This document shows positions 1 to 64,000 of a stretch of DNA of 64,000 bases, piece after piece. A program made the translations under genes and the position numbers. Within the stretch, counting starts at the first letter, position 1, and every line of letters begins with the position of its first letter. The DNA lies in the NCBI RefSeq assembly GCF_026410505.1, contig NZ_JAPMIU010000003.1, positions 186,001 to 250,000 on the forward strand. The letters run 5' to 3'. The notes beneath the pieces are model-generated. The model had not been told where the DNA came from. It did not search any database and was given only the letters and a program-made list of their open reading frames with translations. Origin of the DNA: Frateuria hangzhouensis (lineage in GTDB: Bacteria > Pseudomonadota > Gammaproteobacteria > Xanthomonadales > Rhodanobacteraceae).

Positions 1-747
1 GCCGGCGTCGCGCGCACGTTGCTGGTCAACGGCACGCAAGAGGCCCTGCTCGAGCGCACGGCCGCGCATCCCGATCGCGTGCTGTTCGGCGTACCGCAAG
101 GCTGGCACGTGCACGAGGGTTTCATCTGCCGGTCGGCCGAGCGCCTGTTTGCCGTGGACCAGTTGCCGGTGCCGGGCGATCACAACGCGCTCAACGCGTG
201 CGCCGCACTTGCCGCGCTGGAGGCGATGGGCCACGACGCGCGGACTGCCGCGCCGGCGCTGGCGCATTTCCACGCACTGCCGCACCGGCTGCAACCCCTG
301 GGCGAACGCGACGGCCGGCAGTGGATCAACGACTCCATCAGCACCACGCCGCAGGCCACGCTGGCGGCGCTGGCGAGCCTGGCCGGGCGTGCGGTGACGG
401 TGATCGTCGGCGGCCACGACCGCGGCCTGGACTGGACGGATTTCGTCGATGCGGTGAGCGATCAGCCCAGCCTGGCGATCGTGGCGCAGGGTGCCAGTGG
501 ACCACGTATCGCCGCGGCGCTGGGCGAGGCGCAGGCGATCGGCGAGCTCGCACTGGTCGCCACGCTGGCCGACGCGGTCGAGCGGGCACGCGCACTGACA
601 CCGACCGGCGGCGTGGTGCTGCTGTCGCCCGGCGCGCCCAGCTTCGACCAGTTCCGCGACTACGCCGAGCGCGGCCGCCGCTTTGCCGAACTGGCCGGCT
701 TCGACGGGCAGGCGATCAGCGGGATCGAAGGCCTGGGCGTGAGCTAG
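1..747 (+). CDS. murD2: UDP-N-acetylmuramoyl-L-alanine glutamate ligase, MurD2 type (5' end outside window)
   Basis: This is the C-terminal half of a Mur ligase, a cytoplasmic enzyme that adds glutamate to UDP-MurNAc-L-Ala in peptidoglycan synthesis. The frame is open from base 1, so the start lies upstream. Visible motifs are 'HRLQPLGERDG', 'INDSISTTPQAT', 'GGHDRGLDW' and the terminal 'SPGAPSFDQF..YAERGRRFAEL'. Classical MurD carries NDSKATN at the second of these places. The NDSISTTP and GGHDRGLDW versions are what I associate with MurD2, the xanthomonad enzyme that adds L-Glu before the epimerase MurL converts it to D-Glu. MurD2 rather than MurD is therefore an inference from motifs. A murL gene would be expected just upstream, outside the window. 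Confidence 0.75.
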   Translation, partial: AGVARTLLVNGTQEALLERTAAHPDRVLFGVPQGWHVHEGFICRSAERLFAVDQLPVPGDHNALNACAALAALEAMGHDARTAAPALAHFHALPHRLQPLGERDGRQWINDSISTTPQATLAALASLAGRAVTVIVGGHDRGLDWTDFVDAVSDQPSLAIVAQGASGPRIAAALGEAQAIGELALVATLADAVERARALTPTGGVVLLSPGAPSFDQFRDYAERGRRFAELAGFDGQAISGIEGLGVS

Positions 748-766
748 CCAGGTTCGTTGCCTGGCT
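746..766 (+). terminator. possible hairpin terminator after murD2
   Basis: AGCCAGG and CCTGGCT form a perfect 7-bp stem with a 7-nt loop starting at the stop codon. The following bases (CTTCGC) are not a good T-tract, so Rho-independent termination is only possible, not clear. Confidence 0.3.
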
Positions 767-825
767 CTTCGCGGGTCAGCCCGAGAACGGCGCTCCGTCC
801 GCCAACGCATCGGGCCATGTATGCA

Positions 826-902
826 TGTAGGAGCCCACTTGTGGGCGATGCCTTTTGGCCGGCATCCGAGCTGAGAGCATCGCCCACAAGTGGGCTCCTA
901 CA
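826..902. repeat. REP-like inverted pair, family 1 (GTAGGAGCCCACTTGTGGGC)
   Basis: Two 26-bp arms, TGTAGGAGCCCACTTGTGGG.. and its exact reverse complement, are separated by about 25 bp. Each arm is itself a small hairpin (CCCAC..GTGGG). The same element recurs at 14069, 23294, 33903 and, as a single arm, 55578. A diverged copy sits inside hrpA at 15039. It lies between murD2 and the convergent stress-protein cluster. REP/BIME elements of this kind are spread by RAYT transposases in related genomes; no such gene is in the window. Confidence 0.85.
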
Positions 903-983
903 AGGTTCGATTCAGCGGGTCTACTCGAGGTCACCTGCAAGGGCATCGACCAGCCCCGGCGGCCACCCGCAGTCGCGACGAGG

Positions 984-1271
984 CTACCCTTCCGACTCAC
1001 GCCCCTTGTTCACCAGATCGCGCACGCGATGGCCACCCTTGGTGCCCAGTTCCGAGTAGCCCTGAGGCCCCAGTTCCTCCTTGCGCGCTTCGCCGCCCTT
1101 CTTGCCGAGCGCCGAATAGCCCTCCGGTCCGAGCTGTTCCTTGCGGGCCTCGCCGCCCTTCTTGCCCATCGCCGAGTAGCCCTCGGGACCGAGCTGGCTC
1201 TTGCGGACCTCGCCGCCGCGCTGGCCGGCTTCGCGAACGCTCATGTCGCCGGAGTTCTTGTTGCTTGCCAT
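984..1271 (-). CDS. KGG-repeat / group 1 LEA-like stress protein (95 aa)
   Basis: This is a small, very hydrophilic protein with three tandem copies of a roughly 22-residue unit of the form 'KGGEARKEQLGPEGYSALG', opening with 'MSVREAGQRGG' at residue 10. The unit matches the KGG repeat of the Bacillus general stress protein GsiB and the 20-mer of plant Em (group 1 LEA) proteins, which are disordered hydration-protective proteins. A GAGG sequence lies 7 nt before the ATG. It is the last of five co-oriented small genes (2565 to 984). A protective role under drying or osmotic stress is inferred from the family. Confidence 0.85.
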   Translation of the reverse strand: MASNKNSGDMSVREAGQRGGEVRKSQLGPEGYSAMGKKGGEARKEQLGPEGYSALGKKGGEARKEELGPQGYSELGTKGGHRVRDLVNKGRESEG

Positions 1272-1333
1272 GGTGGTACCTCGTCATCAGCAATGGTGTG
1301 GAAGGGCGCTGCTTTTCTTGGTGGTCGCGGGGG

Positions 1334-1540
1334 CTATCGCTCGTTGCCGTAGCCCTTCATCACTTCCTGCGGACCGCCGTACTTCTCGTCGGGCAAGTTG
1401 CGGATCTCCTGCATCACCTCGTCCGGCGCGCTGTTGCGGCGGGCGCACTCGATCAGGTCCTGTTTGTCGGCCGGGTAGTCGACGCCGCTCAGGTATTGCT
1501 GCACGTTGGCCGGCGAATGGCCTCCTACGCCTCGTGTCAT
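1334..1540 (-). CDS. DUF2795 family small protein (68 aa)
   Basis: The protein carries 'YPADKQDLIECARRNSAP', 'VMQEIRNLPDEKYGGPQEV', the pattern of DUF2795 proteins, a short helical family of unknown biochemical role. A ribosome-binding site GGAGAG stands 6 nt before the ATG. It lies between two KGG genes, 62 bp upstream of the 984-1271 gene and 19 bp downstream of the 1560-1886 gene, so it probably shares their transcript and stress regulation. Confidence 0.75.
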   Translation of the reverse strand: MTRGVGGHSPANVQQYLSGVDYPADKQDLIECARRNSAPDEVMQEIRNLPDEKYGGPQEVMKGYGNER

Positions 1541-1559
1541 GGTGTTCTCTCCGCGGTGG

Positions 1560-1886
1560 TTATTCGTTGCCTTCGGATTCCTTGCCCTTGTTGATCAGGT
1601 CGCGCACGCGGTGCCCGCCCTTGGTGCCCAGCTCGGAATAGCCTTCCGAACCGAGCTGTTCCCTGCGGGTCTCGCCGCCTTCGCGGCCGATGTCGCTCAT
1701 CGCGTTGGGGCCGCGCTGCTCGCGCAGCGCTTCGACGCCCTGGTGCCCGAGATGCGAATAGCCTTCGGGACCGAGCTGTTCCTTGCGTGCCTCGCCACCC
1801 CGTTGACCGGCTTCGCGCACGCTCATGTCGCCCCTGCCTCGGGCGTGGCTGGACGGTGTCCGGTTGTTGTGCTCGTTGTGTGCCAT
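1560..1886 (-). CDS. KGG-repeat / group 1 LEA-like stress protein (108 aa)
   Basis: A hydrophilic protein with an N-terminal Asn/His/Arg-rich extension, then 'MSVREAGQRGGEARKEQLG' and three repeat units. The second unit is diverged ('HQGVEALREQRGPNAMSDIG'). The tail 'LGTKGGHRVRDLINKGKESEG' is nearly the same as in the 984-1271 gene, showing recent duplication. A GGAG lies 6 nt before the chosen ATG; the internal Met of MSVREAGQ is an alternative start. A 202-bp spacer with no visible gene separates it from the next gene upstream (2089-2322), so it may have its own promoter. Confidence 0.8.
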   Translation of the reverse strand: MAHNEHNNRTPSSHARGRGDMSVREAGQRGGEARKEQLGPEGYSHLGHQGVEALREQRGPNAMSDIGREGGETRREQLGSEGYSELGTKGGHRVRDLINKGKESEGNE

Positions 1887-2088
1887 GCGATTCTCCGGGG
1901 TGTGCGGGGACGGTGTTCAAGGGACGCCCGCCTGGCGGGCAAGGTTCGGGTTGCAACCGGTGTGCCAGTGGCGAGCGCGCCACGCCGGGCCATTTCAGGG
2001 CGGGATACCGGTAGCCGCCTGTAATTTGCGCCGATCCGTGGAAAGAACTGCCACCCTCGCCTGCGTGCGTGGGTCGCCTGGCTGGCTG

Positions 2089-2322
2089 TCAGTCGCCTTC
2101 GCTCTGCCTGCCCTTGGCGATCAGGTCGCGCACGCGCTGGCCGCCCTTGGTGCCCAGCGCGGAATAGCCTTCGGAGCCGAGCTCCTCCCGGCGGGCCTGC
2201 CCGCCCTTGCGCCCGATCGCCGAGTACCCTTCGGGACCGAGCTGTTGCTTGCGGATCTGGCCGCCCTTGCGACCGGCCTCGCGGACGCTCATGCCGCCCT
2301 TGTCGCTGTCCTGGTTCTTCAT
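2089..2322 (-). CDS. KGG-repeat stress protein (77 aa)
   Basis: This is the compact form of the family: 'MSVREAGRKGGQIRKQQLG' after a 10-residue leader, two full repeat units and the shared tail 'GTKGGQRVRDLIAKGRQSEG'. A ribosome-binding site GGAGAG lies 6 nt before the ATG. Repeat number (three, three, two, one across the cluster) is the main difference between paralogues, as expected if units were gained and lost by recombination. A cytoplasmic protective role is inferred from GsiB/YciG relatives. Confidence 0.82.
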   Translation of the reverse strand: MKNQDSDKGGMSVREAGRKGGQIRKQQLGPEGYSAIGRKGGQARREELGSEGYSALGTKGGQRVRDLIAKGRQSEGD

Positions 2323-2382
2323 GGGGATCTCTCCTCACTTCCGGGGGGAAGAAAGTCGTTGCGGTGGGGTTGCGCGTACGGA

Positions 2383-2565
2383 TCAGTGACGGCGCTCGCC
2401 ACGTTCGGCCTCACGACCTTTCTGGACCAGCTCGCGCACGCGCTGCCCACCCTTGCGGCCGGCCTCGCGCACGGTGGTGCCGCCACCGTCGTTCGTGCGC
2501 GGGGCGGCGTCGCCGGCGTGCTTGCGGGTGTCCTGGTCAGGAGAGGAGAACGGTTGCCTGGTCAT
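2383..2565 (-). CDS. single-KGG-unit stress protein (60 aa)
   Basis: The short protein 'MTRQPFSSPDQDTRKHAGD' ends in 'TTVREAGRKGGQRVRELVQ', keeping only the leader motif fused directly to the C-terminal tail of its larger neighbours. An upstream Met at 2643 would give 86 aa, but GGAG lies 6 nt before the ATG at 2565, so I chose that start. It is the first gene of the five-gene cluster on this strand and follows tamB (stop at 2793) after about 230 bp. Confidence 0.72.
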   Translation of the reverse strand: MTRQPFSSPDQDTRKHAGDAAPRTNDGGGTTVREAGRKGGQRVRELVQKGREAERGERRH

Positions 2566-2792
2566 GGTCATCTCCGTGGTTGGATACCCGGTCCTGGCTG
2601 CCGGGCAGCCAAGGGCCTGCATCAGGGGTGCCAGAGAAGGCACCGCGCGCCCGCGCGGTTCGCCACGCAGCGTGCGCAGAAAATTTGCGAGTGCCGGGAA
2701 AGAACTACACGCCCATCCAGGCGGGTGGCTGTGTGCCCGGCGGGGAGGCTGTCCCGTTCCTTCCGGGCGGGCCCGTCAAGGGCGGACGCGCG

Positions 2793-5700
2793 TCAGCGTT
2801 CCAGCCGGTAATTGATGCTCGCGCGGCTGAAATCGGTGGCGTTCTGCATCTCGAGGTTCCAGCGGTGGCTGAGGCGGTAGCGCAGGGTGATCACCTGGCC
2901 GGGTTCGAACAGGCCCACGCCGTAGCTCAGGTACAGCCGTGGCGAGAGGTATTTGCCCACGGTGAAGGCCGATTCCCCGCCCAGCGCCTCGTTGCTGGAC
3001 ACGCCGATCTCGTCGATGCCCAGCCGACTGCCGATGCTCTTGGCGAGCAGGTCGCCCGCGGCTGAGCCCAGCGCCTGGGCGGCGGCGCCGACCATGTCGC
3101 CTTCGCCGCCGTTGACCTGCGACAGCGGCTTGCCGGTGATCAGGTAGGACAGTGCGTCGGACTGTTCCATCGGCGGGTTGGAGAACACCGTAAGGATCGG
3201 CCGCTGCGCGGTGCCGGTGATCAGCAGGCCGACCTCCTGGCCTTCGTCGATGGTGGCGTTGGGATTGAGCTTGCGCACCGCGCGCAGGTCCAGGCCGGGG
3301 TTGTCGACCGGCGTGCCGGCGAACAGCAGCTTGCCCTTTTCGATGTGCAGATCCTGGCCGTAGGCCTGGTAGGTGCCGGACACACCGATCTGGCCCTGGC
3401 CGCGGGTGGCGCGGCCCGGTTGCTCGATCACCGTCAGCGAGCCGGTGAGGCGGCCGTCCAGGCCCTTGCCGGTCAGATGCGTGCGGCGGCCGAGGTCGAC
3501 TTTGACTTGCGCGTAGATCGGCAGTTGCGCGGCGGCCTGTTCCTGCTCGCGTTCGTCGACCACCACCACGTCCGGCGAGGCCTTGGTGGCGCCGCCGCCA
3601 GGCAGCCGGTCGAGATCGACGTCGGCGCTGTCCAGCGCGACCGCGCCGGTGATGCGCACGCCCTGGGCGTCACGCTCCACGCGCAGGTCCGGCGTGAGCA
3701 CCACGCGGGCGGCGGGGATGTCCGCCGCGGTGACGTCCTGCCCGCTAAGGGTGATCGCCGTGGGTGCCTGTGCGGTGAGGCCGTAGGCGCCGCCGATCGC
3801 CAGCGTGCCCTTACCCGAGCGCACGTGGCCGTCCAGCTCCAGGTGTTGCGCATCGGGGGCGCGCAACACCAGCACGCCATCGGCGAGCTTGAGGCCCAAT
3901 GCGGGGACTTCGGCGGCGAAGCCGTCCAGGTTCGCCTGGCCGGTCACCGCCGGCTGCGCCAGCGTGCCGGCGAAGCCGAAGCGGCCGTCGAGCCGCCCGT
4001 GCACGTTGGCCACTTCGGCCGTGAGCAACTCGATCGGGGCGAGGTCGTCCAGCCGCAGGGTGAGTTCGCCGCCGAGCGCCTGCGCGTCGCCGTCGATGGT
4101 CACGCGGCCGTCCAGCCGGCCGTTGCCGTTGAGTGCGGCATGCGCTTCGATCTGTTGGTGGCCGGGCGCCAGGTCGGCGTCGAGGGTGAAATCCCGCCAG
4201 GCCAGCAGCGGCCGCTGCGCCTGCTCGGTGTAGGTGATCGATCCCTGGTCGGAGGCCAGCGTGGCCTTGCCGCTCAGCGCACCGCGCGCGCTGCGCTTGA
4301 GCGTGCCCTGGCCATGCAGCGTGCCGTCGGCGCGCATGGGCAGGTCGGCGTAGCCGGCGGCGTTGAGCAGCAGCGCCAGCGGCAGCGCGCGCAGGCGGTA
4401 GCTGGCATCGAGATTGCCGCCCTTGTCCTGGCGGCCCTCGACGCACAGCAGCGGATCGCCGGCGGTGAGGCAAAGCTGTGACAGCGCCAGCGCGCCGCCG
4501 TTGTAGTCCAGCGTCGCCGGCTCCTGCAGCCGCCAGCGCGGCAGGCCCTGCGGCTCCAGATCGAGCGTGCCGAGGATGCCCTTCCAGTGGCCGTTCTTGA
4601 GGCTGCCATGCAACGCCAGGTTGGCGGAGAGCTGGCGGCCGTCGGCATCCAGCGTGAGCCGGTGCGCCGCTTCGGTGCCCTCGGCATGTAGCGCGAGCGT
4701 GTCGAAGGCCAGGCCACCGAGCCAGGCGTCGCGCGCATCGACATCGACGTTGCCGCTGGGCCGGCTGATGTCCGGCAGGCGGGCCTTCAGGTCGAGCCGG
4801 CCGATGCGCTGGGTGCCGTAGGCGAGCGTGCTGCCGTGTGCTTGCCCCTCGACGCCCAGCGCCGGCGGCAGGCCGGTGACGTGGGCGTTCGCTTCGAGCT
4901 GGCCGCCGGCATCGGGCAGCCAGTCGGCCAGGCTGGCGATGGTCAGCTGCACCTGCACGTCGTTGCGCGCGCCCGGCTTGCCGTCGATGGCGACCGTGCT
5001 GTTGCCGGAGGCAAGCGACAACGTGCCGTCGACCACCTGGTTCGGCGCCAGGTGCAGCTTGCCGTGGCCGCGCACCGGCCGACCGCGCAGGCGGCCCTCG
5101 AGGCGGGCCAGGTCGAGGGTGGCGTCGGGCTGGCCGGCGGGCAGGGTGCCGGCCGTGTGCAGTTGCGCATCCAGGGCGCCATTCCAGCCGGCGAACAGCT
5201 GGCCCGGGTCGAAATCCTCCGCTTCGGCCGCCAGCTCCCAGCCGAACACCGGTTGCAGGGTGAGCGTGCCCTGCGCATGCAGGTGGCCCTGCGGCTGCCT
5301 GATGTCGAACGTACGCAGCGCCAGCTGCTGCGGCGTGCCGTCCAGGTTCACCGCCAGTTGCGCGAGTTTGCCCGGCGGGCCGATGGCGACGCTGCCTTCG
5401 GCGTGGAACTGCGCGGTGCTGCCGCGCACATCCAGCTGGCCGTGGCTGGCAAGTGGCTGGCCGGCCAGTTCCGCAGGCAGTTCGAGATCCCGCCAGGCCA
5501 GTTGCAGCGTGCCGGAGGTCGGTTCGGCATCGAGCCGGACCTGTCCGTGCGCTTCGAGCCGGCCCTCGATCTGCGGCGAGGTGAGGGCGAGCGTTTCCAG
5601 CGTGAGCAGGGAACGGTCGTCGTTGAGCTGCGCGCGCAGCGGCGCCAGTTGAAGCCGCCATTCATTGAGGTCGACGTGGCCGGTCAGCGTGCCGCCGTGG

Positions 5701-6539
5701 CGGTCGCCCTTGCCGTCGAGGTCCAGCGCCAGGCTTTGCAGCGAGCCTTCGCCGAGCAGCGGTGCAGGATCGAAGCGCGGCGCGTCGAGCGAGGCCGTCC
5801 ACGGCCAGGCGCCGCCCTGTTGCAGGGTGGCGTGCAGGTGCGCGGCCATCGGTTGGGCGAGCGCCACGTCGACCCGCGCGTTGGCGCCATCGCTGTGCGC
5901 CTGGAGCTGGCCGGCGTAGGTGGTGTCGCCCAGCGTCCATGCGACGCTGGCCTGGCCCTCGCCCTGCCAGGTCTCATCCAGGGCCAGGGTGCCGTGCAGG
6001 TCGGCGCGCCCCTGCGGCGAGCGCAGGCGCAGGGTGCGGATGGCGATGCCCTGTGCGTTCCACTGCCCGGCGAGGTCCAGGCTGTCGGCGGTGAATACGG
6101 GTTGCTTGCCCTGGTGGATCGCCACGTCGGTCACGTGCGCCTGGTCGAGCTGGATCGCCAGCGGCGGATGGAGCGACGGCGGGCCGCTGTCCGGTTCGCC
6201 CGGTGTGGGCGGCGGCAGCGCGACGTCGACGCCACGCACGTCGAGCATGTCGACGTGCAGTTGCTTGCCCAGCAGCGGCCACAGACGCAGGTCCAGCTTC
6301 GCGCTGGCGATGCGCACCTCCAGGCCCTTGCCGTCGGCGTAGCGCAGATCCCGGAGCTGCAGCGGGCCGGCGAGAGTGCCGCTGGACTGCCGCACGCTGA
6401 GCGCGCCGTCGGTGAAGCCGCTGGCGCGGGCCAGGGCGAAATGCAGGCCGGCGTTGGTGCCGAGCAGCCACCACAGGACCAGCGCCAGTAGCAGGAGCAG
6501 GGCGAGCAGGGAGAGGCCGAGGCGCTTGAGCCACTTCAT
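2793..6539 (-). CDS. tamB: translocation and assembly module subunit TamB (1248 aa)
   Basis: This is a very large inner-membrane-anchored periplasmic protein. An N-terminal hydrophobic helix (about residues 7-27) is followed by roughly 1200 residues of repetitive beta-rich AsmA/DUF490-type sequence. The C-terminal TamB domain ends 'LEMQNATDFSRASINYRLER'. TamB spans the periplasm as a hydrophobic groove and works with TamA in outer-membrane protein insertion and phospholipid transport. Length fits the family (about 1250-1300). It lies 163 bp downstream of tamA on the same strand; that gap holds a repeat element, so co-transcription is likely but interrupted by structure. Confidence 0.93.
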   Translation of the reverse strand: MKWLKRLGLSLLALLLLLALVLWWLLGTNAGLHFALARASGFTDGALSVRQSSGTLAGPLQLRDLRYADGKGLEVRIASAKLDLRLWPLLGKQLHVDMLDVRGVDVALPPPTPGEPDSGPPSLHPPLAIQLDQAHVTDVAIHQGKQPVFTADSLDLAGQWNAQGIAIRTLRLRSPQGRADLHGTLALDETWQGEGQASVAWTLGDTTYAGQLQAHSDGANARVDVALAQPMAAHLHATLQQGGAWPWTASLDAPRFDPAPLLGEGSLQSLALDLDGKGDRHGGTLTGHVDLNEWRLQLAPLRAQLNDDRSLLTLETLALTSPQIEGRLEAHGQVRLDAEPTSGTLQLAWRDLELPAELAGQPLASHGQLDVRGSTAQFHAEGSVAIGPPGKLAQLAVNLDGTPQQLALRTFDIRQPQGHLHAQGTLTLQPVFGWELAAEAEDFDPGQLFAGWNGALDAQLHTAGTLPAGQPDATLDLARLEGRLRGRPVRGHGKLHLAPNQVVDGTLSLASGNSTVAIDGKPGARNDVQVQLTIASLADWLPDAGGQLEANAHVTGLPPALGVEGQAHGSTLAYGTQRIGRLDLKARLPDISRPSGNVDVDARDAWLGGLAFDTLALHAEGTEAAHRLTLDADGRQLSANLALHGSLKNGHWKGILGTLDLEPQGLPRWRLQEPATLDYNGGALALSQLCLTAGDPLLCVEGRQDKGGNLDASYRLRALPLALLLNAAGYADLPMRADGTLHGQGTLKRSARGALSGKATLASDQGSITYTEQAQRPLLAWRDFTLDADLAPGHQQIEAHAALNGNGRLDGRVTIDGDAQALGGELTLRLDDLAPIELLTAEVANVHGRLDGRFGFAGTLAQPAVTGQANLDGFAAEVPALGLKLADGVLVLRAPDAQHLELDGHVRSGKGTLAIGGAYGLTAQAPTAITLSGQDVTAADIPAARVVLTPDLRVERDAQGVRITGAVALDSADVDLDRLPGGGATKASPDVVVVDEREQEQAAAQLPIYAQVKVDLGRRTHLTGKGLDGRLTGSLTVIEQPGRATRGQGQIGVSGTYQAYGQDLHIEKGKLLFAGTPVDNPGLDLRAVRKLNPNATIDEGQEVGLLITGTAQRPILTVFSNPPMEQSDALSYLITGKPLSQVNGGEGDMVGAAAQALGSAAGDLLAKSIGSRLGIDEIGVSSNEALGGESAFTVGKYLSPRLYLSYGVGLFEPGQVITLRYRLSHRWNLEMQNATDFSRASINYRLER

Positions 6540-6567
6540 GGGTGAGCTCCTGGCGAGGCCAAAGGCC

Positions 6568-6692
6568 TCCCCCTCTCCCCAACCCTCTCCCCCGACTGCG
6601 CCGGGTGAGAGGGGGCATGTAACTCCCGGCTCGCCGCAACCGCTCCCTCTGCCCCGGCCACGCCGGGGGAGAGGGTCGGGAAGAGGGGAAGG
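6568..6692. repeat. palindromic repeat, family 3 (CCCTCTCCCC / GGGGAGAGGG)
   Basis: Two diverged hairpins stand in tandem: CCCTCTCCC..CCGGGTGAGAGGG and CCCTCTGCCCCGG..CCGGGGGAGAGGG. They fill most of the tamA-tamB gap. The same motif lies in frame inside hrpA around 16220-16262. In a transcript these would fold into strong stem-loops and could set the tamA:tamB ratio. Confidence 0.75.
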
Positions 6693-6702
6693 CTCTTCGA
6701 CA

Positions 6703-8460
6703 TCACAGATCCGGCCCGATCACCACGTGCAACTGGATCCCATGCGCGCGGTCGTTGCGGATCGGCGTGCCCACGTCCACGCGGATCATTCCCACCGGCG
6801 AGAGCCAGCGCAGGCCCAGGCCGGCGCCCACCTGCGGCCGGTAGTCGGTGCCGTTGAAGGCGTTGCCGGCATCGACGAAGGCGGCCATGCCCCAGTGGCG
6901 GTTGAAGTAGTGCTCCACCTCGGTGCTGGCCACCAGCAGGTTGCGGCCGCCGATCACGCGGTCGAAGCTGTTGCGCGGGCCGATCGCCTGGTAGTCGTAG
7001 CCACGCACCGAGCGGGCGCCACCGGCGAAGAAGCGTAGTTGCGGTGGCAGCGCGCTGAAGTCGCCGGTGGAGGTGATGCCGGCGCTGGCGCGCAGGATCA
7101 GCCGGTCGCGCCGGGTGAAGGCGTTGATCCACTTGGCATCGGCGGCCAGCTGGCTGAAGCGGGTGTCCGACAGCAGCGAGCCGGCGGTGCTGCGCGCGTA
7201 CACGCTGAGCGACCAGCCATGCCGCACGAAGGTCGGGTTGTCGCCGTGCTTCCTGGACAGCGAGGCCTCGCCGAACACCAGCTTGCTGCGGCCGTGTTCG
7301 ATGCCGGGCGCGTTGTCCGGCTCGCTGCCGCGCTTGCCGACGGTGAAGGTGCCGATCAGCGCGTGTGCGCCCACGGTGCGCGTCCAGCCGTGCCACAGGT
7401 CGGTATGGTTGCCGACCAGTTCCAGCGTGCGCGACTGCGACGTGGCCGTATCGGCATCGCGGAAGTTGACGCCGAAGTTGAGGCTGCGCTGGTCGCCACC
7501 GGGCAGCGGGATCGTGTACAGCGAGGACAGCGTCTTCAGCCGCTGCGCCAGGACCAGCTCGTTTTTCCACTTGTGGCCGCGGCTGTTGACCCAGCGCCGC
7601 TCCAGGCCCAGGCGCACGCCCAGGCCGGTGTCGGTGCCGAAGAACGGTCCGCCGGTGTAGACGCTGCGCTTGGCCGGCTGCAGTTGCACCTGCACGTCCA
7701 CGGTGCGGGTGGCGTCGTCCACGTCCGGCAGCACGTTGACCACCGAGAAGTAGTCTGCGCCGTTGAGCGCCTGCTGCAGGCGCAGCAGGTCGGCCTGGTC
7801 GAAGTACTCGCCGCGGTCGAACGGCAGGTAGCGGTCGAGAAAACCGGGTTCGAACTGCGAGCCTTCGAACGCGACCTTGCCGAAGCGGTAGCGCGGGCCG
7901 GCCTGCCAGGCCAGCTCCACCACGGCACTGCGATCGGCGCGGGTCACCCGCACCTTGTGCGTGACCAGGCGGGCGCCGAGGAAACCGTTGGCGGTCAGTG
8001 CACCGCTGAGGTCGTCGCGGGCCTTCTCGTAGGCGCCGTGGTCCAGCACGTCGCCCTTGAGCCGCTCGATCGCGCGCTCGGCACGGCGGATCGGCGCGAT
8101 CTTCAGCGCCGCCTCGTCCAGCGTCACGTGGACGGCGGTGATGCGCACCGGCTCGCCCCGCTTGACCGTCAACGTGACCTGCCAGTCGCTGGCTCCCGTG
8201 CGCTTGAGCGCTCCCTGCACGCTGGCCTCGTAATAACCGTAGGGCTCCAGCGCCGCGCGCACCTCGTCCGGCGCGTCCTCGTACAGGCGGCGAATCTGCG
8301 CCTCGCTGACCGCCCGGTTGGTGTACTGCGACAGTTCCACGCCGTTGCGCACGGCGGCCTTCAACGGGTCGTCCACGCCCTTGACCTCCAGTCGCACACC
8401 CGCCTGCGCCGCCAGCGGCAGCAGCAGGAAGAGTGCGATCAGGCATCGAAGGCGGCGCAT
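6703..8460 (-). CDS. tamA: outer-membrane assembly protein TamA (Omp85 family, 585 aa)
   Basis: From the chosen ATG the protein starts 'MRRLRCLIALFLLLPLAAQA', a clear Sec signal peptide. The open frame extends 38 codons further upstream without one, so the inner ATG is preferred. Three POTRA-like domains follow (about residues 20-270: 'VKGVDDPLKAAVRNGV', 'PVRITAVHVTLDEAAL', 'GPRYRFGKVAFEGSQF'). A 16-strand barrel then runs to the C-terminus, with the Omp85 signature 'FFAGGARSVRGYDYQAIG'. TamA is the outer-membrane partner of TamB. Its start is about 100 bp from the stop of the glucan synthase on the same strand. Confidence 0.93.
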   Translation of the reverse strand: MRRLRCLIALFLLLPLAAQAGVRLEVKGVDDPLKAAVRNGVELSQYTNRAVSEAQIRRLYEDAPDEVRAALEPYGYYEASVQGALKRTGASDWQVTLTVKRGEPVRITAVHVTLDEAALKIAPIRRAERAIERLKGDVLDHGAYEKARDDLSGALTANGFLGARLVTHKVRVTRADRSAVVELAWQAGPRYRFGKVAFEGSQFEPGFLDRYLPFDRGEYFDQADLLRLQQALNGADYFSVVNVLPDVDDATRTVDVQVQLQPAKRSVYTGGPFFGTDTGLGVRLGLERRWVNSRGHKWKNELVLAQRLKTLSSLYTIPLPGGDQRSLNFGVNFRDADTATSQSRTLELVGNHTDLWHGWTRTVGAHALIGTFTVGKRGSEPDNAPGIEHGRSKLVFGEASLSRKHGDNPTFVRHGWSLSVYARSTAGSLLSDTRFSQLAADAKWINAFTRRDRLILRASAGITSTGDFSALPPQLRFFAGGARSVRGYDYQAIGPRNSFDRVIGGRNLLVASTEVEHYFNRHWGMAAFVDAGNAFNGTDYRPQVGAGLGLRWLSPVGMIRVDVGTPIRNDRAHGIQLHVVIGPDL

Positions 8461-8557
8461 GCGGTGGGGACGTCCCTGTGCGGGTGCGTGCGGGGCACCT
8501 GAGCTTAGCGACGTGGATGTTGCCGCCGCATAAACGGCGCGACCCGGCGGGCGCCGG

Positions 8558-11194
8558 TCAGCCCGCCTTGTCACCGGCCTTGTGCGCGATCCAGGCGCCG
8601 GCCACGGCGGAGAAGTACGGAATCGATTGCGCCGCCAGGATGAACATCCACAACGTGCCTTCGATGTAGCGCGTGCCGAACGAAACGGCCATGCCCACGA
8701 TGCACATCACCAGCGCGCAGGCCATCAGCAGCTCCTCGCGCACCGGCGCAAAGGCGGCGAAGCCCGATTCGCCCAGTCGGCGGCTCTTGGCGGTGACCAC
8801 GAAAGCGGTCTTCTCGCGCGTCAGGCCGTGCAGGATGCCGCGGGCGATCGCATGGGAAAGGCCCATGCTGGCCACCGAAGCCATCAGCGTGTCGTACCAG
8901 CCGCAGGGCACGCGCGCGCGGTAGAGCACGATGCCGAAGATCGCCTTGGCGAAGAAGAAGCCGATCACCGGGATCAGGAACAACTGCATCGGCAGGGCGA
9001 AGTACTGCGGGTAGGCCACCATGCCGGCGGTCCAGTAGATCGCCATCAGGGTAAAGACCAGATGCAGCGCATCGGCGAACCAGCTGAACCAGCCGGTGAG
9101 GAAATGGAAGCGCTGACCCAGCGACAGCGGCCCCTTGCTGGTCATCCACTCCCAGCGGCCCTTGAGGATCTGCATGGCGCCGAACGCCCAGCGGTAGCGC
9201 TGGCTCTTGTAGGCCTTGAAGTCGGCGGGGGTCAGGCCCTTGCCCATCAGCTCGTCGACGTAGACCAGCTCGTAGCCGGCGTGCATCAGGCGCAGGCCGA
9301 GTTCGGCGTCCTCGCAAATGGTCCATTCCGACCAGCCGCCGGTGCCTTCCAGCGCACTGCGGCGAACCATGGTCATGGTGCCGTGCTGGATGATCGCGTT
9401 GCGCTCGTTCCTGTGGTGCATGCCGATGCGGAAGAAACCGTCGTACTCCCACGCGGTCATGCGGCGGAAGCGGTTGTGCTCGAACTCGCGGTGCGCCTGC
9501 GGGCACTGCACCACGGCCACCTTCGGGTCGTGGAAGTAGCCGGTGAGGGTGGACAGCCAGTCCTGGCGCACTTCGTAGTCGGCGTCGATCACCGCCACCA
9601 CCTCGGCGCGCGGGTCGGTTTCCTTCAGGCCGAAGTTGAGCGCGCCGGCCTTGAAGCCGGGCCACGGCTCGAGGTGGAAGAAGCGGAAGCGCTTGCCCAG
9701 TCGCTCGCAGTACGCCTGCACCGGCTTCCACACGTCCGGGTTTTTGGTGTTGTTGTCGATCACCAGCACTTCGAAGTTGTCGTAGTCGAGTGCGGCGAGC
9801 GAGTCGAGCGTGACGATGACCATCTCCGGCGGCTCGTTGTAGCAGGCCAGGTGGATGGAGACGAACGGCTGCTTTTCGGGCCGGTCCGGCTTCAACATGC
9901 CGGCATGGCGCTGCCAGCGCCGTCGCCACAGCACTTCGGTGAACTCGAAACCGTTGATCAGCAGGATCGCCAGGATCGCGATCTGCGCCGGGAACAACAG
10001 CACCAGCATGGTCCAGTCGATCCAGCTCAGGTAGAAATTGAAGGGCAGGGTGGCCGACCACACGATCAGCCCGCAGGCCAGCTGGATCAGCAGGCAGAAG
10101 AACAGCTTGCCGGTCAGCTTGAAGCGCCTGAACTTGCGCGCGAACCAGATCATCGGGATCAGCGCCAGCAGGCTTGCCGCCAGCGCCTTCCACGGCCAGG
10201 CGGTGTCCTCGGTGACCGGGCCGGTGAACGGGAACTTCAGCTGCCGGTTGGCGTTGAAGGTGCCCCAGTAGGCACCGGTGCGGCCTTCACCCAGGTTCTC
10301 CTTCCACGGCTGGTCGAAGGCTTCCAGCAGGAAGTAGTCGATGTTCCTGGCCTTCGCCCGCAGCAGCCACTCGCGGATGAAGATGGCCTCGTTGGAGACC
10401 GACGGGTCTGCCCTTTCGTGGCGGTCGCCGTTGGACGGCCAGCCGATCTCGCCCACCACCACCGGCTTGTCCGGGTACATCCGGCGGATGTTGTCGTAGG
10501 CGCCCGCCGCGGCATCCACCGCGTCCTTGCGCGCGATGCCGTTCCAGAACGGGAACAGGTGGATGGTGATGAAGTCGACGTGCTGGACCAGTTCCGGGTA
10601 CTTGATCCAGATGTAGTCCGGTTCGGCGATCGATACCGGCTGGCGGATCGCGGCGCGGGCGCGGTCCAGGTATTGGATCATCTGTCCCACGGTCAGGTCG
10701 CCGCGGAACAGCACTTCGTTGCCCACGATCACCCGCTGGATGGTTTCCGGATAGCGTCGAGCCAGCGCGATCAGCGCCTCGAGCTCCTTCTCGTTGTTGA
10801 TCAGGCGCGTGTCGATGTTGGCGCCGGCCATCACTTTCAGGCCTTCTTTCTCGGCCAGGCGGTAGACCTGCGGGTTTTCCAGCGTGGAATAGGTGCGGAT
10901 GCGCGGGGTGTAGCGACGCAGGAGTTTCAGGTCCGCGTCGATTTCCTCGTCGGACGGGAAATCCTGCTTGAGCGGGTTCTGGTAGCGCTGGAACACCGAT
11001 ACCGAATAGCCGCTGATCGGCCCGTGGAAATCGTCCGGACCGTGCGGGCGGTTACCCACCCACCACAGCCCGATGTTCAGGGCCGCCACGAGCAACGCGA
11101 GCAGGATGGCCGCAAGCCACGGATACCGGCTGTCCTGTCTGGCTTCTGTGGCGCTCAAACACCTTCCCCGTCGGACGCCTCCATGTGAGGCCAA
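8558..11194 (-). CDS. GH17-GT2 membrane beta-glucan synthase, NdvB-like (878 aa)
   Basis: A fusion of a periplasmic GH17 domain and a membrane GT2 synthase. One TM helix (about residues 26-46) is followed by GH17 with the acid/base pair in 'VGNEVLFRG' (Glu160) and the nucleophile in 'VGEIGWPSNG' (Glu249). Further TM helices (about 340-415), a GT2 domain with 'VIDADYE' (Asp536/538), 'ICEDAELG' (627-628) and 'QRYRW' (664-668), then C-terminal TM helices complete it. This architecture is that of Pseudomonas NdvB-type proteins, where GT2 makes beta-1,3-glucan from UDP-Glc and GH17 remodels or cyclises it. Cyclic glucans act in osmoadaptation and biofilm antibiotic tolerance. The start is uncertain: TTG at 11194 or TTG at 11158, with GGGGAAGG just before the latter. 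Confidence 0.88.
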   Translation of the reverse strand: MASHGGVRRGRCLSATEARQDSRYPWLAAILLALLVAALNIGLWWVGNRPHGPDDFHGPISGYSVSVFQRYQNPLKQDFPSDEEIDADLKLLRRYTPRIRTYSTLENPQVYRLAEKEGLKVMAGANIDTRLINNEKELEALIALARRYPETIQRVIVGNEVLFRGDLTVGQMIQYLDRARAAIRQPVSIAEPDYIWIKYPELVQHVDFITIHLFPFWNGIARKDAVDAAAGAYDNIRRMYPDKPVVVGEIGWPSNGDRHERADPSVSNEAIFIREWLLRAKARNIDYFLLEAFDQPWKENLGEGRTGAYWGTFNANRQLKFPFTGPVTEDTAWPWKALAASLLALIPMIWFARKFRRFKLTGKLFFCLLIQLACGLIVWSATLPFNFYLSWIDWTMLVLLFPAQIAILAILLINGFEFTEVLWRRRWQRHAGMLKPDRPEKQPFVSIHLACYNEPPEMVIVTLDSLAALDYDNFEVLVIDNNTKNPDVWKPVQAYCERLGKRFRFFHLEPWPGFKAGALNFGLKETDPRAEVVAVIDADYEVRQDWLSTLTGYFHDPKVAVVQCPQAHREFEHNRFRRMTAWEYDGFFRIGMHHRNERNAIIQHGTMTMVRRSALEGTGGWSEWTICEDAELGLRLMHAGYELVYVDELMGKGLTPADFKAYKSQRYRWAFGAMQILKGRWEWMTSKGPLSLGQRFHFLTGWFSWFADALHLVFTLMAIYWTAGMVAYPQYFALPMQLFLIPVIGFFFAKAIFGIVLYRARVPCGWYDTLMASVASMGLSHAIARGILHGLTREKTAFVVTAKSRRLGESGFAAFAPVREELLMACALVMCIVGMAVSFGTRYIEGTLWMFILAAQSIPYFSAVAGAWIAHKAGDKAG

Positions 11195-11410
11195 TCAAGC
11201 CCGCGGAGCTTAACGAGGCGAATGAGATGGCTCAATAAAGACGTTGCGGGGTGGTCAGCGCGAGGTCAGCCGGCAAGGTCGGCAAAAGATGCCAGGCTTC
11301 ATCCTGGCAGGATCCTGCAGAAAGGAATTGCACCGCAGGATCGGTTTCAGCCCACCAGCCCGTCTGCCGAAGAGCCGATGGGCCGAGACCCACGCGTCGC
11401 GCCGCGCGGA

Positions 11411-11878
11411 CTACTTCAGCAGCGAGCGCAACATCCAGGCGGTCTTCTCGTGCTCCTTCAGCCGGCCGGTCAACATGTCGGCGGTGCCTTCGTCGCCGCC
11501 GTCCTGGGCCACCTTGATCGCGCCGCGGGCGGTGTGGGCAGCGATTTCGTGACCCTCGACCAGTTGGCCGACCATGTCCTTCCACTCCGGTACGCCCGGC
11601 TCTTCCTTGATCGAGGTGAGCTTGGCGAACTGGCTGTAGGAGCCGGGGGCGGGCACGTCCAGCGTCCGGATGCGTTCGGCGATCTCGTCGGCGGCCAGCC
11701 ACAGCTCGTTGTACTGGGTCTCGAACATGGCATGCAGGCTGTTGAACTGGGGCCCGGTGACGTTCCAGTGGAAGCTGTGCGTCTTCAAGTAAAGCGAGTA
11801 GGTATCGGCGAGCAGCTTGGAGAGCTGGTCGGCAATGGTCTGGCGGTCCTTGGGCGCGATGCCGATGTTCAGGGCCAT
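11411..11878 (-). CDS. dps: Dps ferritin-like DNA-protecting protein (155 aa)
   Basis: This is a dodecameric iron-storage protein that oxidises Fe(II) with H2O2 and shields DNA. Dps signatures are visible: '[15 protein letters not shown]' with the ferroxidase His residues, and '[19 protein letters not shown]' with the acidic ligands of the neighbouring subunit. The start was chosen at 11878 because AAGGAG lies 7 nt upstream; the frame runs on for 28 more codons of non-conserved sequence. It is divergent from the sulfatase-fold gene across 196 bp. The 216 bp downstream, up to the glucan synthase start, hold no feature I recognise. Confidence 0.93.
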
Positions 11879-12074
11879 GGTTTGACTCCTTGCGATGGGT
11901 CCAGCGGTTACCGTAGCCCGCGCGCGCCCGGTAGTGAAATGAAATCTTCCGATGATGGCCATAGCTCGGGGCTATCGGATGAACGAAGTGCGGTGCCGTG
12001 TCCGGCAAGAATCTTCCCGCGGCGGTTAGACTTGGATGTACGCCGCGGCATCCGCGCGGCCCGCGGGGGAATGC

Positions 12075-14036
12075 ATGCGACGTCTGTCCTGGCGCTTTTT
12101 TGCCGCCACGTTGGTCTTTTTGACGCTCAGCCGGCTTGGCCTGGCTCTGTGGCTGTGGGCGCGCGTGCAGCCGGCCGGCGGGCTCTGGCCGGTGCTGTTG
12201 GGCGGCTGGCGGATCGACCTGAGCCTGCTCGCGATGGTGGTCGCGTTGCCGGCGCTGCTGTCCCCCTGGCTCGGCCACCTGGCCTGGCCCACCCGCATCA
12301 CCGCCTGGTGGTACCGGATCTGGTGGCTGGCGTTCGTGTTGCTGGAGGTGTCCACTCCGCAGTTCATCCGCGAGTACGACACCCGCCCCAACCGACTCTA
12401 TGTCGAATACCTGGACAGCCCGCGCGAGGTCTCGGCCATGCTCTGGCATGGCTACAAGGGCGTGCTGCTGGCGGCACTGGTGGGGCTGGTGCTGCTGGGC
12501 TGGGCCGGTTTCCGCTGGCTGCGCACCGACCGGCCCGACCCGCGCATGCGCATGTGGCTGCGGCCGCTGGCTACGGCGGCGGCCTTCGTCGTGTTGTTCC
12601 TGGCCGCGCGCGGCACGCTGGAACATCGCCCGCTGAACGCCTCGATGGTGGCCTTCAGCAACGACAGCATGGTCAACGCCCTGCCGCTGAACTCGCTCTA
12701 CAGCGTGATCAATGCCATCCGCGGCATGCAGGACGAGCGTTCGGCCGCCGCGGTGTACGGCGCGATGCCGGAGGCGCGGATGCAGCACATCGTCCGCGAG
12801 ACCGCCGGCTTCGACGGCCCGATGCTCGATCCGGCCCATCCGAGCCTGCATCGCCAGTACGCCACCCGGGCATCGGCGCGGCCGCTGAACCTGGTGATCA
12901 TCGTGGAGGAAAGCCTGGGCGCGCAGTTCATCGGCACGCTGGGCGGGCAGAAGCTCTCGCCGCAGTTCGATGCGCTGGCGCAGCAGGGCTGGCTGCTGGC
13001 GCGCACCTACGCCACCGGCACGCGCTCGGTGCGCGGGCTGGAGGCGATCACCACCGGTTTCCTGCCGACCCCGGCCGAGGCGGTGCTGAAACTGCCGCGC
13101 AGCCAGCATGGCTTTTTCACGCTGGCGGGGCTGCTGGGCCAGTTCGGCTATCACTCGCGCTTCATCTATGGCGGCGAGGCGCACTTCGACAACATGAAGT
13201 CGTTTTTCCTCGGCAACGGCTTCGACGAGGTGATCGACCAGCCGAAGTTCGCCACGAAGCCCGGCTTCGTCGGCTCCTGGGGCGCGTCCGACGAGGACAT
13301 GTTCAACGAGCTGCACCACCGGCTGATGCAGGACGACGGCACGCCCGATTTCACGCTGGCCTTCAGCGTCTCCAACCACACGCCGTGGGAGTATCCGGCC
13401 GGGCGCATCCAGGCCAGCGCGCCGGCCGCCAGCGTGCAGAACACCGTGCGCTACGCGGACTGGTCGCTGGGCCGGTTCTTCGAGCGCGCGCGGCAATCGC
13501 CGTACTGGGACCACACCGTGTTCCTGGTGGTGGCCGACCACGACGCGCGCGTGTTCGGCGCCAGCCTGGTGCCGGTGAACCATTTCCATATACCGGCGCT
13601 GATCCTGGGCGCCGGCGTGCCGGTGCAGCGCGATGAACACATCGTCAGCCAGATCGACCTGGCACCGACGCTGTTGTCGCTGATCGGCATCAGCAGCGCG
13701 CAGCCGATGCTGGGTGCCGATTTGACCGTGCGCTATCCGGGCCGGGCGATCATGCAATACGGCGACCATTTCGGTTATTTGCAGCACGACCAGTTGCTGG
13801 TGCTGTTGCCACACCAGCCGCCCCGGCAGTTCCACTACCAGGTCGAGACCCGCACGCTGACCCCGGCGGCGGTCGACCCGGCGCTGGCGGAAAAGGCCCT
13901 GGCGCACGCGCTGTGGCCGAGCTGGGCGTATTTCCACCAGCGCTACACATTGCCGCCGGCGGAGCTGCAGCACGCAGCCTCGCAAACCCTCGCGACCGAG
14001 CCGCCTGCCGGTGCGGCGGCTTTGGCCGGGCACTAG
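12075..14036 (+). CDS. LTA synthase-like phosphoglycerol transferase / sulfatase-fold membrane protein (653 aa)
   Basis: Five or so N-terminal TM helices (about residues 5-190) are followed by a periplasmic alkaline-phosphatase-fold domain. Metal and catalytic positions are present: Glu278 in 'VEESLG', the probable nucleophile Thr316 in 'ATGTRSVRG', and Asp488-His489 in 'VVADHDAR'. This is the LtaS/OpgB group, which transfers phosphoglycerol from phosphatidylglycerol. In Gram-negative bacteria the acceptor is usually a periplasmic glucan. The neighbouring GH17-GT2 glucan synthase makes glucan decoration a reasonable inference. The ATG at 12075 has GGGG 5-9 nt upstream; an earlier in-frame codon at 12036 has no good site. 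Confidence 0.82.
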   Translation: MRRLSWRFFAATLVFLTLSRLGLALWLWARVQPAGGLWPVLLGGWRIDLSLLAMVVALPALLSPWLGHLAWPTRITAWWYRIWWLAFVLLEVSTPQFIREYDTRPNRLYVEYLDSPREVSAMLWHGYKGVLLAALVGLVLLGWAGFRWLRTDRPDPRMRMWLRPLATAAAFVVLFLAARGTLEHRPLNASMVAFSNDSMVNALPLNSLYSVINAIRGMQDERSAAAVYGAMPEARMQHIVRETAGFDGPMLDPAHPSLHRQYATRASARPLNLVIIVEESLGAQFIGTLGGQKLSPQFDALAQQGWLLARTYATGTRSVRGLEAITTGFLPTPAEAVLKLPRSQHGFFTLAGLLGQFGYHSRFIYGGEAHFDNMKSFFLGNGFDEVIDQPKFATKPGFVGSWGASDEDMFNELHHRLMQDDGTPDFTLAFSVSNHTPWEYPAGRIQASAPAASVQNTVRYADWSLGRFFERARQSPYWDHTVFLVVADHDARVFGASLVPVNHFHIPALILGAGVPVQRDEHIVSQIDLAPTLLSLIGISSAQPMLGADLTVRYPGRAIMQYGDHFGYLQHDQLLVLLPHQPPRQFHYQVETRTLTPAAVDPALAEKALAHALWPSWAYFHQRYTLPPAELQHAASQTLATEPPAGAAALAGH

Positions 14037-14068
14037 AAGCCGCCCGGGGCGCTGCTTCCACGCTTCCC

Positions 14069-14145
14069 TGTAGGAGCCCACTCGCGGGCGATGCCCTTGC
14101 TCTGATGTCGGCCAAAAGAGCATCGCCCACAAGTGGGCTTCGTAC
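14069..14145. repeat. REP-like inverted pair, family 1
   Basis: Arms TGTAGGAGCCCACTCGCGGG.. and ..GCATCGCCCACAAGTGGGCTTCGTAC face each other across about 25 bp. The arms are slightly diverged from the 826-902 copy. The element lies just after the sulfatase-fold gene and before hrpA. Confidence 0.82.
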
Positions 14146-14231
14146 GGGGCTGGGCGTAGCCGCCATCAGGTGGCCTTGCCGTGTGGCTGGCTCGGCCAGC
14201 ACACGGGCCTACAGCTATCATGTGCCGTTCC

Positions 14232-17200
14232 ATGAGTACCCCGCCGACCCCACCCGCAAGCGCATCCGCCGATAGTCGCCTGCCCGCGCTGCGCCGCGCG
14301 CTCGACGCCGTTTCCAGCCGCGACTTTGGCCGCCTGCTGGGACGGTGGCGCGGACTGTCGCGCCAGCCGGACGCGCGCAAGCTCGATGCGCTGGCCGCGG
14401 ACATCGCCACCTCGACGGCCCGGCGCCAGGCGCGCGTGGCGGCCAAGCCGGCGATCCGGCTGGACGAATCGCTGCCGATCACCGCCCGCGCCGACGAGAT
14501 CGTCGAGCTGATCCGCAAGCATCAGGTGGTGGTGATCGCCGGCGAAACCGGTTCGGGCAAGACCACCCAGCTGCCCAAGCTGTGCCTGGCGGCCGGCCGC
14601 GGCGAAGCCGGCATGATCGGCTGCACCCAGCCGCGCCGGCTGGCCGCGCGCTCGGTCGCGCGCCGCGTGGCCGAAGAACTGGCCACGCCGCTGGGCGAGC
14701 AGGTCGGCTTCCAGGTGCGCTTCAACGACCAGGTCTCCGAGCGCACGCTGGTCAAGTTCATGACCGACGGCATCCTGCTGGCCGAGACTCAGGGCGATCC
14801 GTGGCTGTCGTCCTATGACACGCTGATCATCGACGAGGCGCACGAGCGCAGCCTCAACATCGACTTCCTGCTCGGCTACCTCAAGCGCCTGGCGGCGAAG
14901 CGGCCGGAACTGAAGATCATCGTCACCTCGGCGACGATCGATACGGCCCGCTTTGCCGAACACTTCGGCGACGCGCCGGTGGTGTCGGTGGAAGGTCGCG
15001 CCTATCCGGTCGAGGTGCGCTGGCGCCCCGCGGAGTCTGTAGGAGCGCACCCTGTACGCGACCGTGGACCACAAGTCCGCGGCGACCGCCTGCAGCAGGG
15101 CAGTGCCGAACACCTCGCCCTGGCCATCGACGAGATCATGACTGACCGCAGCCTCGGCGGTGGCCCCGCCGACGTGCTGGTGTTCCTTCCCGGCGAGCGC
15201 GAGATCCGCGACGCGCACCTGCTGCTCTCGCGCCGTCAGTACCGCGAAACCGAGGTGCTGCCGCTGTACGCGCGCCTGTCGGCCGCCGACCAGGACCGCG
15301 TGTTCAAGCCCGGCCCGAAGCGCCGCATCGTACTGGCCACCAACGTGGCCGAAACCTCGCTCACCGTGCCGCGCATCCGCTACGTGGTCGACACCGGCAG
15401 CGCGCGGATGATGCGCTACAGTCAGCGCAGCCAGCTCGAGCGCCTGCACGTGGAACCGATCTCGCAGGCCGCCGCCGATCAGCGCAAGGGACGTTGCGGC
15501 CGCATCGGCCCGGGCATCTGCTACCGGCTCTACGACGAGGCGGATTTCGAGGCCCGCGCGCGCTACACCGATCCGGAGCTGCTGCGCTCGTCGCTGGCCA
15601 ACGTGATCCTGCGCATGTTGTCGCTGAAGCTCGGCGAGGTGGAGGATTTTCCGTTCCTCGAAGCCCCCGATCCCCGCATCGTGGCCGACGGCTACCGGCG
15701 CCTTGCTGAAATCTCCGCCATCGACGAGCGCCGCCACCTGACCGCCATCGGCCGCCAGCTCGCGCGGCTGCCGATCGACGTGCAACTGGCGCGCATGCTG
15801 GTGGAGGCGCATGAGCACCATGCCTTGCGCGAGCTGCTGGTGATCGTGGCCTTCCTGTCCATCCAGGACCCGCGCGAGCGGCCGGCCGACGCGCGGCAAC
15901 AGGCGGATACGGCGCATGCGGTGTTCGTCGATCCCAGGTCCGATTTCGTTAGCGTGCTCAATCTGTGGCGTGAGTACACGAAGGCGCACGAGGAGCTGAC
16001 GCAGTCGAAGCTGCGCGACTGGTGCGGTCGGCATTTCCTGTCGTTCCTGCGCATGCGCGAGTGGCGCGAGCTGCACCGTCAGTTGCTGCTGGTGGTGGGG
16101 CAATTGGGGTGGAAGTTGGATCCGGCTTCTCCCGCCCCCCCTGCTGCCAGCAAGGAGGGGGGAGAAAGCCGGGGCGAGGGCGCACGCTCGCGGAAGACTC
16201 CGGTCGGAGCGGGTAAAGCTCCCTCTCCCCCGGCCCCACCGGGGGAGAGGGTTGGGGAGAGAGGGCGCGCTTCACGCAGTGAAGCGCCAATGCCTCGCCG
16301 CTCCAGGAAGGTTTCCGGCGAGGCCCGGCCCCACACCCCAGCCCACACCCCCGGGGGTAGAGGGAGCGAGGTCGCGGCAAGCCCCGAACAGTACGAAGCG
16401 ATTCACCGCTCGCTCCTCGCCGGCCTGCCCACCCAGGTCGGCCACAAGGACGAGAAGGGCATCTACCGCTCCACCCGCGAGCGCAAGTTCCAGGTTTTCC
16501 CCGGTTCGGCACTGGCCAAGACCCCGCCGGCGTGGCTCTTCGCCGCGCAGATCCTCGACGTCGGTGGCCGGGTATGGGGCATGGCCTGCGCGCGCGTCGA
16601 ACCGCTCTGGATCGAGCAGCAGGCCGGCCACCTGGTGAAGGCGAGCTGTCGCGATGCGCACTGGTCGCGCAAGCGCGGCACCGTGGTCGCCTACGAACAG
16701 GTCAGCCTGTTCGGCCTCACCTTGGTCGAGCGCCGCGCAGTCACCTTCCAGAAGCAGGACCCGGCGCTCGCCCACGCGATCTTCCTGCGCGAGGCGCTGG
16801 CGCGTGGCGACCTGGACGCGCGGGCCGACTTCGTGCGCGCCAACCAGCGGGTGCTGGCGCAGGCGCACGAGATCGAGGCCAAGCAGCGCCGCGAGGGCCT
16901 GCTGCGCAGCGAGGACGAACTGGCCGCGTTCTTCGAGGGCAAGCTGCCTGCAGATATCGCCGGCACGCGCGCGCTCGACGCCTGGTACAGCCGCGCGCGT
17001 CCCAACGAGCAGGCCGCTTTGCGCTGGTCGCTCGATGACGTGATGGCCGGCGGGGCCGGGCTGGACCCGAAGGCCTTTCCCGCCACGCTGGACCTTCCGC
17101 AGCAGCGTTACAGACTCGAATACCGCTTCGTCCCCGGCGACGAGGCCGACGGCGTCACCCTGCAGTTGCCGCTGGCGATGCTCAACGCGCTGCCGGCGGC

Positions 17201-18407
17201 GCGGTGCGAATGGCTGGTGCCGGGGCTGCTTGCCGACAAGGTGGCCGAGCTGATCCGTGGCCTGCCCAAGGCGCTTCGGCGCAACTTCGTGCCCGCGCCC
17301 GATTTTGCCCGCGCCTTCGTCGAGGCCGAAGTCCCGCGCGACCAGCCGCTGGTCGAATCGCTGGCCGCCTTCCTCAAGCGCACGACCGGCGTCGACGCTC
17401 CGCCGGCCGAATTCGCCGCGGCCGACCTGCCGCCCCATCTGAAGATGCGCTTCCGCCTGCACGACGAGCGCGGCAAGACCTTGGGAACCGGCCGCGACCT
17501 GGCCGCGCTGCGCGCGCAGTGGGAAGACCAGGCGCGCGAGGCGTTTTCGCGCAAGACCGACGTGGAGCTGACCCGCGAAGACGTCACCCGCTGGGATTTC
17601 GAGGAGATCCCCGCGCAGGTGCGTTCGGAGGGCGGCCTCACCGCCTTCCCGGCGCTGGTCGACCTCGGCGAGGCGGTGGCGTTGCGTGTGTTCGAGCGCC
17701 GCGACGAAGCGCGCGATGCGCACCTGCAGGGCGTGGAGCGGTTGCTGCGCAACGCGGTGGCGAGCGACATGAAGCAGGCCCGCCGGCGCCTGCCGATCGC
17801 CAATCCGCTGTCGCTCAAGTACGCGCCGCTGGGCAGCGTCGACTCGCTGCGCGAGGACCTGGTCGAGGGCGGCTTTGCCGACCTGCTGGCGGCCCACGAC
17901 CTCGACGCACGCACGGCCGGCGACTTCGAGGCGCTGCGCACCGCGCTCGCGCGCGAGCTGTTTGCCGCGGCGGTCGGGCGGCTGAAGCTGGTCGAGCCGA
18001 TCATCGAAGCGCAGGCCGATCTCAAGCCGTGGCTGGAGCCGCCGCTGATCGGATTCGCCCGCGCCAGCTACGACGACCTGCGTGAACAGCTCGACGCCTT
18101 GCTCGCCCCCGGCTTCGCGCGCGAGCTGCCCACCGCGCGCCTGGCGCACTACCCGCGCTACCTCAAGGCCATGCGCCTGCGCGCCGAACGCCTGCGCCAG
18201 GACCCGGCCAGGGACCAGCAGCGCATGCTGCAGGTGATGCCCTACTGGCGCGAGTACCTCAAACACCAGGCCGCCGGCAGCGGGAACCTCGACGAACTGC
18301 GCTGGCTGGTCGAGGAATGGCGCGTCTCGCTGTTCGCGCAGGAACTGAAAACCGCCGAACCGGTCTCCGCCAAACGCCTGGCACGCGCGCTCGAAACCCT
18401 GCCGTGA
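14232..18407 (+). CDS. hrpA: ATP-dependent RNA helicase HrpA (about 1391 aa) with two in-frame repeat-derived insertions
   Basis: DEAH-box RNA helicase with Walker A 'GETGSGKTTQLPK' (about residue 104), 'IIDEAHERSLNIDF' (about 200), 'SATID' and the motif VI form 'QRKGRCGRIGPG'. A helicase-associated and OB-fold region and a long C-terminal DUF3418 half follow. HrpA rescues stalled ribosomes and processes mRNA in E. coli. The start at 14232 (MSTPPTPP) was chosen over 14220 and 14181; none has a strong ribosome-binding site. Two stretches do not look like helicase sequence and coincide with genomic repeats: about 15039-15093 and about 16120-16385. The frame stays open through both. They fall in linkers, so the enzyme is probably functional. 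Confidence 0.92.
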   Translation: MSTPPTPPASASADSRLPALRRALDAVSSRDFGRLLGRWRGLSRQPDARKLDALAADIATSTARRQARVAAKPAIRLDESLPITARADEIVELIRKHQVVVIAGETGSGKTTQLPKLCLAAGRGEAGMIGCTQPRRLAARSVARRVAEELATPLGEQVGFQVRFNDQVSERTLVKFMTDGILLAETQGDPWLSSYDTLIIDEAHERSLNIDFLLGYLKRLAAKRPELKIIVTSATIDTARFAEHFGDAPVVSVEGRAYPVEVRWRPAESVGAHPVRDRGPQVRGDRLQQGSAEHLALAIDEIMTDRSLGGGPADVLVFLPGEREIRDAHLLLSRRQYRETEVLPLYARLSAADQDRVFKPGPKRRIVLATNVAETSLTVPRIRYVVDTGSARMMRYSQRSQLERLHVEPISQAAADQRKGRCGRIGPGICYRLYDEADFEARARYTDPELLRSSLANVILRMLSLKLGEVEDFPFLEAPDPRIVADGYRRLAEISAIDERRHLTAIGRQLARLPIDVQLARMLVEAHEHHALRELLVIVAFLSIQDPRERPADARQQADTAHAVFVDPRSDFVSVLNLWREYTKAHEELTQSKLRDWCGRHFLSFLRMREWRELHRQLLLVVGQLGWKLDPASPAPPAASKEGGESRGEGARSRKTPVGAGKAPSPPAPPGERVGERGRASRSEAPMPRRSRKVSGEARPHTPAHTPGGRGSEVAASPEQYEAIHRSLLAGLPTQVGHKDEKGIYRSTRERKFQVFPGSALAKTPPAWLFAAQILDVGGRVWGMACARVEPLWIEQQAGHLVKASCRDAHWSRKRGTVVAYEQVSLFGLTLVERRAVTFQKQDPALAHAIFLREALARGDLDARADFVRANQRVLAQAHEIEAKQRREGLLRSEDELAAFFEGKLPADIAGTRALDAWYSRARPNEQAALRWSLDDVMAGGAGLDPKAFPATLDLPQQRYRLEYRFVPGDEADGVTLQLPLAMLNALPAARCEWLVPGLLADKVAELIRGLPKALRRNFVPAPDFARAFVEAEVPRDQPLVESLAAFLKRTTGVDAPPAEFAAADLPPHLKMRFRLHDERGKTLGTGRDLAALRAQWEDQAREAFSRKTDVELTREDVTRWDFEEIPAQVRSEGGLTAFPALVDLGEAVALRVFERRDEARDAHLQGVERLLRNAVASDMKQARRRLPIANPLSLKYAPLGSVDSLREDLVEGGFADLLAAHDLDARTAGDFEALRTALARELFAAAVGRLKLVEPIIEAQADLKPWLEPPLIGFARASYDDLREQLDALLAPGFARELPTARLAHYPRYLKAMRLRAERLRQDPARDQQRMLQVMPYWREYLKHQAAGSGNLDELRWLVEEWRVSLFAQELKTAEPVSAKRLARALETLP
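15039..15093. repeat. diverged REP-like element inside hrpA, in frame
   Basis: TGTAGGAGCGCACCCTGTACG.. followed by ..CCACAAGTCCGCGGCGACC has the layout of the family 1 repeats found between genes. It encodes 'SVGAHPVRDRGPQVRGDRL', which interrupts the helicase between 'YPVEVRWRPAE' and 'AEHLALAIDEIM', a variable acidic linker in other HrpA proteins. Confidence 0.65.
16120..16385. repeat. family 3 palindromic repeat insertion inside hrpA, in frame
   Basis: A low-complexity block of about 265 bp contains CCCTCTCCCCCGG..CCGGGGGAGAGGGTTGGGGAG, the element also found between tamA and tamB, with further G/C-tract palindromes around it. It encodes about 85 Pro/Gly/Ser/Arg-rich residues ('PSPPAPPGERVGERGRASRS') between 'VVGQLGWKLD' and 'ASPEQYEAIHRSLLAG', which are adjacent in ordinary HrpA. 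Confidence 0.7.
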
Positions 18408-18410
18408 CCC

Positions 18411-18432
18411 GTAGGGTGGGCTTCAGCCCACC
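18411..18432. repeat. single REP-like hairpin, family 2 (GTAGGGTGGGCTTCAGCCCACC)
   Basis: TGGGCTTCAGCCCA is a tight hairpin directly after the hrpA stop. The same unit occurs as inverted pairs at 26465 and 38682. A single arm here could act as an mRNA 3'-end stabiliser. Confidence 0.75.
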
Positions 18433-18504
18433 ATCCGCCGCATCCAGAAGTTGGTCTGTGGCCTGAAACCCGCCCCACGGTTGCCGGAACCCATTTGTCC
18501 TAGC

Positions 18505-20628
18505 ATGTTGTCCCCCATGTCCGAGCCCGCCCACCCCGCATCGACCCGCCTCGCCGCCTGGCAGGCGCGTGCGACTGCCTCGCCGTTGCTGGCGGACGCG
18601 CTCGTGGCCAGCACGCCGGCGAACGAAGCCGAGTGCGCCGACGTGCTGGACCTGCTCGCCATGCTCGGCTGCGACGTGCAGACCCAGGCCGCGGCCGTGT
18701 GGTTCGAAGTGGCCGACCGCCACCCGGACGCGTGGCAGGCGCGCGCGCCATCGCTGCCGCTGGAGCTGCAACGGCTGGTCGAAGGCCAGCTCGCCGCGCA
18801 GAAGGTCTGGGCCTTGCACGCCCAGCGCGAAACCGGCACCTCCGAAGGCCTGCGTCGGCTGTTGCTGGCGATCATCCGCGACCTGCGCGTGGTGTTCGTC
18901 CTGCTGGCGCGCCAGCTCGCGAAGATGCGCGGCGCAGCAGTGTTGCCCGAGGCCGAACGCGTGGCGCTGGCCCGGCTCACCCGCGACATCCACGCGCCGC
19001 TGGCCAACCGGCTGGGCATCTGGCAGTTGAAGTGGGAGCTGGAAGACCTGGCCTTCCGCCATCTGCAGCCGGATACCTACAAACGCATCGCGCGCCTGCT
19101 GGACGAGCGCCGCGCGGACCGCGAAACCTTCATCGCCCAGGTGCTGGCCGAACTCGGCACCGCACTCGAGGCGGCCGGCATCCGGGCCGACCTGGCCGGT
19201 CGCCCCAAGCACATCTATTCCATCTGGAAAAAGATGCAGCGCAAGGGGCTGGCCTTCGACGATCTCCACGACATCCGCGCCGTGCGCATCCTGGTCGACA
19301 GCGTCGCCGACTGCTACGCCGCGCTTGGGGTAGTGCATGCCCAGTGGCAGCACCTGCCGCGCGAGTTCGACGATTACCTGGCGCGGCCCAAGGGCAACGG
19401 CTACCGCTCGCTGCACACCGCGGTGATCGGTCCGGCCGGCCGGACGCTGGAGGTGCAGATCCGCACCCACGCCATGCACCGCGACAACGAACTCGGCGTG
19501 GCCGCGCACTGGCGCTACAAGGAAGGAGGCGGCGCCGATGCCGAGTTCGAGGCCAAGATCGCCTGGATGCGCAAGCTGCTTGAACCGCGCGCCGAAGAGG
19601 AGTTGGCCGCAGGGCTGCGCACCGAACTGCTGGAAGACCGCGTCTACCTGCTCACGCCCAAGGGCGAGGTGTTCGACCTGCCGCGCGGCGCCACCGTGCT
19701 GGATTTCGCCTACCACGTGCATACCGAGGTCGGTCACCGCTGCCGCGGCGCCAAGGTCAACGGCCGCATCGTGCCGCTCACCCACCAGCCCCGCAGCGGC
19801 GATCGCGTGGAAATCGTCACCGCCAAGAATGCCGAACCCAGTCGCGACTGGCTTTCGCCGCACCATGGTTATCTCAACACCAGCCGCGCGCGGGAGAAGG
19901 CGCGCAGCTGGTTCCGCCGCATCGCCTTCGACGCCAACCTCGCCGCTGGCCGCACGTTGCTCGAACGCGAGCTCAAGCGGCTGGCCCTGCCCGGGGTGGA
20001 CCTGTCGAAGCTGCCGGCGCACTTCCACCTGAAGACCCACGACGAGATGCTGGTGGCGCTGGCGCTGGGCGAGGTCAGCGGCGGCCAGATCGCCCGGGTG
20101 CTGCAGGAGGCGGCGCAGCCGGTCGAGCCCACGCCGGCACCGGCGCCGCCGGTGCGCCACGTCGCGCCCGACCACGCCGCGTTGCGCATCGAGGGCGTCG
20201 GCAACCTGCTTTCGGTGCTGGCGCGCTGCTGCCAGCCGCTGCCGGGCGACCCGGTACGCGGCTTCATCACCAAGGGGCGCGGCGTCTCCGTGCACCGCGC
20301 CGACTGCGCCAGCCTGGCGCGGCTGGCACGGCGCGATCCGGATCGCGTGATCGAGGTCGAATGGGGCCGCGCTGCCACGCAGTCCTACCAGGTCGACATC
20401 GAACTGCGCGGGTTCGACCGCAAGGGCCTGCAGAAGGACGTCACCAACCTGATCAGCAACATGGGAACGCCCATCGTGGCGTCCTCGAGCCGGCTGGAGG
20501 TGAGCACCGGCGAGGTCGAGATGCGCTTCACCCTGCGCGTGCGCGACTTCGAGCAGCTGTCCGCGCTGCTCGGCAAGCTGGTCGCGCTGCCCAACGTGGT
20601 GGAGGCGCGGCGCGTCAGCGCAAGCTGA
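18505..20628 (+). CDS. relA: GTP pyrophosphokinase RelA-type (p)ppGpp synthetase (707 aa)
   Basis: Ribosome-linked alarmone synthetase of the stringent response. The N-terminal hydrolase region lacks the HDxxED motif of SpoT/Rel hydrolases, so only synthesis is expected. The synthetase domain shows 'GRPKHIYSIWKKMQRK', 'DDLHDIRAVRILV', 'ARPKGNGYRSLHTAV' and 'VQIRTHAMHRDNELG.AAHW'. The TGS domain ('LTPKGEVFDLPRGATVLDFA') and a C-terminal ACT domain follow, with 'LARCCQPLPGDPV' in the zinc-finger region. The ATG at 18505 or 18517 is the likely start; the open frame begins at 18451 within non-conserved sequence. It follows hrpA by about 100 bp containing a repeat hairpin. Confidence 0.92.
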   Translation: MLSPMSEPAHPASTRLAAWQARATASPLLADALVASTPANEAECADVLDLLAMLGCDVQTQAAAVWFEVADRHPDAWQARAPSLPLELQRLVEGQLAAQKVWALHAQRETGTSEGLRRLLLAIIRDLRVVFVLLARQLAKMRGAAVLPEAERVALARLTRDIHAPLANRLGIWQLKWELEDLAFRHLQPDTYKRIARLLDERRADRETFIAQVLAELGTALEAAGIRADLAGRPKHIYSIWKKMQRKGLAFDDLHDIRAVRILVDSVADCYAALGVVHAQWQHLPREFDDYLARPKGNGYRSLHTAVIGPAGRTLEVQIRTHAMHRDNELGVAAHWRYKEGGGADAEFEAKIAWMRKLLEPRAEEELAAGLRTELLEDRVYLLTPKGEVFDLPRGATVLDFAYHVHTEVGHRCRGAKVNGRIVPLTHQPRSGDRVEIVTAKNAEPSRDWLSPHHGYLNTSRAREKARSWFRRIAFDANLAAGRTLLERELKRLALPGVDLSKLPAHFHLKTHDEMLVALALGEVSGGQIARVLQEAAQPVEPTPAPAPPVRHVAPDHAALRIEGVGNLLSVLARCCQPLPGDPVRGFITKGRGVSVHRADCASLARLARRDPDRVIEVEWGRAATQSYQVDIELRGFDRKGLQKDVTNLISNMGTPIVASSSRLEVSTGEVEMRFTLRVRDFEQLSALLGKLVALPNVVEARRVSAS

Positions 20629-20705
20629 ATACACAAGCATCACCGGGCCGGCGTGCAGAGTACGCGATGCTAAGCTCCAATGCGTTGCCAGGACAGCCTT
20701 GACCC

Positions 20706-22436
20706 ATGAGCGGACGCAAAGACCACCACGACCGGCGCAACGGCCGCGCCGAACCCACGCTGGGCGATCTGGGCGGGCTGGACACGCCGCATACCCACGT
20801 GCACGATCCGGACGACCGCCTGCCGCCGATCTCGTTCGAAACGCCGCAGCGCCCGCCGCCGGCGCGCCATCGGCGCGTGCGCGTGCGCAGCTGGCATGTG
20901 GTGCTGCTGGTGGTCGTGCTGGTCGTCGGCGGCGGCGTATGGGCGCTGCGCGAGTACCAGAACAGCCTGCGCGACATGGTCCCGCGCACCGAGCTCAATG
21001 ACGTGCTGAGCCGCGCCGACGCCGCCCTGCGTGATGGCCACCTGGACGGTACCGACGGCAGCAGCGCGCGCGAGCTGTATCAGTCCGCGCGCGGACTGGA
21101 GCCGGACAACGACCGCGCCCGCGACGGCCTGCACCAGGTCGGCATGGCCGAGCTCTCGCGCGCCGATACCGCCTATCGCGCCGGCCGGCTGGACGAGGCA
21201 CGGCGGGAACTGACCGTCGCCCGCGAACTGCTCGGCGGCGGCAACGACGTCGACCGCCTGGACAGCAAGATCAAGCAGGCCCGTGGCGCCGCCGAACCGG
21301 CCGACGGCCTGGTGGAACGGGCGCAGCAGGCGCTCGCCGCCGGCAAGTTGACCGGCGACGACGGTGCCGGCGCGCTGTACCAGCACGTGTTGGCCGGCGA
21401 TCCGGACAATGCCGTGGCCAGGCACGGCCTGGACCAGGTCGGCGCCGGCCTGGCCAACCAGGCACGCGCCGCGCTCGCCCACGACGACCCGAACACCGCC
21501 TCGGCGCGCATCGACCAGCTCGCCGCGATGTTGCCCAGCTATGGCGAACTGCCCTCGCTGCGCGCCGCGCTCGCGCAGGCGCAGCAACAGGACCAGGGGG
21601 CGCTGCTGGAGGCCATCTCGCAGGGCCAGCAGGCGCTGCGCGACGGCCGCATCAGCGGTGCCGGCAACAACACGGCGCTGGCCCATTTCCAGCACGCGCT
21701 GGAACTGGACCCGACCGATCCGCAGGCGCGCGCGGGCCTGGGCCAGGTCGCCCGGGCGCTGGTGGTGCAGGCCAATGCGGCGCTCGATGCCGACGACACG
21801 GCGCAGGCCTCCAACCTGCTGGACCAGGCCGCGGCATTGGCGCCCAAGTCGGCCGATCTCGCCGCCACACGCGCACGGTTGGCCAGCGCCATCGCCAAGG
21901 CGGCCCCGCAGACCCCTGCGCAGCCCGCACCAACCCCGGCCCAGCCCGCGCAAGAAGTCGAACCGCCGCCGCCCCCACCGCCGGCGCTTACCGTTGACCA
22001 GATCGAGCAGGTCGCCGAACTGGTACGCCGCGCCCGCACGGCCGCCTCGCAGGGGCAGATCATGCTGCCGCCGGGCGATAGCGCCTACGACCTGTACCGC
22101 AACGCACTGGCCATCGACGGCAACAACCGGGCCGCGCTGCAGGGCCTGGAAGACCTGCCCAACCTGGTGGTGCAACTGTTCAACCAGGCGCTGTCCGGCG
22201 GCAACCTGGGCAAGGCCGGTGAGCTGCTCGGTGCACTGGGCGATCTCTCGCCCGGCGATGCGAACGCCAGCGTGCTGCGTGGACGGTTGGTCGATGCCTG
22301 GCTCGACCTGGCCGAACAGCAGCTCGACCGCGGCGATCGCGCCAACGCGGCGCAATCGATCGAGCAGGCGCGCAAGCTTGCGCCGTACCAGTCGCGCGTG
22401 ACCGAGCTTTCGCTGCGCCTGCAGTCCGGTCGCTGA
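20706..22436 (+). CDS. membrane-anchored TPR-like repeat protein, function unknown (576 aa)
   Basis: A charged cytoplasmic N-terminus (about 60 residues, His/Asp/Arg-rich) precedes one TM helix ('HVVLLVVVLVVGGGVWAL', about 64-81). About 490 periplasmic residues follow, made of repeated helical pairs such as 'ALRDGRISGAGNNTALAHF' with 'LELDPTDPQARAGLGQVA'. At least four such units are visible (near residues 104, 215, 310 and 450), each with a conserved G-x-I/L loop. A Pro-rich linker lies near residues 395-420. Spacing suggests divergent TPR/SEL-like repeats and thus a protein-binding scaffold. It ends 10 bp before the next gene, so the two are probably cotranscribed. No enzymatic motif was seen. 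Confidence 0.75.
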   Translation: MSGRKDHHDRRNGRAEPTLGDLGGLDTPHTHVHDPDDRLPPISFETPQRPPPARHRRVRVRSWHVVLLVVVLVVGGGVWALREYQNSLRDMVPRTELNDVLSRADAALRDGHLDGTDGSSARELYQSARGLEPDNDRARDGLHQVGMAELSRADTAYRAGRLDEARRELTVARELLGGGNDVDRLDSKIKQARGAAEPADGLVERAQQALAAGKLTGDDGAGALYQHVLAGDPDNAVARHGLDQVGAGLANQARAALAHDDPNTASARIDQLAAMLPSYGELPSLRAALAQAQQQDQGALLEAISQGQQALRDGRISGAGNNTALAHFQHALELDPTDPQARAGLGQVARALVVQANAALDADDTAQASNLLDQAAALAPKSADLAATRARLASAIAKAAPQTPAQPAPTPAQPAQEVEPPPPPPPALTVDQIEQVAELVRRARTAASQGQIMLPPGDSAYDLYRNALAIDGNNRAALQGLEDLPNLVVQLFNQALSGGNLGKAGELLGALGDLSPGDANASVLRGRLVDAWLDLAEQQLDRGDRANAAQSIEQARKLAPYQSRVTELSLRLQSGR

Positions 22437-22446
22437 GTCGATCCGC

Positions 22447-23292
22447 ATGACTGTCGTGGTGTTCGGGGCCAGCGGCCAGATCGGCCATTTCCTGCTGCCG
22501 CGCCTGCGCGCGCGCGGCGTGCCGGTGCTCGGCGTCAGCCGCGATCCTCCGGCCGGCGAACCGGGTGTGCAATGGATGCGCGGCGGCTTGCCCGACGCGG
22601 TGCCCGCGCTGCCGCCGGCGTCGGCCATCGTCAGCTTCGGCCCGCTGCTGCCGTTCGCGCGCTGGCTGGCGGCGACCGCACCGGCCAACGCACCGCGCAT
22701 CGTGGCGACCAGCTCGATGAGCGCGCAGAGCAAGGCTGCTTCGCGGGTGCCCGCCGAGCGCGAGATCGCGCGCCTGCTGCTGCAGGGGGAAGACGAACTG
22801 GCCGCCACCTGCGCGGCGCTGGGCTGTGGCTGGACGGTGCTGCGCCCGACCCTGATCTACGGCGCTGGCCGGGACAAGAGCCTCACGCCGCTGGCGCAGC
22901 GCGCGATGCGTACGCGGGTCTTCTTCCGTCCCGCCGGTCGCGGCCTGCGCCAGCCGGTGCACGCCGACGACATCGCCCTGGCCGCGCTGGCCGCGATCGA
23001 TCGCCCGGCCAACCGCGTGCTGATGCTCGGCGGCGGCGAACGGCTGCCTGCCGGCGAAATGTTCGCCCGCGTCCAGCGCAGCCTGCCGGTCGCCACGCTG
23101 GCGCTGCCGATCCCGGCCTGGCTGCTGCGCCTGGGTCGCCACGCGCTGCCGCGGCTGCGCGGGCCGTTGACACGGCTGGAGTCGGATCTGATCGCCGACA
23201 ACAGCGAACTGCAGCAACTGCTGGACGTACACCCACGCGTCTTCCAGCCCGACGCCTCGTGCTGGCCGTCCGTTGGCGGGAGCCCGCGTTAG
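22447..23292 (+). CDS. NAD(P)-binding epimerase/dehydratase-like protein, extended SDR (281 aa)
   Basis: The N-terminus 'MTVVVFGASGQIGHFLLPRL' is a Rossmann nucleotide-binding motif (GxxGxxG). 'SSMSAQSK' and 'LRPTLIYGAGRDKSL' match the atypical or extended SDR pattern, and 'RQPVHADDIALAAL' is the usual substrate-side motif. The canonical YxxxK is not evident, which is common in NmrA-like or atypical members, so catalysis is not assured. Starting 10 bp after the TPR protein gene, it likely belongs to the same operon. Substrate unknown; a sugar-nucleotide or quinone role is possible. Confidence 0.75.
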   Translation: MTVVVFGASGQIGHFLLPRLRARGVPVLGVSRDPPAGEPGVQWMRGGLPDAVPALPPASAIVSFGPLLPFARWLAATAPANAPRIVATSSMSAQSKAASRVPAEREIARLLLQGEDELAATCAALGCGWTVLRPTLIYGAGRDKSLTPLAQRAMRTRVFFRPAGRGLRQPVHADDIALAALAAIDRPANRVLMLGGGERLPAGEMFARVQRSLPVATLALPIPAWLLRLGRHALPRLRGPLTRLESDLIADNSELQQLLDVHPRVFQPDASCWPSVGGSPR

Positions 23293-23293
23293 C

Positions 23294-23370
23294 GAAGAGC
23301 ATCGCCCACAAGTGGGCTCTTACAGGGTATCGGCGCTCTTGTAGGAGCCCACTTGTGGGCGATGCTCTTC
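23294..23370. repeat. REP-like inverted pair, family 1 (arms outward)
   Basis: GAAGAGCATCGCCCACAAGT.. and ..ACTTGTGGGCGATGCTCTTC are exact reverse complements over about 30 bp apart from one base, separated by 15 bp. The order of arms is reversed relative to the 826 copy. The element lies between the SDR gene and PBP1b and accounts for an apparent N-terminal extension of the PBP1b frame. Confidence 0.85.
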
Positions 23371-23589
23371 AACGGCCAGAAGAATGAAGAACGGCCGCCA
23401 TTGCCGACCTTCTATAGGGCCCACCCGCGGAAAGCCCCATCGCCCACCTGCGCGCGTCCGCAAAGGACCGGTTGCCCGGGGAATGCCACGAAGCTGCCCG
23501 GCCGGCGCCATTTCGCGCCGCCCGCGTTCAGATGCGCGCGGGGTCACACGCCCTATCATCGGGCCTACTTTGGATCCGGGTCTCCCACT

Positions 23590-25911
23590 TTGGCATTGAT
23601 CTCTCGCATCGGCGCGTTCGCGCGTCGCAGCTGGCGTTGGCTGCGCATCCCGTTCTGGGTCGCGCTGGGCCTGGGGCTGGGCTTTCTGCTGCCGTACACG
23701 CTGATCCTCAACAAGCGCGTGCAGGACCGCTTCAACGACCTGGTGTTCGCCGTGCCCACGCGCATCTACGCGCGACCGCTGGAACTGGCGCAGGGCGTGC
23801 CGATGTCGCCCTCGGCACTGGAGCTGGAGCTGACCTTCTCCGGCTACACCCACGATGCCAGCGGCAAGGTGCCGGGTACCTGGACGCGCAACGGCAGCCG
23901 CTACGTGATCTCCTCGCGCGGCTATGCCGGCCCGGACGGCGGCGAGCTGCCCAAGCGCATCCGGGTCACGCTGGGCCATGGCCAGGTCGAGGCGCTGAGC
24001 GACGCCGGCGACGGCACCCGGCTCAAGCTCGCCCATCTCGATCCCGCACGCATCGCCACCGTCTACGGCGCGCAGCAGGAAGAGCGTCGCATCGTGCGCC
24101 TGGCCGACGTGCCGCCGTTGCTGGTCACCGGGCTGCAGGCGGTCGAGGACCGCGACTTCAAGCACCACATCGGACTGGATTTCTCCGCCATTGCGCGCGC
24201 CGCCTTCGCCAACCTGCGCGCCGGGCACACCGTGCAGGGCGGCTCCACGCTTACCCAGCAGCTGGTGCGGAACCTGTTCCTGGACCGCAGCCAGAATCTG
24301 GTGCGCAAGTTCAACGAGGCACTGCTGTCGCTGCTGATCGAGGCGCATTACTCGAAGGACCGCATCCTGGAGGCCTACATCAACGAGGTCTTCCTCGGCC
24401 AGAAAGGCAACCAGGCGGTGCACGGCTTCGCCGCGGGCGCGGAGTTCTACTTCGGCCGCCGGCTGGAGGACCTGCGGCCGCAGGAGATCGCGCTGCTGGT
24501 CGGCATGGTCAAAGGCCCCAGCTACTACGACCCGCGCCGCTACCCCAAGCGCGCGCTGGAACGGCGCAACCTGGTACTGAAAGAGTTCTACGACACCGGT
24601 CTGCTCGACGCCGGCCAGGCCAATGCGGCGCAGGCGGCGACGCTGGACATCGCGCGCAGCGCGCAGTTGCCGCACAACCGCTTCCCGGCCTTCATGGACC
24701 TGGTGCGCGCGCAGATCACCAACGACTTCGACGACGAGACGCTGCGCTCGGGCAAGCTGTCGATCTTCACCACGCTCGATCCCGCCGCGCAGCTCTACGC
24801 CGAGCAGGCGGTCACCGCCGCGATCAAGGGCATGGGCAAGCGCGGTGCGAAAGTGCAGGCGGCAGGCGTGGTTACCGACGCCGATACCGGCAGCGTGCTG
24901 GCCGTGGTCGGCAGCAAGGTCCCCGGCGACACCGGCTTCAACCGCGCGCTGGATGCGCGCCGGTCGATCGGCTCGCTGGTCAAGCCGTTCGTCTACCTGG
25001 TGGCATTGACCGATCCGGCGCGCTGGAACCTGGGTTCGCCGCTGGACGACTCGCCGATCATGCTGCGCCAGCCCAACGGCAAGACCTGGATGCCGCAGAA
25101 CGACGACAACCAGTCGCACGGCGTCGTGCCGATGGTCGACGCGCTGGCGCATTCGTGGAACCTGGCCACCATTCACCTGGGCCTCGCCGTGGGCGTGGAT
25201 CGCGTCAAGGCGTTCCTGCAGTCGTTCGGCTTCAGCGACATCAACGCCAACCCCTCGATGCTGATCGGCGCCGTGGACCTGTCGCCATTCCAGGTCGCCC
25301 AGCTCTACCAGTACCTGGCCGCCGACGGCCATGCGTTGCCGCTGCTGGCGGTGCGCGGGGTGGTCGACGGCAGCGGCCACACGGTCAAGCGCTACGAAGT
25401 CGAGGCCGGCAAGGGCGAATACCAGCAGGCCGTGCGGCTGATCACCTGGGCCATGCAGCAGGTGGCCGACTACGGCACCGCGCACAGCCTGGGCGATTCC
25501 TCGCTGGCCTGGCTCAACGCCGCCGGCAAGACCGGCACCAGCAACGACCTGCGCGACAGCTGGTTCGCCGGCTTCACCGCCGACCGCCTGGCGGTGTTCT
25601 GGATGGGCCGCGACGACAACAAGCCGGCCGGCCTGTTCGGCGCCACCGGCGGCCTGCGCGCCTGGCAGGACCTGTTCCGCCACTTGCCCACGCGCCCGCT
25701 CTCGCCGCAGCCCGGCGAAGGCCTGGAAATGGCCTGGATCAACCCGGTCGACGGCAAGCCCACGCAGCCCGAATGCGAGGGGGCGCGGCAGTTCCCGGTG
25801 GTCGCCGGTTCGCTCCCTCCCGACACCGAAGGCTGCTTCTGGCAGCACATCGGTGACATGTTCGGCAATGGCGGTGATGCGCCCGCCCCAGCCACTTCCA
25901 CGTTCCCCTGA
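23590..25911 (+). CDS. mrcB: bifunctional penicillin-binding protein 1b (about 773 aa)
   Basis: Class A PBP polymerising and cross-linking peptidoglycan. A TM anchor ('IPFWVALGLGLGFLLPYTL') precedes a UB2H-like region and a GT51 glycosyltransferase with catalytic Glu186 in 'QAVEDRDFKHH' and 'GGSTLTQQLVRN'. The transpeptidase domain has Ser462 in 'SLVKP', 'SWN' and Lys647 in 'KTGTSND'. The frame is open back to 23353, but that part is REP-derived and low-complexity. TTG at 23590 (LALISRIG, just before the TM anchor) is the likeliest start, without a strong ribosome-binding site. The probable lipoprotein activator starts 6 bp after the stop. Confidence 0.92.
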   Translation: MALISRIGAFARRSWRWLRIPFWVALGLGLGFLLPYTLILNKRVQDRFNDLVFAVPTRIYARPLELAQGVPMSPSALELELTFSGYTHDASGKVPGTWTRNGSRYVISSRGYAGPDGGELPKRIRVTLGHGQVEALSDAGDGTRLKLAHLDPARIATVYGAQQEERRIVRLADVPPLLVTGLQAVEDRDFKHHIGLDFSAIARAAFANLRAGHTVQGGSTLTQQLVRNLFLDRSQNLVRKFNEALLSLLIEAHYSKDRILEAYINEVFLGQKGNQAVHGFAAGAEFYFGRRLEDLRPQEIALLVGMVKGPSYYDPRRYPKRALERRNLVLKEFYDTGLLDAGQANAAQAATLDIARSAQLPHNRFPAFMDLVRAQITNDFDDETLRSGKLSIFTTLDPAAQLYAEQAVTAAIKGMGKRGAKVQAAGVVTDADTGSVLAVVGSKVPGDTGFNRALDARRSIGSLVKPFVYLVALTDPARWNLGSPLDDSPIMLRQPNGKTWMPQNDDNQSHGVVPMVDALAHSWNLATIHLGLAVGVDRVKAFLQSFGFSDINANPSMLIGAVDLSPFQVAQLYQYLAADGHALPLLAVRGVVDGSGHTVKRYEVEAGKGEYQQAVRLITWAMQQVADYGTAHSLGDSSLAWLNAAGKTGTSNDLRDSWFAGFTADRLAVFWMGRDDNKPAGLFGATGGLRAWQDLFRHLPTRPLSPQPGEGLEMAWINPVDGKPTQPECEGARQFPVVAGSLPPDTEGCFWQHIGDMFGNGGDAPAPATSTFP

Positions 25912-25917
25912 GACCTG

Positions 25918-26442
25918 ATGATGTCCGTCGCCGTACGCGTTCGCCTCGCCACTCCCGCACTCGCCGCGCTGCTGCTTGCCGGCTGCTTCAGCGTGCCGCC
26001 ACAGGAGCAGCGTCTGCCGGCGCCCGACCACGACATGGTCGCGGCCATCCGCGCCGCCGGCGCGCGCGAGCAATCGGTGATCGACGTGGCACCGCTGCAG
26101 GATCCCAGCGTCGCCGCGTTGCGCGAGGCCGCCCAGGCCGACGAACGCGCCGGCCGCTATGCCGACGCCGCCGCCAGGCTCGACCAGGCGCTCAAGCTCA
26201 GCGCCGGCTCGCCCGACCTGCTGCAGGAGCGCGCCGAAGTCGCCGTGCGCCTGCACGACTACGCCACCGCCGAACGCCTCGCGCGCCAGTCCTGGTCACT
26301 CGGCCCGCAACTGGGCCCGTTGTGCGCCCGCAACTGGCAGACCATCGTCGAAATGCGCCTGCTGGCCGGCGACCAGCCCGGCGCCGCCACCGCCCGCAAG
26401 GGCGTGCAGGATTGCCACAAGCCAGGCGTACCGCGCTACTGA
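25918..26442 (+). CDS. TPR lipoprotein, probable PBP1b activator (LpoP-like, 174 aa)
   Basis: A lipoprotein signal peptide ending in lipobox 'LLLAGC' (Cys23 or so) is followed by a short linker and a helical TPR-like domain ('ADERAGRYADAAARLDQALKL', then 'ERAEVAVRLHDYATAERLAR'). It begins 6 bp after the PBP1b stop. In Pseudomonas aeruginosa the TPR lipoprotein LpoP, encoded next to the PBP1b gene ponB, activates PBP1b and replaces enterobacterial LpoB. Position, lipobox and TPR fold support the same role here; this is inference, since no activity motif exists. Confidence 0.72.
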   Translation: MMSVAVRVRLATPALAALLLAGCFSVPPQEQRLPAPDHDMVAAIRAAGAREQSVIDVAPLQDPSVAALREAAQADERAGRYADAAARLDQALKLSAGSPDLLQERAEVAVRLHDYATAERLARQSWSLGPQLGPLCARNWQTIVEMRLLAGDQPGAATARKGVQDCHKPGVPRY

Positions 26443-26464
26443 GTAGCGTCATGGCGTCGCCTTC

Positions 26465-26534
26465 CGTAGGGTGGGCTTCAGCCCACCATCGCCGGCACCG
26501 CGGATGGAAGCGGTGGGCTGAAGCCCACCCTGCG
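26465..26534. repeat. REP-like inverted pair, family 2
   Basis: CGTAGGGTGGGCTTCAGCCC.. and ..GGGCTGAAGCCCACCCTGCG form facing arms with about 25 bp between them, located between the convergent lipoprotein and MAPEG genes. Confidence 0.82.
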
Positions 26535-26557
26535 AAATGGCGATCGGCCGATCGGGT

Positions 26558-26947
26558 TCAGAGCGCCGCCACCAGCAGCAACACGAGTCCCGTGATGCTC
26601 ACTGCCCACACCAGCGTGCGCAGGTACGGGACGCCCGCCGCATACACCGGCACGTAGACCAGCCGCCCCCAGAAATACAGCTGCGCACCCAACGCGCTCG
26701 TCGCGTCCTGTCGCCCCAGCGCCACCACCGTGAGCACCAGCGCCGCGAAGAACGCGAACGTTTCCAGAAAATTGGCGCGCGCCCGATCCAGTCGTCCGGC
26801 GACCCCGATCAACGGAGCGGCTGGTTCATCGCGGGAACTGGCGGCCCAGGCCGAGCCGCGCTGACCCATGCCGGCCACGGCGGCGGCAAGAATCTGCGCC
26901 AGGCCCAGGATCACGCTCCACACCAGCATCTGCAGTTCGGTTCCCAT
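26558..26947 (-). CDS. MAPEG-family membrane protein (129 aa)
   Basis: A small integral membrane protein with four hydrophobic segments: 'LVWSVILGLAQILAAAVAG', 'FLETFAFFAALVLTVVALG', 'YFWGRLVYVPVYAAGVPYLR' and 'WAVSITGLVLLLVAAL'. 'RARANFLETF' is the MAPEG signature (membrane-associated eicosanoid/glutathione metabolism). The chosen ATG has GGGAG 6 nt upstream; the frame opens further upstream without family similarity. Bacterial MAPEG proteins are mostly uncharacterised. It is divergent from the DinG-type helicase with about 90 bp between starts. Confidence 0.83.
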   Translation of the reverse strand: MGTELQMLVWSVILGLAQILAAAVAGMGQRGSAWAASSRDEPAAPLIGVAGRLDRARANFLETFAFFAALVLTVVALGRQDATSALGAQLYFWGRLVYVPVYAAGVPYLRTLVWAVSITGLVLLLVAAL

Positions 26948-27038
26948 CGGCGGCTCCCGGGTTGAGGTGCGGCCATCGTGCGCCGGCATCGTGGCGCTCG
27001 CCAGTGCGCCCGCGCGGCGGCTCGGCGATACTTGGTGG

Positions 27039-28976
27039 ATGACCGATCCCGACGACATCGGCGCGCTGCTCGGCGCCGACGGCCCGTTCGCCCGCGAGCT
27101 GCCCAACTTCGCCCCACGCCTGGCCCAGCAGGCGATGGCCCGCTCGGTCGCGGACGCCATCGCCAACCGCGACACGCTGGTCGCCGAGGCCGGCACCGGC
27201 ACCGGCAAGACCTACGCCTACCTGGTGCCGGCGCTGCTCTCCGGCGAGCGGGTGATCGTCTCCACCGGCACCAAGGCGCTGCAGGACCAGCTCTACTTCC
27301 GCGACCTGCCAAAGGTGCGCGCGGTGCTGGGCACGCGCGGCAAGACCGCGCTGCTCAAGGGCCGCGCCAACTATCTATGTCTCTATCGACTGGACCAGAC
27401 CGTGCGCGATGGCGGCAGCTTCGAACGCGCCGAGGCCTCGCAACTGGCCGCGATCCGCGCCTGGTCGGCGCGCACCCGCGCCGGCGACCGCATGGAACTG
27501 GCCGAGGTGCCGGAGGAGTCGCCGCTGTGGCCGCGCGTCACGTCGACACCGGAAAACTGCCTGGGTGTCGAGTGCCCGTTCTTCGACGACTGCCACGTGG
27601 TCAAGGCCCGCCGCGACGCGCTGGAGGCCGACCTGGTGGTGGTCAACCACCATCTGCTGTTCGCCGACCTCGCGCTCAAGCAGGAGGGCTTCGGCGAGAT
27701 CCTGCCCGGCGCCGGCGCCTTCATCCTGGACGAGGCGCACCAGGTGCCGGAGCTGGCCGGCCAATTCTTCTCGCAGAGCGTCAGCGCGCGCCAGCTCGCC
27801 GATCTCGCCGCCGATGCGCTGCGCGAATGCAACGGCGTCACCGGCGCCATCGGCCTGCTGCTGGAGCCGGCCGAAGCATTGCAGGGCGCGCTGCGGCGGC
27901 TGCGCCTGGGCATGGACGCGTTGCCCACGCGCGGGGCGTTCCAGCAACTGGACAGCCTCGCCACCGTGCACGAGGGCCTGCGCGACCTCGGCGAACTGCT
28001 CGGCGACTTTACCGACCTGCTGGCCTCGCAGGCCGAGCGCTCGCGTGGCCTGGCCAACCTGCACGAGCGAGCCGCCGCCATGACCGAGCGGCTGGACCGC
28101 ATCGTCGACGGCGGTGGCGAACAGGACGTGCGCTGGTACGAATTGTTCCCGCGCGGCTTTTCCCTGCATGCCACGCCGCTGGACCTCGCCGCGCCGCTGC
28201 GCGCCATGCGCGAGCGCACCGGCGCGGCATGGATCCATACCTCCGCCACGCTCTCGGTCGCCGGCAGCTTCGATCACTTCGCCCGCCAGCTTGGCCTGGA
28301 CGACCCGCAGACCCTGCACCTGGACAGTCCGTTCGACTACGCCAGCCAGGCGCTGTGCTACCTCCCCGCCGGCCTGCCCGATCCCAACGCGCGCGACCAC
28401 ACCGAACGCGTGATCGACGCGGCGCTGCCCGTGCTCGAAGCCTCCCACGGCCGCGCGTTCCTGCTGTTCACCTCGCACCGCGCACTGCGCCGTGCCGCCG
28501 AGCTGCTCGCCGACCGCGTGCCCTGGCCACTGTTCGTGCAGGGCAGCGCCCCGCGCCACCAGTTGCTGGAGGATTTCCGCGCCAGCGGCCACGGCGTGTT
28601 GCTCGGCGCCGCCAGTTTCTGGGAAGGCGTCGACGTGGCCGGCGAAGCGCTCAGCGTCGTGGTGATCGACAAGCTCCCCTTCGCCGCGCCCGACGACCCG
28701 GTGCTGCAGGCGCGCCTGGACGCGCTCGAACACGCCGGCATCAATCCTTTCATGGGCTGGCAGGTCCCCGCCGCCGCCATCGCATTGAAACAGGGCGCCG
28801 GCCGCCTGATTCGCGACGTCCATGACCGCGGCGTGCTGATGCTGTGCGACCCGCGGCTGACCACCAAAGGCTACGGCCGCCTGTTCCTCGCCAGCCTGCC
28901 GCCGATGCCGCGCACGCGCGAGCTGGCGGACGTGAATGCCTTTTTCAACGCTGCTGCGATGTCCGCGACCGGCTGA
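27039..28976 (+). CDS. yoaA: DinG/YoaA-type Fe-S ATP-dependent DNA helicase (645 aa)
   Basis: XPD-like superfamily 2 helicase with Walker A 'EAGTGTGKTYAYL' and a four-cysteine cluster region ('NYLCLY' and 'ENCLGVECPFFDDCHV') expected to hold a 4Fe-4S cluster. 'VVNHHLLF', the DEAH box 'FILDEAHQVPE' and the C-terminal motifs 'GAASFWEGVDV' and 'QGAGRLIRDVHDRG' follow. YoaA acts in replication-fork repair with the polymerase chi subunit HolC. Length matches YoaA (about 636) better than DinG (about 716). The start is the ATG at 27039, immediately after a family-unrelated open stretch. Confidence 0.9.
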   Translation: MTDPDDIGALLGADGPFARELPNFAPRLAQQAMARSVADAIANRDTLVAEAGTGTGKTYAYLVPALLSGERVIVSTGTKALQDQLYFRDLPKVRAVLGTRGKTALLKGRANYLCLYRLDQTVRDGGSFERAEASQLAAIRAWSARTRAGDRMELAEVPEESPLWPRVTSTPENCLGVECPFFDDCHVVKARRDALEADLVVVNHHLLFADLALKQEGFGEILPGAGAFILDEAHQVPELAGQFFSQSVSARQLADLAADALRECNGVTGAIGLLLEPAEALQGALRRLRLGMDALPTRGAFQQLDSLATVHEGLRDLGELLGDFTDLLASQAERSRGLANLHERAAAMTERLDRIVDGGGEQDVRWYELFPRGFSLHATPLDLAAPLRAMRERTGAAWIHTSATLSVAGSFDHFARQLGLDDPQTLHLDSPFDYASQALCYLPAGLPDPNARDHTERVIDAALPVLEASHGRAFLLFTSHRALRRAAELLADRVPWPLFVQGSAPRHQLLEDFRASGHGVLLGAASFWEGVDVAGEALSVVVIDKLPFAAPDDPVLQARLDALEHAGINPFMGWQVPAAAIALKQGAGRLIRDVHDRGVLMLCDPRLTTKGYGRLFLASLPPMPRTRELADVNAFFNAAAMSATG

Positions 28977-28999
28977 GCCGTCGCCGGCAGGCGCACGCC

Positions 29000-30214
29000 C
29001 TAGACGAAGGCGCTGAAGCCGGTAATCGACCGGCCAACGATCAGCGCGTTCATCTCGCGGGTTCCTTCGTAGGAATAGAGCGCTTCGGCGTCCGCGAAGA
29101 AGCGGCCCACATGCTGGTCGAGCAGGATGCCGTTGGCGCCCAGCAGCTCCCTGGCCCAGCCTACCGTTTCGCGCATCCGGACCGTGCACACCCCCTTGGC
29201 CAGGGAAGCGTGCTCGTCGCGCATCAGGCCCTGATCCTGCAACTGGGAAAGGCGCAGGCAGAGTGACTGGGACGAGGTGATGTTGCAGAGCATGCGGAAG
29301 AGCAGGTCCTGCACCAGCTGGAAACTGGCGATGGGCCGGCCGAACTGCATTCGCGTCTGCGCGTATCTCAGGGCATGTTCGTAGGCTCCCCTGGCGCAGC
29401 CCACCGACTCCCACGCCACGCCGCCGCGGCTCATGACCAGCACGCGTGCGGTGTCCTTGAAGGAGTGGGCGCCCTGGAGGCGGTCGGCTTCGTCGACGCG
29501 GCAGTCGGTGAGCGTGATCAGGCCGTTCTGGACCACCCGCAGCGCCATCTTGTGGCGAATCTTTTCCACATGGAAGCCGGAGGTGTTGTTCTCGACGATG
29601 AAACCCTTGACCTGGCCGTCGTCGACATCACGGGCCCAGACGATGGTCAGGTCGCCCCACGTGGCGTTGCCGATCCACTTCTTCTGGCCATTGAGGACCC
29701 AGGTGTTGCCTTCGCGCTTTGCCGTGGTGGTCAGTCCGCCCGCGACACCGGATCCGACGTCGGGCTCGGTCAGGGCGAACGAGCCGATCTTCTCCATCGC
29801 GGCCATCCGGGGAAGCCACTTCTGCTTCTGCTCCTCGGAGCCGCACAGATAGATCGAGCCCATCGCCAGCCCCGTGTGGACACCGAAAAAAGTCGAGATC
29901 GACGCGTCCACACGCGCCATTTCCAGGGTGACGAATCCGAGCAGGGCGGCGCTTCCTCCCGGGCAGCCGTATCCGTGGAAAAGCAGCCCCGCGATGTTCA
30001 GTGCTTTCAGCTTGGGCAACAGCTGGAAAGGAAACTCGTCCCGTTCCCAGTACGCATCGATGATCGGTTGCACCTCCTGTTCCATGAATGCCCGCACTTT
30101 CAGGCGGATCCGGTTCTCCTCTTCGGACAGCACCCGGGAAAAAAGGTAGAAGTCGCCGTCGGCTTCCGGCAACCGGGCGGAGGGTTTTCTCGCGAAGGTA
30201 TCGGCAGGAGTCAT
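29000..30214 (-). CDS. acyl-CoA dehydrogenase, glutaryl-CoA dehydrogenase-like (404 aa)
   Basis: Flavoprotein oxidising acyl-CoA thioesters. 'FALTEPDVGSGVAGG' and 'WVLNGQKKWIGNATWGD' are the FAD-binding segments. The catalytic base lies in 'YSYEGTREMNALIVGRSITG', the glutaryl-CoA dehydrogenase placement of Glu. 'RFGRPI'-type sequence is present as 'MQFGRPIASFQ'. Glutaryl-CoA as substrate is plausible but unproven. The start (30214) sits before 'MTPADTFARKPSARLPEA'. It is divergent from the RidA gene across 287 bp; the two may be coregulated. Confidence 0.85.
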   Translation of the reverse strand: MTPADTFARKPSARLPEADGDFYLFSRVLSEEENRIRLKVRAFMEQEVQPIIDAYWERDEFPFQLLPKLKALNIAGLLFHGYGCPGGSAALLGFVTLEMARVDASISTFFGVHTGLAMGSIYLCGSEEQKQKWLPRMAAMEKIGSFALTEPDVGSGVAGGLTTTAKREGNTWVLNGQKKWIGNATWGDLTIVWARDVDDGQVKGFIVENNTSGFHVEKIRHKMALRVVQNGLITLTDCRVDEADRLQGAHSFKDTARVLVMSRGGVAWESVGCARGAYEHALRYAQTRMQFGRPIASFQLVQDLLFRMLCNITSSQSLCLRLSQLQDQGLMRDEHASLAKGVCTVRMRETVGWARELLGANGILLDQHVGRFFADAEALYSYEGTREMNALIVGRSITGFSAFV

Positions 30215-30501
30215 GGTGGCGCCTCGAGTTCTCGGATGAGTGCATGTCCTGCATGGATGGGTCGGGTTCGTGCAGGGCCCGCGGATCGCATGGAACCGCA
30301 GCCTCGATGCTGGAACCGCGCGATCGCCGGCAGTAGCCATCGGCCTGTAAACAACGCGTTTCCCGGGGCGCACGCGCCAGGCGTCGCGCGCGAGGGTGCG
30401 CTTCCCTCAACAGCGTGTTGCCGTCGGAGGATCTACTCCCGCGCGGCTTCCTTGTTTAGAACCTGCCCACGCCAAAGGTGGCGCGCGGCAGGAGAAGGCA
30501 C

Positions 30502-30936
30502 ATGGGGATCGACAAAGATGCAAAGGGCATGGGCATGCCCTGGGAAGAAGCGTATGGCTACGCCCAGGCGGTGAGGGTGGGCGACACGATCTACGTCTCG
30601 GGGCAGCTCAGCCACGACGCCGACGGCAACATCGTCGGGGCGCCACCGCTGGATGCCCAGGGCCGCATCCTGGATCACTCGAACATGGAGATCCAGATGA
30701 GGCAGACCTACGAGAACGCCAGCAAACTGCTCGCCCGCTTCGGCGCCTCCCTCGACAACGTCGTCGAGGAAGTCCTGTACGTGACCGATATGGACGCGGC
30801 GTTCGCCGTGGCTGGGACGGTGAGAAAGCAGGCGTACGGCTCGGGCCGTCCGGAGGTCGCAAGCACGGTCCTGGTGACGCCGCGACTGGCGCTTGCCGCG
30901 CAGCTCATCGAGATCAAGTTCATCGCCAGGGTCTAG
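30502..30936 (+). CDS. RidA/YjgF-family protein (144 aa)
   Basis: Small trimeric enamine/imine deaminase fold. 'VRVGDTIYVSGQLSHDADG', 'QMRQTYENASKLLARFGAS', 'VVEEVLYVTDMDA' and 'RPEVASTVLVTPRLALAAQL' follow the RidA pattern; the substrate-binding Arg of 'GxARxx' sits in 'GRPEVAST'. The ATG at 30502 has GGAGAAGG about 5 nt upstream. The protein is longer at the N-terminus than RidA itself (about 128 aa), which fits other Rid subfamilies. The 111 bp downstream contain no gene. Confidence 0.85.
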   Translation: MGIDKDAKGMGMPWEEAYGYAQAVRVGDTIYVSGQLSHDADGNIVGAPPLDAQGRILDHSNMEIQMRQTYENASKLLARFGASLDNVVEEVLYVTDMDAAFAVAGTVRKQAYGSGRPEVASTVLVTPRLALAAQLIEIKFIARV

Positions 30937-31047
30937 GTCTTGCAGAGCCTGGCGTTGTCAGTAGGGCGGGCGATGGTGGTAGCGGCGCAACTGAACGGAG
31001 GCATCCTTCGGATCATGCCGAGGGCGCCGGCAACAACGCGCAGTGCC

Positions 31048-31457
31048 TCATTTGCTCGCGGGAGAATCATCCTCATCGTGCGCAAGCCACAGCGTTGCCG
31101 CCAACACGCAGGCTACGGCCAGCAGCAGCGGCGGCACCAGCCCCCACGTCATCAGCAAGATCGCCCCAGCATTGCGCCCAGAAGGATCGCCACGACAGCG
31201 CCGAGGCGGCGCGCGATGTTCGGATTGGCACCTCCGCCCAGGGCGGAATCGGAGGCCAGGCCGGTGATGGTCAGGGTCAGCACCGTCGTGGTGAGGTCGG
31301 GCATCTTGAGCTGGCGCGCGGTGGCATTGCGCGATCCCATGGCCGCCGCCGACAGCGCGATCACGAGGTAGCCGGCGGACGACACCGCCTCCGCGCCCAG
31401 CGGCACCGGCGCCATGCCGACGGCAAAGCCGGCCGACAGCCGTGGGAATAGCTTTGG
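31048..31457 (-). pseudogene. remnant of a DUF1275 (YoaK-like) membrane protein, truncated and frameshifted
   Basis: Only the C-terminal part of the family is present: 'LSAGFAVGMAPVPLGAEAV', 'AAAMGSRNATARQLKMPD', 'TTTVLTLTITGLASDS'. It then breaks with an early stop after 'AILLGAMLGRSC'. The expected continuation 'AILLMTWGLVPPLLLAVAC..' lies in the next frame, consistent with loss of one G in the G-run at 31164-31167. A stop codon lies just upstream of the surviving part, and the N-terminal half of the domain is missing. Both lesions together argue for decay rather than sequencing error alone. Confidence 0.75.
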
Positions 31458-31708
31458 TCATCGAACGTCACCAGAGAGGCACCAGCGAAGGTGCGAGGCC
31501 GGGAAAATTAGAACCTCGGTCGGACGGCATCTAGAACGCGAACGGGCAATTCACTGTTTCCGAATCGGGAACGGCGACAGCGCGGACGTGCGCGCATTTA
31601 TTCAGGCGACCAGCCAGGGTGGCCGACGTGCCGCTGGCGGCGCATTATTCCCCGGGGGTTTGATCATCGAAGGCCGCGTATGCGGTCATGGCGGACAGGA
31701 GAGCGGGC

Positions 31709-32077
31709 ATGGCCAAGGTCATCGGGGTGGGCGGCATCTTCTTCAGGTCGCCGGATCCGGGCGCGCTGGCGGCCTGGTACGCGCGACACCTTGGGCTGGA
31801 GCCGGAAGAGTGGGGCGGGGTGCGCTTCCAGGAGGACGCCGCGCGCCCTGGCTACACCCTGTGGACGCCTTTTCCCGGCGACACGACGTATTTCGGCGCG
31901 GGCCAGCAGTCCTACATGATCAACTTCCGCGTCGACGACCTCGCCGGCCTGCTGGACCGCCTGCGCGCCGAAGGCGTGGCGGTCGACGAGCGCACGGAAC
32001 AGAGCGAGTACGGTGCGTTCGGCTGGATCACCGATCCCGACGGCAACCGCGTCGAACTCTGGCAGCCGCCGGCCTAG
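31709..32077 (+). CDS. VOC-superfamily protein (glyoxalase/dioxygenase fold, 122 aa)
   Basis: 'GGIFFRSPDPGALAAWYARHLGLE' in the first beta-alpha-beta-beta-beta unit and 'YGAFGWITDPDGNRVELWQP' at the end of the second are typical of the glyoxalase/bleomycin-resistance fold, with the C-terminal Glu as probable metal ligand. Substrate is unknown. The ATG at 31709 was preferred to 31688 because AGGAGA lies upstream. Its stop codon overlaps that of the convergent AraC gene in a shared CTAG. The 230 bp before it hold nothing recognised. Confidence 0.85.
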   Translation: MAKVIGVGGIFFRSPDPGALAAWYARHLGLEPEEWGGVRFQEDAARPGYTLWTPFPGDTTYFGAGQQSYMINFRVDDLAGLLDRLRAEGVAVDERTEQSEYGAFGWITDPDGNRVELWQPPA

Positions 32078-32943
32078 GAGGCGGCTGCCGCCGCGCCGGC
32101 GTGCGGGTCGCGCGCCGCCATGGCGGTTGCCGGCGCGACCGTCTTGTCCTCCGGCACCAGCATGGTCGGCGCGATGCCGAACATGCGCCGGCAGGTCCGG
32201 CTCAGGTGCGCCGAATCGGCGAAGCCGGCCTGCTGGGCCGCATCGGTCCAGGAGCCGCCGGCCATGCCGCGGACCACCGCGTAGCCCACGCGCGCCCACA
32301 GCAAGTAAGCGCGGAAGGAAATGCCGGTCTGCGCGACGAACAGGTGCCGGAAACGGCTCGGCGACAGGTGCGCGAGGGCGGCCGCCTGGGCCAGGGTCAG
32401 CGTCGCATCGGGACGCACGCGGATGCGTTCCAGCACGGCCGTGATGCGCGGGTCGACCACGTCGTGGTCGATGGAGGTCGCGGCCATGTGCCCGACCACG
32501 CGTTGGGCAGCCTCGACCAGCGCGGCATCCGTGCCGCGGGCGTCGAACACGGCGTGCAGCGCGGCGGCGAGCGGCGCCACGGTGCCATCGTCCAGCACGC
32601 TCACGTCGGCCTGGCCGTGGCGCGCCAGCAGGGCGCGGCCGGCCGTCGTCTCGGGCTCGACGAACACCATCGCCACCGCGTGGCCGCAGCCGTCGAACAT
32701 GTGCGGCCGATCCGGCATGACGATGGCCGCCGAGGTTTCGCGCCAGGCGTCTTCCGCGGCGCCGCGAATGCGGATCCGCCGCGCCGGGGCGAGGGTGATC
32801 TGGATGGCGTGATGGCTGTGCGGCTGCGCGGGGCCGGCGTCGCGCCCGATCCAGACGCTGCCGCCTTTCCACATCGCCACCCGGCCGACGCCGATAACGC
32901 CGCGGCGCGGTTCGTTGCCGGTGGCGGGCGTGGCTGGGGACAT
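32074..32943 (-). CDS. AraC-family transcriptional regulator (289 aa)
   Basis: An N-terminal cupin-like sensing domain ('PHSHHAIQITLAPARRIRI') precedes a C-terminal double helix-turn-helix with 'LTLAQAAALAHLSPSRFRHLF' and 'WTDAAQQAGFADSAHLSRTC', ending in an Ala-rich tail. The ATG at 32943 has GGAG 7 nt upstream; an in-frame Met at 32994 is possible. The target is unknown. The divergent Cys-rich peptide gene (33070) or the convergent VOC gene are candidates. Confidence 0.88.
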   Translation of the reverse strand: MSPATPATGNEPRRGVIGVGRVAMWKGGSVWIGRDAGPAQPHSHHAIQITLAPARRIRIRGAAEDAWRETSAAIVMPDRPHMFDGCGHAVAMVFVEPETTAGRALLARHGQADVSVLDDGTVAPLAAALHAVFDARGTDAALVEAAQRVVGHMAATSIDHDVVDPRITAVLERIRVRPDATLTLAQAAALAHLSPSRFRHLFVAQTGISFRAYLLWARVGYAVVRGMAGGSWTDAAQQAGFADSAHLSRTCRRMFGIAPTMLVPEDKTVAPATAMAARDPHAGAAAAAS

Positions 32944-33069
32944 GTCGGGTCTCCGCGGCGGGCAGGGCATGCGAAGGTTAGCCGTTTGGTTCAAGCGCGT
33001 GCCAGGGGTGGTCCGGACAATGGCTCCACGGATCGAGGTCCGTATCCCTATCCATCGAGGAAAAATCCC

Positions 33070-33222
33070 GTGAACAACTCCGACAACACCTTCGCTTGCC
33101 AGTGCCCCGACTGCGTGGGCGCCATCTGCACCTGTGGTTGCCAGGGCGCGCGCGCCGACCAGCCGGGCTGCGGTTGCGGTTGCAGCGCCATGCTGCCGTG
33201 CCGCTGCGGCGACGCCGCCTGA
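33070..33222 (+). CDS. cysteine-rich small protein, metallothionein-like (50 aa, GTG start)
   Basis: The 50-codon frame opens with GTG, preceded by GAGG 9 nt upstream. It has eleven cysteines in CxC and CxxC spacing: 'CQCPDC', 'CTCGC', 'CGCGC', 'CRC', at residues 10, 12, 15, 20, 22, 24, 34, 36, 38, 44 and 46. No aromatic residue is seen after Phe8. This density and spacing is typical of metallothioneins binding Zn, Cu or Cd as thiolate clusters. It lacks the His-containing zinc-finger layout I know from cyanobacterial SmtA and Pseudomonas metallothioneins. It lies 50 bp upstream of a HAD phosphatase and is divergent from an AraC regulator. Function is inferred from composition alone. Confidence 0.72.
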   Translation: MNNSDNTFACQCPDCVGAICTCGCQGARADQPGCGCGCSAMLPCRCGDAA

Positions 33223-33272
33223 ACCCTCCTGCGGCGGCGTGCGCCACGCACGCCGCCGATAAGGCGCATCCC

Positions 33273-33908
33273 ATGGCTTACGAGCTGATCATTTTCGATC
33301 TGGACGGCACGCTGGCCGATTCGTTCGGCTTCTTCGTGAGCGTCCACAACCGGCTGGCCGACCGCCACCGCTTCCGGCGCATCGAAAGCGGCGAGATCGA
33401 GGATCTGCGCGGACGCTCGGCGCGCGAGGTGATGCGCCACGTCGGGCTGCCGCGATGGAAACTTCCCTTGGTCGCGCGCAGCTTCGTGCGGCTCATGCGC
33501 GAGGCGGACGTGCGCCTGTTCGAAGGCGTCGACGACGCGCTGGTGCAGTTGCATGGGAGCGGTACGACGCTCGCGCTGGTTTCCTCCAATGCCGCCGGCA
33601 ACTGCCGCCGCATCCTCGGCGACGCCCATTGGCAGCGCTTGGCCCATGCCGAATGCGGCGCGTCGATCTTCGGCAAGCAACGGCGCATCGCCCGCGTGCT
33701 GAACGCCACCGGCACGCCGCCACGGCGGGCGCTCTACGTGGGCGACCAGCCCACCGACGCCGAGGCGGCCCGCGCCGCGGGCGTGGCCTTCGGCGCCGTA
33801 GCCTGGGGTTATGCCACGCCGCAGTCGCTGCAGGACCTGCAACCGGACCACCTGTTCCGCCACGTCGCCGAACTGGTCACTCTGTCCCGCACCGCGGACA
33901 CCTTGTAG
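33273..33908 (+). CDS. HAD-superfamily phosphatase, Gph-like (211 aa)
   Basis: Motif I 'IIFDLDGTLADSFG' holds the nucleophile and acid Asp; motif II is 'LALVSSNAAGN'; motif III/IV are Lys in 'FGKQRR' and 'ALYVGDQPTDAEAARAAG'. The helical cap between motifs I and II puts it with phosphoglycolate-phosphatase-like HAD enzymes. Substrate is not determined by sequence. It starts 50 bp after the Cys-rich peptide and overlaps a REP element at its 3' end (stop inside TTGTAGGAG). Confidence 0.88.
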   Translation: MAYELIIFDLDGTLADSFGFFVSVHNRLADRHRFRRIESGEIEDLRGRSAREVMRHVGLPRWKLPLVARSFVRLMREADVRLFEGVDDALVQLHGSGTTLALVSSNAAGNCRRILGDAHWQRLAHAECGASIFGKQRRIARVLNATGTPPRRALYVGDQPTDAEAARAAGVAFGAVAWGYATPQSLQDLQPDHLFRHVAELVTLSRTADTL

Positions 33909-33990
33909 GAGCCCACTTGTGGGCGATGCTCGTGCTCTGGTCGACCATCCAGAGCCCGAGAGCATCGCCCACAAGCGCGGGCTCCTGCAA
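33903..33990. repeat. REP-like inverted pair, family 1
   Basis: TTGTAGGAGCCCACTTGTGG.. and ..GCATCGCCCACAAGCGCGGG form facing arms. The first arm supplies the TAG stop codon of the HAD gene. The remaining ~210 bp to the cytochrome gene at 34205 contain no gene and should hold its promoter. Confidence 0.82.
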
Positions 33991-34204
33991 AGGCGGGACG
34001 CGCGTGCCTTCGATGCCGGCGTCAGCCCACACACACGGTGCGATTCCGCAGGCGACACCAGATACCTGAAGCCAGCTGGCCCCAAGCCGTGCATGCCGTC
34101 TTCACGCCGCAGGGTCTATTGCCCTCGGCGGGTGCAGGCGGGCGCGTCGACCGCCGGCCTGGGGGCAGGGGTCCCACGTTGCAGGTTCACGCTAGCCATC
34201 GGGG

Positions 34205-35341
34205 ATGTCAGCCATGCGTGCCATACCGCTTTCGTTCGCGGCCGTGCTGTCCGTCGCAGTGGGGCTTGGCGGTGTGCTGTGGTCCGCGGCGCGCGCGCAG
34301 TCCACGCAGGGTGACACGCCGGCGCCGGCGACGAGCCAGTCGTCGGGCCGGCTGAGCCAGTCCGACATCGCGCGCATGCTCCCGGCCACCGACATGGGGG
34401 CGGGCGATTTTCGCAAGGACAACCCGCACCTGCACCAGGCCGACGAAGGCCCCGCTACCCCGTTCGATGCCGCGCCGATCCCGCACAACCCGTTGGCGCC
34501 ACAGGCCGATCCGGTGGGCGCGAGAACCTGCATCGCCTGCCATTCGCTGGAGAACGTGCGCGCCTCGCACTCGCTGCACGTACAGTCGTTCCGGGCCGGC
34601 GCTGCCAACAGCGGTCCGCAGGCGGCCTGCGAAAGCTGCCACGGGCCGGGCTCGGAACATGCGAAAAACCCGGCCCTGGCCGGCTCGATCATCGCCTTCA
34701 CCCACGGCGCCGCGGCCGACGTGCACACCCAGACCGCGGTGTGCCTGGGCTGCCATGCCGGCGGCGCGCGCCAGCACTGGCTCGGCTCGGTGCACGAGGC
34801 ACGCGGGCTGTCGTGCAGCGACTGCCACAACCCGATGGCGCGGTTGTCGCCCGAGGGCGTGCTGGCCAAACCCTCGATCAACGAGGTCTGCGCCACCTGC
34901 CACAAGGACATCATGGTCAAGTTCCACCGGCGCTCGCACATGCCGCTGCCGGAAGGGCAGATGGCCTGCACCGACTGCCACAACCCGCACGGCACGCTCA
35001 CCCGCCCGCTGCTGAAAACCGACACGGTCAACGAGACCTGCTACACCTGCCACGCCGAGAAGCGCGGGCCATTCCTGTTCGAGCACGCGCCCGTGCGCGA
35101 GAGCTGCCTCAACTGCCACGACCCGCACGGCTCCAACCAGCAGACCCTGCTGGTGGCACCGCTGCCGATGCTCTGCCAGCAGTGCCACACCATGACCCGC
35201 CACCCGAACGACCTGCAGGTGCCGACCAACCTCGGCCGCGGGCCGAACCCGGACGAGCGCCTGATGGGCCGCGCCTGCCTGACCTGCCACACCAACATCC
35301 ACGGCTCGAACAACCCATCGGGCTCGCGCTTCCACAAATAG
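34205..35341 (+). CDS. decaheme c-type cytochrome, DmsE/MtrA/PioA family (378 aa)
   Basis: A Sec signal ('FAAVLSVAVGLGGVLWSAARA') and a roughly 75-residue low-complexity linker precede exactly ten CXXCH heme sites between residues 109 and about 363: CIACH, CESCH, CLGCH, CSDCH, CATCH, CTDCH, CYTCH, CLNCH, CQQCH, CLTCH. Repeated 'C.DCHNPHGTLTRP' and 'CHDPHGSN' segments match the DmsE/MtrA family of periplasmic decaheme proteins that insert into an MtrB-type barrel as a molecular wire. The length (about 378) lies above MtrA (about 333). ATG at 34205 or 34214 may start translation. It is the first gene of a probable three-gene operon. Confidence 0.92.
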   Translation: MSAMRAIPLSFAAVLSVAVGLGGVLWSAARAQSTQGDTPAPATSQSSGRLSQSDIARMLPATDMGAGDFRKDNPHLHQADEGPATPFDAAPIPHNPLAPQADPVGARTCIACHSLENVRASHSLHVQSFRAGAANSGPQAACESCHGPGSEHAKNPALAGSIIAFTHGAAADVHTQTAVCLGCHAGGARQHWLGSVHEARGLSCSDCHNPMARLSPEGVLAKPSINEVCATCHKDIMVKFHRRSHMPLPEGQMACTDCHNPHGTLTRPLLKTDTVNETCYTCHAEKRGPFLFEHAPVRESCLNCHDPHGSNQQTLLVAPLPMLCQQCHTMTRHPNDLQVPTNLGRGPNPDERLMGRACLTCHTNIHGSNNPSGSRFHK

Positions 35342-35366
35342 AACCAACCGGGGGGAGGAGCCAACC

Positions 35367-37955
35367 ATGCGCACCATCCGACCCATGTCCTGCGCCATCG
35401 TGCTGGCCTTGCTGGCCGGAGCCCCGCTGGCGCACGCCAGCGACGGCAGCGACACCATGCGCGTGGGCGACATGCAGTACGGCAACGGGCTGGATCCGCG
35501 CGGCTGGTCGCCGTTGATGACGCCCGATGCCGACGGCATGTCGTGGCTGCATCCGGGCATGTTGCGCACGCCCAGCGGCGCGCTCTACCCCTACCCGTAC
35601 ACGCTCGCCGGCAAGCCGTTGGGGCAGGGCGGCGACTGGACCTACTGGGGCCTGCTGCAACTGGGCTACATCCACCTGGGTGGCGACAGCGACGCGGAAT
35701 TCTTCCGCCAATACACCGACTGGAAGAACGGCGCGGTGCTGGGCCTGTGGGCGATGGGCTTCGACAACCGAGCGACCGGCGGCTACGTGGAGTTCCGCGG
35801 CAGCCGCATCAGCGGCGACGACCAGTACTACCGCGTGCGCGCCGGCCGTTACGGGCACTACAAGTTCCAAGCCTTCTACCGCGACATTCCGCACACGGTG
35901 TCCACCAACGCGTTCCCGATCTGGCAGGGCATCGGCGGCGGCGACCTCACCCTGCCGGCCGGGCTCACCCCGGGCGGCAGCACGATCGCGGCCGTGCAGC
36001 AGGCCTCCGACGCCGCGCCCCGGCGCACCATCGCCCTGACCCGCACGCGTAGCGGCCTGAGCCTGGAAGGCCAGCTCTACCGCGACTGGATCGGCTTCGC
36101 TTCGATCACCAACGAGGAGCGCGACGGCACCCGCCTGTGGGGTGGGCCGATGTTCTTCAATTTCGCCTTTCCCGGCACCGGCTCGCCGTTCGGCGGCAAC
36201 GGCGGCGTGCTGGAGACGGTGCGCCCGATCGACTTCACCACCACCGACGTCAACCTGGGGCTGCGGCGGGTCGGCAAGGTCTGGCATTTCAACGCGCTCT
36301 ACAACGGCTCGTTCTTCCGCGACCACAAGAGCACGCTGGACTACCAGAACCCGTTCCTGATCACCAACGTGATCGGCGTGCCCAACGCCGGTCCGGTAGT
36401 TGACGGCGAATACTCGCTGGAGCCGGACAACGACTATCACAACCTGCGCCTGGAACTGTCGCGCCAGCTCAAGTGGCGCGGCGAGCTCTCGCTGGCGGCG
36501 GCCTACGGCACCATGCGCCAGGACGACGCCCTGCTGCCGCCGGTCAACTGCACCGGCACGCTCGGCTTCGCGGCCGGGCCGTTCCAGCAGCTGATCCCCT
36601 GCGAGCTGTGGAACACGCCGGCGGCTCTTTCGCGCACCCATGCCAATGCGCGCATCGACACCCAGTTGTTCGACGCCAAGATCACCTTCCACCCCGGCCG
36701 CAACTTCGGCTGGCACGCGGACCTGCGCTACTACAACGAGGACAACAAGACCGATTACCTCGCCTACAACCCGCTCACCGGGCAATACGGCTACATCTCC
36801 GAGAACGGCTCGCAGGGCAGCGTGGTGCCGGGCGAGGTGGGCATCTTCGACAACGGCTACTACGCCACCTCCAACGTGCAGGTCGCCAACGTGCCGTTCG
36901 GCTACCGCGATACGCTGCTGGAACTGGGCGCGGACTGGAACGTCGGCACGTCCGATGCGCTCAGCCTGGTCTACACCTTCGACCACAACCAGCCGCGCCA
37001 CCGCGAGCGCACCCGGCTGGACGAGCAGCGCATCAAACTGAGCTGGGTCAGCCGTTCGCTCGGCGATGCCACCGTGCGCGCCAGCTTCGAGTACGGCGAC
37101 CGCGATGGCGGTGCCTACAACCACGATCCGTACGAGGCCTACTACTCGGCCTCGCTGCCCGGCTACACCCCCGCCGACGGCATCGCGCCGACCGCGTTCA
37201 CCGTCGATGCCATGCGCAAGTACGACATGAGCGACCGCAAGGAAACCAAGGCGCGCGTGATCCTGATCTACCCGCTGGCCGACAGCAGTACCGTCTCGGC
37301 CACCTTCTACGGCAGCCGCGACCGCTACGACGCACGCATCGGCCGCCAGGACACGCGCAGCACCGGCTTCACCGGCGAGTGGGACTGGCAGCCCGCGCCG
37401 CACACCAACGCCAGCGTCTACATCGGCGCCGAGACCACCCGGCTCAAGCTGGCCAACGTCGCCGACAACGAAGCCATCGTCGGCGCCCCCGGCAGTGAAG
37501 ATCCGTCCTTCGGCGGCCCGCTTTACCCGTTCGAAAACTACTGGCACGACCTGGACCGCGAGCGCGACTACAACGCCGGCATCACCTTCGCGCACGACTT
37601 CGGGCGGGTGAAGCTGGACCTGGCGTGGAATTACACCCAGTCGCTCTCGCAACTGGACTACGACTATGCCTCGCCCGGCGCACTGACCCATCCGGAAGCG
37701 GCGCCGCTACTCGATGGCAGTTTTCCCGACAACCACTACCGCTCGAGCACCTTCGACGCCAGCCTGAGCTTCCCGATCACCGCCAGCGTCGGCGTGCGGC
37801 TGTTCGGCCGCTACCAGAGCGGCAGTTTCCTCGACTGGCATTACCTGGGCTTCGACGACACGCTGGTCTACGACCACCGCATCTACACCGACCGCGGCCC
37901 GCAGATGCATTACCGCGCCGCGCTGGTCGGCGCCATGCTCAGCATCCGGCTGTGA
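35367..37955 (+). CDS. MtrB/PioB-family outer-membrane beta-barrel (862 aa)
   Basis: A signal peptide ('[14 protein letters not shown]') is followed by a long beta-barrel with alternating hydrophobic and polar residues and many aromatic girdle residues. '[20 protein letters not shown]', '[20 protein letters not shown]' and repeated '..[19 protein letters not shown]' strands match MtrB/PioB proteins, the sheath that holds a decaheme cytochrome across the outer membrane. It starts 25 bp after the decaheme gene with GGGGGAGG upstream. The N-terminal CxxC of Shewanella MtrB is absent, as in PioB-like proteins. Sequence ends in '..AMLSIRL'. Confidence 0.9.
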
Positions 37956-37965
37956 GAGGTACTGC

Positions 37966-38679
37966 ATGAACCGCCTACTGCTCCCACTGCTGCCCGTGCT
38001 GGCCTTCGCCTGGCTGGCGCTCCCGGCGCGTGCCAGGGCACAGGCCGACGCCGTGCCGGTCGATACTCCTCAGGCGGCCTTCCTCGACCTGCGCGCGCAG
38101 GCGCCGATCCGTGGCGATGCTGGCGCAGGCGAGGCCAAGGCGACCGTCTGTGCCGCCTGCCATGGCCCGCAAGGCATCGCGATCGCACCGAACTTTCCCA
38201 ACCTGGCCGGGCAGTCGGCCACCTACCTGTACGTGCAGCTGAAGGCTTATCACCAGGGCCAGCGCAGCGATCCGGTGATGAACGGCCAGGCCGCGCCGCT
38301 CAGCGACGCCGACATGCGCGACCTGGCGAGCCACTACGCCGCGCTCGCACCCAAGCCCGCTGGCATCGCCGACGCCGGCTCGCGTGGCGCACAGCTCTAC
38401 CTGGCCGGCGACCCGGCCCGCGGCATCCCGCCCTGCCAGGGCTGCCACGGCAGCGATGCGCAAGGCCCCCGCGTGCAGCCGGGCAGGGCGGCCCACCCGC
38501 CGTGGTCCACCTTTCCGCGCCTGCGAGGGCAATCGGCGATCTACCTCACCAAGCGGCTGACCGACTTCCGCCACGGCATCCGCCCCGGCACCAGCAATAC
38601 ACGGATCATGGAAGGGGTGGCCAGCACGCTGGACGACGCCGACGTGCAGGCCCTTGCCACCTACCTCTCCAGCCTCTGA
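37966..38679 (+). CDS. diheme cytochrome c, c4-like (237 aa)
   Basis: A signal peptide is followed by two homologous class I cytochrome c domains: CAACH at residues 62-66 and CQGCH at 157-161. Each is followed by '[21 protein letters not shown]' / '[21 protein letters not shown]', the cytochrome c4 signature, and Met ligand regions ('DPVMNG', 'TRIMEGVA'). It starts 10 bp after the MtrB-type gene. Its most likely job is to shuttle electrons in the periplasm between the decaheme conduit and an inner-membrane oxidase or reductase. The direction of flow cannot be read from sequence. Confidence 0.9.
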
Positions 38680-38681
38680 CC

Positions 38682-38748
38682 CGTAGGATGGGCTTCAGCC
38701 CACCGGCTTCTCCGCAAGAACGGCTGGTGGGCTGAAGCCCACCCTACG
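38682..38748. repeat. REP-like inverted pair, family 2, after the cytochrome operon
   Basis: CGTAGGATGGGCTTCAGCCC.. and ..GGGCTGAAGCCCACCCTACG face each other. The element sits within 5 bp of the stop of the diheme cytochrome gene, where it may stabilise or end the transcript. Confidence 0.82.
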
Positions 38749-38859
38749 CTCCTGAGGCACCTTGCCGGGCTCCTACGGGGAGCGGGGCGGCTTGGCTTGG
38801 CCATCGCGCCATGGCCGGTGACTCACCCAGCTCGGTTGACGACCAAAAATGGCGCCGGA

Positions 38860-39687
38860 TCAGCGGGCTTCCGAGGTGCTGGCCACCCGCGCAGCGTCGA
38901 ACGCAAAGATGGATTGCTCGATGACGGCGTCCAGATTGCGCCGGTGCCATTCGCGCTCGAAGGGCGCCGGTTCGACGCCGGGCGCGATGCAGGCCTCGAT
39001 CGGAATCGCGCCGATGTGCCGATCGACCTCGCGGGCTCGTCCGTTGGCGCGGATATCGACCACGGCTTCCTGCAGCCGATCCAGATAGTGGATCGCGTTG
39101 TCCAGGACGGCGACCGGAAATCGGCCCATGTGTCCGCCAATGACCGTGCCCCGGCCCCACTGCCGCATCCGGCCGATCGCGCCGCGGATCGACGCGGGGT
39201 CGGCCCTGGACAGGTAGACGGTGTTGCCGACGATGTTGTCGCCCGCGCACACCAGGTCGGCCGCGGGCACGTCCACGCTGAGGTGGTCCATGGTCTTGCC
39301 GGGGTTGTGCAGCAGGTGCAGGTCCAGTGATCCCCAGCGGATCGTCATCGCGCTGTCGAACACCACCCGCGGTTCCCGGTAGAGCTCGTCGGCCCGCCGG
39401 TTCTGCGAAAGAAAGCTGTGCCGGTGGTGCCGGTGTGCGATCGTCAGCGCGTCGGGAAAGAGCGACATGCCGGCGATGTGGTCACTCATGAAATGCGTTG
39501 CCGCGACGATCCGCACCGTCTTGCCCATGTCGTCGCACAGCACGCGGCGCAGCCAGCGCGCATCGTCCAGGCTGCCGAGCGAGTCGACCAGCAGCACGTC
39601 GTCGCCGTCCAGGAATGCGGTGGCGACCGACTCATAGTCGTTACCGACGAACATCAGTACGTTGGAACCAAGCTGTTCGAATCTCAC
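38860..39687 (-). CDS. MBL-fold hydrolase-like protein with altered metal site (275 aa)
   Basis: Metallo-beta-lactamase fold: 'VLLVDSLGSLDDARWLR', 'ATHFMSDHIAGMSLF', 'LLHNPGKTMDHLSVDVP', 'LVCAGDNIVGNTVYL' and 'VIGGHMGRFPV' line up with the five metal motifs. The first motif should read HxHxDH but here is H-F-M-S-D-H, with Met in place of the second His, so one metal site is altered. The rest of the ligand set is intact. The GTG at 39687 has AAGG 8 nt upstream; a longer frame to 39738 is possible. It is divergent from a GcvA-like LysR gene with a shared operator-like dyad. Confidence 0.78.
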   Translation of the reverse strand: MRFEQLGSNVLMFVGNDYESVATAFLDGDDVLLVDSLGSLDDARWLRRVLCDDMGKTVRIVAATHFMSDHIAGMSLFPDALTIAHRHHRHSFLSQNRRADELYREPRVVFDSAMTIRWGSLDLHLLHNPGKTMDHLSVDVPAADLVCAGDNIVGNTVYLSRADPASIRGAIGRMRQWGRGTVIGGHMGRFPVAVLDNAIHYLDRLQEAVVDIRANGRAREVDRHIGAIPIEACIAPGVEPAPFEREWHRRNLDAVIEQSIFAFDAARVASTSEAR

Positions 39688-39766
39688 GATGATTGCCTTG
39701 CGGTTTCGTCCGTCCCAGCGTTGCCACCGGCACGGCACGCGTCAAACGAGATGTTTTCCGGCCCGT

Positions 39767-39781
39767 GTTAGAAAAACTAAC
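39767..39781. promoter_or_regulatory. LysR-type operator candidate GTTAG-AAAAA-CTAAC
   Basis: A perfect 5-bp inverted repeat with a 5-bp A-tract lies between the divergent MBL and LysR genes. The inner part TTAGAAAAACTAA satisfies the T-N11-A rule of LysR-family binding sites. Confidence 0.6.
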
Positions 39782-39819
39782 TTGATAGGATGCGACGACG
39801 CCCCAGGTTCGACGCCATC

Positions 39820-40733
39820 GTGAAACCCCGCCCCGCCCCGCCGCTCCGCTCAACGCTCTTCGAGCCTTCGAGGCGGCCGCGCGCTGCCTGAGTTTCCAGG
39901 CCGCCGCCGCGCAGTTGCATGTCACCCCGGCGGCTGTCAGCCACCAGGTGAAGCGGCTGGAGGCTTACCTGGAGGTGGAGCTGTTCCAACGTGGCCATCG
40001 CTCGGTCGCGCTGACCGCCGAGGGCGAAGCGCTGGCCGCCTCGTTGGGCGAGGTATTCGGGCTGCTCGAGCTGGCGCTGGACCGCGCCACCGCGACGGCG
40101 ACGGCGCACCTGCGCGTCAGCACCATGGAATCCTTCGCCGCGAAGTGGCTTGCGCCCAGGCTGCATCGATTCCATCGCGACTGTCCCGACCTGAAGCTGC
40201 ACATCGAGACGGGCGACGAACAGGCCGATGTCGCCCGCAGCGGCATCGACGTCGCCATCCGTTACGGACCCGGCGACTACACCGGCGTCCGCGCCGAGCG
40301 GCTCATGGATGCACCCGTGTTTCCGGTCTGCGCGCCGTCGCTGACGGAAGGCGGGCGAGCGCCACTGAGGACGCTCGACGACCTGCGGCACCACACGTTG
40401 ATCCACGACGAAACCGCCGCCGGCCGCCCCGGCGTCCCTGACTGGTCCGCCTGGCTGGAGGCGGCTGGCGCAAAGCGTGTCGATGCGACGCGCGGTCCGG
40501 TTTTCGCGAGCATCTATCTGGCCCAGGAGGCGGCTGTCGCCGGACATGGCGTCGCGCTGGGCGTCGCGCCGCTGGTGGCGGAGGATCTGCACGGCGGGCG
40601 ACTGGTCAAGCCGTTCGACCGCGCGCTCGATAACGCCTACGCGTTCTGGATCGTCCGCCGGCATGGCGCCGACGACAACCCGGCCATCGGCGCCTTCTGT
40701 CGGTGGTTGCGAAAGGAAGCATCCGCGGGGTGA
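39820..40733 (+). CDS. LysR-family regulator, GcvA-like, with apparent early frameshift
   Basis: 'LNALRAFEAAARCLSFQAAA', then 'VTPAAVSHQVKRLEAYL' is the winged HTH of GcvA-type regulators, and 'LRVSTMESFAAKWLAPRL' starts the co-inducer domain. No usable start codon exists upstream in that frame before a TAG at 39786. A good start in the next frame (GTG at 39820 'VKPRPAPPL', or ATG at 39790) runs straight into the HTH sequence if one base is restored in the C-rich tract at about 39843-39849. The alternatives, TTG at 39915 or CTG at 39888, would delete half of the DNA-binding helix pair. Either a real one-base deletion or a sequence error is likely. Confidence 0.72.
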
Positions 40734-40809
40734 TCCTTCTTCACGGACGAGGTCGTGATGTCGGGTTCGGCAAGATCCGATATCTGTGCCGCGACCAAGA
40801 TTTTTCCGC

Positions 40810-41697
40810 CTACGACACAGGCCACACCAGCGACCGATGCAGCTGGGCGCCGGCCCATGCGCCGTCGCCCACCGCGAGCGAAACCGAGTGCGGCACCCGG
40901 GCGGCATCACCGCAGGCAAACACGCCAGGCACGCTGGTCTCCTTGGTATCGCCGGTTCCGATCTGCAGGCCCATCGGCGTCTCGACGAGTTCGCAGCCCA
41001 GCTGCGCTGCGAGCGGTGTTGAAGGCTCGTTCCGCGGCGCGGTGAACAGGCCGGCGAAGCTCATCCGTCTGCCATCGGCGAGCACGATATCGGCGTTTCC
41101 GTCGATCCGACCGATGCGGGCCGTCTCGACGGTCACGCCGCGGCGCGCCAGCTCATCCGCGGACGCCTGGTCGAGTTCGAACGTGCCGTTGGGGAAGAAC
41201 GTGGTCTCTCCCCATTCGGGCAGGAGCTGTGCCTGATGGGTCGACATCGGACCCGTGGCGATGACGCCGATGCGGCCCTGGTCCAGCTCGTAGCCGTGGC
41301 AGTACGGGCAATGGAAGATGTTCCTGCCCCAGCGCTCGGACAGGCCCGGAATGTCGGGCAGCCGGTCCAGTACGCCGATCGCCAGCAGCAGGCGCCTGGC
41401 CGGGTAGATCGCCTCTCCGCAGGTGATCCGGAAGTCGTCCATCGTGCCCGTTGCCTGATCGGCTTCGCCGTCCAGCCAGGTCAGCGTGGGATACGCGGCC
41501 AACTGCGCCCGGGCGACGCGGGCCAGCTCGGCGGGATCCACGCCGTCCTGGCCGAGGAATCCGTGGGAATGGCTGGCGCTGCGGTTGCGCCGCTTGCCGC
41601 CGTCGATGATGAGCACGCTGCGGCGGGCCCTGAGCAGTTGCAGGGCCGCGGCCATGCCCGAGTAGCTGCCGCCGACGACGATCACGTCATGCTTCAT
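40810..41697 (-). CDS. thioredoxin reductase-like FAD/NAD(P) oxidoreductase (295 aa)
   Basis: FAD motif 'VIVVGGSYSGMAAALQLLRA', redox-active 'FHCPYCHGYE' (CxxC), an NAD(P) segment around 'RIGVIATGPMS' and the second FAD motif 'VPGVFACGDAARVPHS' give the thioredoxin-reductase layout. The protein lacks a thioredoxin domain and has a degenerate GxGxxA in the NADPH motif, so it may use another disulfide partner. The ATG at 41697 has GGAG 7 nt upstream and overlaps the 3' end of the Rrf2 gene by 11 bp, so the pair is translationally coupled. Confidence 0.85.
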   Translation of the reverse strand: MKHDVIVVGGSYSGMAAALQLLRARRSVLIIDGGKRRNRSASHSHGFLGQDGVDPAELARVARAQLAAYPTLTWLDGEADQATGTMDDFRITCGEAIYPARRLLLAIGVLDRLPDIPGLSERWGRNIFHCPYCHGYELDQGRIGVIATGPMSTHQAQLLPEWGETTFFPNGTFELDQASADELARRGVTVETARIGRIDGNADIVLADGRRMSFAGLFTAPRNEPSTPLAAQLGCELVETPMGLQIGTGDTKETSVPGVFACGDAARVPHSVSLAVGDGAWAGAQLHRSLVWPVS

Positions 41698-42154
41698 GGG
41701 GATGCTCCGAATGGGGATGTTCCGATCGATGGGCGCCGTGGCGGCGCGCGAAATCCGCGGCGAGCGCCGCCAGGGTGACCGACTCGAACCGCTGCAGCAG
41801 CAGCGCTTCGGCATCGGCAAAAGCCGTGTCGAGCGCCGCATTGATCGCCTGCTCGACGAGGCATTCGGGGTGCTCGTTGCGGTTGCCCACGGCGAACAGC
41901 GCGGGCTCGCCAAGTGCTTCGTGCAACTGGCGCAACGTGACCTTGGCCAGGTCCGCGGAGATGCGCCAGCCGCCGGCGTGTCCACGGTCCGCCGTAACCA
42001 GCCCCGCATCCCGCAGCAGGCCCATGGTGCGCCGGACCACCACCGGGTGCGTGCCCAGGCACTGCGCCAGGGCGTCGGACGTCATCGGGGCGTCGCGCTC
42101 GGCCATGTGCAGCAGGGCATGGAGTACGGCGGAAAGCCGGCTGTCTCGTCTCAT
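41687..42154 (-). CDS. Rrf2-family transcriptional regulator (155 aa)
   Basis: 'SRLSAVLHALLHMAERDAPM', 'TSDALAQCLGTHPVVVRRTM' and 'GLVTADRGHAGGWRISADLA' are the Rrf2 winged HTH and wing. Two cysteines are seen (in 'AQCLG' and 'HPECLVE'); the three-Cys Fe-S set of IscR/NsrR is missing, so this is the YwnA-like, thiol-sensing or non-Fe-S group. It overlaps the downstream oxidoreductase. The start codon abuts a perfect palindrome (42155-42171), giving autorepression, and no ribosome-binding site is visible, suggesting a leaderless or near-leaderless message. Confidence 0.87.
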   Translation of the reverse strand: MRRDSRLSAVLHALLHMAERDAPMTSDALAQCLGTHPVVVRRTMGLLRDAGLVTADRGHAGGWRISADLAKVTLRQLHEALGEPALFAVGNRNEHPECLVEQAINAALDTAFADAEALLLQRFESVTLAALAADFARRHGAHRSEHPHSEHPHEA

Positions 42155-42171
42155 GTAACAAACGATGTTAC
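42155..42171. promoter_or_regulatory. operator-like palindrome GTAACA-N5-TGTTAC at the Rrf2 start
   Basis: A perfect 6-bp inverted repeat with 5-bp spacer lies directly upstream of the Rrf2 ATG and 34 bp before the divergent methyltransferase start, well placed to control both. Confidence 0.65.
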
Positions 42172-42205
42172 GTTAGTGGACCCATGTCAAGCGGCGAGTG
42201 CACCC

Positions 42206-42889
42206 ATGTCTTCTTTCAATGATCCACAAGCGGTGGCGCGGTACACGGACGGGCCGTTGCGGCAGGTGCCCGGGCTGCATGCCCTGCACCGGATGGCCGG
42301 CCTGCTTCTGCGCGAGCACGTTCCATCCGATGGGCGCGTCCTGGTACTCGGCGCCGGCGGAGGGATGGAACTGAAGGCCTTTGCCGAGGCCTACCCGCAG
42401 TGGCGCCTGCTGGGCGTCGACCCTTCGGCGCCGATGCTGGACTTGGCCGCCGACACACTTGGGCCGCTGGCGTCGAGGGTGGAGTTGCTGGAGGGTTACA
42501 TCGACGCGGCCCCGGCAACCGGGTTCGATGGGGCGGCTTGCCTGCTCACCATGCACTTCCTGTCCATCGAGGAACGCCTGCATACGCTGCGCGAGCTGAG
42601 GCGTCGACTCAAGCCCCGCGCCCCGCTCGTGATGGCCCACCACAGCGTGCCCGACGCCCCTGGCGAGAGGATGCGCTGGCTGCAGAGGCACGTGGCCTTC
42701 ATGGCTTCAAACGGCATGCCGGTGGCCGACGCCGCCAGGTCGATCGAAGCGATGGCCAGTCGCTTGACACTGCTTTCTCCCGAAGCCGAAGCCGGCTTGC
42801 TGGAGCAGGCAGGCTTCGACCGACACGACCTGTTCTATGCCGCTTTCACGTTCAAGGGATGGGTGGCGTATGCCGCTCTGCAGCCCTGA
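42206..42889 (+). CDS. class I SAM-dependent methyltransferase (227 aa)
   Basis: SAM-binding motif I 'VLVLGAGGGMELKAFAEAYP', motif II 'LLGVDPSAPMLDLAADTLG' and 'DGAACLLTMHFLSIEER' are clear. The N-terminus 'FNDPQAVARYTDGPLRQVPG' resembles tellurite- or small-molecule methyltransferases (UbiE/TehB-like), but no substrate motif is seen. It shares a promoter region with the divergent Rrf2 regulator, so it may belong to the same redox or xenobiotic response. Its stop codon lies inside one arm of a 13-bp inverted repeat shared with the convergent SDR gene. Confidence 0.85.
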   Translation: MSSFNDPQAVARYTDGPLRQVPGLHALHRMAGLLLREHVPSDGRVLVLGAGGGMELKAFAEAYPQWRLLGVDPSAPMLDLAADTLGPLASRVELLEGYIDAAPATGFDGAACLLTMHFLSIEERLHTLRELRRRLKPRAPLVMAHHSVPDAPGERMRWLQRHVAFMASNGMPVADAARSIEAMASRLTLLSPEAEAGLLEQAGFDRHDLFYAAFTFKGWVAYAALQP

Positions 42890-42946
42890 CGCGCTGCGGT
42901 GCTGCGAACGATCCTGTGGAGGGGCCGGCCTGGCGCAGCGCGTCAG
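42886..42946. terminator. 13-bp inverted repeat spanning both stop codons of convergent genes
   Basis: CTGACGCGCTGCG (42886-42898) and CGCAGCGCGTCAG (42934-42946) are exact reverse complements separated by 35 bp. Each arm contains the TGA stop codon of the gene that ends there. The stem would form in transcripts of either direction and lacks T-tracts, so it could be a bidirectional, structure-based end. Confidence 0.5.
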
Positions 42947-43677
42947 ATCTGCGCCAGGCCGCCGTCGACGGCGAGCTCGCTGGCGGTCATGAAGCTGCTG
43001 TCGGATGAGGCGAGAAAGGCCGCCCCCGCCGCGATCTCCGCCGGTTCGGCCATGCGCTGCAGCGGATTCATCAAGGCGAATACCTTCAGGCCCTCCTCGC
43101 CCACCGCGGCCTTCGCCAGTTCGGTCGCCGTCGGCCCGGGCGACAGCACGTTGACCCGGATGCCGGTGCCCTTCAGGTCCTCCGCCCAGCTCCGCGCGAG
43201 ATTGCGTACCGCTGCCTTGCTCGCGCTGTAGACGCTGAATGCCGGGGCGCCCGTGGTGCCGGCGCTCGATCCGGTCAGGATAATCGAGCCGCCCTGGCCC
43301 ATCAGCGGCAGTGCCTTCTGGACCGTGAAGATCGTGCCTTTCACATTGGTGTCGAAGGTTTCGTCGATCTGCTCGGCGGTGATCTCGCCCAGCGGAAGCA
43401 CGCCGCCGGTGCCGGCGTTGGCGAACACGATGTCGAGGGTGCCGCGCTCCGCCTTCACCGCCGCGTAAAGCCGGTCGAGGTCGGCCAGGTCGGAGACCGA
43501 CCCCTGCACCGAGCGGGCGTTGGGTCCGAGCTCGGCCACGGCGGCGTCGAGCGCTTCCTGCCGGCGGCCGTAGATGAAGACGAAGGCGCCTTCCTCGATG
43601 AAGCGCTTCGCCGCCGCGCGGCCGATGCCGGTCGCACCGCCGGTGATCACGGCGGTCTTTCCATTCAACTTGCTCAT
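42943..43677 (-). CDS. short-chain dehydrogenase/reductase, classical (244 aa)
   Basis: Cofactor motif 'TGGATGIGRAAAKRF', 'NAG' in 'VFANAGTGGVLPLGE', catalytic Ser in 'ILTGSSAGTTGAP', and Tyr/Lys in 'YSASKAAVRNLARSWA' are all present. 'IYGRRQEAL' after beta-2 favours NADP. Substrate unknown. It lies 91 bp upstream of the NADP oxidoreductase on the same strand (44368-43769), which would be transcribed first, so the two probably form an operon controlled by the divergent LysR gene. Confidence 0.92.
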   Translation of the reverse strand: MSKLNGKTAVITGGATGIGRAAAKRFIEEGAFVFIYGRRQEALDAAVAELGPNARSVQGSVSDLADLDRLYAAVKAERGTLDIVFANAGTGGVLPLGEITAEQIDETFDTNVKGTIFTVQKALPLMGQGGSIILTGSSAGTTGAPAFSVYSASKAAVRNLARSWAEDLKGTGIRVNVLSPGPTATELAKAAVGEEGLKVFALMNPLQRMAEPAEIAAGAAFLASSDSSFMTASELAVDGGLAQI

Positions 43678-43768
43678 GTCATGAATCCTGGGGTGGAGGG
43701 GTTGTTGTTGCCGAAGCAGTGATGGGGGCGCGAGCCGGTCGCGATCCTGCCGCGATGGCCGTACGCGC

Positions 43769-44368
43769 TCACGGCTCCTGCTTGAACAGGTCCTGGAAAA
43801 TCAGCGGGCCCCAGACGCGGCCGCGCGCCTGCACCAACGTGCCACCCTCATCGAATCTGCCGAGGTTGACGGGGGCGAAGCCGAGTCGCTTGGCAAGGTC
43901 CGCCACTTCCGCCGTGCCAGCTTCGTCGTCGCTCGACAGGAACACCACGCGGTGGCCGCCCTGGACAATGGGATCGGTGGCCAGGGTGCGCGCCAGCAGG
44001 TGATTGAAGCCCTTGACGAAGCTGGCGCCGGGGAACGCCTTGGCGGCGAAGGCCGATGACGGCAGACCGTCGAGAGTTTCGACGGGGTCGTTCGTATTCA
44101 TCGCGTCGATGATCGTTTTGCCTTGCCAATCCGGAAGAGCCTTGGCGACCTCGCGATGCCCCTCGAACAGCACCGCCAGGATGATCACGTCCGCCTTGAC
44201 GGCTTCCTGCAGTGTCCTGGGGATGACGGTGGGCCCGATCGCCTGCGCCTGCGGCAACAGTGTTTCGGGCGGCCGCCGACTGGCGACCGTGACTTCGATG
44301 TTGTTGCGGGCGAAAGCGCGGGCGAGGGCCTGGCCTATCGCGCCGAAACCGATGATGGCGTAGCTCAT
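43769..44368 (-). CDS. NADPH-dependent F420 reductase-like oxidoreductase (199 aa)
   Basis: Rossmann motif 'IIGFGAIGQALARAFARNNI', 'VTVASRRPPE' (NADP preference), 'DVIILAVLFEGHREVAKALP' and 'IIDAMNTNDP' match the F420-dependent NADP reductase / NAD-binding domain 2 family. These proteins occur in non-F420 bacteria too, where the partner is unknown. The ATG at 44368 has AAGGA 8 nt upstream. It is divergent from a LysR regulator (44496) over 127 bp, which carries two TTGACG boxes at 44436 and 44453 that may serve promoter function. Confidence 0.85.
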   Translation of the reverse strand: MSYAIIGFGAIGQALARAFARNNIEVTVASRRPPETLLPQAQAIGPTVIPRTLQEAVKADVIILAVLFEGHREVAKALPDWQGKTIIDAMNTNDPVETLDGLPSSAFAAKAFPGASFVKGFNHLLARTLATDPIVQGGHRVVFLSSDDEAGTAEVADLAKRLGFAPVNLGRFDEGGTLVQARGRVWGPLIFQDLFKQEP

Positions 44369-44495
44369 GGAGATGGTCCTTTTCAGTGGAGTGATCTGGC
44401 CCATGCGGGCCGGTTGCCCAACCAATCTGGGTCGCTTGACGCATCCACACAATTGACGAAACATCGCTTAATACGATCTAGTTTCTGGATAGCCC

Positions 44496-45431
44496 GTGCT
44501 CGACAACGTCACCATCAACCAGCTGCGTGCGTTCGTTGCGGTGTGCGATCAGGGCAGCTTCTCGGGTGCGGCGCGCAAGCTCGCACGGGCGCAGTCGGCC
44601 ATCAGCCACGCGATCAAGGCACTGGAAAGTGCATTCGATGTCGAGCTGTTCGAGCGCAACACGCGCAAGGCGCAGCTCACCGCGGCAGGGCGCAGCCTTT
44701 TGCCCGACGCACGGGCGGTGATATCGCGCACGGAGGAAATGAAGAATCGCGCCGGCGCGATCGCCAGGGCCGGCGTGCCGCAGGTTTCGGTGGCAGTCGA
44801 TGCCTACTTCCCGCGCACCCACCTGATTGATTGCTTGCGCACGCTGCAGGAAGAATTCCCGACCGCCGCGATCAACCTGCGCATCACCACGATGCAGGGC
44901 GGAGAGAACCTGGTGCTCGAAAAAGTTTGCGCCCTGGCCGTCACCATCGAGAACGTGCCGGAGGTGAACCCGCAAGTCATCGAACGCCACTGGCTGTGCG
45001 AAGCGGAGATGGTGACGGTATGCGCGCCATCCTATCCGCTCGCTTCGACACCCAACCCCATCCCCGTGGACGAGTTTGGCCGGCACATCCAGATCATCGT
45101 CACGGACAACCAGCCCGGCGCCGAAAAGACCCAACAAGGCGTTGCCGGCAAGCGCCAATGGCTGGTCAACGAACTCGGCGCCAAACGCGACCTGCTCAAG
45201 GCCGGCCTCGGCTGGGGCCACCTGCCACGCCATCTCGTCGCCGAGGATCTGGCCAGCGGACAGCTCATCGAACTCGAGCGTCGTGCCTGGCACATCCGCT
45301 CGCTCACGTTCGTGATCTCACAGCGCCGGGGCCACGAGCTCTCGCCCTGCGAGTCGCGGTTGGTCGAGCTTCTTGGCAACCCCAGCCCGTTACAGGAAGC
45401 GCCGGCTGGAGCTCCGTCCGGCAAGGCGTAA
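44496..45431 (+). CDS. LysR-family transcriptional regulator (311 aa, GTG start)
   Basis: 'VTINQLRAFVAVCDQGSFSG', 'AARKLARAQSAISHAIKALE' and 'VELFERNTRKAQLTAAGR' form the winged HTH. The co-inducer domain begins about 'VSVAVDAYFPRTHLIDCL'. The GTG start gives the standard MLDNVTINQL N-terminus. It probably controls the divergent F420-type oxidoreductase and SDR genes. The 240 bp between its stop and arsR contain no gene. Confidence 0.9.
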   Translation: MLDNVTINQLRAFVAVCDQGSFSGAARKLARAQSAISHAIKALESAFDVELFERNTRKAQLTAAGRSLLPDARAVISRTEEMKNRAGAIARAGVPQVSVAVDAYFPRTHLIDCLRTLQEEFPTAAINLRITTMQGGENLVLEKVCALAVTIENVPEVNPQVIERHWLCEAEMVTVCAPSYPLASTPNPIPVDEFGRHIQIIVTDNQPGAEKTQQGVAGKRQWLVNELGAKRDLLKAGLGWGHLPRHLVAEDLASGQLIELERRAWHIRSLTFVISQRRGHELSPCESRLVELLGNPSPLQEAPAGAPSGKA

Positions 45432-45671
45432 AAGCCTGAATCCGCGTGTTGCGGCGAAGGTGGCCGAGGCAATCAAGCCACGAACTGCACCGCTACGCGC
45501 ACGTCTGTAGTCCCGCTGTCTGGAACGTCCGGCGAGCGCTGCGATGGGGCGGGCTGCGCGTCAATTACGCGGGTCCTCCTGCTATCCATGGAAAGCGCTT
45601 TTGATGCCTTGGCCGGCGTCCGCTTCCGGCCAAAAAACAGACATCCTCAGTAACCTCGGCAGCCGCCTACC

Positions 45672-46040
45672 TCACCTCGACGAAACCATCCGCTTGCGGG
45701 AGTGAGTCGCGGAAGCCGCGGTGTCAGCTCGAGTCGTTGACGCACAGGCGCGACCCGTTGCGGCACAACAGTTCTCGGTGAGGAATCCCATCAGCCGGTT
45801 CATCGTGTCCATGGAGACTGCGTAGAAGATGAAGCGACCTTCCTGACGGCTGGTGAGCAGACCAGCGTGCACCAGCTCCTTCAGGTGGAAGGACAACGTT
45901 GCATTGGCGACCCCGAGCCGCTCCGCGATGGCGCTGGCCGCCAAGCCATCGGGGGCATGCTCAACGAGCAGCCGATAGACGGCCAGGCGCGATTCCTGCG
46001 CGAGGGCGGACAGTACCGTGATGGCTTGTTTGGTCTGCAT
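45672..46040 (-). CDS. arsR: arsenic-responsive repressor ArsR (122 aa)
   Basis: The winged-helix ArsR/SmtB pattern is clear: 'LSALAQESRLAVYRLLVEHA', 'AIAERLGVANATLSFHLKEL', 'LLTSRQEGRFIFYAVSMD'. 'LTENCCAATGRAC' places cysteines at 91, 92 and 99, like the C95/C96/C102 As(III) site of Acidithiobacillus ArsR rather than the classic CVC in the DNA-binding helix. It is the last gene of arsC-acr3-arsR, 97 bp after acr3, unusual because arsR is normally first; an internal promoter is possible. Confidence 0.9.
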   Translation of the reverse strand: MQTKQAITVLSALAQESRLAVYRLLVEHAPDGLAASAIAERLGVANATLSFHLKELVHAGLLTSRQEGRFIFYAVSMDTMNRLMGFLTENCCAATGRACASTTRADTAASATHSRKRMVSSR

Positions 46041-46137
46041 GCGATGCTCGGAACTGCTGGGCTGAGACAGTGTACGGAAACGCCGGATCCTGTATTCGAC
46101 TGCAAGAGACGCCTGATCCTTGCGTGAAGCGCTGCCG

Positions 46138-47226
46138 TCAGACCGTTTGGGCTTCGTACCAGCGCTTGCTGGTGCTCACGATCCGAACCACCGAGAGCAT
46201 CACCGGGACTTCGATCAGCACCCCCACGACGGTCGCCAGCGCGGCGCCCGAGTGCACGCCGAAGAGTCCTACGGCCGTGGCCACGGCCAGTTCGAAGAAG
46301 TTGCTCGCACCAATCAGAGCCGAAGGTGCGGCGACGCAGTGCGGCACGCGGAGGGCGCGATTGAGGAGATACGCCAATGCGGAGTTGCCGTAGACCTGGA
46401 TGAGGATCGGCACCGCCAGCATCGCAATGACCAGCGGCTGGGCGACGATCTGCTGCCCCTGAAAGCCGAACAGCAGCACCAGGGTCAGTAGCAAGGCGCC
46501 CAGGGACAGCGGCCCCAGCCGCGCCAACAAGCGCTCCAACGCCTGGGGGCCGCCGCGTGCCAGTACTGCTCGACGCGCCACGGCGCCGAACAAGACTGGC
46601 ACAAGGATATAGAGCACTACTGACAGGATGAGGGTGTTCCACGGCACGGTGATCGCCGAAATGCCCAGCAGTAGACCCACGATCGGCGCGAAGGCCACCA
46701 CCATGATCGCGTCGTTCAACGCGACCTGGCTTAGCGTGAAGTTGGGCTCGCCGTTGCACAGGTTGCTCCACACGAACACCATCGCCGTGCACGGCGCTGC
46801 CGCCAGCAGGATGAGTCCGGCCACGTACGAATCCAGTTGGTCGGCTGGCAACCAGGCGGCAAAGACGTGGCGGATGAAGATCCAGCCCAGCAACGCCATC
46901 GAGAAGGGCTTCACCGCCCAGTTGATGAAGAGCGTGACGCCGATGCCTTTCCATTGCCGGCGCACGCCGCCAAGGGCGCCAAAGTCGATCTTCAGCAGCA
47001 TGGGGACGATCATCAGCCAGATAAGTACCGCCACCGGCACGTTGACATGCGCCACTTCCATGCCCCCCAGCGCCGCGAAGGTGCCGGGAAGCAGGTGTCC
47101 CAGCAGAGTGCCGGCCACGATGCATAGCAACACCCAAGCGGTCAGGTAGCGCTCGAAGGTGCCGATACGGTTGCCGACTGGGGAGCTGGCACAGGCCTCG
47201 CCTGCCGGCAGGGACACCTGACTCAT
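46138..47226 (-). CDS. acr3: ACR3-family arsenite efflux permease (362 aa)
   Basis: Ten hydrophobic segments follow a short hydrophilic N-terminus. The family motifs 'AAAPCTAMVFVWSNLCNGEP' (the conserved Cys essential for As(III) transport) and 'GASNFFELAVATAVGLFG' are present. It exports arsenite using the proton gradient. Its start (47226) overlaps the stop of arsC by 4 bp (ATGA), giving translational coupling. Confidence 0.95.
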   Translation of the reverse strand: MSQVSLPAGEACASSPVGNRIGTFERYLTAWVLLCIVAGTLLGHLLPGTFAALGGMEVAHVNVPVAVLIWLMIVPMLLKIDFGALGGVRRQWKGIGVTLFINWAVKPFSMALLGWIFIRHVFAAWLPADQLDSYVAGLILLAAAPCTAMVFVWSNLCNGEPNFTLSQVALNDAIMVVAFAPIVGLLLGISAITVPWNTLILSVVLYILVPVLFGAVARRAVLARGGPQALERLLARLGPLSLGALLLTLVLLFGFQGQQIVAQPLVIAMLAVPILIQVYGNSALAYLLNRALRVPHCVAAPSALIGASNFFELAVATAVGLFGVHSGAALATVVGVLIEVPVMLSVVRIVSTSKRWYEAQTV

Positions 47227-47732
47227 GCCTTGTCCTCGTCTTCATCGGTGATCGTGCCGATACGGTCCAGCGCCTGCTTGAGCTCCTCCCGATTTAGGGT
47301 TTCCACCGGAAGTTCAATCAACGCCGCCACGCGGTAGAGGATGAGCGTGTGCGCTCGCCGAAACGCTTCCAATGCGGCCCCGCGGGCCGGCGCTGCAGCT
47401 GGATCGGGCAAGCCCCAATGGCTTTTGATGAAGTCGCCGAAGAGCACCGGACAGGCCTCGTTGGCCGCGTTGTCGCAGACCGTGATGACGATATCCAGCG
47501 GCGGGGCGCCTTCCTCGCTGAAGCGGTCCCACGACTTGCTGAGGAGGCCTTCGGTCGGAATGCCCGCGGACTGAAGCTCCTCCAGCGCATAAGGGTTGAC
47601 CTGGCCGGCAGGCTGGCTGCCCGCGCTGTAGGCCTCGAAGCGGCTCTTGCCCAGATGGTTGAGTGTGGCTTCGGACAGGATGCTGCGGGCCGAGTTGCCA
47701 GTACAGATGAAAAGGACACGGCACGGATTCAT
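47223..47732 (-). CDS. arsC: arsenate reductase ArsC, LMW-PTPase type (169 aa)
   Basis: P-loop '[10 protein letters not shown]' with nucleophile Cys10 and the resolving pair Cys86 and Cys94 in '[11 protein letters not shown]' make the three-cysteine thioredoxin-coupled arsenate reductase known from S. aureus pI258. It reduces As(V) to As(III) for export by Acr3. It is the first gene of the operon, divergent from arsH; the 139-bp spacer is AT-rich. Confidence 0.93.
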
Positions 47733-47815
47733 GGCGGTTTTCGGTGAGCGGTTGGTGCAGCTGGGAGGGCAACCGGACGTGGGTGGCAGGTCGGCACCCT
47801 GCGGTTGCGGTTTTG

Positions 47816-47844
47816 TTTCTATATTTCTATATTCATCGAATTAT
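47816..47844. promoter_or_regulatory. AT-rich arsC-arsH intergenic operator/promoter candidate
   Basis: Tandem TTTCTATA-TTTCTATA (47816-47831) is followed by ATTC-ATC-GAAT, a 4-bp inverted repeat. This is the only AT-rich stretch of the region and the expected place for ArsR binding between the divergent genes. Confidence 0.45.
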
Positions 47845-47871
47845 ATGACCAGTGCAAGGCCAGAATCCGCC

Positions 47872-48678
47872 ATGACAGAAGAGCTGCCGCACATCGATTC
47901 CAGGCTGTTGGATACGCCGAGCCTGGCGAAACTGTCCCTTTCGACGGGGGCTGACCATCCCCCGCGCATCTTGATCCTGTACGGCTCGCTGCGACCCCAA
48001 TCCTTCAGCCGCAAGCTCGCGCTGGAAGCCGAACGCATCCTTCGGCGGTTCGGCGCCGACACCCGGGTGTTTGATCCGCACGACTTGCCGATACTCGATA
48101 GCGTGCCGGCGACCCACCCGAAGGTGCAGGAACTGCGGGCACTGTCGCTGTGGTCCGAAGGACAGGTGTGGGTGAGTCCGGAGCGGCACGGCACGATCAC
48201 CGGAGTATTCAAGAATCAGATCGACTGGTTGCCGCTCGAGGACGGCAGCGTGCGGCCGACCCAGGGGCGCACCCTGGCGGTCATGCAGGTGTGCGGCGGC
48301 TCTCAGTCATTCAATGTGGTCAACGCTCTGCGCGTGCTGGGCCGGTGGATGCGCATGGTGACCATCCCGAACCAGTCGTCGGTGGCCAAGGCCTGGCAGG
48401 AGTTCGACGAACACGGCCGGATGAAATCCTCAGCGTTCTACGACCGGGTGGTGGACGTGATGGAAGAGCTGTTCAAGTTCACCTTGCTGGTGCGCGACCG
48501 CAGCGACTACCTGGTTGACCGCTACAGCGAGCGAAAAGGGGCCGTCCAGGCGCGGGCGGTGTCCGCGGCAGCAGCGGTCACCGAGCCAGCCGCAGTCCAC
48601 GCCTCGCGTCCCTTGGCCCAACCGGCCAATGACGCCGTTCGACCGCGCAGCCCTTGTTGTGCCAGCGGGAGCTGCTAA
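47872..48678 (+). CDS. arsH: ArsH-type NADPH:FMN oxidoreductase / organoarsenical oxidase (268 aa)
   Basis: FMN-binding '[20 protein letters not shown]' and '[20 protein letters not shown]', then '[20 protein letters not shown]' match ArsH, a flavodoxin-like enzyme oxidising trivalent methylarsenicals. A C-terminal tail ending '[11 protein letters not shown]' is Cys-rich and may bind metalloids. The ATG at 47872 (AAGG upstream) is preferred; ATG at 47845 is an alternative. It is divergent from the arsC operon. Confidence 0.9.
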
Positions 48679-49248
48679 CGGGCGTTGGACTGAGGCAAGC
48701 CACATGCGGGGATGCCGGCCTCAGATGGCCTGGGTTAGTGGTCGAGTCGCACGAACGCGGCATTTAGGACGGTCCGGGCACAGCTCCCATCGCTCTAGCC
48801 GACCAGCCCGCCAGTGCGTTCAGGCCAGGCCTCGGTAGAGAAAAGATGAGGCCGGCAGTCCGCTGTCGCTTTCAAGCGAATGCCCCTTCGCCACGGTTGG
48901 GGTAGACGAGTGCCGCTACATATTTTTCGAGGTCCGGCACGCGTGTTTGGCGTTACGAAAAGTGGAACGGGGGCGAATCTGCCAGCACGATTTGCACCGT
49001 GGTCCGTCCTATTTCAGATCCGCTGAGCGGGATCGCGGCCGAGCCTTCCCCGATCTCGATTCAAAGGCATGCGCCGACGACATCGCTGTCCACGGATTCC
49101 ACGTCGCAGATGCTCACGTGCGCATTACTGACAGAGCGAGCTGAAGCGGCGAAGTGTGCGCTTGTCAAAGTCCCTTTCGATGGCGCGGTTGATCGCGCGG
49201 TCGAACGTCCGCTTCCGGCCAGGAGCCACCATGGGAGCTCTCGACGCC
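48679..49248. other. intergenic, no gene recognised
   Basis: This 570-bp stretch between arsH and the terminator of the PNGase gene has only short frames without codon bias or known motifs. It contains the 16-mer CGTCCGCTTCCGGCCA (49206), also found at 45617 on the other side of the ars cluster. Confidence 0.6.
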
Positions 49249-49278
49249 TGAAAAAAGGAGGCGCCTTTCGGGCGCCTC
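49249..49278 (-). terminator. Rho-independent terminator of the PNGase A-like gene
   Basis: GAGGCGCC and GGCGCCTC form a perfect 8-bp stem with a 5-nt loop (CGAAA on this strand). It is followed by CTTTTTTC on the minus strand, 10 bp after the stop codon. Confidence 0.88.
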
Positions 49279-49288
49279 GGGAAACGGT

Positions 49289-51097
49289 TCAGTGGACCCA
49301 GCCGAGGCTGTCAGGGGAACCGTCCGGATGGTCGTGCCAGCGCAGGCGGTTCTGCCCGTCCGTGCATCCGACGCCCTGGGCTTCGGTGGACACCGCGCCG
49401 TTGAGTGCGGTCAGCGCGGACTGGTAGCAGCTTCCCTGGCTGTCGCCGAAGCGGTACGCGGCCTGGCTCTTCCAGCTGCGGTCCTGGTTCACCCGAAGGT
49501 CGCGCGTGTGGCTGGAGACGAAGTTGTCGCGCACGCGGCTGGTGTAGGTGCCGAAGCCGCCTTTGAGGTACGACGCATCCAGGTTGCGGTGCTGCTCGAC
49601 GCTGATGCTTCCCTTCGAAGGCACCGCTTCGGGCTCGTCGGAAACGAAGACGTACCCGTCCATGTCGTAGAACCATTGCAGCGGGTAGGAAGCGGTGACT
49701 ACGTCATCCTGCAGTACGACGCCCGCGCGGGTGCGGCGGCTGTGCTGCTGCGTCTGGCTGGCCAGCCACAAGTGCTCCTGGTAGTGCCGGTACTCGGGAA
49801 ACTGCAGGCCGTCGAAATAGAACACCTGCGTGTTGAGGAAATGGCTGATCTGGTGGACGCTGGTATCGACCCGGCCGCGGGAAGTCATCATGTAGCCCTC
49901 GATGTCGAAATCGTGATCGAGGCGTGTCGATGCGCGTACCGTGCCCGAGTCGCCATTCTTCCGGACGGTGTCGTTGATGAGCGGGAGCGTCCTCTCTCCA
50001 TTCAACGTATTGACCGTCACGAAGCCGTTGACCATCGTTGATCCCTTGTCGAGGTAGACCAGCAGATAGGCGTTCGCGGGCAGGCTGAGTTCAATCCGGT
50101 GCTTGCCTGTCCGGTTGAGATACGGGGCGAACGGGGTCAGGTCCACGCGATAGGGAACGTGGTTGAGCATCTGGGGCGGCTGCACCGGGGCGTTGAGCGT
50201 CCTCGGGAAATAATTGTTGAGGTCGGCGGACAGGGCCGGAAAGACCGGGGCGATGCCGGCGGCCACGCCATCGACGCGAACCAGTATTTCCTCGAAGCTG
50301 CTGCCGGCGCATCCCTGGCCCGGCGCGAAGATGCCGAGCTGCTGCGCACCGCCCGGCGCCAGCGACGAAAAGAAGGGCAATTCCGAGTTGTAGGCTTCCT
50401 GGTCGGAAGCGCAGGTGAACCACCAGGGCCGCGCGTTATAGACGTCCAGATAGGCGCGAACGATGTTGTGTGGAAGCGTGATCAGCGAGTTCCGGGTCAC
50501 CGGATACACGCTGTCGGGCGTCTTCGACGCGGGCGTGCGGGAAGAGGCCGGATAAAAGAGCAGCCGCGCGCTCAGCGTGGCATCCACACTCATCTCGTTG
50601 TACCAATAGGTCTGTTCCGGGACCAGGCCGGCCTGGCCCTTGTGCGCGCGGATCAGGAGCGGGGCGAGATCGGTGACGTCGCGCTCGACCTGCCAGCTTG
50701 CCGGCGTGGGCTGCCTGGCCATGGCCAGGCCGCCTTCGAAGAGTGGGATGTTTCCCAGACGGATGTAGGCGTTGGTCGCGTCCTCATATGAGCCGTCCGG
50801 CGACTCGGTGACGCCAACCTGCAGGATGACTTTCGACCACGGCCCCAGGCAGCCCGAAGGCGGGGCATAGACATAGCTGGAGGGGCTCATCTCCGCCACG
50901 CCCAGGTTCTGGAACAGGTTCACCACGCAGGGCGCGCCTGCCGGAACAGGCAGGCCAGGCGTCACGGTGGCCACGCCCGTTGTGCCAATTTGCAGCGGCT
51001 GTGCGGGTGTCCGGCTTCCCTGGGATGCGAACGCGGCAAGGGCGGGGACAAGCAACGACGCGGCGACGATGCGACGCGCGAGCCGCAAGAATTTCAT
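49289..51097 (-). CDS. secreted PNGase A-family peptide-N-glycosidase (602 aa)
   Basis: A signal peptide ('LARRIVAASLLVPALAAFA') is followed by the PNGase A N-terminal pattern: 'APCVVNLFQNLGVAEMSPS', 'YAPPSGCLGPWSKVILQVGV', 'YIRLGNIPLFEGGLAMARQP' and 'PASWQVERDVTDLAPLL'. This family (plant PNGase A and acidic bacterial PNGases, including one characterised from Dyella japonica) removes whole N-glycans from asparagine, even those with core alpha-1,3-fucose. Signal peptide and cysteines indicate periplasmic or secreted location. GGGAG lies 8 nt before the ATG, and a strong terminator follows, so it is monocistronic. A role in using plant or fungal glycoproteins is inferred. Confidence 0.85.
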   Translation of the reverse strand: MKFLRLARRIVAASLLVPALAAFASQGSRTPAQPLQIGTTGVATVTPGLPVPAGAPCVVNLFQNLGVAEMSPSSYVYAPPSGCLGPWSKVILQVGVTESPDGSYEDATNAYIRLGNIPLFEGGLAMARQPTPASWQVERDVTDLAPLLIRAHKGQAGLVPEQTYWYNEMSVDATLSARLLFYPASSRTPASKTPDSVYPVTRNSLITLPHNIVRAYLDVYNARPWWFTCASDQEAYNSELPFFSSLAPGGAQQLGIFAPGQGCAGSSFEEILVRVDGVAAGIAPVFPALSADLNNYFPRTLNAPVQPPQMLNHVPYRVDLTPFAPYLNRTGKHRIELSLPANAYLLVYLDKGSTMVNGFVTVNTLNGERTLPLINDTVRKNGDSGTVRASTRLDHDFDIEGYMMTSRGRVDTSVHQISHFLNTQVFYFDGLQFPEYRHYQEHLWLASQTQQHSRRTRAGVVLQDDVVTASYPLQWFYDMDGYVFVSDEPEAVPSKGSISVEQHRNLDASYLKGGFGTYTSRVRDNFVSSHTRDLRVNQDRSWKSQAAYRFGDSQGSCYQSALTALNGAVSTEAQGVGCTDGQNRLRWHDHPDGSPDSLGWVH

Positions 51098-51375
51098 GAT
51101 GAATTCTCCCTGATCCCCTGCGCGCGGATGCTAGGTCTGCATTTGTCACGGCTCCGCATAACACCGCCCAGCCCGCTCTGCGAAACTTCTTGCGAACCAT
51201 CAGCAGGCACACCGGCTACGCCGATCCGCTCGCGATGCTCGGGCGAGTGCGTGCAAAGGAGTCCAGCGCAACGACGAAGGAGCGCCGACCGGTGCACACC
51301 CGTCTGCGCTGGACCATTGCCGGGCGAGGGTGCCATCGGTGATGTCGGCTACCTCAAGAGGCGGGCGCCAAACTT

Positions 51376-51747
51376 TTACTGGGACAGGTAGAAGTCCATG
51401 GGGATGAGTTCGACGGCCCATCCACCTTCTTCGCCCAGCGTGGCGGCCGGGTGCATGGATGCGATGTGCAGTGCCTCGTCGTGGCTGTCCGCCTCGATGA
51501 TGAACAGGCCGCCGACCACTTCCTTCGACTCGGTGTAAGGCCCGTCGCTGACATGCGTCTTGCCGTTGCGCGGGCGAAGCGTTTTCCAGCGATCCAGATC
51601 GCCAAGCGACGCGGAGACCAGAAGCTTGCCGGTGGCGCGCATCTTCTCGTCCAGCGCCGGGCACTGGCTCACCAATGCCTTGACGTCCTCTGGCGCGATC
51701 GCGGCGAACTTTTCAGGGGTGAAGTAGGCAAGGCCGAGGTATTTCAC
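51376..51747 (-). CDS. YciI-like / DGPF-domain protein (123 aa)
   Basis: 'MKYLGLAYFTPEKFAAIAPE' and 'VSDGPYTESKEVVGGLFIIE' with 'ALHIASMHPAATLGEEGGWA' match the YCII/DGPF dimeric alpha-beta barrel family. It commonly occurs in small stress clusters with ArsR and SRPBCC proteins, as here. It follows the truncated hydrolase gene by about 160 bp on the same strand. Biochemical role unknown. Confidence 0.85.
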   Translation of the reverse strand: MKYLGLAYFTPEKFAAIAPEDVKALVSQCPALDEKMRATGKLLVSASLGDLDRWKTLRPRNGKTHVSDGPYTESKEVVGGLFIIEADSHDEALHIASMHPAATLGEEGGWAVELIPMDFYLSQ

Positions 51748-51904
51748 GGAAATCCTTCAGGTGGGGGAATGCACTGACGACGAACTTGAGGGCCGAAAAT
51801 CGACAACGCCTGGAAGAGTTTGTTGCGAGGCTCGCCCAGGGCTGCCGCTTCGGGTCCGGTAGCGGCCGACGTGCTCTGGTGGCTCTTGCGAGCGCTCGCG
51901 GACC

Positions 51905-52198
51905 CTAACCTACTGCCTTCAACGCGGATACGAGGAAGCGTTCGACGAGTGTGCGTGGCTGAGGCCTGGCGACGTCGGCGCTCCAGTCGAAGGGGCGTTT
52001 GGTCAGGTCACCGACCTTGCTGAAGAGGTTGGTCCGATCGACATCGGGATAGGCCTGCCCCAACGGCGATGCCTTGACGCCAGGGCCGAACGTGGCTGCG
52101 TTGCCCTCCAACTGCTTGAAGGCCTCTACCCCCTCCGGATAGAACCCGTCCTGCGCCATCGCCGCGGACACGAGCACGAGCCGCCGCGGCGTGGTCAC
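51905..52198 (-). pseudogene. fragment of an alpha/beta hydrolase
   Basis: 'RRLVLVSAAMAQDGFYPEGV', 'ASPLGQAYPDVDRTNLFSKV' and 'LTKRPFDWSADVA' are the middle of an alpha/beta-hydrolase (post-nucleophile and cap region). The N-terminal half with the oxyanion hole and nucleophile elbow is absent, and after 'SADVARPQP' the catalytic Asp and His part is replaced by unrelated sequence. The fragment starts at a GTG (52198) that overlaps the stop of the SRPBCC gene, as if a deletion joined the two. Confidence 0.65.
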
Positions 52199-52695
52199 GA
52201 TCTGTCGGCGAGCAACTCATCCAGCTGCGCGAACTGTTCGGGCAGGGCTTCGGCCGAGCCGGCGAGGGCTTCGTCGAGGGCCGCTTTCGTGGGGTAGAGC
52301 TCGTGCAGGGTGACCCGCGTCCTGCCGACATCCTCTTCGAACGTCACCGTGGTCACGGCGCCCTGATCGCTTTCTTCGTTCGTCCACACGATCAGCTTGG
52401 GCGGCGTTACTTCCCTGTACGTGCCGAAGAACGCCATCGGTTGATCGGAAATCGGATGGCGGAACACGAGGCGATACGCGCCACCGGTGCGCACATCCAT
52501 GTCGCACGACAGCAACGACAGGCCAGCCGACTTCGGAACCCACCAGAGCTTGAACAACTCCGGTTTGCTCCACGCCTCGAACACGATGTGCGCCGGGGCA
52601 TTGAATGTTCGGGTCACGACGAGTTCGCGGTCGGACTTGCGTTCCACGGCCGTGCGGCTCATGGCGGTGGGACTACCGTCTTTTGCGCTGGGCAT
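52195..52695 (-). CDS. SRPBCC / AHSA1-like protein (166 aa)
   Basis: 'LVVTRTFNAPAHIVFEAWSK', 'ELFKLWWVPKSAGLSLLSCD', 'VRTGGAYRLVFRHP' and 'TTVTFEEDVGRTRVTLHELY' match the START-like ligand-binding fold of AHSA1-type proteins. AAGGAG stands 7 nt before the ATG, supporting the start at 52695. It overlaps the ArsR gene by 23 bp, so translation is coupled. Ligand unknown. Confidence 0.9.
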   Translation of the reverse strand: MPSAKDGSPTAMSRTAVERKSDRELVVTRTFNAPAHIVFEAWSKPELFKLWWVPKSAGLSLLSCDMDVRTGGAYRLVFRHPISDQPMAFFGTYREVTPPKLIVWTNEESDQGAVTTVTFEEDVGRTRVTLHELYPTKAALDEALAGSAEALPEQFAQLDELLADRS

Positions 52696-53035
52696 CTGCC
52701 TTCTCCTTGCTTTTCAGGTGTTCGACAAGCTCGTCCAACGCGTCAAAGCGTGCGCTCCAGAGCTGGCGGTGCCGCTCGATCCAGGCGGCCTCTTCTTCCA
52801 GCCGGCGCGGTCCGAGCTTGCAGGTCCGTACACGCCCGACCTTCTCCGTGGTCACGAGCCCCGCCTGCTCCAGGACGCTGACGTGCTTCTTCATGCCCGT
52901 GAGGGTCATGCGGAATCGTTGGGCGAGGTCGGTGATCGAGGCGTCTGAATCTCCGAGCCGCTCCAGTACGCCGCGGCGGGTGATATCGGAGAGCGCGGCG
53001 AACGTTGTGTCCAGGCGGGCTTGATAGTGAACCAT
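52673..53035 (-). CDS. ArsR-family repressor of the SRPBCC operon (120 aa)
   Basis: 'FAALSDITRRGVLERLGDSD', 'ITDLAQRFRMTLTGMKKHVS' and 'LVTTEKVGRVRTCKLGPRRL' form the winged HTH of the ArsR group that pairs with SRPBCC proteins. It lacks metal-binding CxC motifs, so it is a likely non-metal sensor. The start at 53035 lies inside a perfect 20-bp palindrome (53026-53045), which should allow tight autorepression. Confidence 0.9.
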   Translation of the reverse strand: MVHYQARLDTTFAALSDITRRGVLERLGDSDASITDLAQRFRMTLTGMKKHVSVLEQAGLVTTEKVGRVRTCKLGPRRLEEEAAWIERHRQLWSARFDALDELVEHLKSKEKADAQRKRR

Positions 53036-53045
53036 ATGGTTCACT
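53026..53045. promoter_or_regulatory. perfect 20-bp palindrome over the ArsR start codon
   Basis: AGTGAACCAT-ATGGTTCACT is a perfect palindrome with no spacer. The minus-strand ATG start lies inside it. It is the probable operator of the adjacent ArsR gene. Confidence 0.8.
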
Positions 53046-53258
53046 GTAGGACGCGCACAGGTGAGTTGCAAGAGGGTGACCCCACGGGCACAAATCGCAC
53101 GTGGGCCCTATGCCGCTGCGAACCGAAACCGCGCATGCCGAACGTGGGAAGAGTTCCTGCCGACGGCTTTGCGGCAGCCGGATCGAGACGCCGGACGACT
53201 CCCCAGGGTCGAAAGCAGACGGCGGGGCGAGTGCGACCAACGATGCCCCTGGCCACAC

Positions 53259-54152
53259 TCACCAACCCGGCCGCCTGAATGCCTCGACCAGAAAATCCAC
53301 CAGCCTGCGCGTCTTCATCGGCAGGTGCTTGCGTGTGGCGTACACCACGTGGATGCCCAGCTCGATCGAGCGGTAGTCCGGCAGCACTTCGACCAGGTTG
53401 CCTTGTTCGAGGTCGGGGCCGATCAGGAAATCCGGCTGCAGCACGATGCCCTGGTCCTCCAGCGCCGCGGCGCGGCAGGTGTCGCCGCTGTTGGTGCGGA
53501 TGCGCGGGTTCACGCGCACGCTGACTTCGCCCTCGGGGCCGTGGAAGCGCCAGTCGTCGCCACCGGTCCAGTAGCTGTAGGCCAGCACCTGGTGGTGGGC
53601 CAGTTCGCGCGGGTGGGCCGGGGTGCCGTGGGTGGCGAGGTAGCCGGGCGAAGCGCACAGCACGATGCGGGTGGTGGCCAGGCGGCGGCTGACCAGTTGC
53701 GAGTTGGGCAGGTTGGTGATGCGCACGGCCAGGTCGTAGCCCTCTTCGACCAGGTCGACCACGCGGTCGTTGAGCGTGATGTCGAGCGAGACCTTGGGGT
53801 GGGCGGCGGTAAAGCGGGGCCACAGCGGCGCCAGGTGCAGGTTGCCGAAGGTCAGCGGGGCGTTGACGCGCAGCAGACCGGTGGCCTCGCCGCCGCGGGA
53901 GGCGGTTTCGGTTTCCAGTTCGTCCAGCGCCGCGACCAGTTCGCCGGCGCGGGCGTGGAAGCGCTGGCCATCGTCGGTCAGCGATAGCCTGCGGGTGGTC
54001 CGGTGCAGCAGCCGCACGCCCAGGCGTTCCTCCAGCTCGGCCACGTGGCGGGAGACGGCGGCCTTGGACAGGCCGATGGCCTCCGCCGCGCCGACGAAGC
54101 TGCCGGCGCGTACCACGGCCAGGAAGCTGTTGAGCTGCTGCAGGTCGAGCAT
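53259..54152 (-). CDS. LysR-family regulator of the DoxX-dioxygenase genes (297 aa)
   Basis: 'LQQLNSFLAVVRAGSFVGAA', 'GLSKAAVSRHVAELEERLGV' and 'LLHRTTRRLSLTDDGQRF' form the HTH; 'GLLRVNAPLTFGNLHLAPLW' starts the effector domain. It belongs to the large CrgA-like group. It is divergent from a DoxX gene with 153 bp between starts, and this DoxX-DODA dioxygenase pair is its likely target. An inverted TGTCT-N9-AGACA lies in the spacer. Confidence 0.92.
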   Translation of the reverse strand: MLDLQQLNSFLAVVRAGSFVGAAEAIGLSKAAVSRHVAELEERLGVRLLHRTTRRLSLTDDGQRFHARAGELVAALDELETETASRGGEATGLLRVNAPLTFGNLHLAPLWPRFTAAHPKVSLDITLNDRVVDLVEEGYDLAVRITNLPNSQLVSRRLATTRIVLCASPGYLATHGTPAHPRELAHHQVLAYSYWTGGDDWRFHGPEGEVSVRVNPRIRTNSGDTCRAAALEDQGIVLQPDFLIGPDLEQGNLVEVLPDYRSIELGIHVVYATRKHLPMKTRRLVDFLVEAFRRPGW

Positions 54153-54156
54153 GGAT

Positions 54157-54175
54157 TGTCTCGATTTTGTAGACA
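54157..54175. promoter_or_regulatory. inverted repeat TGTCT-N9-AGACA, probable LysR site
   Basis: A 5-bp inverted repeat just upstream of the LysR start codon in the divergent spacer. Size and place suit a CrgA-like autoregulatory site. Confidence 0.45.
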
Positions 54176-54305
54176 GTTAGTCATTCTATGGCGTGTTTAT
54201 CCGCTCCTGTCGAATTAATAGAGTGTCGGCATGGCGTGGGGCAGGGCGGACAACGATCCGGTCCGGCGCCAGCGCCTCATTCCGACATCCGACAGGAGCT
54301 TTCCC

Positions 54306-54704
54306 ATGAACGCACTTCTCCCGCTGCTCGGCCGCCTGGGCCTGGCGTCGATCTTCATTCTTTCCGGCTGGGGCAAGATGGCAGGCTACTCGGCCACGCA
54401 GGGTTACATGGAGGCCATGGGCGTGCCCGGGATGCTGCTGCCGCTGGTGATTTTGCTGGAGCTCGGCGGCGGCCTGGCGATCCTGGCTGGCGTGTTCACG
54501 CGCTGGGTGGCGTTCGCGCTGGCCGGCTTTTCGATCGTCGCGGCGCTGGTGTTCCACGCCAACCTGGGCGACCAGGTGCAGCAGATCATGTTCCTGAAGA
54601 ACTTCGCCATCGCCGGCGGCTTCCTGATGCTGGCTGCCCATGGGCCGGGCGCGCTGAGCATCGAAGCTCGCCTGGCCGACCGCCGCCGCACGCCGGCCTA
54701 TTGA
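54306..54704 (+). CDS. DoxX-family membrane protein (132 aa)
   Basis: Four TM segments: 'LGLASIFILSGWGKMAGY', 'MLLPLVILLELGGGLAILAG', 'WVAFALAGFSIVAALVF' and 'NFAIAGGFLMLAAHGPGAL'. 'SGWGKMAGY' and 'ELGGGLAILAG' are DoxX signatures. AGGAG lies 7 nt before the ATG. It probably forms an operon with the downstream dioxygenase, 49 bp away, under the divergent LysR. The biochemical role of bacterial DoxX proteins is unclear; a link to thiosulfate or oxidative stress is known for some. Confidence 0.9.
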   Translation: MNALLPLLGRLGLASIFILSGWGKMAGYSATQGYMEAMGVPGMLLPLVILLELGGGLAILAGVFTRWVAFALAGFSIVAALVFHANLGDQVQQIMFLKNFAIAGGFLMLAAHGPGALSIEARLADRRRTPAY

Positions 54705-54753
54705 TTCCACCTTCGATCTGCCGCGGGCATCGTGCCCGCGGCCTGGAGCTGAC

Positions 54754-55560
54754 ATGTCCCGCGCCCCTTCCCTGTTTGTCTCCCATGGTTCGCCGATGTT
54801 CGCGCTCGAGCCGGGGCTGCTCGGCCCGAACCTCGCGCAGGTCGGCGCCGCCATGCCGCAGTTGCACGCGATCGTGGTGGTCTCGCCACACTGGCAGACC
54901 CGCGGCGTGCGCATCACCGGTGCCGCGATGCTGGAAACCATCCACGATTTCGGGGGTTTCCCCGCGCCGCTGTATGCGTTGCAGTACCCCGCGCAGGGTG
55001 CCCCGGAACTGGCCTCTGAAACGCTCGGGCTGCTGCGCCGGGCCGGCTTTGACGCCAGCATCGATCCGGCCCGCGGACTGGACCATGGCGCCTGGGTGCC
55101 GCTGCGTTACCTCAAGCCGCACGCCGACGTGCCAGTGCTGCAGGTGTCGTTGCCGCACGGCATCGATGCGGCCGGCGCGTTGCGTCTGGGCCAGACACTG
55201 GCTCCGCTGCGCGAGCGCGGCGTGCTGGTGGTCGGCTCGGGCAGCCTGACCCACAACCTTTTCGAATTCCGCCAGCACATCGCCGATCCGGAGTACGCGC
55301 AGGCCTTCGCCGATTGGGTCGCGGATGCGATGCAGCGGCGCGACGTCGAGGCGCTGGTCGATTACCGCCGCCGCGCGCCGTTCGCCTCGCGCGCCCATCC
55401 CACCGAGGAGCACTACCTGCCGCTGCTGGTGGCGCTGGGCGCCAGCGCGGTTGACGACTCGACGCGGAAGATTGCCGGTGGCATGACCTACGGCGTGCTG
55501 TCGATGGATTCGTTCGGCTTCGGACTGCCGCCGGCGCTGGCGCTGGAAGAGGCGGCCTGA
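54754..55560 (+). CDS. DODA-type extradiol aromatic ring-opening dioxygenase, LigB/YgiD family (268 aa)
   Basis: 'PSLFVSHGSPMFALEPG' (His ligand), 'VVVSPHWQTRGVRITG' (second His), 'LDHGAWVPLRYLKPHADVPV' and 'VVGSGSLTHNLFEF' form the class III extradiol dioxygenase metal and substrate site. E. coli YgiD converts L-DOPA analogues to 4,5-seco products in this fold. It follows DoxX on the same strand. Aromatic substrate is unknown; catechol detoxification is a reasonable guess. Confidence 0.9.
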   Translation: MSRAPSLFVSHGSPMFALEPGLLGPNLAQVGAAMPQLHAIVVVSPHWQTRGVRITGAAMLETIHDFGGFPAPLYALQYPAQGAPELASETLGLLRRAGFDASIDPARGLDHGAWVPLRYLKPHADVPVLQVSLPHGIDAAGALRLGQTLAPLRERGVLVVGSGSLTHNLFEFRQHIADPEYAQAFADWVADAMQRRDVEALVDYRRRAPFASRAHPTEEHYLPLLVALGASAVDDSTRKIAGGMTYGVLSMDSFGFGLPPALALEEAA

Positions 55561-55577
55561 ACGTCCTGGACATCTCC

Positions 55578-55605
55578 TTGTAGAAGCCCCCTCGTGGGCG
55601 ATGCT
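55578..55605. repeat. single REP-like arm, family 1
   Basis: TTGTAGAAGCCCCCTCGTGG.. is a diverged single arm of the family 1 repeat, downstream of the dioxygenase gene and within 45 bp of the AraC start. Confidence 0.65.
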
Positions 55606-55647
55606 CCGACATCAACGCAAGCCCCGCCCGGCGGCCATAATGCCGGC

Positions 55648-56490
55648 ATGTCGGCGACCCATCCGGATTTCCAGGTCCATACGCTGCTCACTACGCCACT
55701 GGTCGAGCTGCGCGACGTCGTCTGCGCGGGCAGTTGCCGGCACCGGAGCGCGGTCGAGCGCGCCAGCCGCACGCAGCTGGTATTTCCCTACCGCGGCACT
55801 TACGTGCGCCACGTCGGCACGGATGACGCGGTGGCCGATGCCAGCCAGGTGCTGTTCTTCAACGCCGGCGAGGATTACCAGATCAGCCATCCGAACCCGG
55901 GCGGCGATGCCAGCCTGTCGATGACGATGGACGAGGTCCTGCTGCGCGAGATCGCGCCCGACGCGCTGCTGCGCCCGGGCGAGCCACTGCGCTTCGTGCA
56001 GACGCGGCTGCGCATCGATCCGCGCGCGCAGGTGCTGGTCGCGCTGTTGCGCCACTCGTTGCGCGAGGGCGTTGCCGAGCCGCTGGAAGGCGAAAGCCTG
56101 GCGCTGACCCTCGCGCACCGCGCGCTGGCGCCGCGCACCACGCATGCGGCCGGCGCCAGCCAGGGCCGCCAGCGACTGGTCGACCGCGCCAAGGTGGTGC
56201 TGGCGCGCGACCTGGCGCGTCGCTGGACGCTGGCCGAGGTGGCGGCGGAAGTCGGCGTGTCGGCGGTCTATCTCACCCAGAGCTTCCACCAGGTAGAAGG
56301 CGTGCCGCTGTACCGCTACCAGTTGCGGCTGCGGCTGGCGCGCGCGCTGGACCTGTTGCGCGACTACGAGGATCTCGCCGCGCTCGGCGTGGACCTGGGC
56401 TTCTCCAGCCACAGCCACTTCACCGCGGCGTTCCAGAAGATGTACGGCCGCACGCCCAGCGAATTCCGGCAGCTCGCACTGCATCGCTGA
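55648..56490 (+). CDS. AraC-family transcriptional regulator (280 aa)
   Basis: An N-terminal cupin-type domain ('TQLVFPYRGTYVRHVGTDD') precedes the C-terminal HTH pair 'WTLAEVAAEVGVSAVYLTQS' and 'LGVDLGFSSHSHFTAAFQKM'. The ATG at 55648 (MSATHPDFQ) is preferred; the longer frame to 55594 crosses the REP arm. Target unknown. No gene on the opposite strand shares its promoter. Confidence 0.9.
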   Translation: MSATHPDFQVHTLLTTPLVELRDVVCAGSCRHRSAVERASRTQLVFPYRGTYVRHVGTDDAVADASQVLFFNAGEDYQISHPNPGGDASLSMTMDEVLLREIAPDALLRPGEPLRFVQTRLRIDPRAQVLVALLRHSLREGVAEPLEGESLALTLAHRALAPRTTHAAGASQGRQRLVDRAKVVLARDLARRWTLAEVAAEVGVSAVYLTQSFHQVEGVPLYRYQLRLRLARALDLLRDYEDLAALGVDLGFSSHSHFTAAFQKMYGRTPSEFRQLALHR

Positions 56491-56671
56491 TCGCTAAAGT
56501 TTTCGACAGCGGCCGGGCGCCGCTGGCGGTCTACTGTCTCCACCCCGGCCCGGGGTCGACTTGCCTTCGCGCTCGCATCCCGCGAGTGAAGCCCAGGGAG
56601 TCGTGGAGGATCGATTTCCCGCTTCCTCGGGAATGAGGTCCGGATGTTTCGAGACTCACCGGAGAACTGAC

Positions 56672-56827
56672 ATGAGCAAGCGAACCTGCGCGGCCTGCGA
56701 CTACGAACTGGACGACAACGCGATCCAGGTGAAGGTTGGCGGGCAGGTGGTCGAGGTGTGCTGCGACGAATGCGCCGTGAAGCTGAAGGAGGCGTATGCC
56801 TCCGCGACGGCATCGCAGCAGCGCTGA
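56672..56827 (+). CDS. small double CxxC metal-binding-like protein (51 aa)
   Basis: The protein reads 'MSKRTCAACDYELDDNAIQV' and later 'EVCCDECAVKLKEAYASA'. The pair CAAC...CCDEC is a treble-clef/TRASH- or YHS-like zinc or copper ribbon. GGAG lies 7 nt before the ATG. It is too short for an enzyme; a metal-handling or zinc-ribbon role is inferred. No coupled neighbour is evident. Confidence 0.75.
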   Translation: MSKRTCAACDYELDDNAIQVKVGGQVVEVCCDECAVKLKEAYASATASQQR

Positions 56828-57169
56828 CCAGTCGTGACGGGCGGTCCGGCTGCGGCCGGGCCGCGCGGTCCCAGGCGGCGAATCCCGCCGCACTCCATCG
56901 GGTTCGAACATGGCTATTGGATCGCCGTTCTCCGGAACGGCGGTAAAGCAGACGCGTCGCAAAAACAGGGCGGCGCCGGGAGCAGACAACATGATCCAAC
57001 GCAGGAAAGTCCTCGGAATCGCCATGAGCACGGCCCGGCACGGTGCGCGGGCGGTCACGCACAATTGCGTTCCTGCCAGGGCGCGGTTCGATGAAGTTGG
57101 CCGAGGCGTCCATCTGGAACATCGCACTGGCCCTGCGGTGCATCCGCGGAGGGCAGGGGAGGTCCGGTG
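56828..57169. other. intergenic, no gene recognised
   Basis: 342 bp between the small CxxC protein and the saccharopine-dehydrogenase-like gene. Short open frames on both strands lack start signals or family motifs. The promoter of the downstream gene should lie here. Confidence 0.5.
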
Positions 57170-58183
57170 ATGGGCGACAAGCCGGCTGTCGCCGTGTTCG
57201 GCGCCTACGGGCACACCGCCCGCTTCGTGGTGGATGAACTGTGCCGGCGCGGCTACCGGCCGATCCTCTGCGGGCGTGACGAAGGCAAGCTGGCGGCGAT
57301 GGCGCAGGCCTGTTCCTCGTTGCCGCGTCGGCAGGCATCGGTGGGCGACGCGGCGTCGCTGGATCGCGCGCTGTCGGGCGCGGTGGCGGTGATCAACTGC
57401 GCCAGCCCGTTCCTCGACACCGGCGCGCCGGTCATCGAGGCGGCCCTGCGCGCGGGCATCCATTATCTGGACCTGACCGCCGAACAACGAGCGGTGCAGG
57501 ACGTGTTCGAGCGCCACGCGCAGGATGCCGCCCGTGCCGGCGTGGTCGTGCTGCCGGCGATGGCTTTCTACGGCGGCCTGGCCGACCTGCTGGCGACGGC
57601 GGCGGCCGGCGACTGGCTCGAGGTGGATGCGATCGAGGTCGCCGTGGCGCTGGACAGCTGGCACCTCACCATGGGCACGCGTTTGACCAGCCAGCGCAAC
57701 CATTACCCGCGGCTCGTCGTGTCGGAAGGAGAACTCGCGTTGCTGCCCGGTGCGCCGCTGGCCCGCGAGTGGTCGTTCGGGCCACCGTTCGGCGACCAGG
57801 CCATGGTGGCCATGACCTTGTCCGAGGTGGTCACCATCGCCCGCCACCTGAAGACGCGAGAGCTGATCTCCTATATCAACCGCGGCTCGCTTGAAGATAT
57901 CCGCGACCCGACGACGCCGCCTCCGCTGGCGAGCGATGCCTCGGGATGCTCGGCGCAACGCTTCGCGATGGACGTGCGGGTGCGCCGCGGCGGCGAACGG
58001 CGCCGCGCGCAAGCCAGCGGCCAGGACATCTACGCGGTCAGTGCACCCTTGGTCGTGGAGGCGCTCGAGCGCATCCTGCAGGGCGCGGTCCGTGGGACGG
58101 GCGCGCTTCCCGCCGGCGCGGCATTCGACGCACGCGACTTCCTCACCGCACTGGCCAGCCATCTGGCCGTCCGGATCGATTGA
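57170..58183 (+). CDS. saccharopine dehydrogenase-like NAD(P)-binding oxidoreductase (337 aa)
   Basis: The Rossmann start 'AVAVFGAYGHTARFVVDELC', 'GRDEGKLAAMAQ', 'AVINCASPFLDTGAPVIEAA' and 'GIHYLDLTAEQRAVQDVF' place it with saccharopine-dehydrogenase-like / trans-acting enoyl reductase proteins. These reduce varied substrates, so none is assigned. GGAGG lies 7 nt before ATG 57170; the GTG one codon earlier is an alternative. A 25-bp gap leads to the PEP-mutase-like gene, suggesting an operon. Confidence 0.85.
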   Translation: MGDKPAVAVFGAYGHTARFVVDELCRRGYRPILCGRDEGKLAAMAQACSSLPRRQASVGDAASLDRALSGAVAVINCASPFLDTGAPVIEAALRAGIHYLDLTAEQRAVQDVFERHAQDAARAGVVVLPAMAFYGGLADLLATAAAGDWLEVDAIEVAVALDSWHLTMGTRLTSQRNHYPRLVVSEGELALLPGAPLAREWSFGPPFGDQAMVAMTLSEVVTIARHLKTRELISYINRGSLEDIRDPTTPPPLASDASGCSAQRFAMDVRVRRGGERRRAQASGQDIYAVSAPLVVEALERILQGAVRGTGALPAGAAFDARDFLTALASHLAVRID

Positions 58184-58208
58184 TTCCCCACCCACCCCGG
58201 AGATTCGA

Positions 58209-58976
58209 GTGACCACGCAAAACGAGAAAGCACGACAGTTCCATGCCCTGCATGTGCGCGGCCAGCCGCTGGTGCTGTTCAATGCCTGGGACGCCGGCAG
58301 CGCGCGCGCCGTCGCCGAAGCCGGTGCCGCGGCGATCGGCACCGGAAGCTGGTCGGTCGCCGGCGCCCAAGGCTTCGCCGACGGCGAGCAGATGCCCTTC
58401 GCCCTCGCCCTGGACAACCTGCGACGCCTCGTCGCCGCCGTGCCGCAACCGGTGACCGTGGACCTGGAAAGCGGCTACGGCGATGCACCCGAACAGGTGG
58501 CGGCCACCGTCGCCGCCGCGCTGGAAACTGGCGCCGTCGGCTGCAACCTGGAAGACAGTTTCCCCGCCAACGGTCGCCTGCGCGACCCGGCCGGGCAGGC
58601 TGGGCGCCTCGCCGCCGCACGCCAGGCGGCGGGCAAGTCCGGCGTGGCGCTGTTCATCAATGCGCGCACCGACGTGTTCTTCCAGAAGCCGGCCGAAGCG
58701 CATGACATGGCCATGGTGGACGACGCCCTGCAGCGCGCCCGCGCCTACGCCGATGCCGGCGCGAGCGGCCTGTTTGTGCCGGGCGTGATCGCCGAAGCCC
58801 TGATCGCCCGCCTGGCCGAAGCCTCCCCGCTGCCGGTAAACGTCATGGTCATGCCCGGCCTCCCCGGCCGCGCGCGCCTGGCCGAACTGGGCGTCGCCCG
58901 CATCAGCCACGGCCCGGGTCCCTGGCGCGGCGCCATGCAGTGGCTGACCGAGGCGGCCCGGGCCGCGATGGCCTGA
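58209..58976 (+). CDS. isocitrate lyase / PEP mutase-family enzyme (255 aa, GTG start)
   Basis: 'PLVLFNAWDAGSARAVAEAG', 'AIGTGSWSVAGAQGFADGEQ' and 'VTVDLESGYGDAPEQVAATV' carry the Mg-binding Asp/Glu set. 'GAVGCNLEDSF' follows, and 'GVALFINARTDVFF' matches this TIM-barrel family. The catalytic KKCGH of isocitrate lyase is missing, which fits the 2-methylisocitrate lyase-like or oxaloacetate-decarboxylase-like PEP mutase group. GGAG lies 6 nt before the GTG. Likely cotranscribed with the upstream dehydrogenase. Confidence 0.9.
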   Translation: MTTQNEKARQFHALHVRGQPLVLFNAWDAGSARAVAEAGAAAIGTGSWSVAGAQGFADGEQMPFALALDNLRRLVAAVPQPVTVDLESGYGDAPEQVAATVAAALETGAVGCNLEDSFPANGRLRDPAGQAGRLAAARQAAGKSGVALFINARTDVFFQKPAEAHDMAMVDDALQRARAYADAGASGLFVPGVIAEALIARLAEASPLPVNVMVMPGLPGRARLAELGVARISHGPGPWRGAMQWLTEAARAAMA

Positions 58977-59161
58977 CCGGAGGCGGTGGAGGGCGCCGAC
59001 CGCCTCCGCCATCCGCGCATGACCGGGTGGACTTCAGTCCAGGCGCCCGTCCGACCGGCGACAACGGGCGCAAGCATGCCTTCTCGATAACTCGTGCAGT
59101 GGTATTCATATGGTTATCTGGTCGAGAATGGGCGCCATGGCAACCGGGTTCCGGAAATGAA

Positions 59162-59809
59162 ATGACAACCGCAGCGCAACCGCCGATGCTGCTGGCCGAC
59201 TCCGTTGGCCTGGACTTCCTGAACTCACTGGCGACACCGGTCGATACGCCGGTGGACTGGCTGGCGGATGGCGAGGGCCTGCTCTCCTGGCTACGGCACG
59301 TCGACCTGGTGCCTGCAGACGTCCTGGAAGCGTTCCGCACGAGCGCAGGTCCGGGTGAGCTGGATGCGCTGGCCACCCAGGCCAGGGCTTTGCGCGAATG
59401 GTTCCGCGGCTTCGTGCTGAAGCACATGGGGCGCACGCTCACGCAGGCGGCAGTGGCCGAGCTCGCCCCGTTGAACCGGATCCTTGCGCGCGACGAGGGG
59501 TTCGGCCAGGTGGTCGTCCGGCGCGATCCCGACTCGGGAAAACCGGTCGCGGGACTGGCGTGGGAACCCGGCCGGCGATGGCGCTCTCCCGACAGCCTTT
59601 TGCTACCCATCGCCGAAGCGATCGGCGAATTGGTCACCACTGACGATTTCGCTGACGTGAAGGCTTGCCAGGGCCACAGCTGCACGCTCCTGTTCGTCGA
59701 CCGGACCCGCAGCCGCGCACGCCGCTGGTGCTCCATGGCGATATGCGGCAACCGTGCCAAACAGGCCGCCCACCGCGAGCGAGCCGGCAAGCGGCCGCGG
59801 GCGGGGTAG
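59162..59809 (+). CDS. CGNR zinc-finger protein, ABATE domain (215 aa)
   Basis: An N-terminal ABATE-like region ('LADSVGLDFLNSLATPVDTP', stress-ligand binding) is followed by a C-terminal zinc finger: 'VKACQGHSCTLLFVDRTRSR' and 'RRWCSMAICGNRAKQAAHRE'. The CGNR motif gives the family its name and binds DNA. Such proteins are putative transcription regulators. The ATG at 59162 has GGAA upstream; an inverted GATAAC..GTTATC (59086-59118) lies before it and may be the autoregulatory site. Confidence 0.88.
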   Translation: MTTAAQPPMLLADSVGLDFLNSLATPVDTPVDWLADGEGLLSWLRHVDLVPADVLEAFRTSAGPGELDALATQARALREWFRGFVLKHMGRTLTQAAVAELAPLNRILARDEGFGQVVVRRDPDSGKPVAGLAWEPGRRWRSPDSLLLPIAEAIGELVTTDDFADVKACQGHSCTLLFVDRTRSRARRWCSMAICGNRAKQAAHRERAGKRPRAG

Positions 59810-59903
59810 GGATGGTTCCGCGACGCCGATCGCCGGCGCCGCGAAACCATGCCGCCTCATGCGGCCGTCGGCATCGCGCCCGGCCAATGGGCAGGCTCGG
59901 CAT

Positions 59904-60791
59904 TCAAGCCTGCGCGGCCGCGCGCTTGGTCGCCGACGCATGTGCCGGCAGGAAGTTCGCGATGGCCTGCGCGATCTCGGCAGCGTGGGTTTCCAGGGCG
60001 AAATGGCCGGTATCCAGGAATTCGACGACCGCGCCCGGCACATCACGCTTGAACGCCTCCGCGCCCGGCGGAAGGAAGAACGGGTCGTTTTTCCCCCAGA
60101 CAGCAAGAATCGGCGGCTGATGTTCCTTGAAGTAGGCGTGGAACTGCGGATACATCGCCACGTTCGACGCGTAGTCCAGCAGCAGGTCCAACTGGACTTC
60201 GTCGGCGCCGGGGCGCGCCAGGTAGAAATTGTCCAGCGAATAGCCGTCCGGGGATACCGCCGACGTGTCGGCAACGCCATGGGTGTATTGCCACTGGGTC
60301 GTCCCCGGCTCCAGGAAACTGCGCAACGCCTGGCGGTTGCTGTCGCTCGGATCTTTCCAGTAGGCCTGGATGGGAGCCCAGCCTTCGCTGAGCCCCTCCT
60401 CGTAGGCGTTGCCGTTCTGGCTGATGATCGCCGTGATGCGTTCCGGATGCTGGAGGGCAAGGCGGAAGCCGACCGGCGCGCCATAGTCGAACACGTACAT
60501 CGCGAACTTCTCCAGCCCCAGGACCTCGGTGAACTTGCCGATCACCTCGGCCAGCCGGTCGAAGGTGTACTTGAAGCGGGTGCGGTCGGGCATCGACGAC
60601 CGCCCGAAACCGGGAAGGTCCGGCGCGACCAGGTGGTATGTGTCGGCCAGCGCCGAAATCAGGTCGCGGAACATATGGCCGGCGCTGGGAAAGCCATGCA
60701 GCAACAACAACGTGGGGGCGTTCGCGTTTCCGGCCTCGCGATAGGCGATATCAAGGCCGTCTACTTTGGCGGTGCGATAACGGATGCTCAT
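59904..60791 (-). CDS. alpha/beta hydrolase, haloalkane dehalogenase-like (295 aa)
   Basis: 'LLLLHGFPSAGHMFRDL' (oxyanion hole), 'VAPDLPGFGRSSMPD', 'MYVFDYGAPVGFRLALQHPE' with an Asp nucleophile, 'PILAVWGKNDPFFLPPGA' (second acid) and 'FLDTGHFALETHAAEIA' (catalytic His) give a complete triad. An Asp nucleophile points to haloalkane dehalogenase, epoxide hydrolase or fluoroacetate dehalogenase-like enzymes; the halide-stabilising Trp pair cannot be assigned with certainty. A nested palindrome (60820-60848) lies just upstream of its start, with no regulator beside it. Confidence 0.88.
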   Translation of the reverse strand: MSIRYRTAKVDGLDIAYREAGNANAPTLLLLHGFPSAGHMFRDLISALADTYHLVAPDLPGFGRSSMPDRTRFKYTFDRLAEVIGKFTEVLGLEKFAMYVFDYGAPVGFRLALQHPERITAIISQNGNAYEEGLSEGWAPIQAYWKDPSDSNRQALRSFLEPGTTQWQYTHGVADTSAVSPDGYSLDNFYLARPGADEVQLDLLLDYASNVAMYPQFHAYFKEHQPPILAVWGKNDPFFLPPGAEAFKRDVPGAVVEFLDTGHFALETHAAEIAQAIANFLPAHASATKRAAAQA

Positions 60792-60819
60792 GGCTGGCGC
60801 TCCTCGTGTGATCGATGAA

Positions 60820-60848
60820 TAACCGTTTAAACAAACGTTGAGCGGTTA
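60820..60848. promoter_or_regulatory. nested palindromes upstream of the dehalogenase-like gene
   Basis: TAACCG-N17-CGGTTA encloses CGTTT-AAAC-AAACG and the 8-bp palindrome GTTTAAAC. The arrangement is like TetR-type operators and stands 29 bp before the start codon on the minus strand. The matching regulator is not in the immediate neighbourhood. Confidence 0.5.
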
Positions 60849-61049
60849 TGCTCTCTGAGAGCCACTGTGTCAAGCGCCACTGTTCGCCAGCTGTGGCTGT
60901 TGCCGTGCATCACCCCCGGTGGCGGTTGTTGCGCCCGCGCAAGCAATTCGGCAGCCGTGCGTCCAAGACAGCCGCGCCCGCAATCCGGTGGGAGATGGAC
61001 GCTCCGCCGAGCGGGTGCGACAAGGGCTGCGCGGCTGCCGCATCCGGCT

Positions 61050-61526
61050 TCAGCGTCGGCGCATGAGCCACCGATCGAGCGCCCACGGCCCGCTGCCACC
61101 CAGCACCAGCGCCGCAAGCCCGGCCAGGTAAAGCAGATCCGTCTCGTACCCGGGCTGGCCGAAATGCGCACCGGCCGCCGTCACCGCCTGCAGCTTGATC
61201 GAGCTGAAGCCATAAGGCAGGTGTACCGAGAACATGGCGACCAGCAGCACGATCGCCATCGGGATGCTGACCAGAGGAATGAACGCGCCCACCAGCACAG
61301 CCAGTCCCCCGATCAGCTCGATCAGCACCGTCGCCCACGCAAGCAGCGAAGGCGCGGGCATGCCCAGCGCGTGCAGGATGCCGGTGAACGAATCCGGTCC
61401 CCGGGCGAGCTTGGCGTAGCCATGCTCCATGAAGCCGAAGCCAACGATCAGGCGCAGGGGAATGGCGTACCAGTGGTAGCGCAGGGCGGGCAGCAGGTGC
61501 CGGCAACGGTTGATGAGTGTCTCCAT
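61050..61526 (-). CDS. DoxX-family membrane protein (158 aa)
   Basis: 'AIPLRLIVGFGFMEHGYAKL', 'LLAWATVLIELIGGLAVLVG', 'PLVSIPMAIVLLVAMFSVHL' and 'DLLYLAGLAALVLGGSGPWA' are four TM segments of the DoxX fold, with the 'FGFMEHGYAKL' and 'ELIGGLAVLVG' motifs. AAAGG lies 6 nt before the ATG. It is co-oriented with the DUF417, carboxymuconolactone decarboxylase and hydrolase genes and may belong to the same oxidative stress response. Confidence 0.88.
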   Translation of the reverse strand: METLINRCRHLLPALRYHWYAIPLRLIVGFGFMEHGYAKLARGPDSFTGILHALGMPAPSLLAWATVLIELIGGLAVLVGAFIPLVSIPMAIVLLVAMFSVHLPYGFSSIKLQAVTAAGAHFGQPGYETDLLYLAGLAALVLGGSGPWALDRWLMRRR

Positions 61527-61852
61527 GCGGGACCTTTCGCCGCGCACGCGCGGCCGGTTACATGTGCGCTGGCAGCGGGCCGTGGCTGGCCGGCGACCTG
61601 TCAGTGGAACATCGCGTCGAACGAAGAACCGCACTGCGCCGAAGGCTGCTTGCCCTGGCCGGACAGCACGCCCAAGGCATAGACGCACATCGGGTGCCGC
61701 AACAGCAGTTCGCTTTCGGTGCCGTGAATCGGTTCGGTCGCCTCGCGGGCGAGGATGCTGACGATGCGATCGGCTGCACGAGCTGATCGGCAAGTTTTCC
61801 TGAGGCCTGCGTGCATGCGGAGCGGGGCCGCATCCGGCCCCGCTCCCGTGGG
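61527..61852 (-). other. spacer with one weak frame (61601-61816), no recognised gene
   Basis: A 71-codon frame on the minus strand ('MHAGLRKTCRSARAADRIVS') has no ribosome-binding site and no family I recognise. It may be non-coding or a gene remnant; 'LLLRHPMCVYALGVLSGQG' is its only segment with protein-like texture. Confidence 0.35.
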
Positions 61853-62341
61853 TTACGCCTGGCTCGCGCGCAGCCGCAGCACGTCCTGCCGCAGCAGGTA
61901 TACCGACACCGCCAGCAGCACCACGTCCTTCATCAGGAACGGCACGTTGCCCACCATCGCCGGGAAGCCGCCCGCCGACTCGGCCCAGCCGCCGGGCATG
62001 AACGGAATGATGGTGACCGTCATGACGAAGGTGACCACCGAGCCGGCCGCGCCCAGCACGCCCAGCCGCTTGCTCCAGAAACCGCCCAGCAGCAGCGCGC
62101 CAAACAGCCACTCGGCCACGCCCAGGAACCAGCTCGCGCCCCGAATGCCGAAGGCCGGGTACATCCAGGCGATCAGCGGTCCATTGCTGATGAAGGGAAT
62201 CAGCGTCTGCGCCTCGTAGTCCCACCACTTCTGGTAGCCGAAGAAAAAGAACATCACCACCATCGAGGCGCGGACCACGTGGTAGTCCAGGTCGTTCTTC
62301 AGCAGGCCGGTGCGGGCCAGTGCGTTCACCAGTGCGTTCAT
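61853..62341 (-). CDS. DUF417 membrane protein, RclC/YkgB-like (162 aa)
   Basis: TM-rich protein with 'VVRASMVVMFFFFGYQKWWD', 'ISNGPLIAWMYPAFGIRGAS' and 'NVPFLMKDVVLLAVSVYLLR', the DUF417 pattern of E. coli RclC (YkgB), part of the reactive-chlorine resistance regulon. GAGG lies 8 nt before the ATG. It follows the AhpD-like gene by 10 bp, so the two are cotranscribed; their divergent neighbour is an RclR-like AraC regulator. Confidence 0.88.
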   Translation of the reverse strand: MNALVNALARTGLLKNDLDYHVVRASMVVMFFFFGYQKWWDYEAQTLIPFISNGPLIAWMYPAFGIRGASWFLGVAEWLFGALLLGGFWSKRLGVLGAAGSVVTFVMTVTIIPFMPGGWAESAGGFPAMVGNVPFLMKDVVLLAVSVYLLRQDVLRLRASQA

Positions 62342-62351
62342 CGTCGTTTCC

Positions 62352-62924
62352 TCAAGCGATTGTCGAAAAGGGGAGGGCGCCCGCCGCCGAGGCGGGCGAT
62401 GGGAGGTCGATCTCGGTGTCGTTGATGCGGTTGAAGGTGTTGGTGAAGGTCGCCACGGCCACCGCCAGGCTGATTTCCACCAGCTGCGCGTCACTGAAGC
62501 CGGCGGCGCGGACCGCGGCCACCTCGGCCTCGGCCAGCGTGCCGCGCGAGTGCGCGAGCCGGCGCACGAAACGCACCAGCGCGTCGCGCCGTGCATCGCC
62601 GGTGCGCAGGCCGCTGCGGATCCGCCGCAGCGTCGGTGCCTCCAGGCCGGTGAGCGCGCCGAGCAGGCTGTGCGCCGTGATGCAGTAGTCGCAGCCGGCG
62701 GCCTCGCTGGCCACCAGCTTCACCGTCTCCTGGTCCTGCCGGCTCAGCGACCCGGCGGCCAGTACGCCGTCGAGCTGCAGCATCGCCTTGAGCGCCGCGG
62801 GCCGAAGCTGGCCGATGGCAGCGAAACAGTTGGGCACGCGACCCACGGCCTGCGTGATCCGGGCATACACCGCCGCGGCGGCACCGGCGGCGGATTCGAG
62901 CGGGTGGATGGCAATGCGTGACAT
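62352..62924 (-). CDS. carboxymuconolactone decarboxylase / AhpD-like alkylhydroperoxidase (190 aa)
   Basis: 'VKLVASEAAGCDYCITAHSL' contains the redox CxxC and His of AhpD-type proteins; 'DAQLVEISLAVAVATFTNTF' is the second half of the fold. It probably reduces peroxides or other oxidants with a thiol partner. AAGGAG lies 6 nt before the ATG. It is the first gene of the operon with DUF417 and is divergent from the AraC regulator at 63038. Confidence 0.9.
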   Translation of the reverse strand: MSRIAIHPLESAAGAAAAVYARITQAVGRVPNCFAAIGQLRPAALKAMLQLDGVLAAGSLSRQDQETVKLVASEAAGCDYCITAHSLLGALTGLEAPTLRRIRSGLRTGDARRDALVRFVRRLAHSRGTLAEAEVAAVRAAGFSDAQLVEISLAVAVATFTNTFNRINDTEIDLPSPASAAGALPFSTIA

Positions 62925-63037
62925 GGCGGGCTCCTTCGTCGGTTGGACGTGGAGCCACTGTACGGAGCGGATGTGAGCCTGTTAATGTCGCAAGCGCTCG
63001 CATTCATGCTCATTCGTCTCCAAGCGGAGCCCGCAAC

Positions 63038-63997
63038 ATGTCCCCACCGATGGATTGGCTCAGCCGCCTGCTGGAGATGACGCCGGTGCGCGGCCGGCTC
63101 GACCTGCGCTGCTACTACGGCGCACCGTGGCGCATCGACCAGGCGTCGGCCGCGCCCGGCGAGATCCCCTACCACGTCGTACTCGCCGGCTCGGCCGTGC
63201 TCGAAGACCCCACCGGCGGCCCGCCGCAACACCTCGCCCCCGGCGACATCCTGCTCATCGCCCAGGGCGGCGCGCACACCCTGCACGACGGCAGCGGCGC
63301 CAGGCCGGTGCCCGCGCGTGAGCGCGCCGGCCTCAACCTCACCTTCAGCGAGAACGCCGGCAGCGGCGAACGGCTGGACATGCTGTGCGGCCACTTCGTC
63401 CTCGCCGCCCCGCACGAACGCCTGCTGCGCAGCTACCTGCCTTCACGTTTGGTGGCGCGCGCAAGCGCAGGGCAGGGCGCACCCGGCGCCACCGCCGCGC
63501 AGGTCGCCAGCCTGGTCACGCTGATGCGCACCGAATCGGCCGCCGAACACCTCGGCGGCCACGCGATGCTCAACGCCCTCTCCACCGCGCTGTTCGCGCT
63601 CGCGCTGCGCCTTTCCAGCGAATCGGGCGACGCCCCCGCCGGCCTGCTCGCCCTCGCCGGCAACCCGCGCCTCGCCCCGGCCATCACCGCCATGTTCGAA
63701 CGCCCCGCCCATCCCTGGACGCTGCCCGCGCTCGCGCGCCTGTGCAACGTCTCACGCGCCACCCTGGTACGCCTGTTCAACGACAGCCTCGGCCGCTCCG
63801 CCAGCGAACTGCTCACCGACATCCGCATGACGCTCGCCGCCAGCGAGTTGCGCAAGGCGAACCAGTCCACTGGGGCGGTGGCGGAAGCGGTCGGCTATCA
63901 ATCGGAGGCGGCGTTCCAGCGGGCGTTCAAGCAGCACATGGGAGTGACGCCGGCGCGGTGGAGAAGGGCGGCGGTGGGCGGAGGTGTTGAAAACTAA
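63038..63997 (+). CDS. AraC-family regulator with Cupin_6 domain, RclR-like (319 aa)
   Basis: 'MDWLSRLLEMTPVRGRLDLR' followed by Cys25 and 'GDILLIAQGGAHTLHDG' with a later 'MLCGHFVL' match the Cupin_6 domain of E. coli RclR, the hypochlorous-acid sensor. Its redox cysteines Cys21 and Cys89 align with Cys25 and this second Cys. The C-terminal HTH reads 'WTLPALARLCNVSRATLVRL' and 'AVAEAVGYQSEAAFQRAFKQ'. GGAG lies 8 nt before the ATG. Oxidant-dependent control of the divergent AhpD-RclC operon is a strong inference. Confidence 0.88.
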   Translation: MSPPMDWLSRLLEMTPVRGRLDLRCYYGAPWRIDQASAAPGEIPYHVVLAGSAVLEDPTGGPPQHLAPGDILLIAQGGAHTLHDGSGARPVPARERAGLNLTFSENAGSGERLDMLCGHFVLAAPHERLLRSYLPSRLVARASAGQGAPGATAAQVASLVTLMRTESAAEHLGGHAMLNALSTALFALALRLSSESGDAPAGLLALAGNPRLAPAITAMFERPAHPWTLPALARLCNVSRATLVRLFNDSLGRSASELLTDIRMTLAASELRKANQSTGAVAEAVGYQSEAAFQRAFKQHMGVTPARWRRAAVGGGVEN

Positions 63998-64000
63998 GCG

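Follow-up and report, generated by a model that had tools for sequence, protein, structure and literature searches.

A decaheme cytochrome, outer-membrane barrel and cytochrome c4 cluster in Frateuria hangzhouensis and its relatives: a putative PioA-like electron-uptake conduit

The window analyzed here, a stretch of 64,000 nucleotides from Frateuria hangzhouensis (contig NZ_JAPMIU010000003.1), contains three consecutive genes, A, B and C (Table 1), that lie on the same strand and are separated by 25 bp (A-B) and 10 bp (B-C), in agreement with the tight spacing described in the first-pass annotation. Their products carry ten, zero and two CXXCH motifs, respectively. A scan of positions 33850-38900 found no promoter-like site and three terminator-like sites against 1.9 expected. 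In comparisons with each of three relatives, dN is lower than dS for all three genes (for example, 0.052 and 0.292 for A versus Frateuria terrea).

Table 1. Features of the cluster (positions in the window)
Feature	Position	Strand	Basis
Gene A: PioA/MtrA-family decaheme cytochrome c, 378 aa	34205..35341	+	ORF, ten CXXCH, TIGR03508
Gene B: MtrB/PioB-family outer-membrane barrel, 862 aa	35367..37955	+	Pfam match, 26 long strands in model
Gene C: diheme cytochrome c4, 237 aa	37966..38679	+	two CXXCH, match to solved c4
Met211 codon, putative Met heme ligand	34835..34837	+	column of MtrA His167, third residue after fourth CXXCH
Met246 codon, putative Met heme ligand, less certain than Met211	34940..34942	+	column of MtrA His200, SHMP for SHHP

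All 20 cysteines of A fall within its ten CXXCH motifs, which are invariant across 36 aligned homologs; 20,000 shuffles of the protein gave a mean of 0.09 motifs and a maximum of three. A matches the NCBIfam family of DmsE-type decaheme cytochromes (TIGR03508) with 253 bits (cut-off 192). This family spans the whole superfamily. The predicted structure of A (pLDDT 36.6) is a poor model and was set aside.

B matches the Pfam MtrB_PioB family (PF11854) with 316 bits (cut-off 23) and scores 228 bits, slightly under the cut-off of 240, for NCBIfam TIGR03509. Its structural model (pTM 0.71) contains 26 strands of at least ten residues, and the best PDB match of this model is MtrB (6r2q_B; E 4.5e-37, TM-score 0.88 by target length), with the runner-up at E 6.6e-9. 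A and B are therefore a member of the MtrAB/PioAB/MtoAB superfamily, consisting of a decaheme cytochrome and an adjoining 26-strand barrel. C is a cytochrome c4 with two class I heme domains resembling those of solved c4 proteins, to which it aligns over residues 50-236 (6q2u, 130 bits; 1etp, 115 bits); as a candidate PdsA it reaches 49 bits for NCBIfam NF049874, far under the cut-off of 330. These matches bear out the first-pass description of an outer-membrane conduit made of a decaheme cytochrome, a large barrel and a two-heme cytochrome, in which a c4-like shuttle occupies the third position and no PioC adjoins A-B.

New here is the presence of Met in A at two columns that are conserved as His in other homologs. 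The columns were defined by reference to ten conserved His columns, taken as the distal heme ligands of MtrA. Met occupies both in all 50 relatives of A's group (45/45 clade proteins, 3/3 sister proteins and 2/2 long proteins of another class), whereas 51 of 52 homologs outside the group have His at each. In a wider set, confined to proteins with exactly ten CXXCH motifs (L183, L213 and L215 were set aside), the first column holds Met in 52 of 53 group proteins (Gln in L219) versus His in 61 of 62 others, and the second shows HM in 53/53 versus 1/62. The two Met residues may be heme ligands that raise the potential. For Met246, a one-residue shift would make His245 the ligand; the SHHP of homologs versus the SHMP of A argues against it. 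The title of a paper on PioA reportedly states His/Met ligation for that protein. Titration ranges are given as -400 to -100 mV for MtrA, -360 to -90 mV for DmsE, -400 to +100 mV for MtoA and -400 to +250 mV for PioA (PMC12203936).

Phylogenetic analysis places A in this Met-bearing clade, apart from Shewanella MtrA. The Met-bearing proteins form one side of a branch with support of 100/97 that is present in 100% of 200 bootstrap trees, and the clade takes in L194 and L195, proteins of another class with a long N-terminus. The first tree used 77 of 102 rows, keeping 17 of the 42 named loci plus references; the second, built by a quick method with the same thinning, used 72 rows, minus L146, L180, L182, L186 and short rows; the bootstrap tree used 57, with nine long or odd rows removed, others thinned, L194 and L195 included and L216-L219 outside it. 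These trees were built without PioA, MtoA or S. oneidensis DmsE, and the likeness to PioA is drawn from published descriptions. A search of plasmid records gave one distant match, from Photobacterium, that served as an MtrCAB reference. The 'DmsE/MtrA' label of the first-pass annotation thus agrees with the TIGR03508 match but is too general for a protein so placed.

In A, a signal peptide, as judged by eye, is followed by some 75 residues and then by the first heme at residue 109. The median number of residues before the first heme is 116 for the clade and 54 for 62 others; for six Met- or Gln-type proteins of another class it is 177, and the three sister proteins have 40-46. N-terminal length alone is no marker, because L214, a bis-His protein of the other class, also has a 210-residue reading frame before its first heme.

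The cluster, a kind of system that the first-pass annotation regarded as little described in a xanthomonad-like genome, is not the oddity of one genome. The A-B-C trio occurs in 41 of the 42 named Lysobacterales contigs found, from Frateuria, Dyella, Rhodanobacter, Luteibacter, Dokdonella and Tahibacter, and the distribution of the system is patchy (it is carried by 23 of the 59 family genomes and by four of six in the genus). Neighborhoods were counted after dropping L043 and seven more loci in which one or both of A and B went undetected, with a crude ORF caller that overlooked A in a few loci. A c4 gene lies downstream of A-B in 41 of the 43 scored clade loci, and neither a large multiheme gene nor a 4-heme gene was found near A-B in any of the 43. 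Among 49 non-clade loci, a c4-like gene follows A-B in at least six, four of which have a large multiheme gene; the counts for these loci are lower bounds, full 5-kb flanks being available for only one of them and for 33 of the 43 clade loci.

Genes for a high-potential iron-sulfur protein (HiPIP) and cupredoxin-like genes each occur in eight of the 42 named loci (12 have one or both), on the same strand and after B. Pfam confirmed three of three HiPIPs and two of three cupredoxins among those checked; the L049 cupredoxin was found by a self-built profile and has no Pfam match. These additions are present in 12 of 19 clusters of the deeper, Tahibacter/Dokdonella-type branch, and none was detected beside the cluster in the Frateuria/Rhodanobacter/Dyella branch, including this window, an absence that carries little weight because the profiles derive solely from the loci under study. 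HiPIP was rejected as a marker of the system, being common without A: relatives encode it whether or not they carry A (74 of 99 genomes). Upstream of the cluster, 21 of the 42 named loci have a divergent LysR-like gene, confirmed as LysR by Pfam in two.

A whole-genome search for OmcA/MtrC (TIGR03507) gave no match, and none of the 59 family genomes exceeds the cut-off. NapC/NrfH/CymA (PF03264) likewise had no match in the genome, in a search stricter than hmmscan that could miss a weak relative, because it did not return A itself, which exceeds the hmmscan cut-off of 24.1 for PF03264 with 31.7 bits. These searches and the gene neighborhood uphold the earlier statement that neither MtrC/OmcA nor CymA adjoins the cluster. 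F. hangzhouensis encodes a cbb3 oxidase, which answers the first-pass suggestion to look for terminal oxidases, as well as cytochrome c1, an alternative-complex-III-like set and a HiPIP located away from A-B-C; no RuBisCO was found in its genome. A whole-genome scan counted 191 CXXCH sites (97 + 94) versus 73 + 58 for a reversed-pattern control; the first 100 of the 191 guided the choice of stretches and are not a census.

Taken together, the cluster probably encodes a PioA-like conduit for electron uptake in a heterotrophic host that lacks RuBisCO, with c4 and then a cytochrome c oxidase such as cbb3 receiving the electrons. A, with its chain of ten hemes, would sit inside barrel B and take electrons from an extracellular donor, which could be Fe(II) itself, a mineral that contains it or a reduced shuttle, for instance humic matter. 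Entry through A-B would proceed without any surface cytochrome, and electrons would then pass from A to C and from C to the oxidase; we infer the inward direction, the donor and this route. The first-pass annotation proposed uptake or exchange, and uptake is favored because of the Met residues at two putative distal-ligand columns and the high-potential carriers added in relatives. The c4 alone is silent on direction, because c4-like genes also follow A-B outside the clade and the diheme periplasmic carrier PdsA is found with MtrCAB in some hosts (PMC8805035), and MtrAB can be driven in either direction (PMC8805035). Nor is a carrier encoded beside a conduit necessarily its partner, because MtoD is reported not to bind MtoA (PMC13390432).

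HiPIP- and cupredoxin-type carriers are too oxidizing for most extracellular acceptors, and such carriers in relatives, along with Met at two His columns of A, speak against an outward flow in which quinol would feed bc1 or alternative complex III, then c4 and A-B, and finally Mn(IV) or chelated Fe(III), as in MtrCAB with PdsA. This rather unlikely route would find its machinery in the cytochrome c1 and alternative-complex-III-like set of the genome and a hint in the weak PdsA match of C; soluble Fe(III) is described as reducible by MtrAB without MtrC (PMC7198977), and Rhodanobacter bins have been reported to contain proteins resembling MtrB and CymA (PMC11366258). Against it also stands the lack of NapC/CymA and MtrC matches in the genome or near the 43 scored clade loci. 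A stress or redox-balance device that removes extracellular Fe(II) or reduced phenolics, or vents overflowing electrons, with no contribution to growth, would suit the patchy distribution, the heterotrophic host without RuBisCO and the upstream LysR-like gene; it is improbable, in that the conserved carriers and the purifying selection on A, B and C suit sustained electron flow, though they are compatible with both. Least credible by far is a DmsEF-type conduit serving a molybdoenzyme outside the cell, for example DMSO reductase, which the 'DmsE family' label of A would suggest: no DmsAB-like gene was seen among annotated neighboring ORFs here or among annotated neighbors in relatives, and within the superfamily-wide TIGR03508 the scores of the Met-type proteins L061 and L194 equal that of A.

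The uptake reading can be extended, tentatively, to a respiratory, non-phototrophic PioA-like chain across Rhodanobacteraceae, many of them soil heterotrophs, in which the high-potential carriers are interchangeable, c4 being the constant one and HiPIP and cupredoxin being added in the Tahibacter/Dokdonella-type branch. Such a chain might let these bacteria gain additional electrons from Fe(II), minerals or humics outside the cell, and the Met-ligand pair might mark uptake conduits among sequences. If so, Met at the two columns would help to separate uptake from export, a distinction that the name 'DmsE family' in the database does not make. The cluster also bears on whether Rhodanobacter and its kin oxidize Fe(II) themselves: Rhodanobacter is described as dominant in some Fe(II)-oxidizing cultures, and a Rhodanobacter isolate obtained from culture KS reportedly does not oxidize Fe(II) by itself (PMC11366258). 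The cluster offers three genes to target and a prediction at the level of residues, namely two His/Met hemes.

Among known systems, PioABC of Rhodopseudomonas palustris TIE-1 likewise combines a decaheme cytochrome and a barrel without a surface cytochrome, and HiPIP is present in eight of 42 clusters related to the present one. The ligation in the PioA paper's title would be paralleled here by putative ligation through Met at two columns. Unlike in PioABC, the third gene encodes a c4 rather than the HiPIP PioC, and the host, without RuBisCO, is not known as phototrophic. The stretch before the first heme of A may correspond to the N-terminal extension of PioA but is shorter; PioA, likened from descriptions rather than sequence, is described as carrying no heme motifs in residues 1-270 (PMC10654088). 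MtoAB(D) with CymA/ImoA of Sideroxydans lithotrophicus ES-1, for which uptake has been proposed (PMC13390432), shares the decaheme-barrel pair without MtrC and a periplasmic c cytochrome in the cluster; here no CymA-type gene was found and c4 replaces the monoheme protein, the comparison being made without the MtoA sequence, and MtoAB-like loci with a 4-heme gene (L139, L140 and L154) have His at both columns. MtrCAB with PdsA and CymA/NetBCD of Shewanella, Aeromonas and Vibrio shares the MtrAB core, whereas the present cluster has no MtrC or CymA, bears Met at two His columns and belongs to a separate clade. In the rus operon of Acidithiobacillus ferrooxidans (Cyc2, the c4 Cyc1 and rusticyanin), electrons enter through the fused monoheme porin Cyc2 rather than a decaheme-barrel pair, but there too a c4 is encoded beside the outer-membrane entry (PMC10654088), and a cupredoxin is likewise present in clusters of the Tahibacter-type branch.

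The A-B-C cluster is a real, conserved outer-membrane conduit, comprising genes for a 378-aa decaheme cytochrome c (A), an 862-aa barrel (B) and a 237-aa diheme cytochrome c4 (C). The open reading frames lie on one strand with gaps of 25 bp (A-B) and 10 bp (B-C), so that the tight three-gene set of the first-pass annotation stands with its heme motif counts, as does its c4-like third gene. Shuffled versions of A contain a mean of 0.09 CXXCH motifs (maximum 3) against 10 in the real protein. A, B and C each begin with what appears by eye to be a signal peptide, and in each dN is lower than dS relative to homologs in Frateuria, Fulvimonas and Rhodanobacter; G+C is 68.8% in the cluster and 68.3% in the window. 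B scores slightly below the cut-off of the NCBIfam MtrB-type model. Its AlphaFold2 model (39 sequences; pTM 0.71, mean pLDDT 70) has 26 predicted strands of at least 10 residues, the same number as MtrB (PMC7198977). The top Foldseek match of the model is MtrB (6r2q_B; E 4.5e-37, TM-score 0.88 by target length), followed by an iron transporter barrel (E 6.6e-9), which bears out the description of B as a matching outer-membrane barrel.

Conduit genes in the window, and carrier genes found beside homologous clusters
Feature	Position or loci	Strand	Evidence
Gene A, DmsE/MtrA-family decaheme protein	34205-35341	+	10 CXXCH, family profile match
Gene B, MtrB/PioB-family barrel	35367-37955	+	0 CXXCH, Pfam match
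Gene C, cytochrome c4	37966-38679	+	2 CXXCH, match to cytochromes c4
HiPIP at cluster	L042, L047, L050, L051, L055, L056, L059, L061		
Cupredoxin-like at cluster	L046, L049, L050, L053, L054, L056, L059, L061		

All hemes of Shewanella MtrA are bis-His ligated (PMC7198977). MtrA has 12 non-motif His within the aligned stretch, ten of them near-invariant across the family and taken here, from the alignment, as the distal heme ligands. At these ten putative ligand columns A has eight His and two Met, Met211 and Met246, at the columns of MtrA His167 and His200, respectively. Both columns hold Met in all 45 proteins of the clade to which A belongs (A included), in 3/3 sister-group proteins and in 2/2 long-N-terminus proteins from a different class of the phylum. 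Among 52 other homologs, 51 carry His at each column. In a wider set, the first column is Met in 52 of 53 proteins versus His in 61 of 62 others; at the second, HM stands in all 53 and in one of the 62 (L149). The exception at the first column is an otherwise Met-type protein with Gln (L219:6489-7655). The L149 decaheme protein (L149:6011-6907), encoded beside a four-heme gene, has His at the first column and Met only at the second and adjoins the Met clade in the tree; its branch is long, and it gives only a hint of an intermediate in which Met246 was gained first. One order of the other class holds both types. Its Met/Gln-type proteins have SHMP and 118-239 residues ahead of the first heme; in its His-type proteins, which have SHHP, this stretch is mostly 48-89 residues long (210 in one).

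Rhodanobacteraceae and three order-mates form one long-stemmed group of 23 rows in both the A tree (support 100/99) and the quick B tree (SH-aLRT 100). Met-bearing rows, including two other-class proteins, fall on one side of a branch supported at 100/97 and found in 100% of 200 bootstrap trees, and Shewanella MtrA is placed away from them. The phylogenetic comparison proposed in the first-pass annotation is thus answered in part: A stands apart from Shewanella MtrA, in trees without PioA, MtoA and S. oneidensis DmsE sequences.

The closest named relative is Frateuria terrea (90% identity for A, 86% for B). A scan with B identified 42 named contigs (Frateuria, Fulvimonas, Dyella, Rhodanobacter, Luteibacter, Dokdonella, Tahibacter and unnamed bins), with A upstream of B in all 42 and a C-like sequence after B in 41; the exception, L038, stops within B. 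A is matched (E <= 0.001) in 40 of 99 genomes, this one counted, and is present in 23 of 59 genomes of the family and 4 of 6 of the genus, while 25 of 369 sampled genomes of the class pass the TIGR03508 cut-off. Two loci carry a tandem double A-B-c4 trio (L042:8831-17701 and L048:7367-17005), the copies having diverged from each other.

Neighborhoods were scored at 43 of the 44 clade loci and at 49 other loci. A c4 gene lies downstream in 41 of the 43, and none of the 43 has, near A-B, a gene of at least 550 residues with at least eight hemes or a four-heme gene of 150-260 residues; c4 without MtrC- or CymA-like genes is thus the rule in the clade. The other loci include 25 with a large multiheme gene and 10 with a four-heme gene. 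A c4-like partner is not unique to the clade, since six of the 49 also have a same-strand c4-like gene downstream (four of these with a large multiheme gene). In the deeper branch (19 of the 42 named loci, defined by 40-44% identity to B), a HiPIP gene, a cupredoxin-like gene or both follow B on the same strand at 12 loci; neither was detected at the 23 named loci outside this branch, where flanks are short in some cases. Pfam identifies HiPIP at all three loci tested (L061, L050, L047) and a cupredoxin at L061 and L054 but not at L049. At L061:12549-14021 the cupredoxin-like gene lies between B and c4 and the HiPIP gene past c4, a decaheme-barrel-blue copper-c4-HiPIP row also present in L050, L056 and L059.

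Upstream of A, 21 of the 42 named loci have a divergent gene whose best in-window match is LysR (confirmed by Pfam at both loci tested); such a gene is absent from the window upstream of 34205. At L052:13487-16053 Pfam identifies ccmF and a redoxin gene (interpreted as CcmG) near or after c4, and cytochrome c maturation genes (ccmF, redoxin) were seen by eye close to c4 at L181:533-3057. The gene at L168:2485-5898 lies 27 bp upstream of a Met-type decaheme gene; its product, of 1137 residues, has two CXXCH and a region resembling a beta-propeller. At L147:5909-10997, where Ile replaces His at the first ligand column, the decaheme and barrel genes are followed, by eye, by genes for a four-heme protein, an iron-sulfur-like protein and another membrane protein.

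The genome (99.94% complete) encodes cytochrome c1 and, as the proposed search for terminal oxidases revealed, a cbb3 subunit; HiPIP is encoded distant from the cluster. A row on contig C4 (L063:2793-7948), encoding an NrfD protein, a fused molybdopterin-type/iron-sulfur protein and a pentaheme cytochrome, looks like alternative complex III. RuBisCO has no match in this genome. The absence of MtrC/OmcA and CymA noted at the cluster extends to the whole genome, in which profile searches found no OmcA/MtrC (TIGR03507-type) or NapC/NrfH/CymA (PF03264) match. The MtrC cut-off is passed in none of the 59 family genomes and in two of 99 genomes, both from another family. The genome-wide PF03264 search is stricter than hmmscan and did not report A, which exceeds the Pfam cut-off in hmmscan; thus, a weak NapC/CymA relative may have escaped it.

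The simplest route from the parts that the genome has would lead from an extracellular donor through the A-B conduit to c4 and from c4 to cbb3. Carriers such as cytochrome c4, HiPIP and cupredoxins work at high potential, and the Met changes would suit A to pass electrons to carriers of this type. The best interpretation of the conduit is a PioA-like uptake system in which c4 serves as the carrier. Where uptake or exchange had been suggested, uptake is now favored by the two Met columns and by the high-potential carriers added in relatives; outward flow to a high-potential acceptor is a less likely alternative. Two reports counsel caution: MtoD does not bind MtoA (PMC13390432), so that a conduit may not work with the carrier encoded next to it, and one Rhodanobacter isolate reportedly fails to oxidize Fe(II) on its own (PMC11366258).

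A resembles PioA and is a probable member of its group; the operon is not pioABC because its third gene is c4. In the abstract of the PioA ligand paper, two His/Met-ligated hemes are reportedly given as a mark of PioA homologs in more than 30 genera; if this holds, the ligand feature was already known, and those genera may overlap some named here. The title of that paper names His/Met ligation (Li et al. 2020). No published description of an A-B-c4 cluster in Rhodanobacter, Xanthomonadales or Rhodanobacteraceae was found in a search that most subscription papers lay outside. The nearest reports are of Cyc2- and MtoAB-like and of CymA- and MtrB-like proteins detected in Rhodanobacter (PMC11366258), and, in a Rhodanobacter of culture KS, of Cyc2 together with a porin and multicopper oxidase (PMC5566968). 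PioA-like proteins are described as having an N-terminal extension and as uptake conduits (PMC6831781). Published potentials range from -400 to -100 mV for MtrA, -360 to -90 mV for DmsE, -400 to +100 mV for MtoA and -400 to +250 mV for PioA (PMC12203936).
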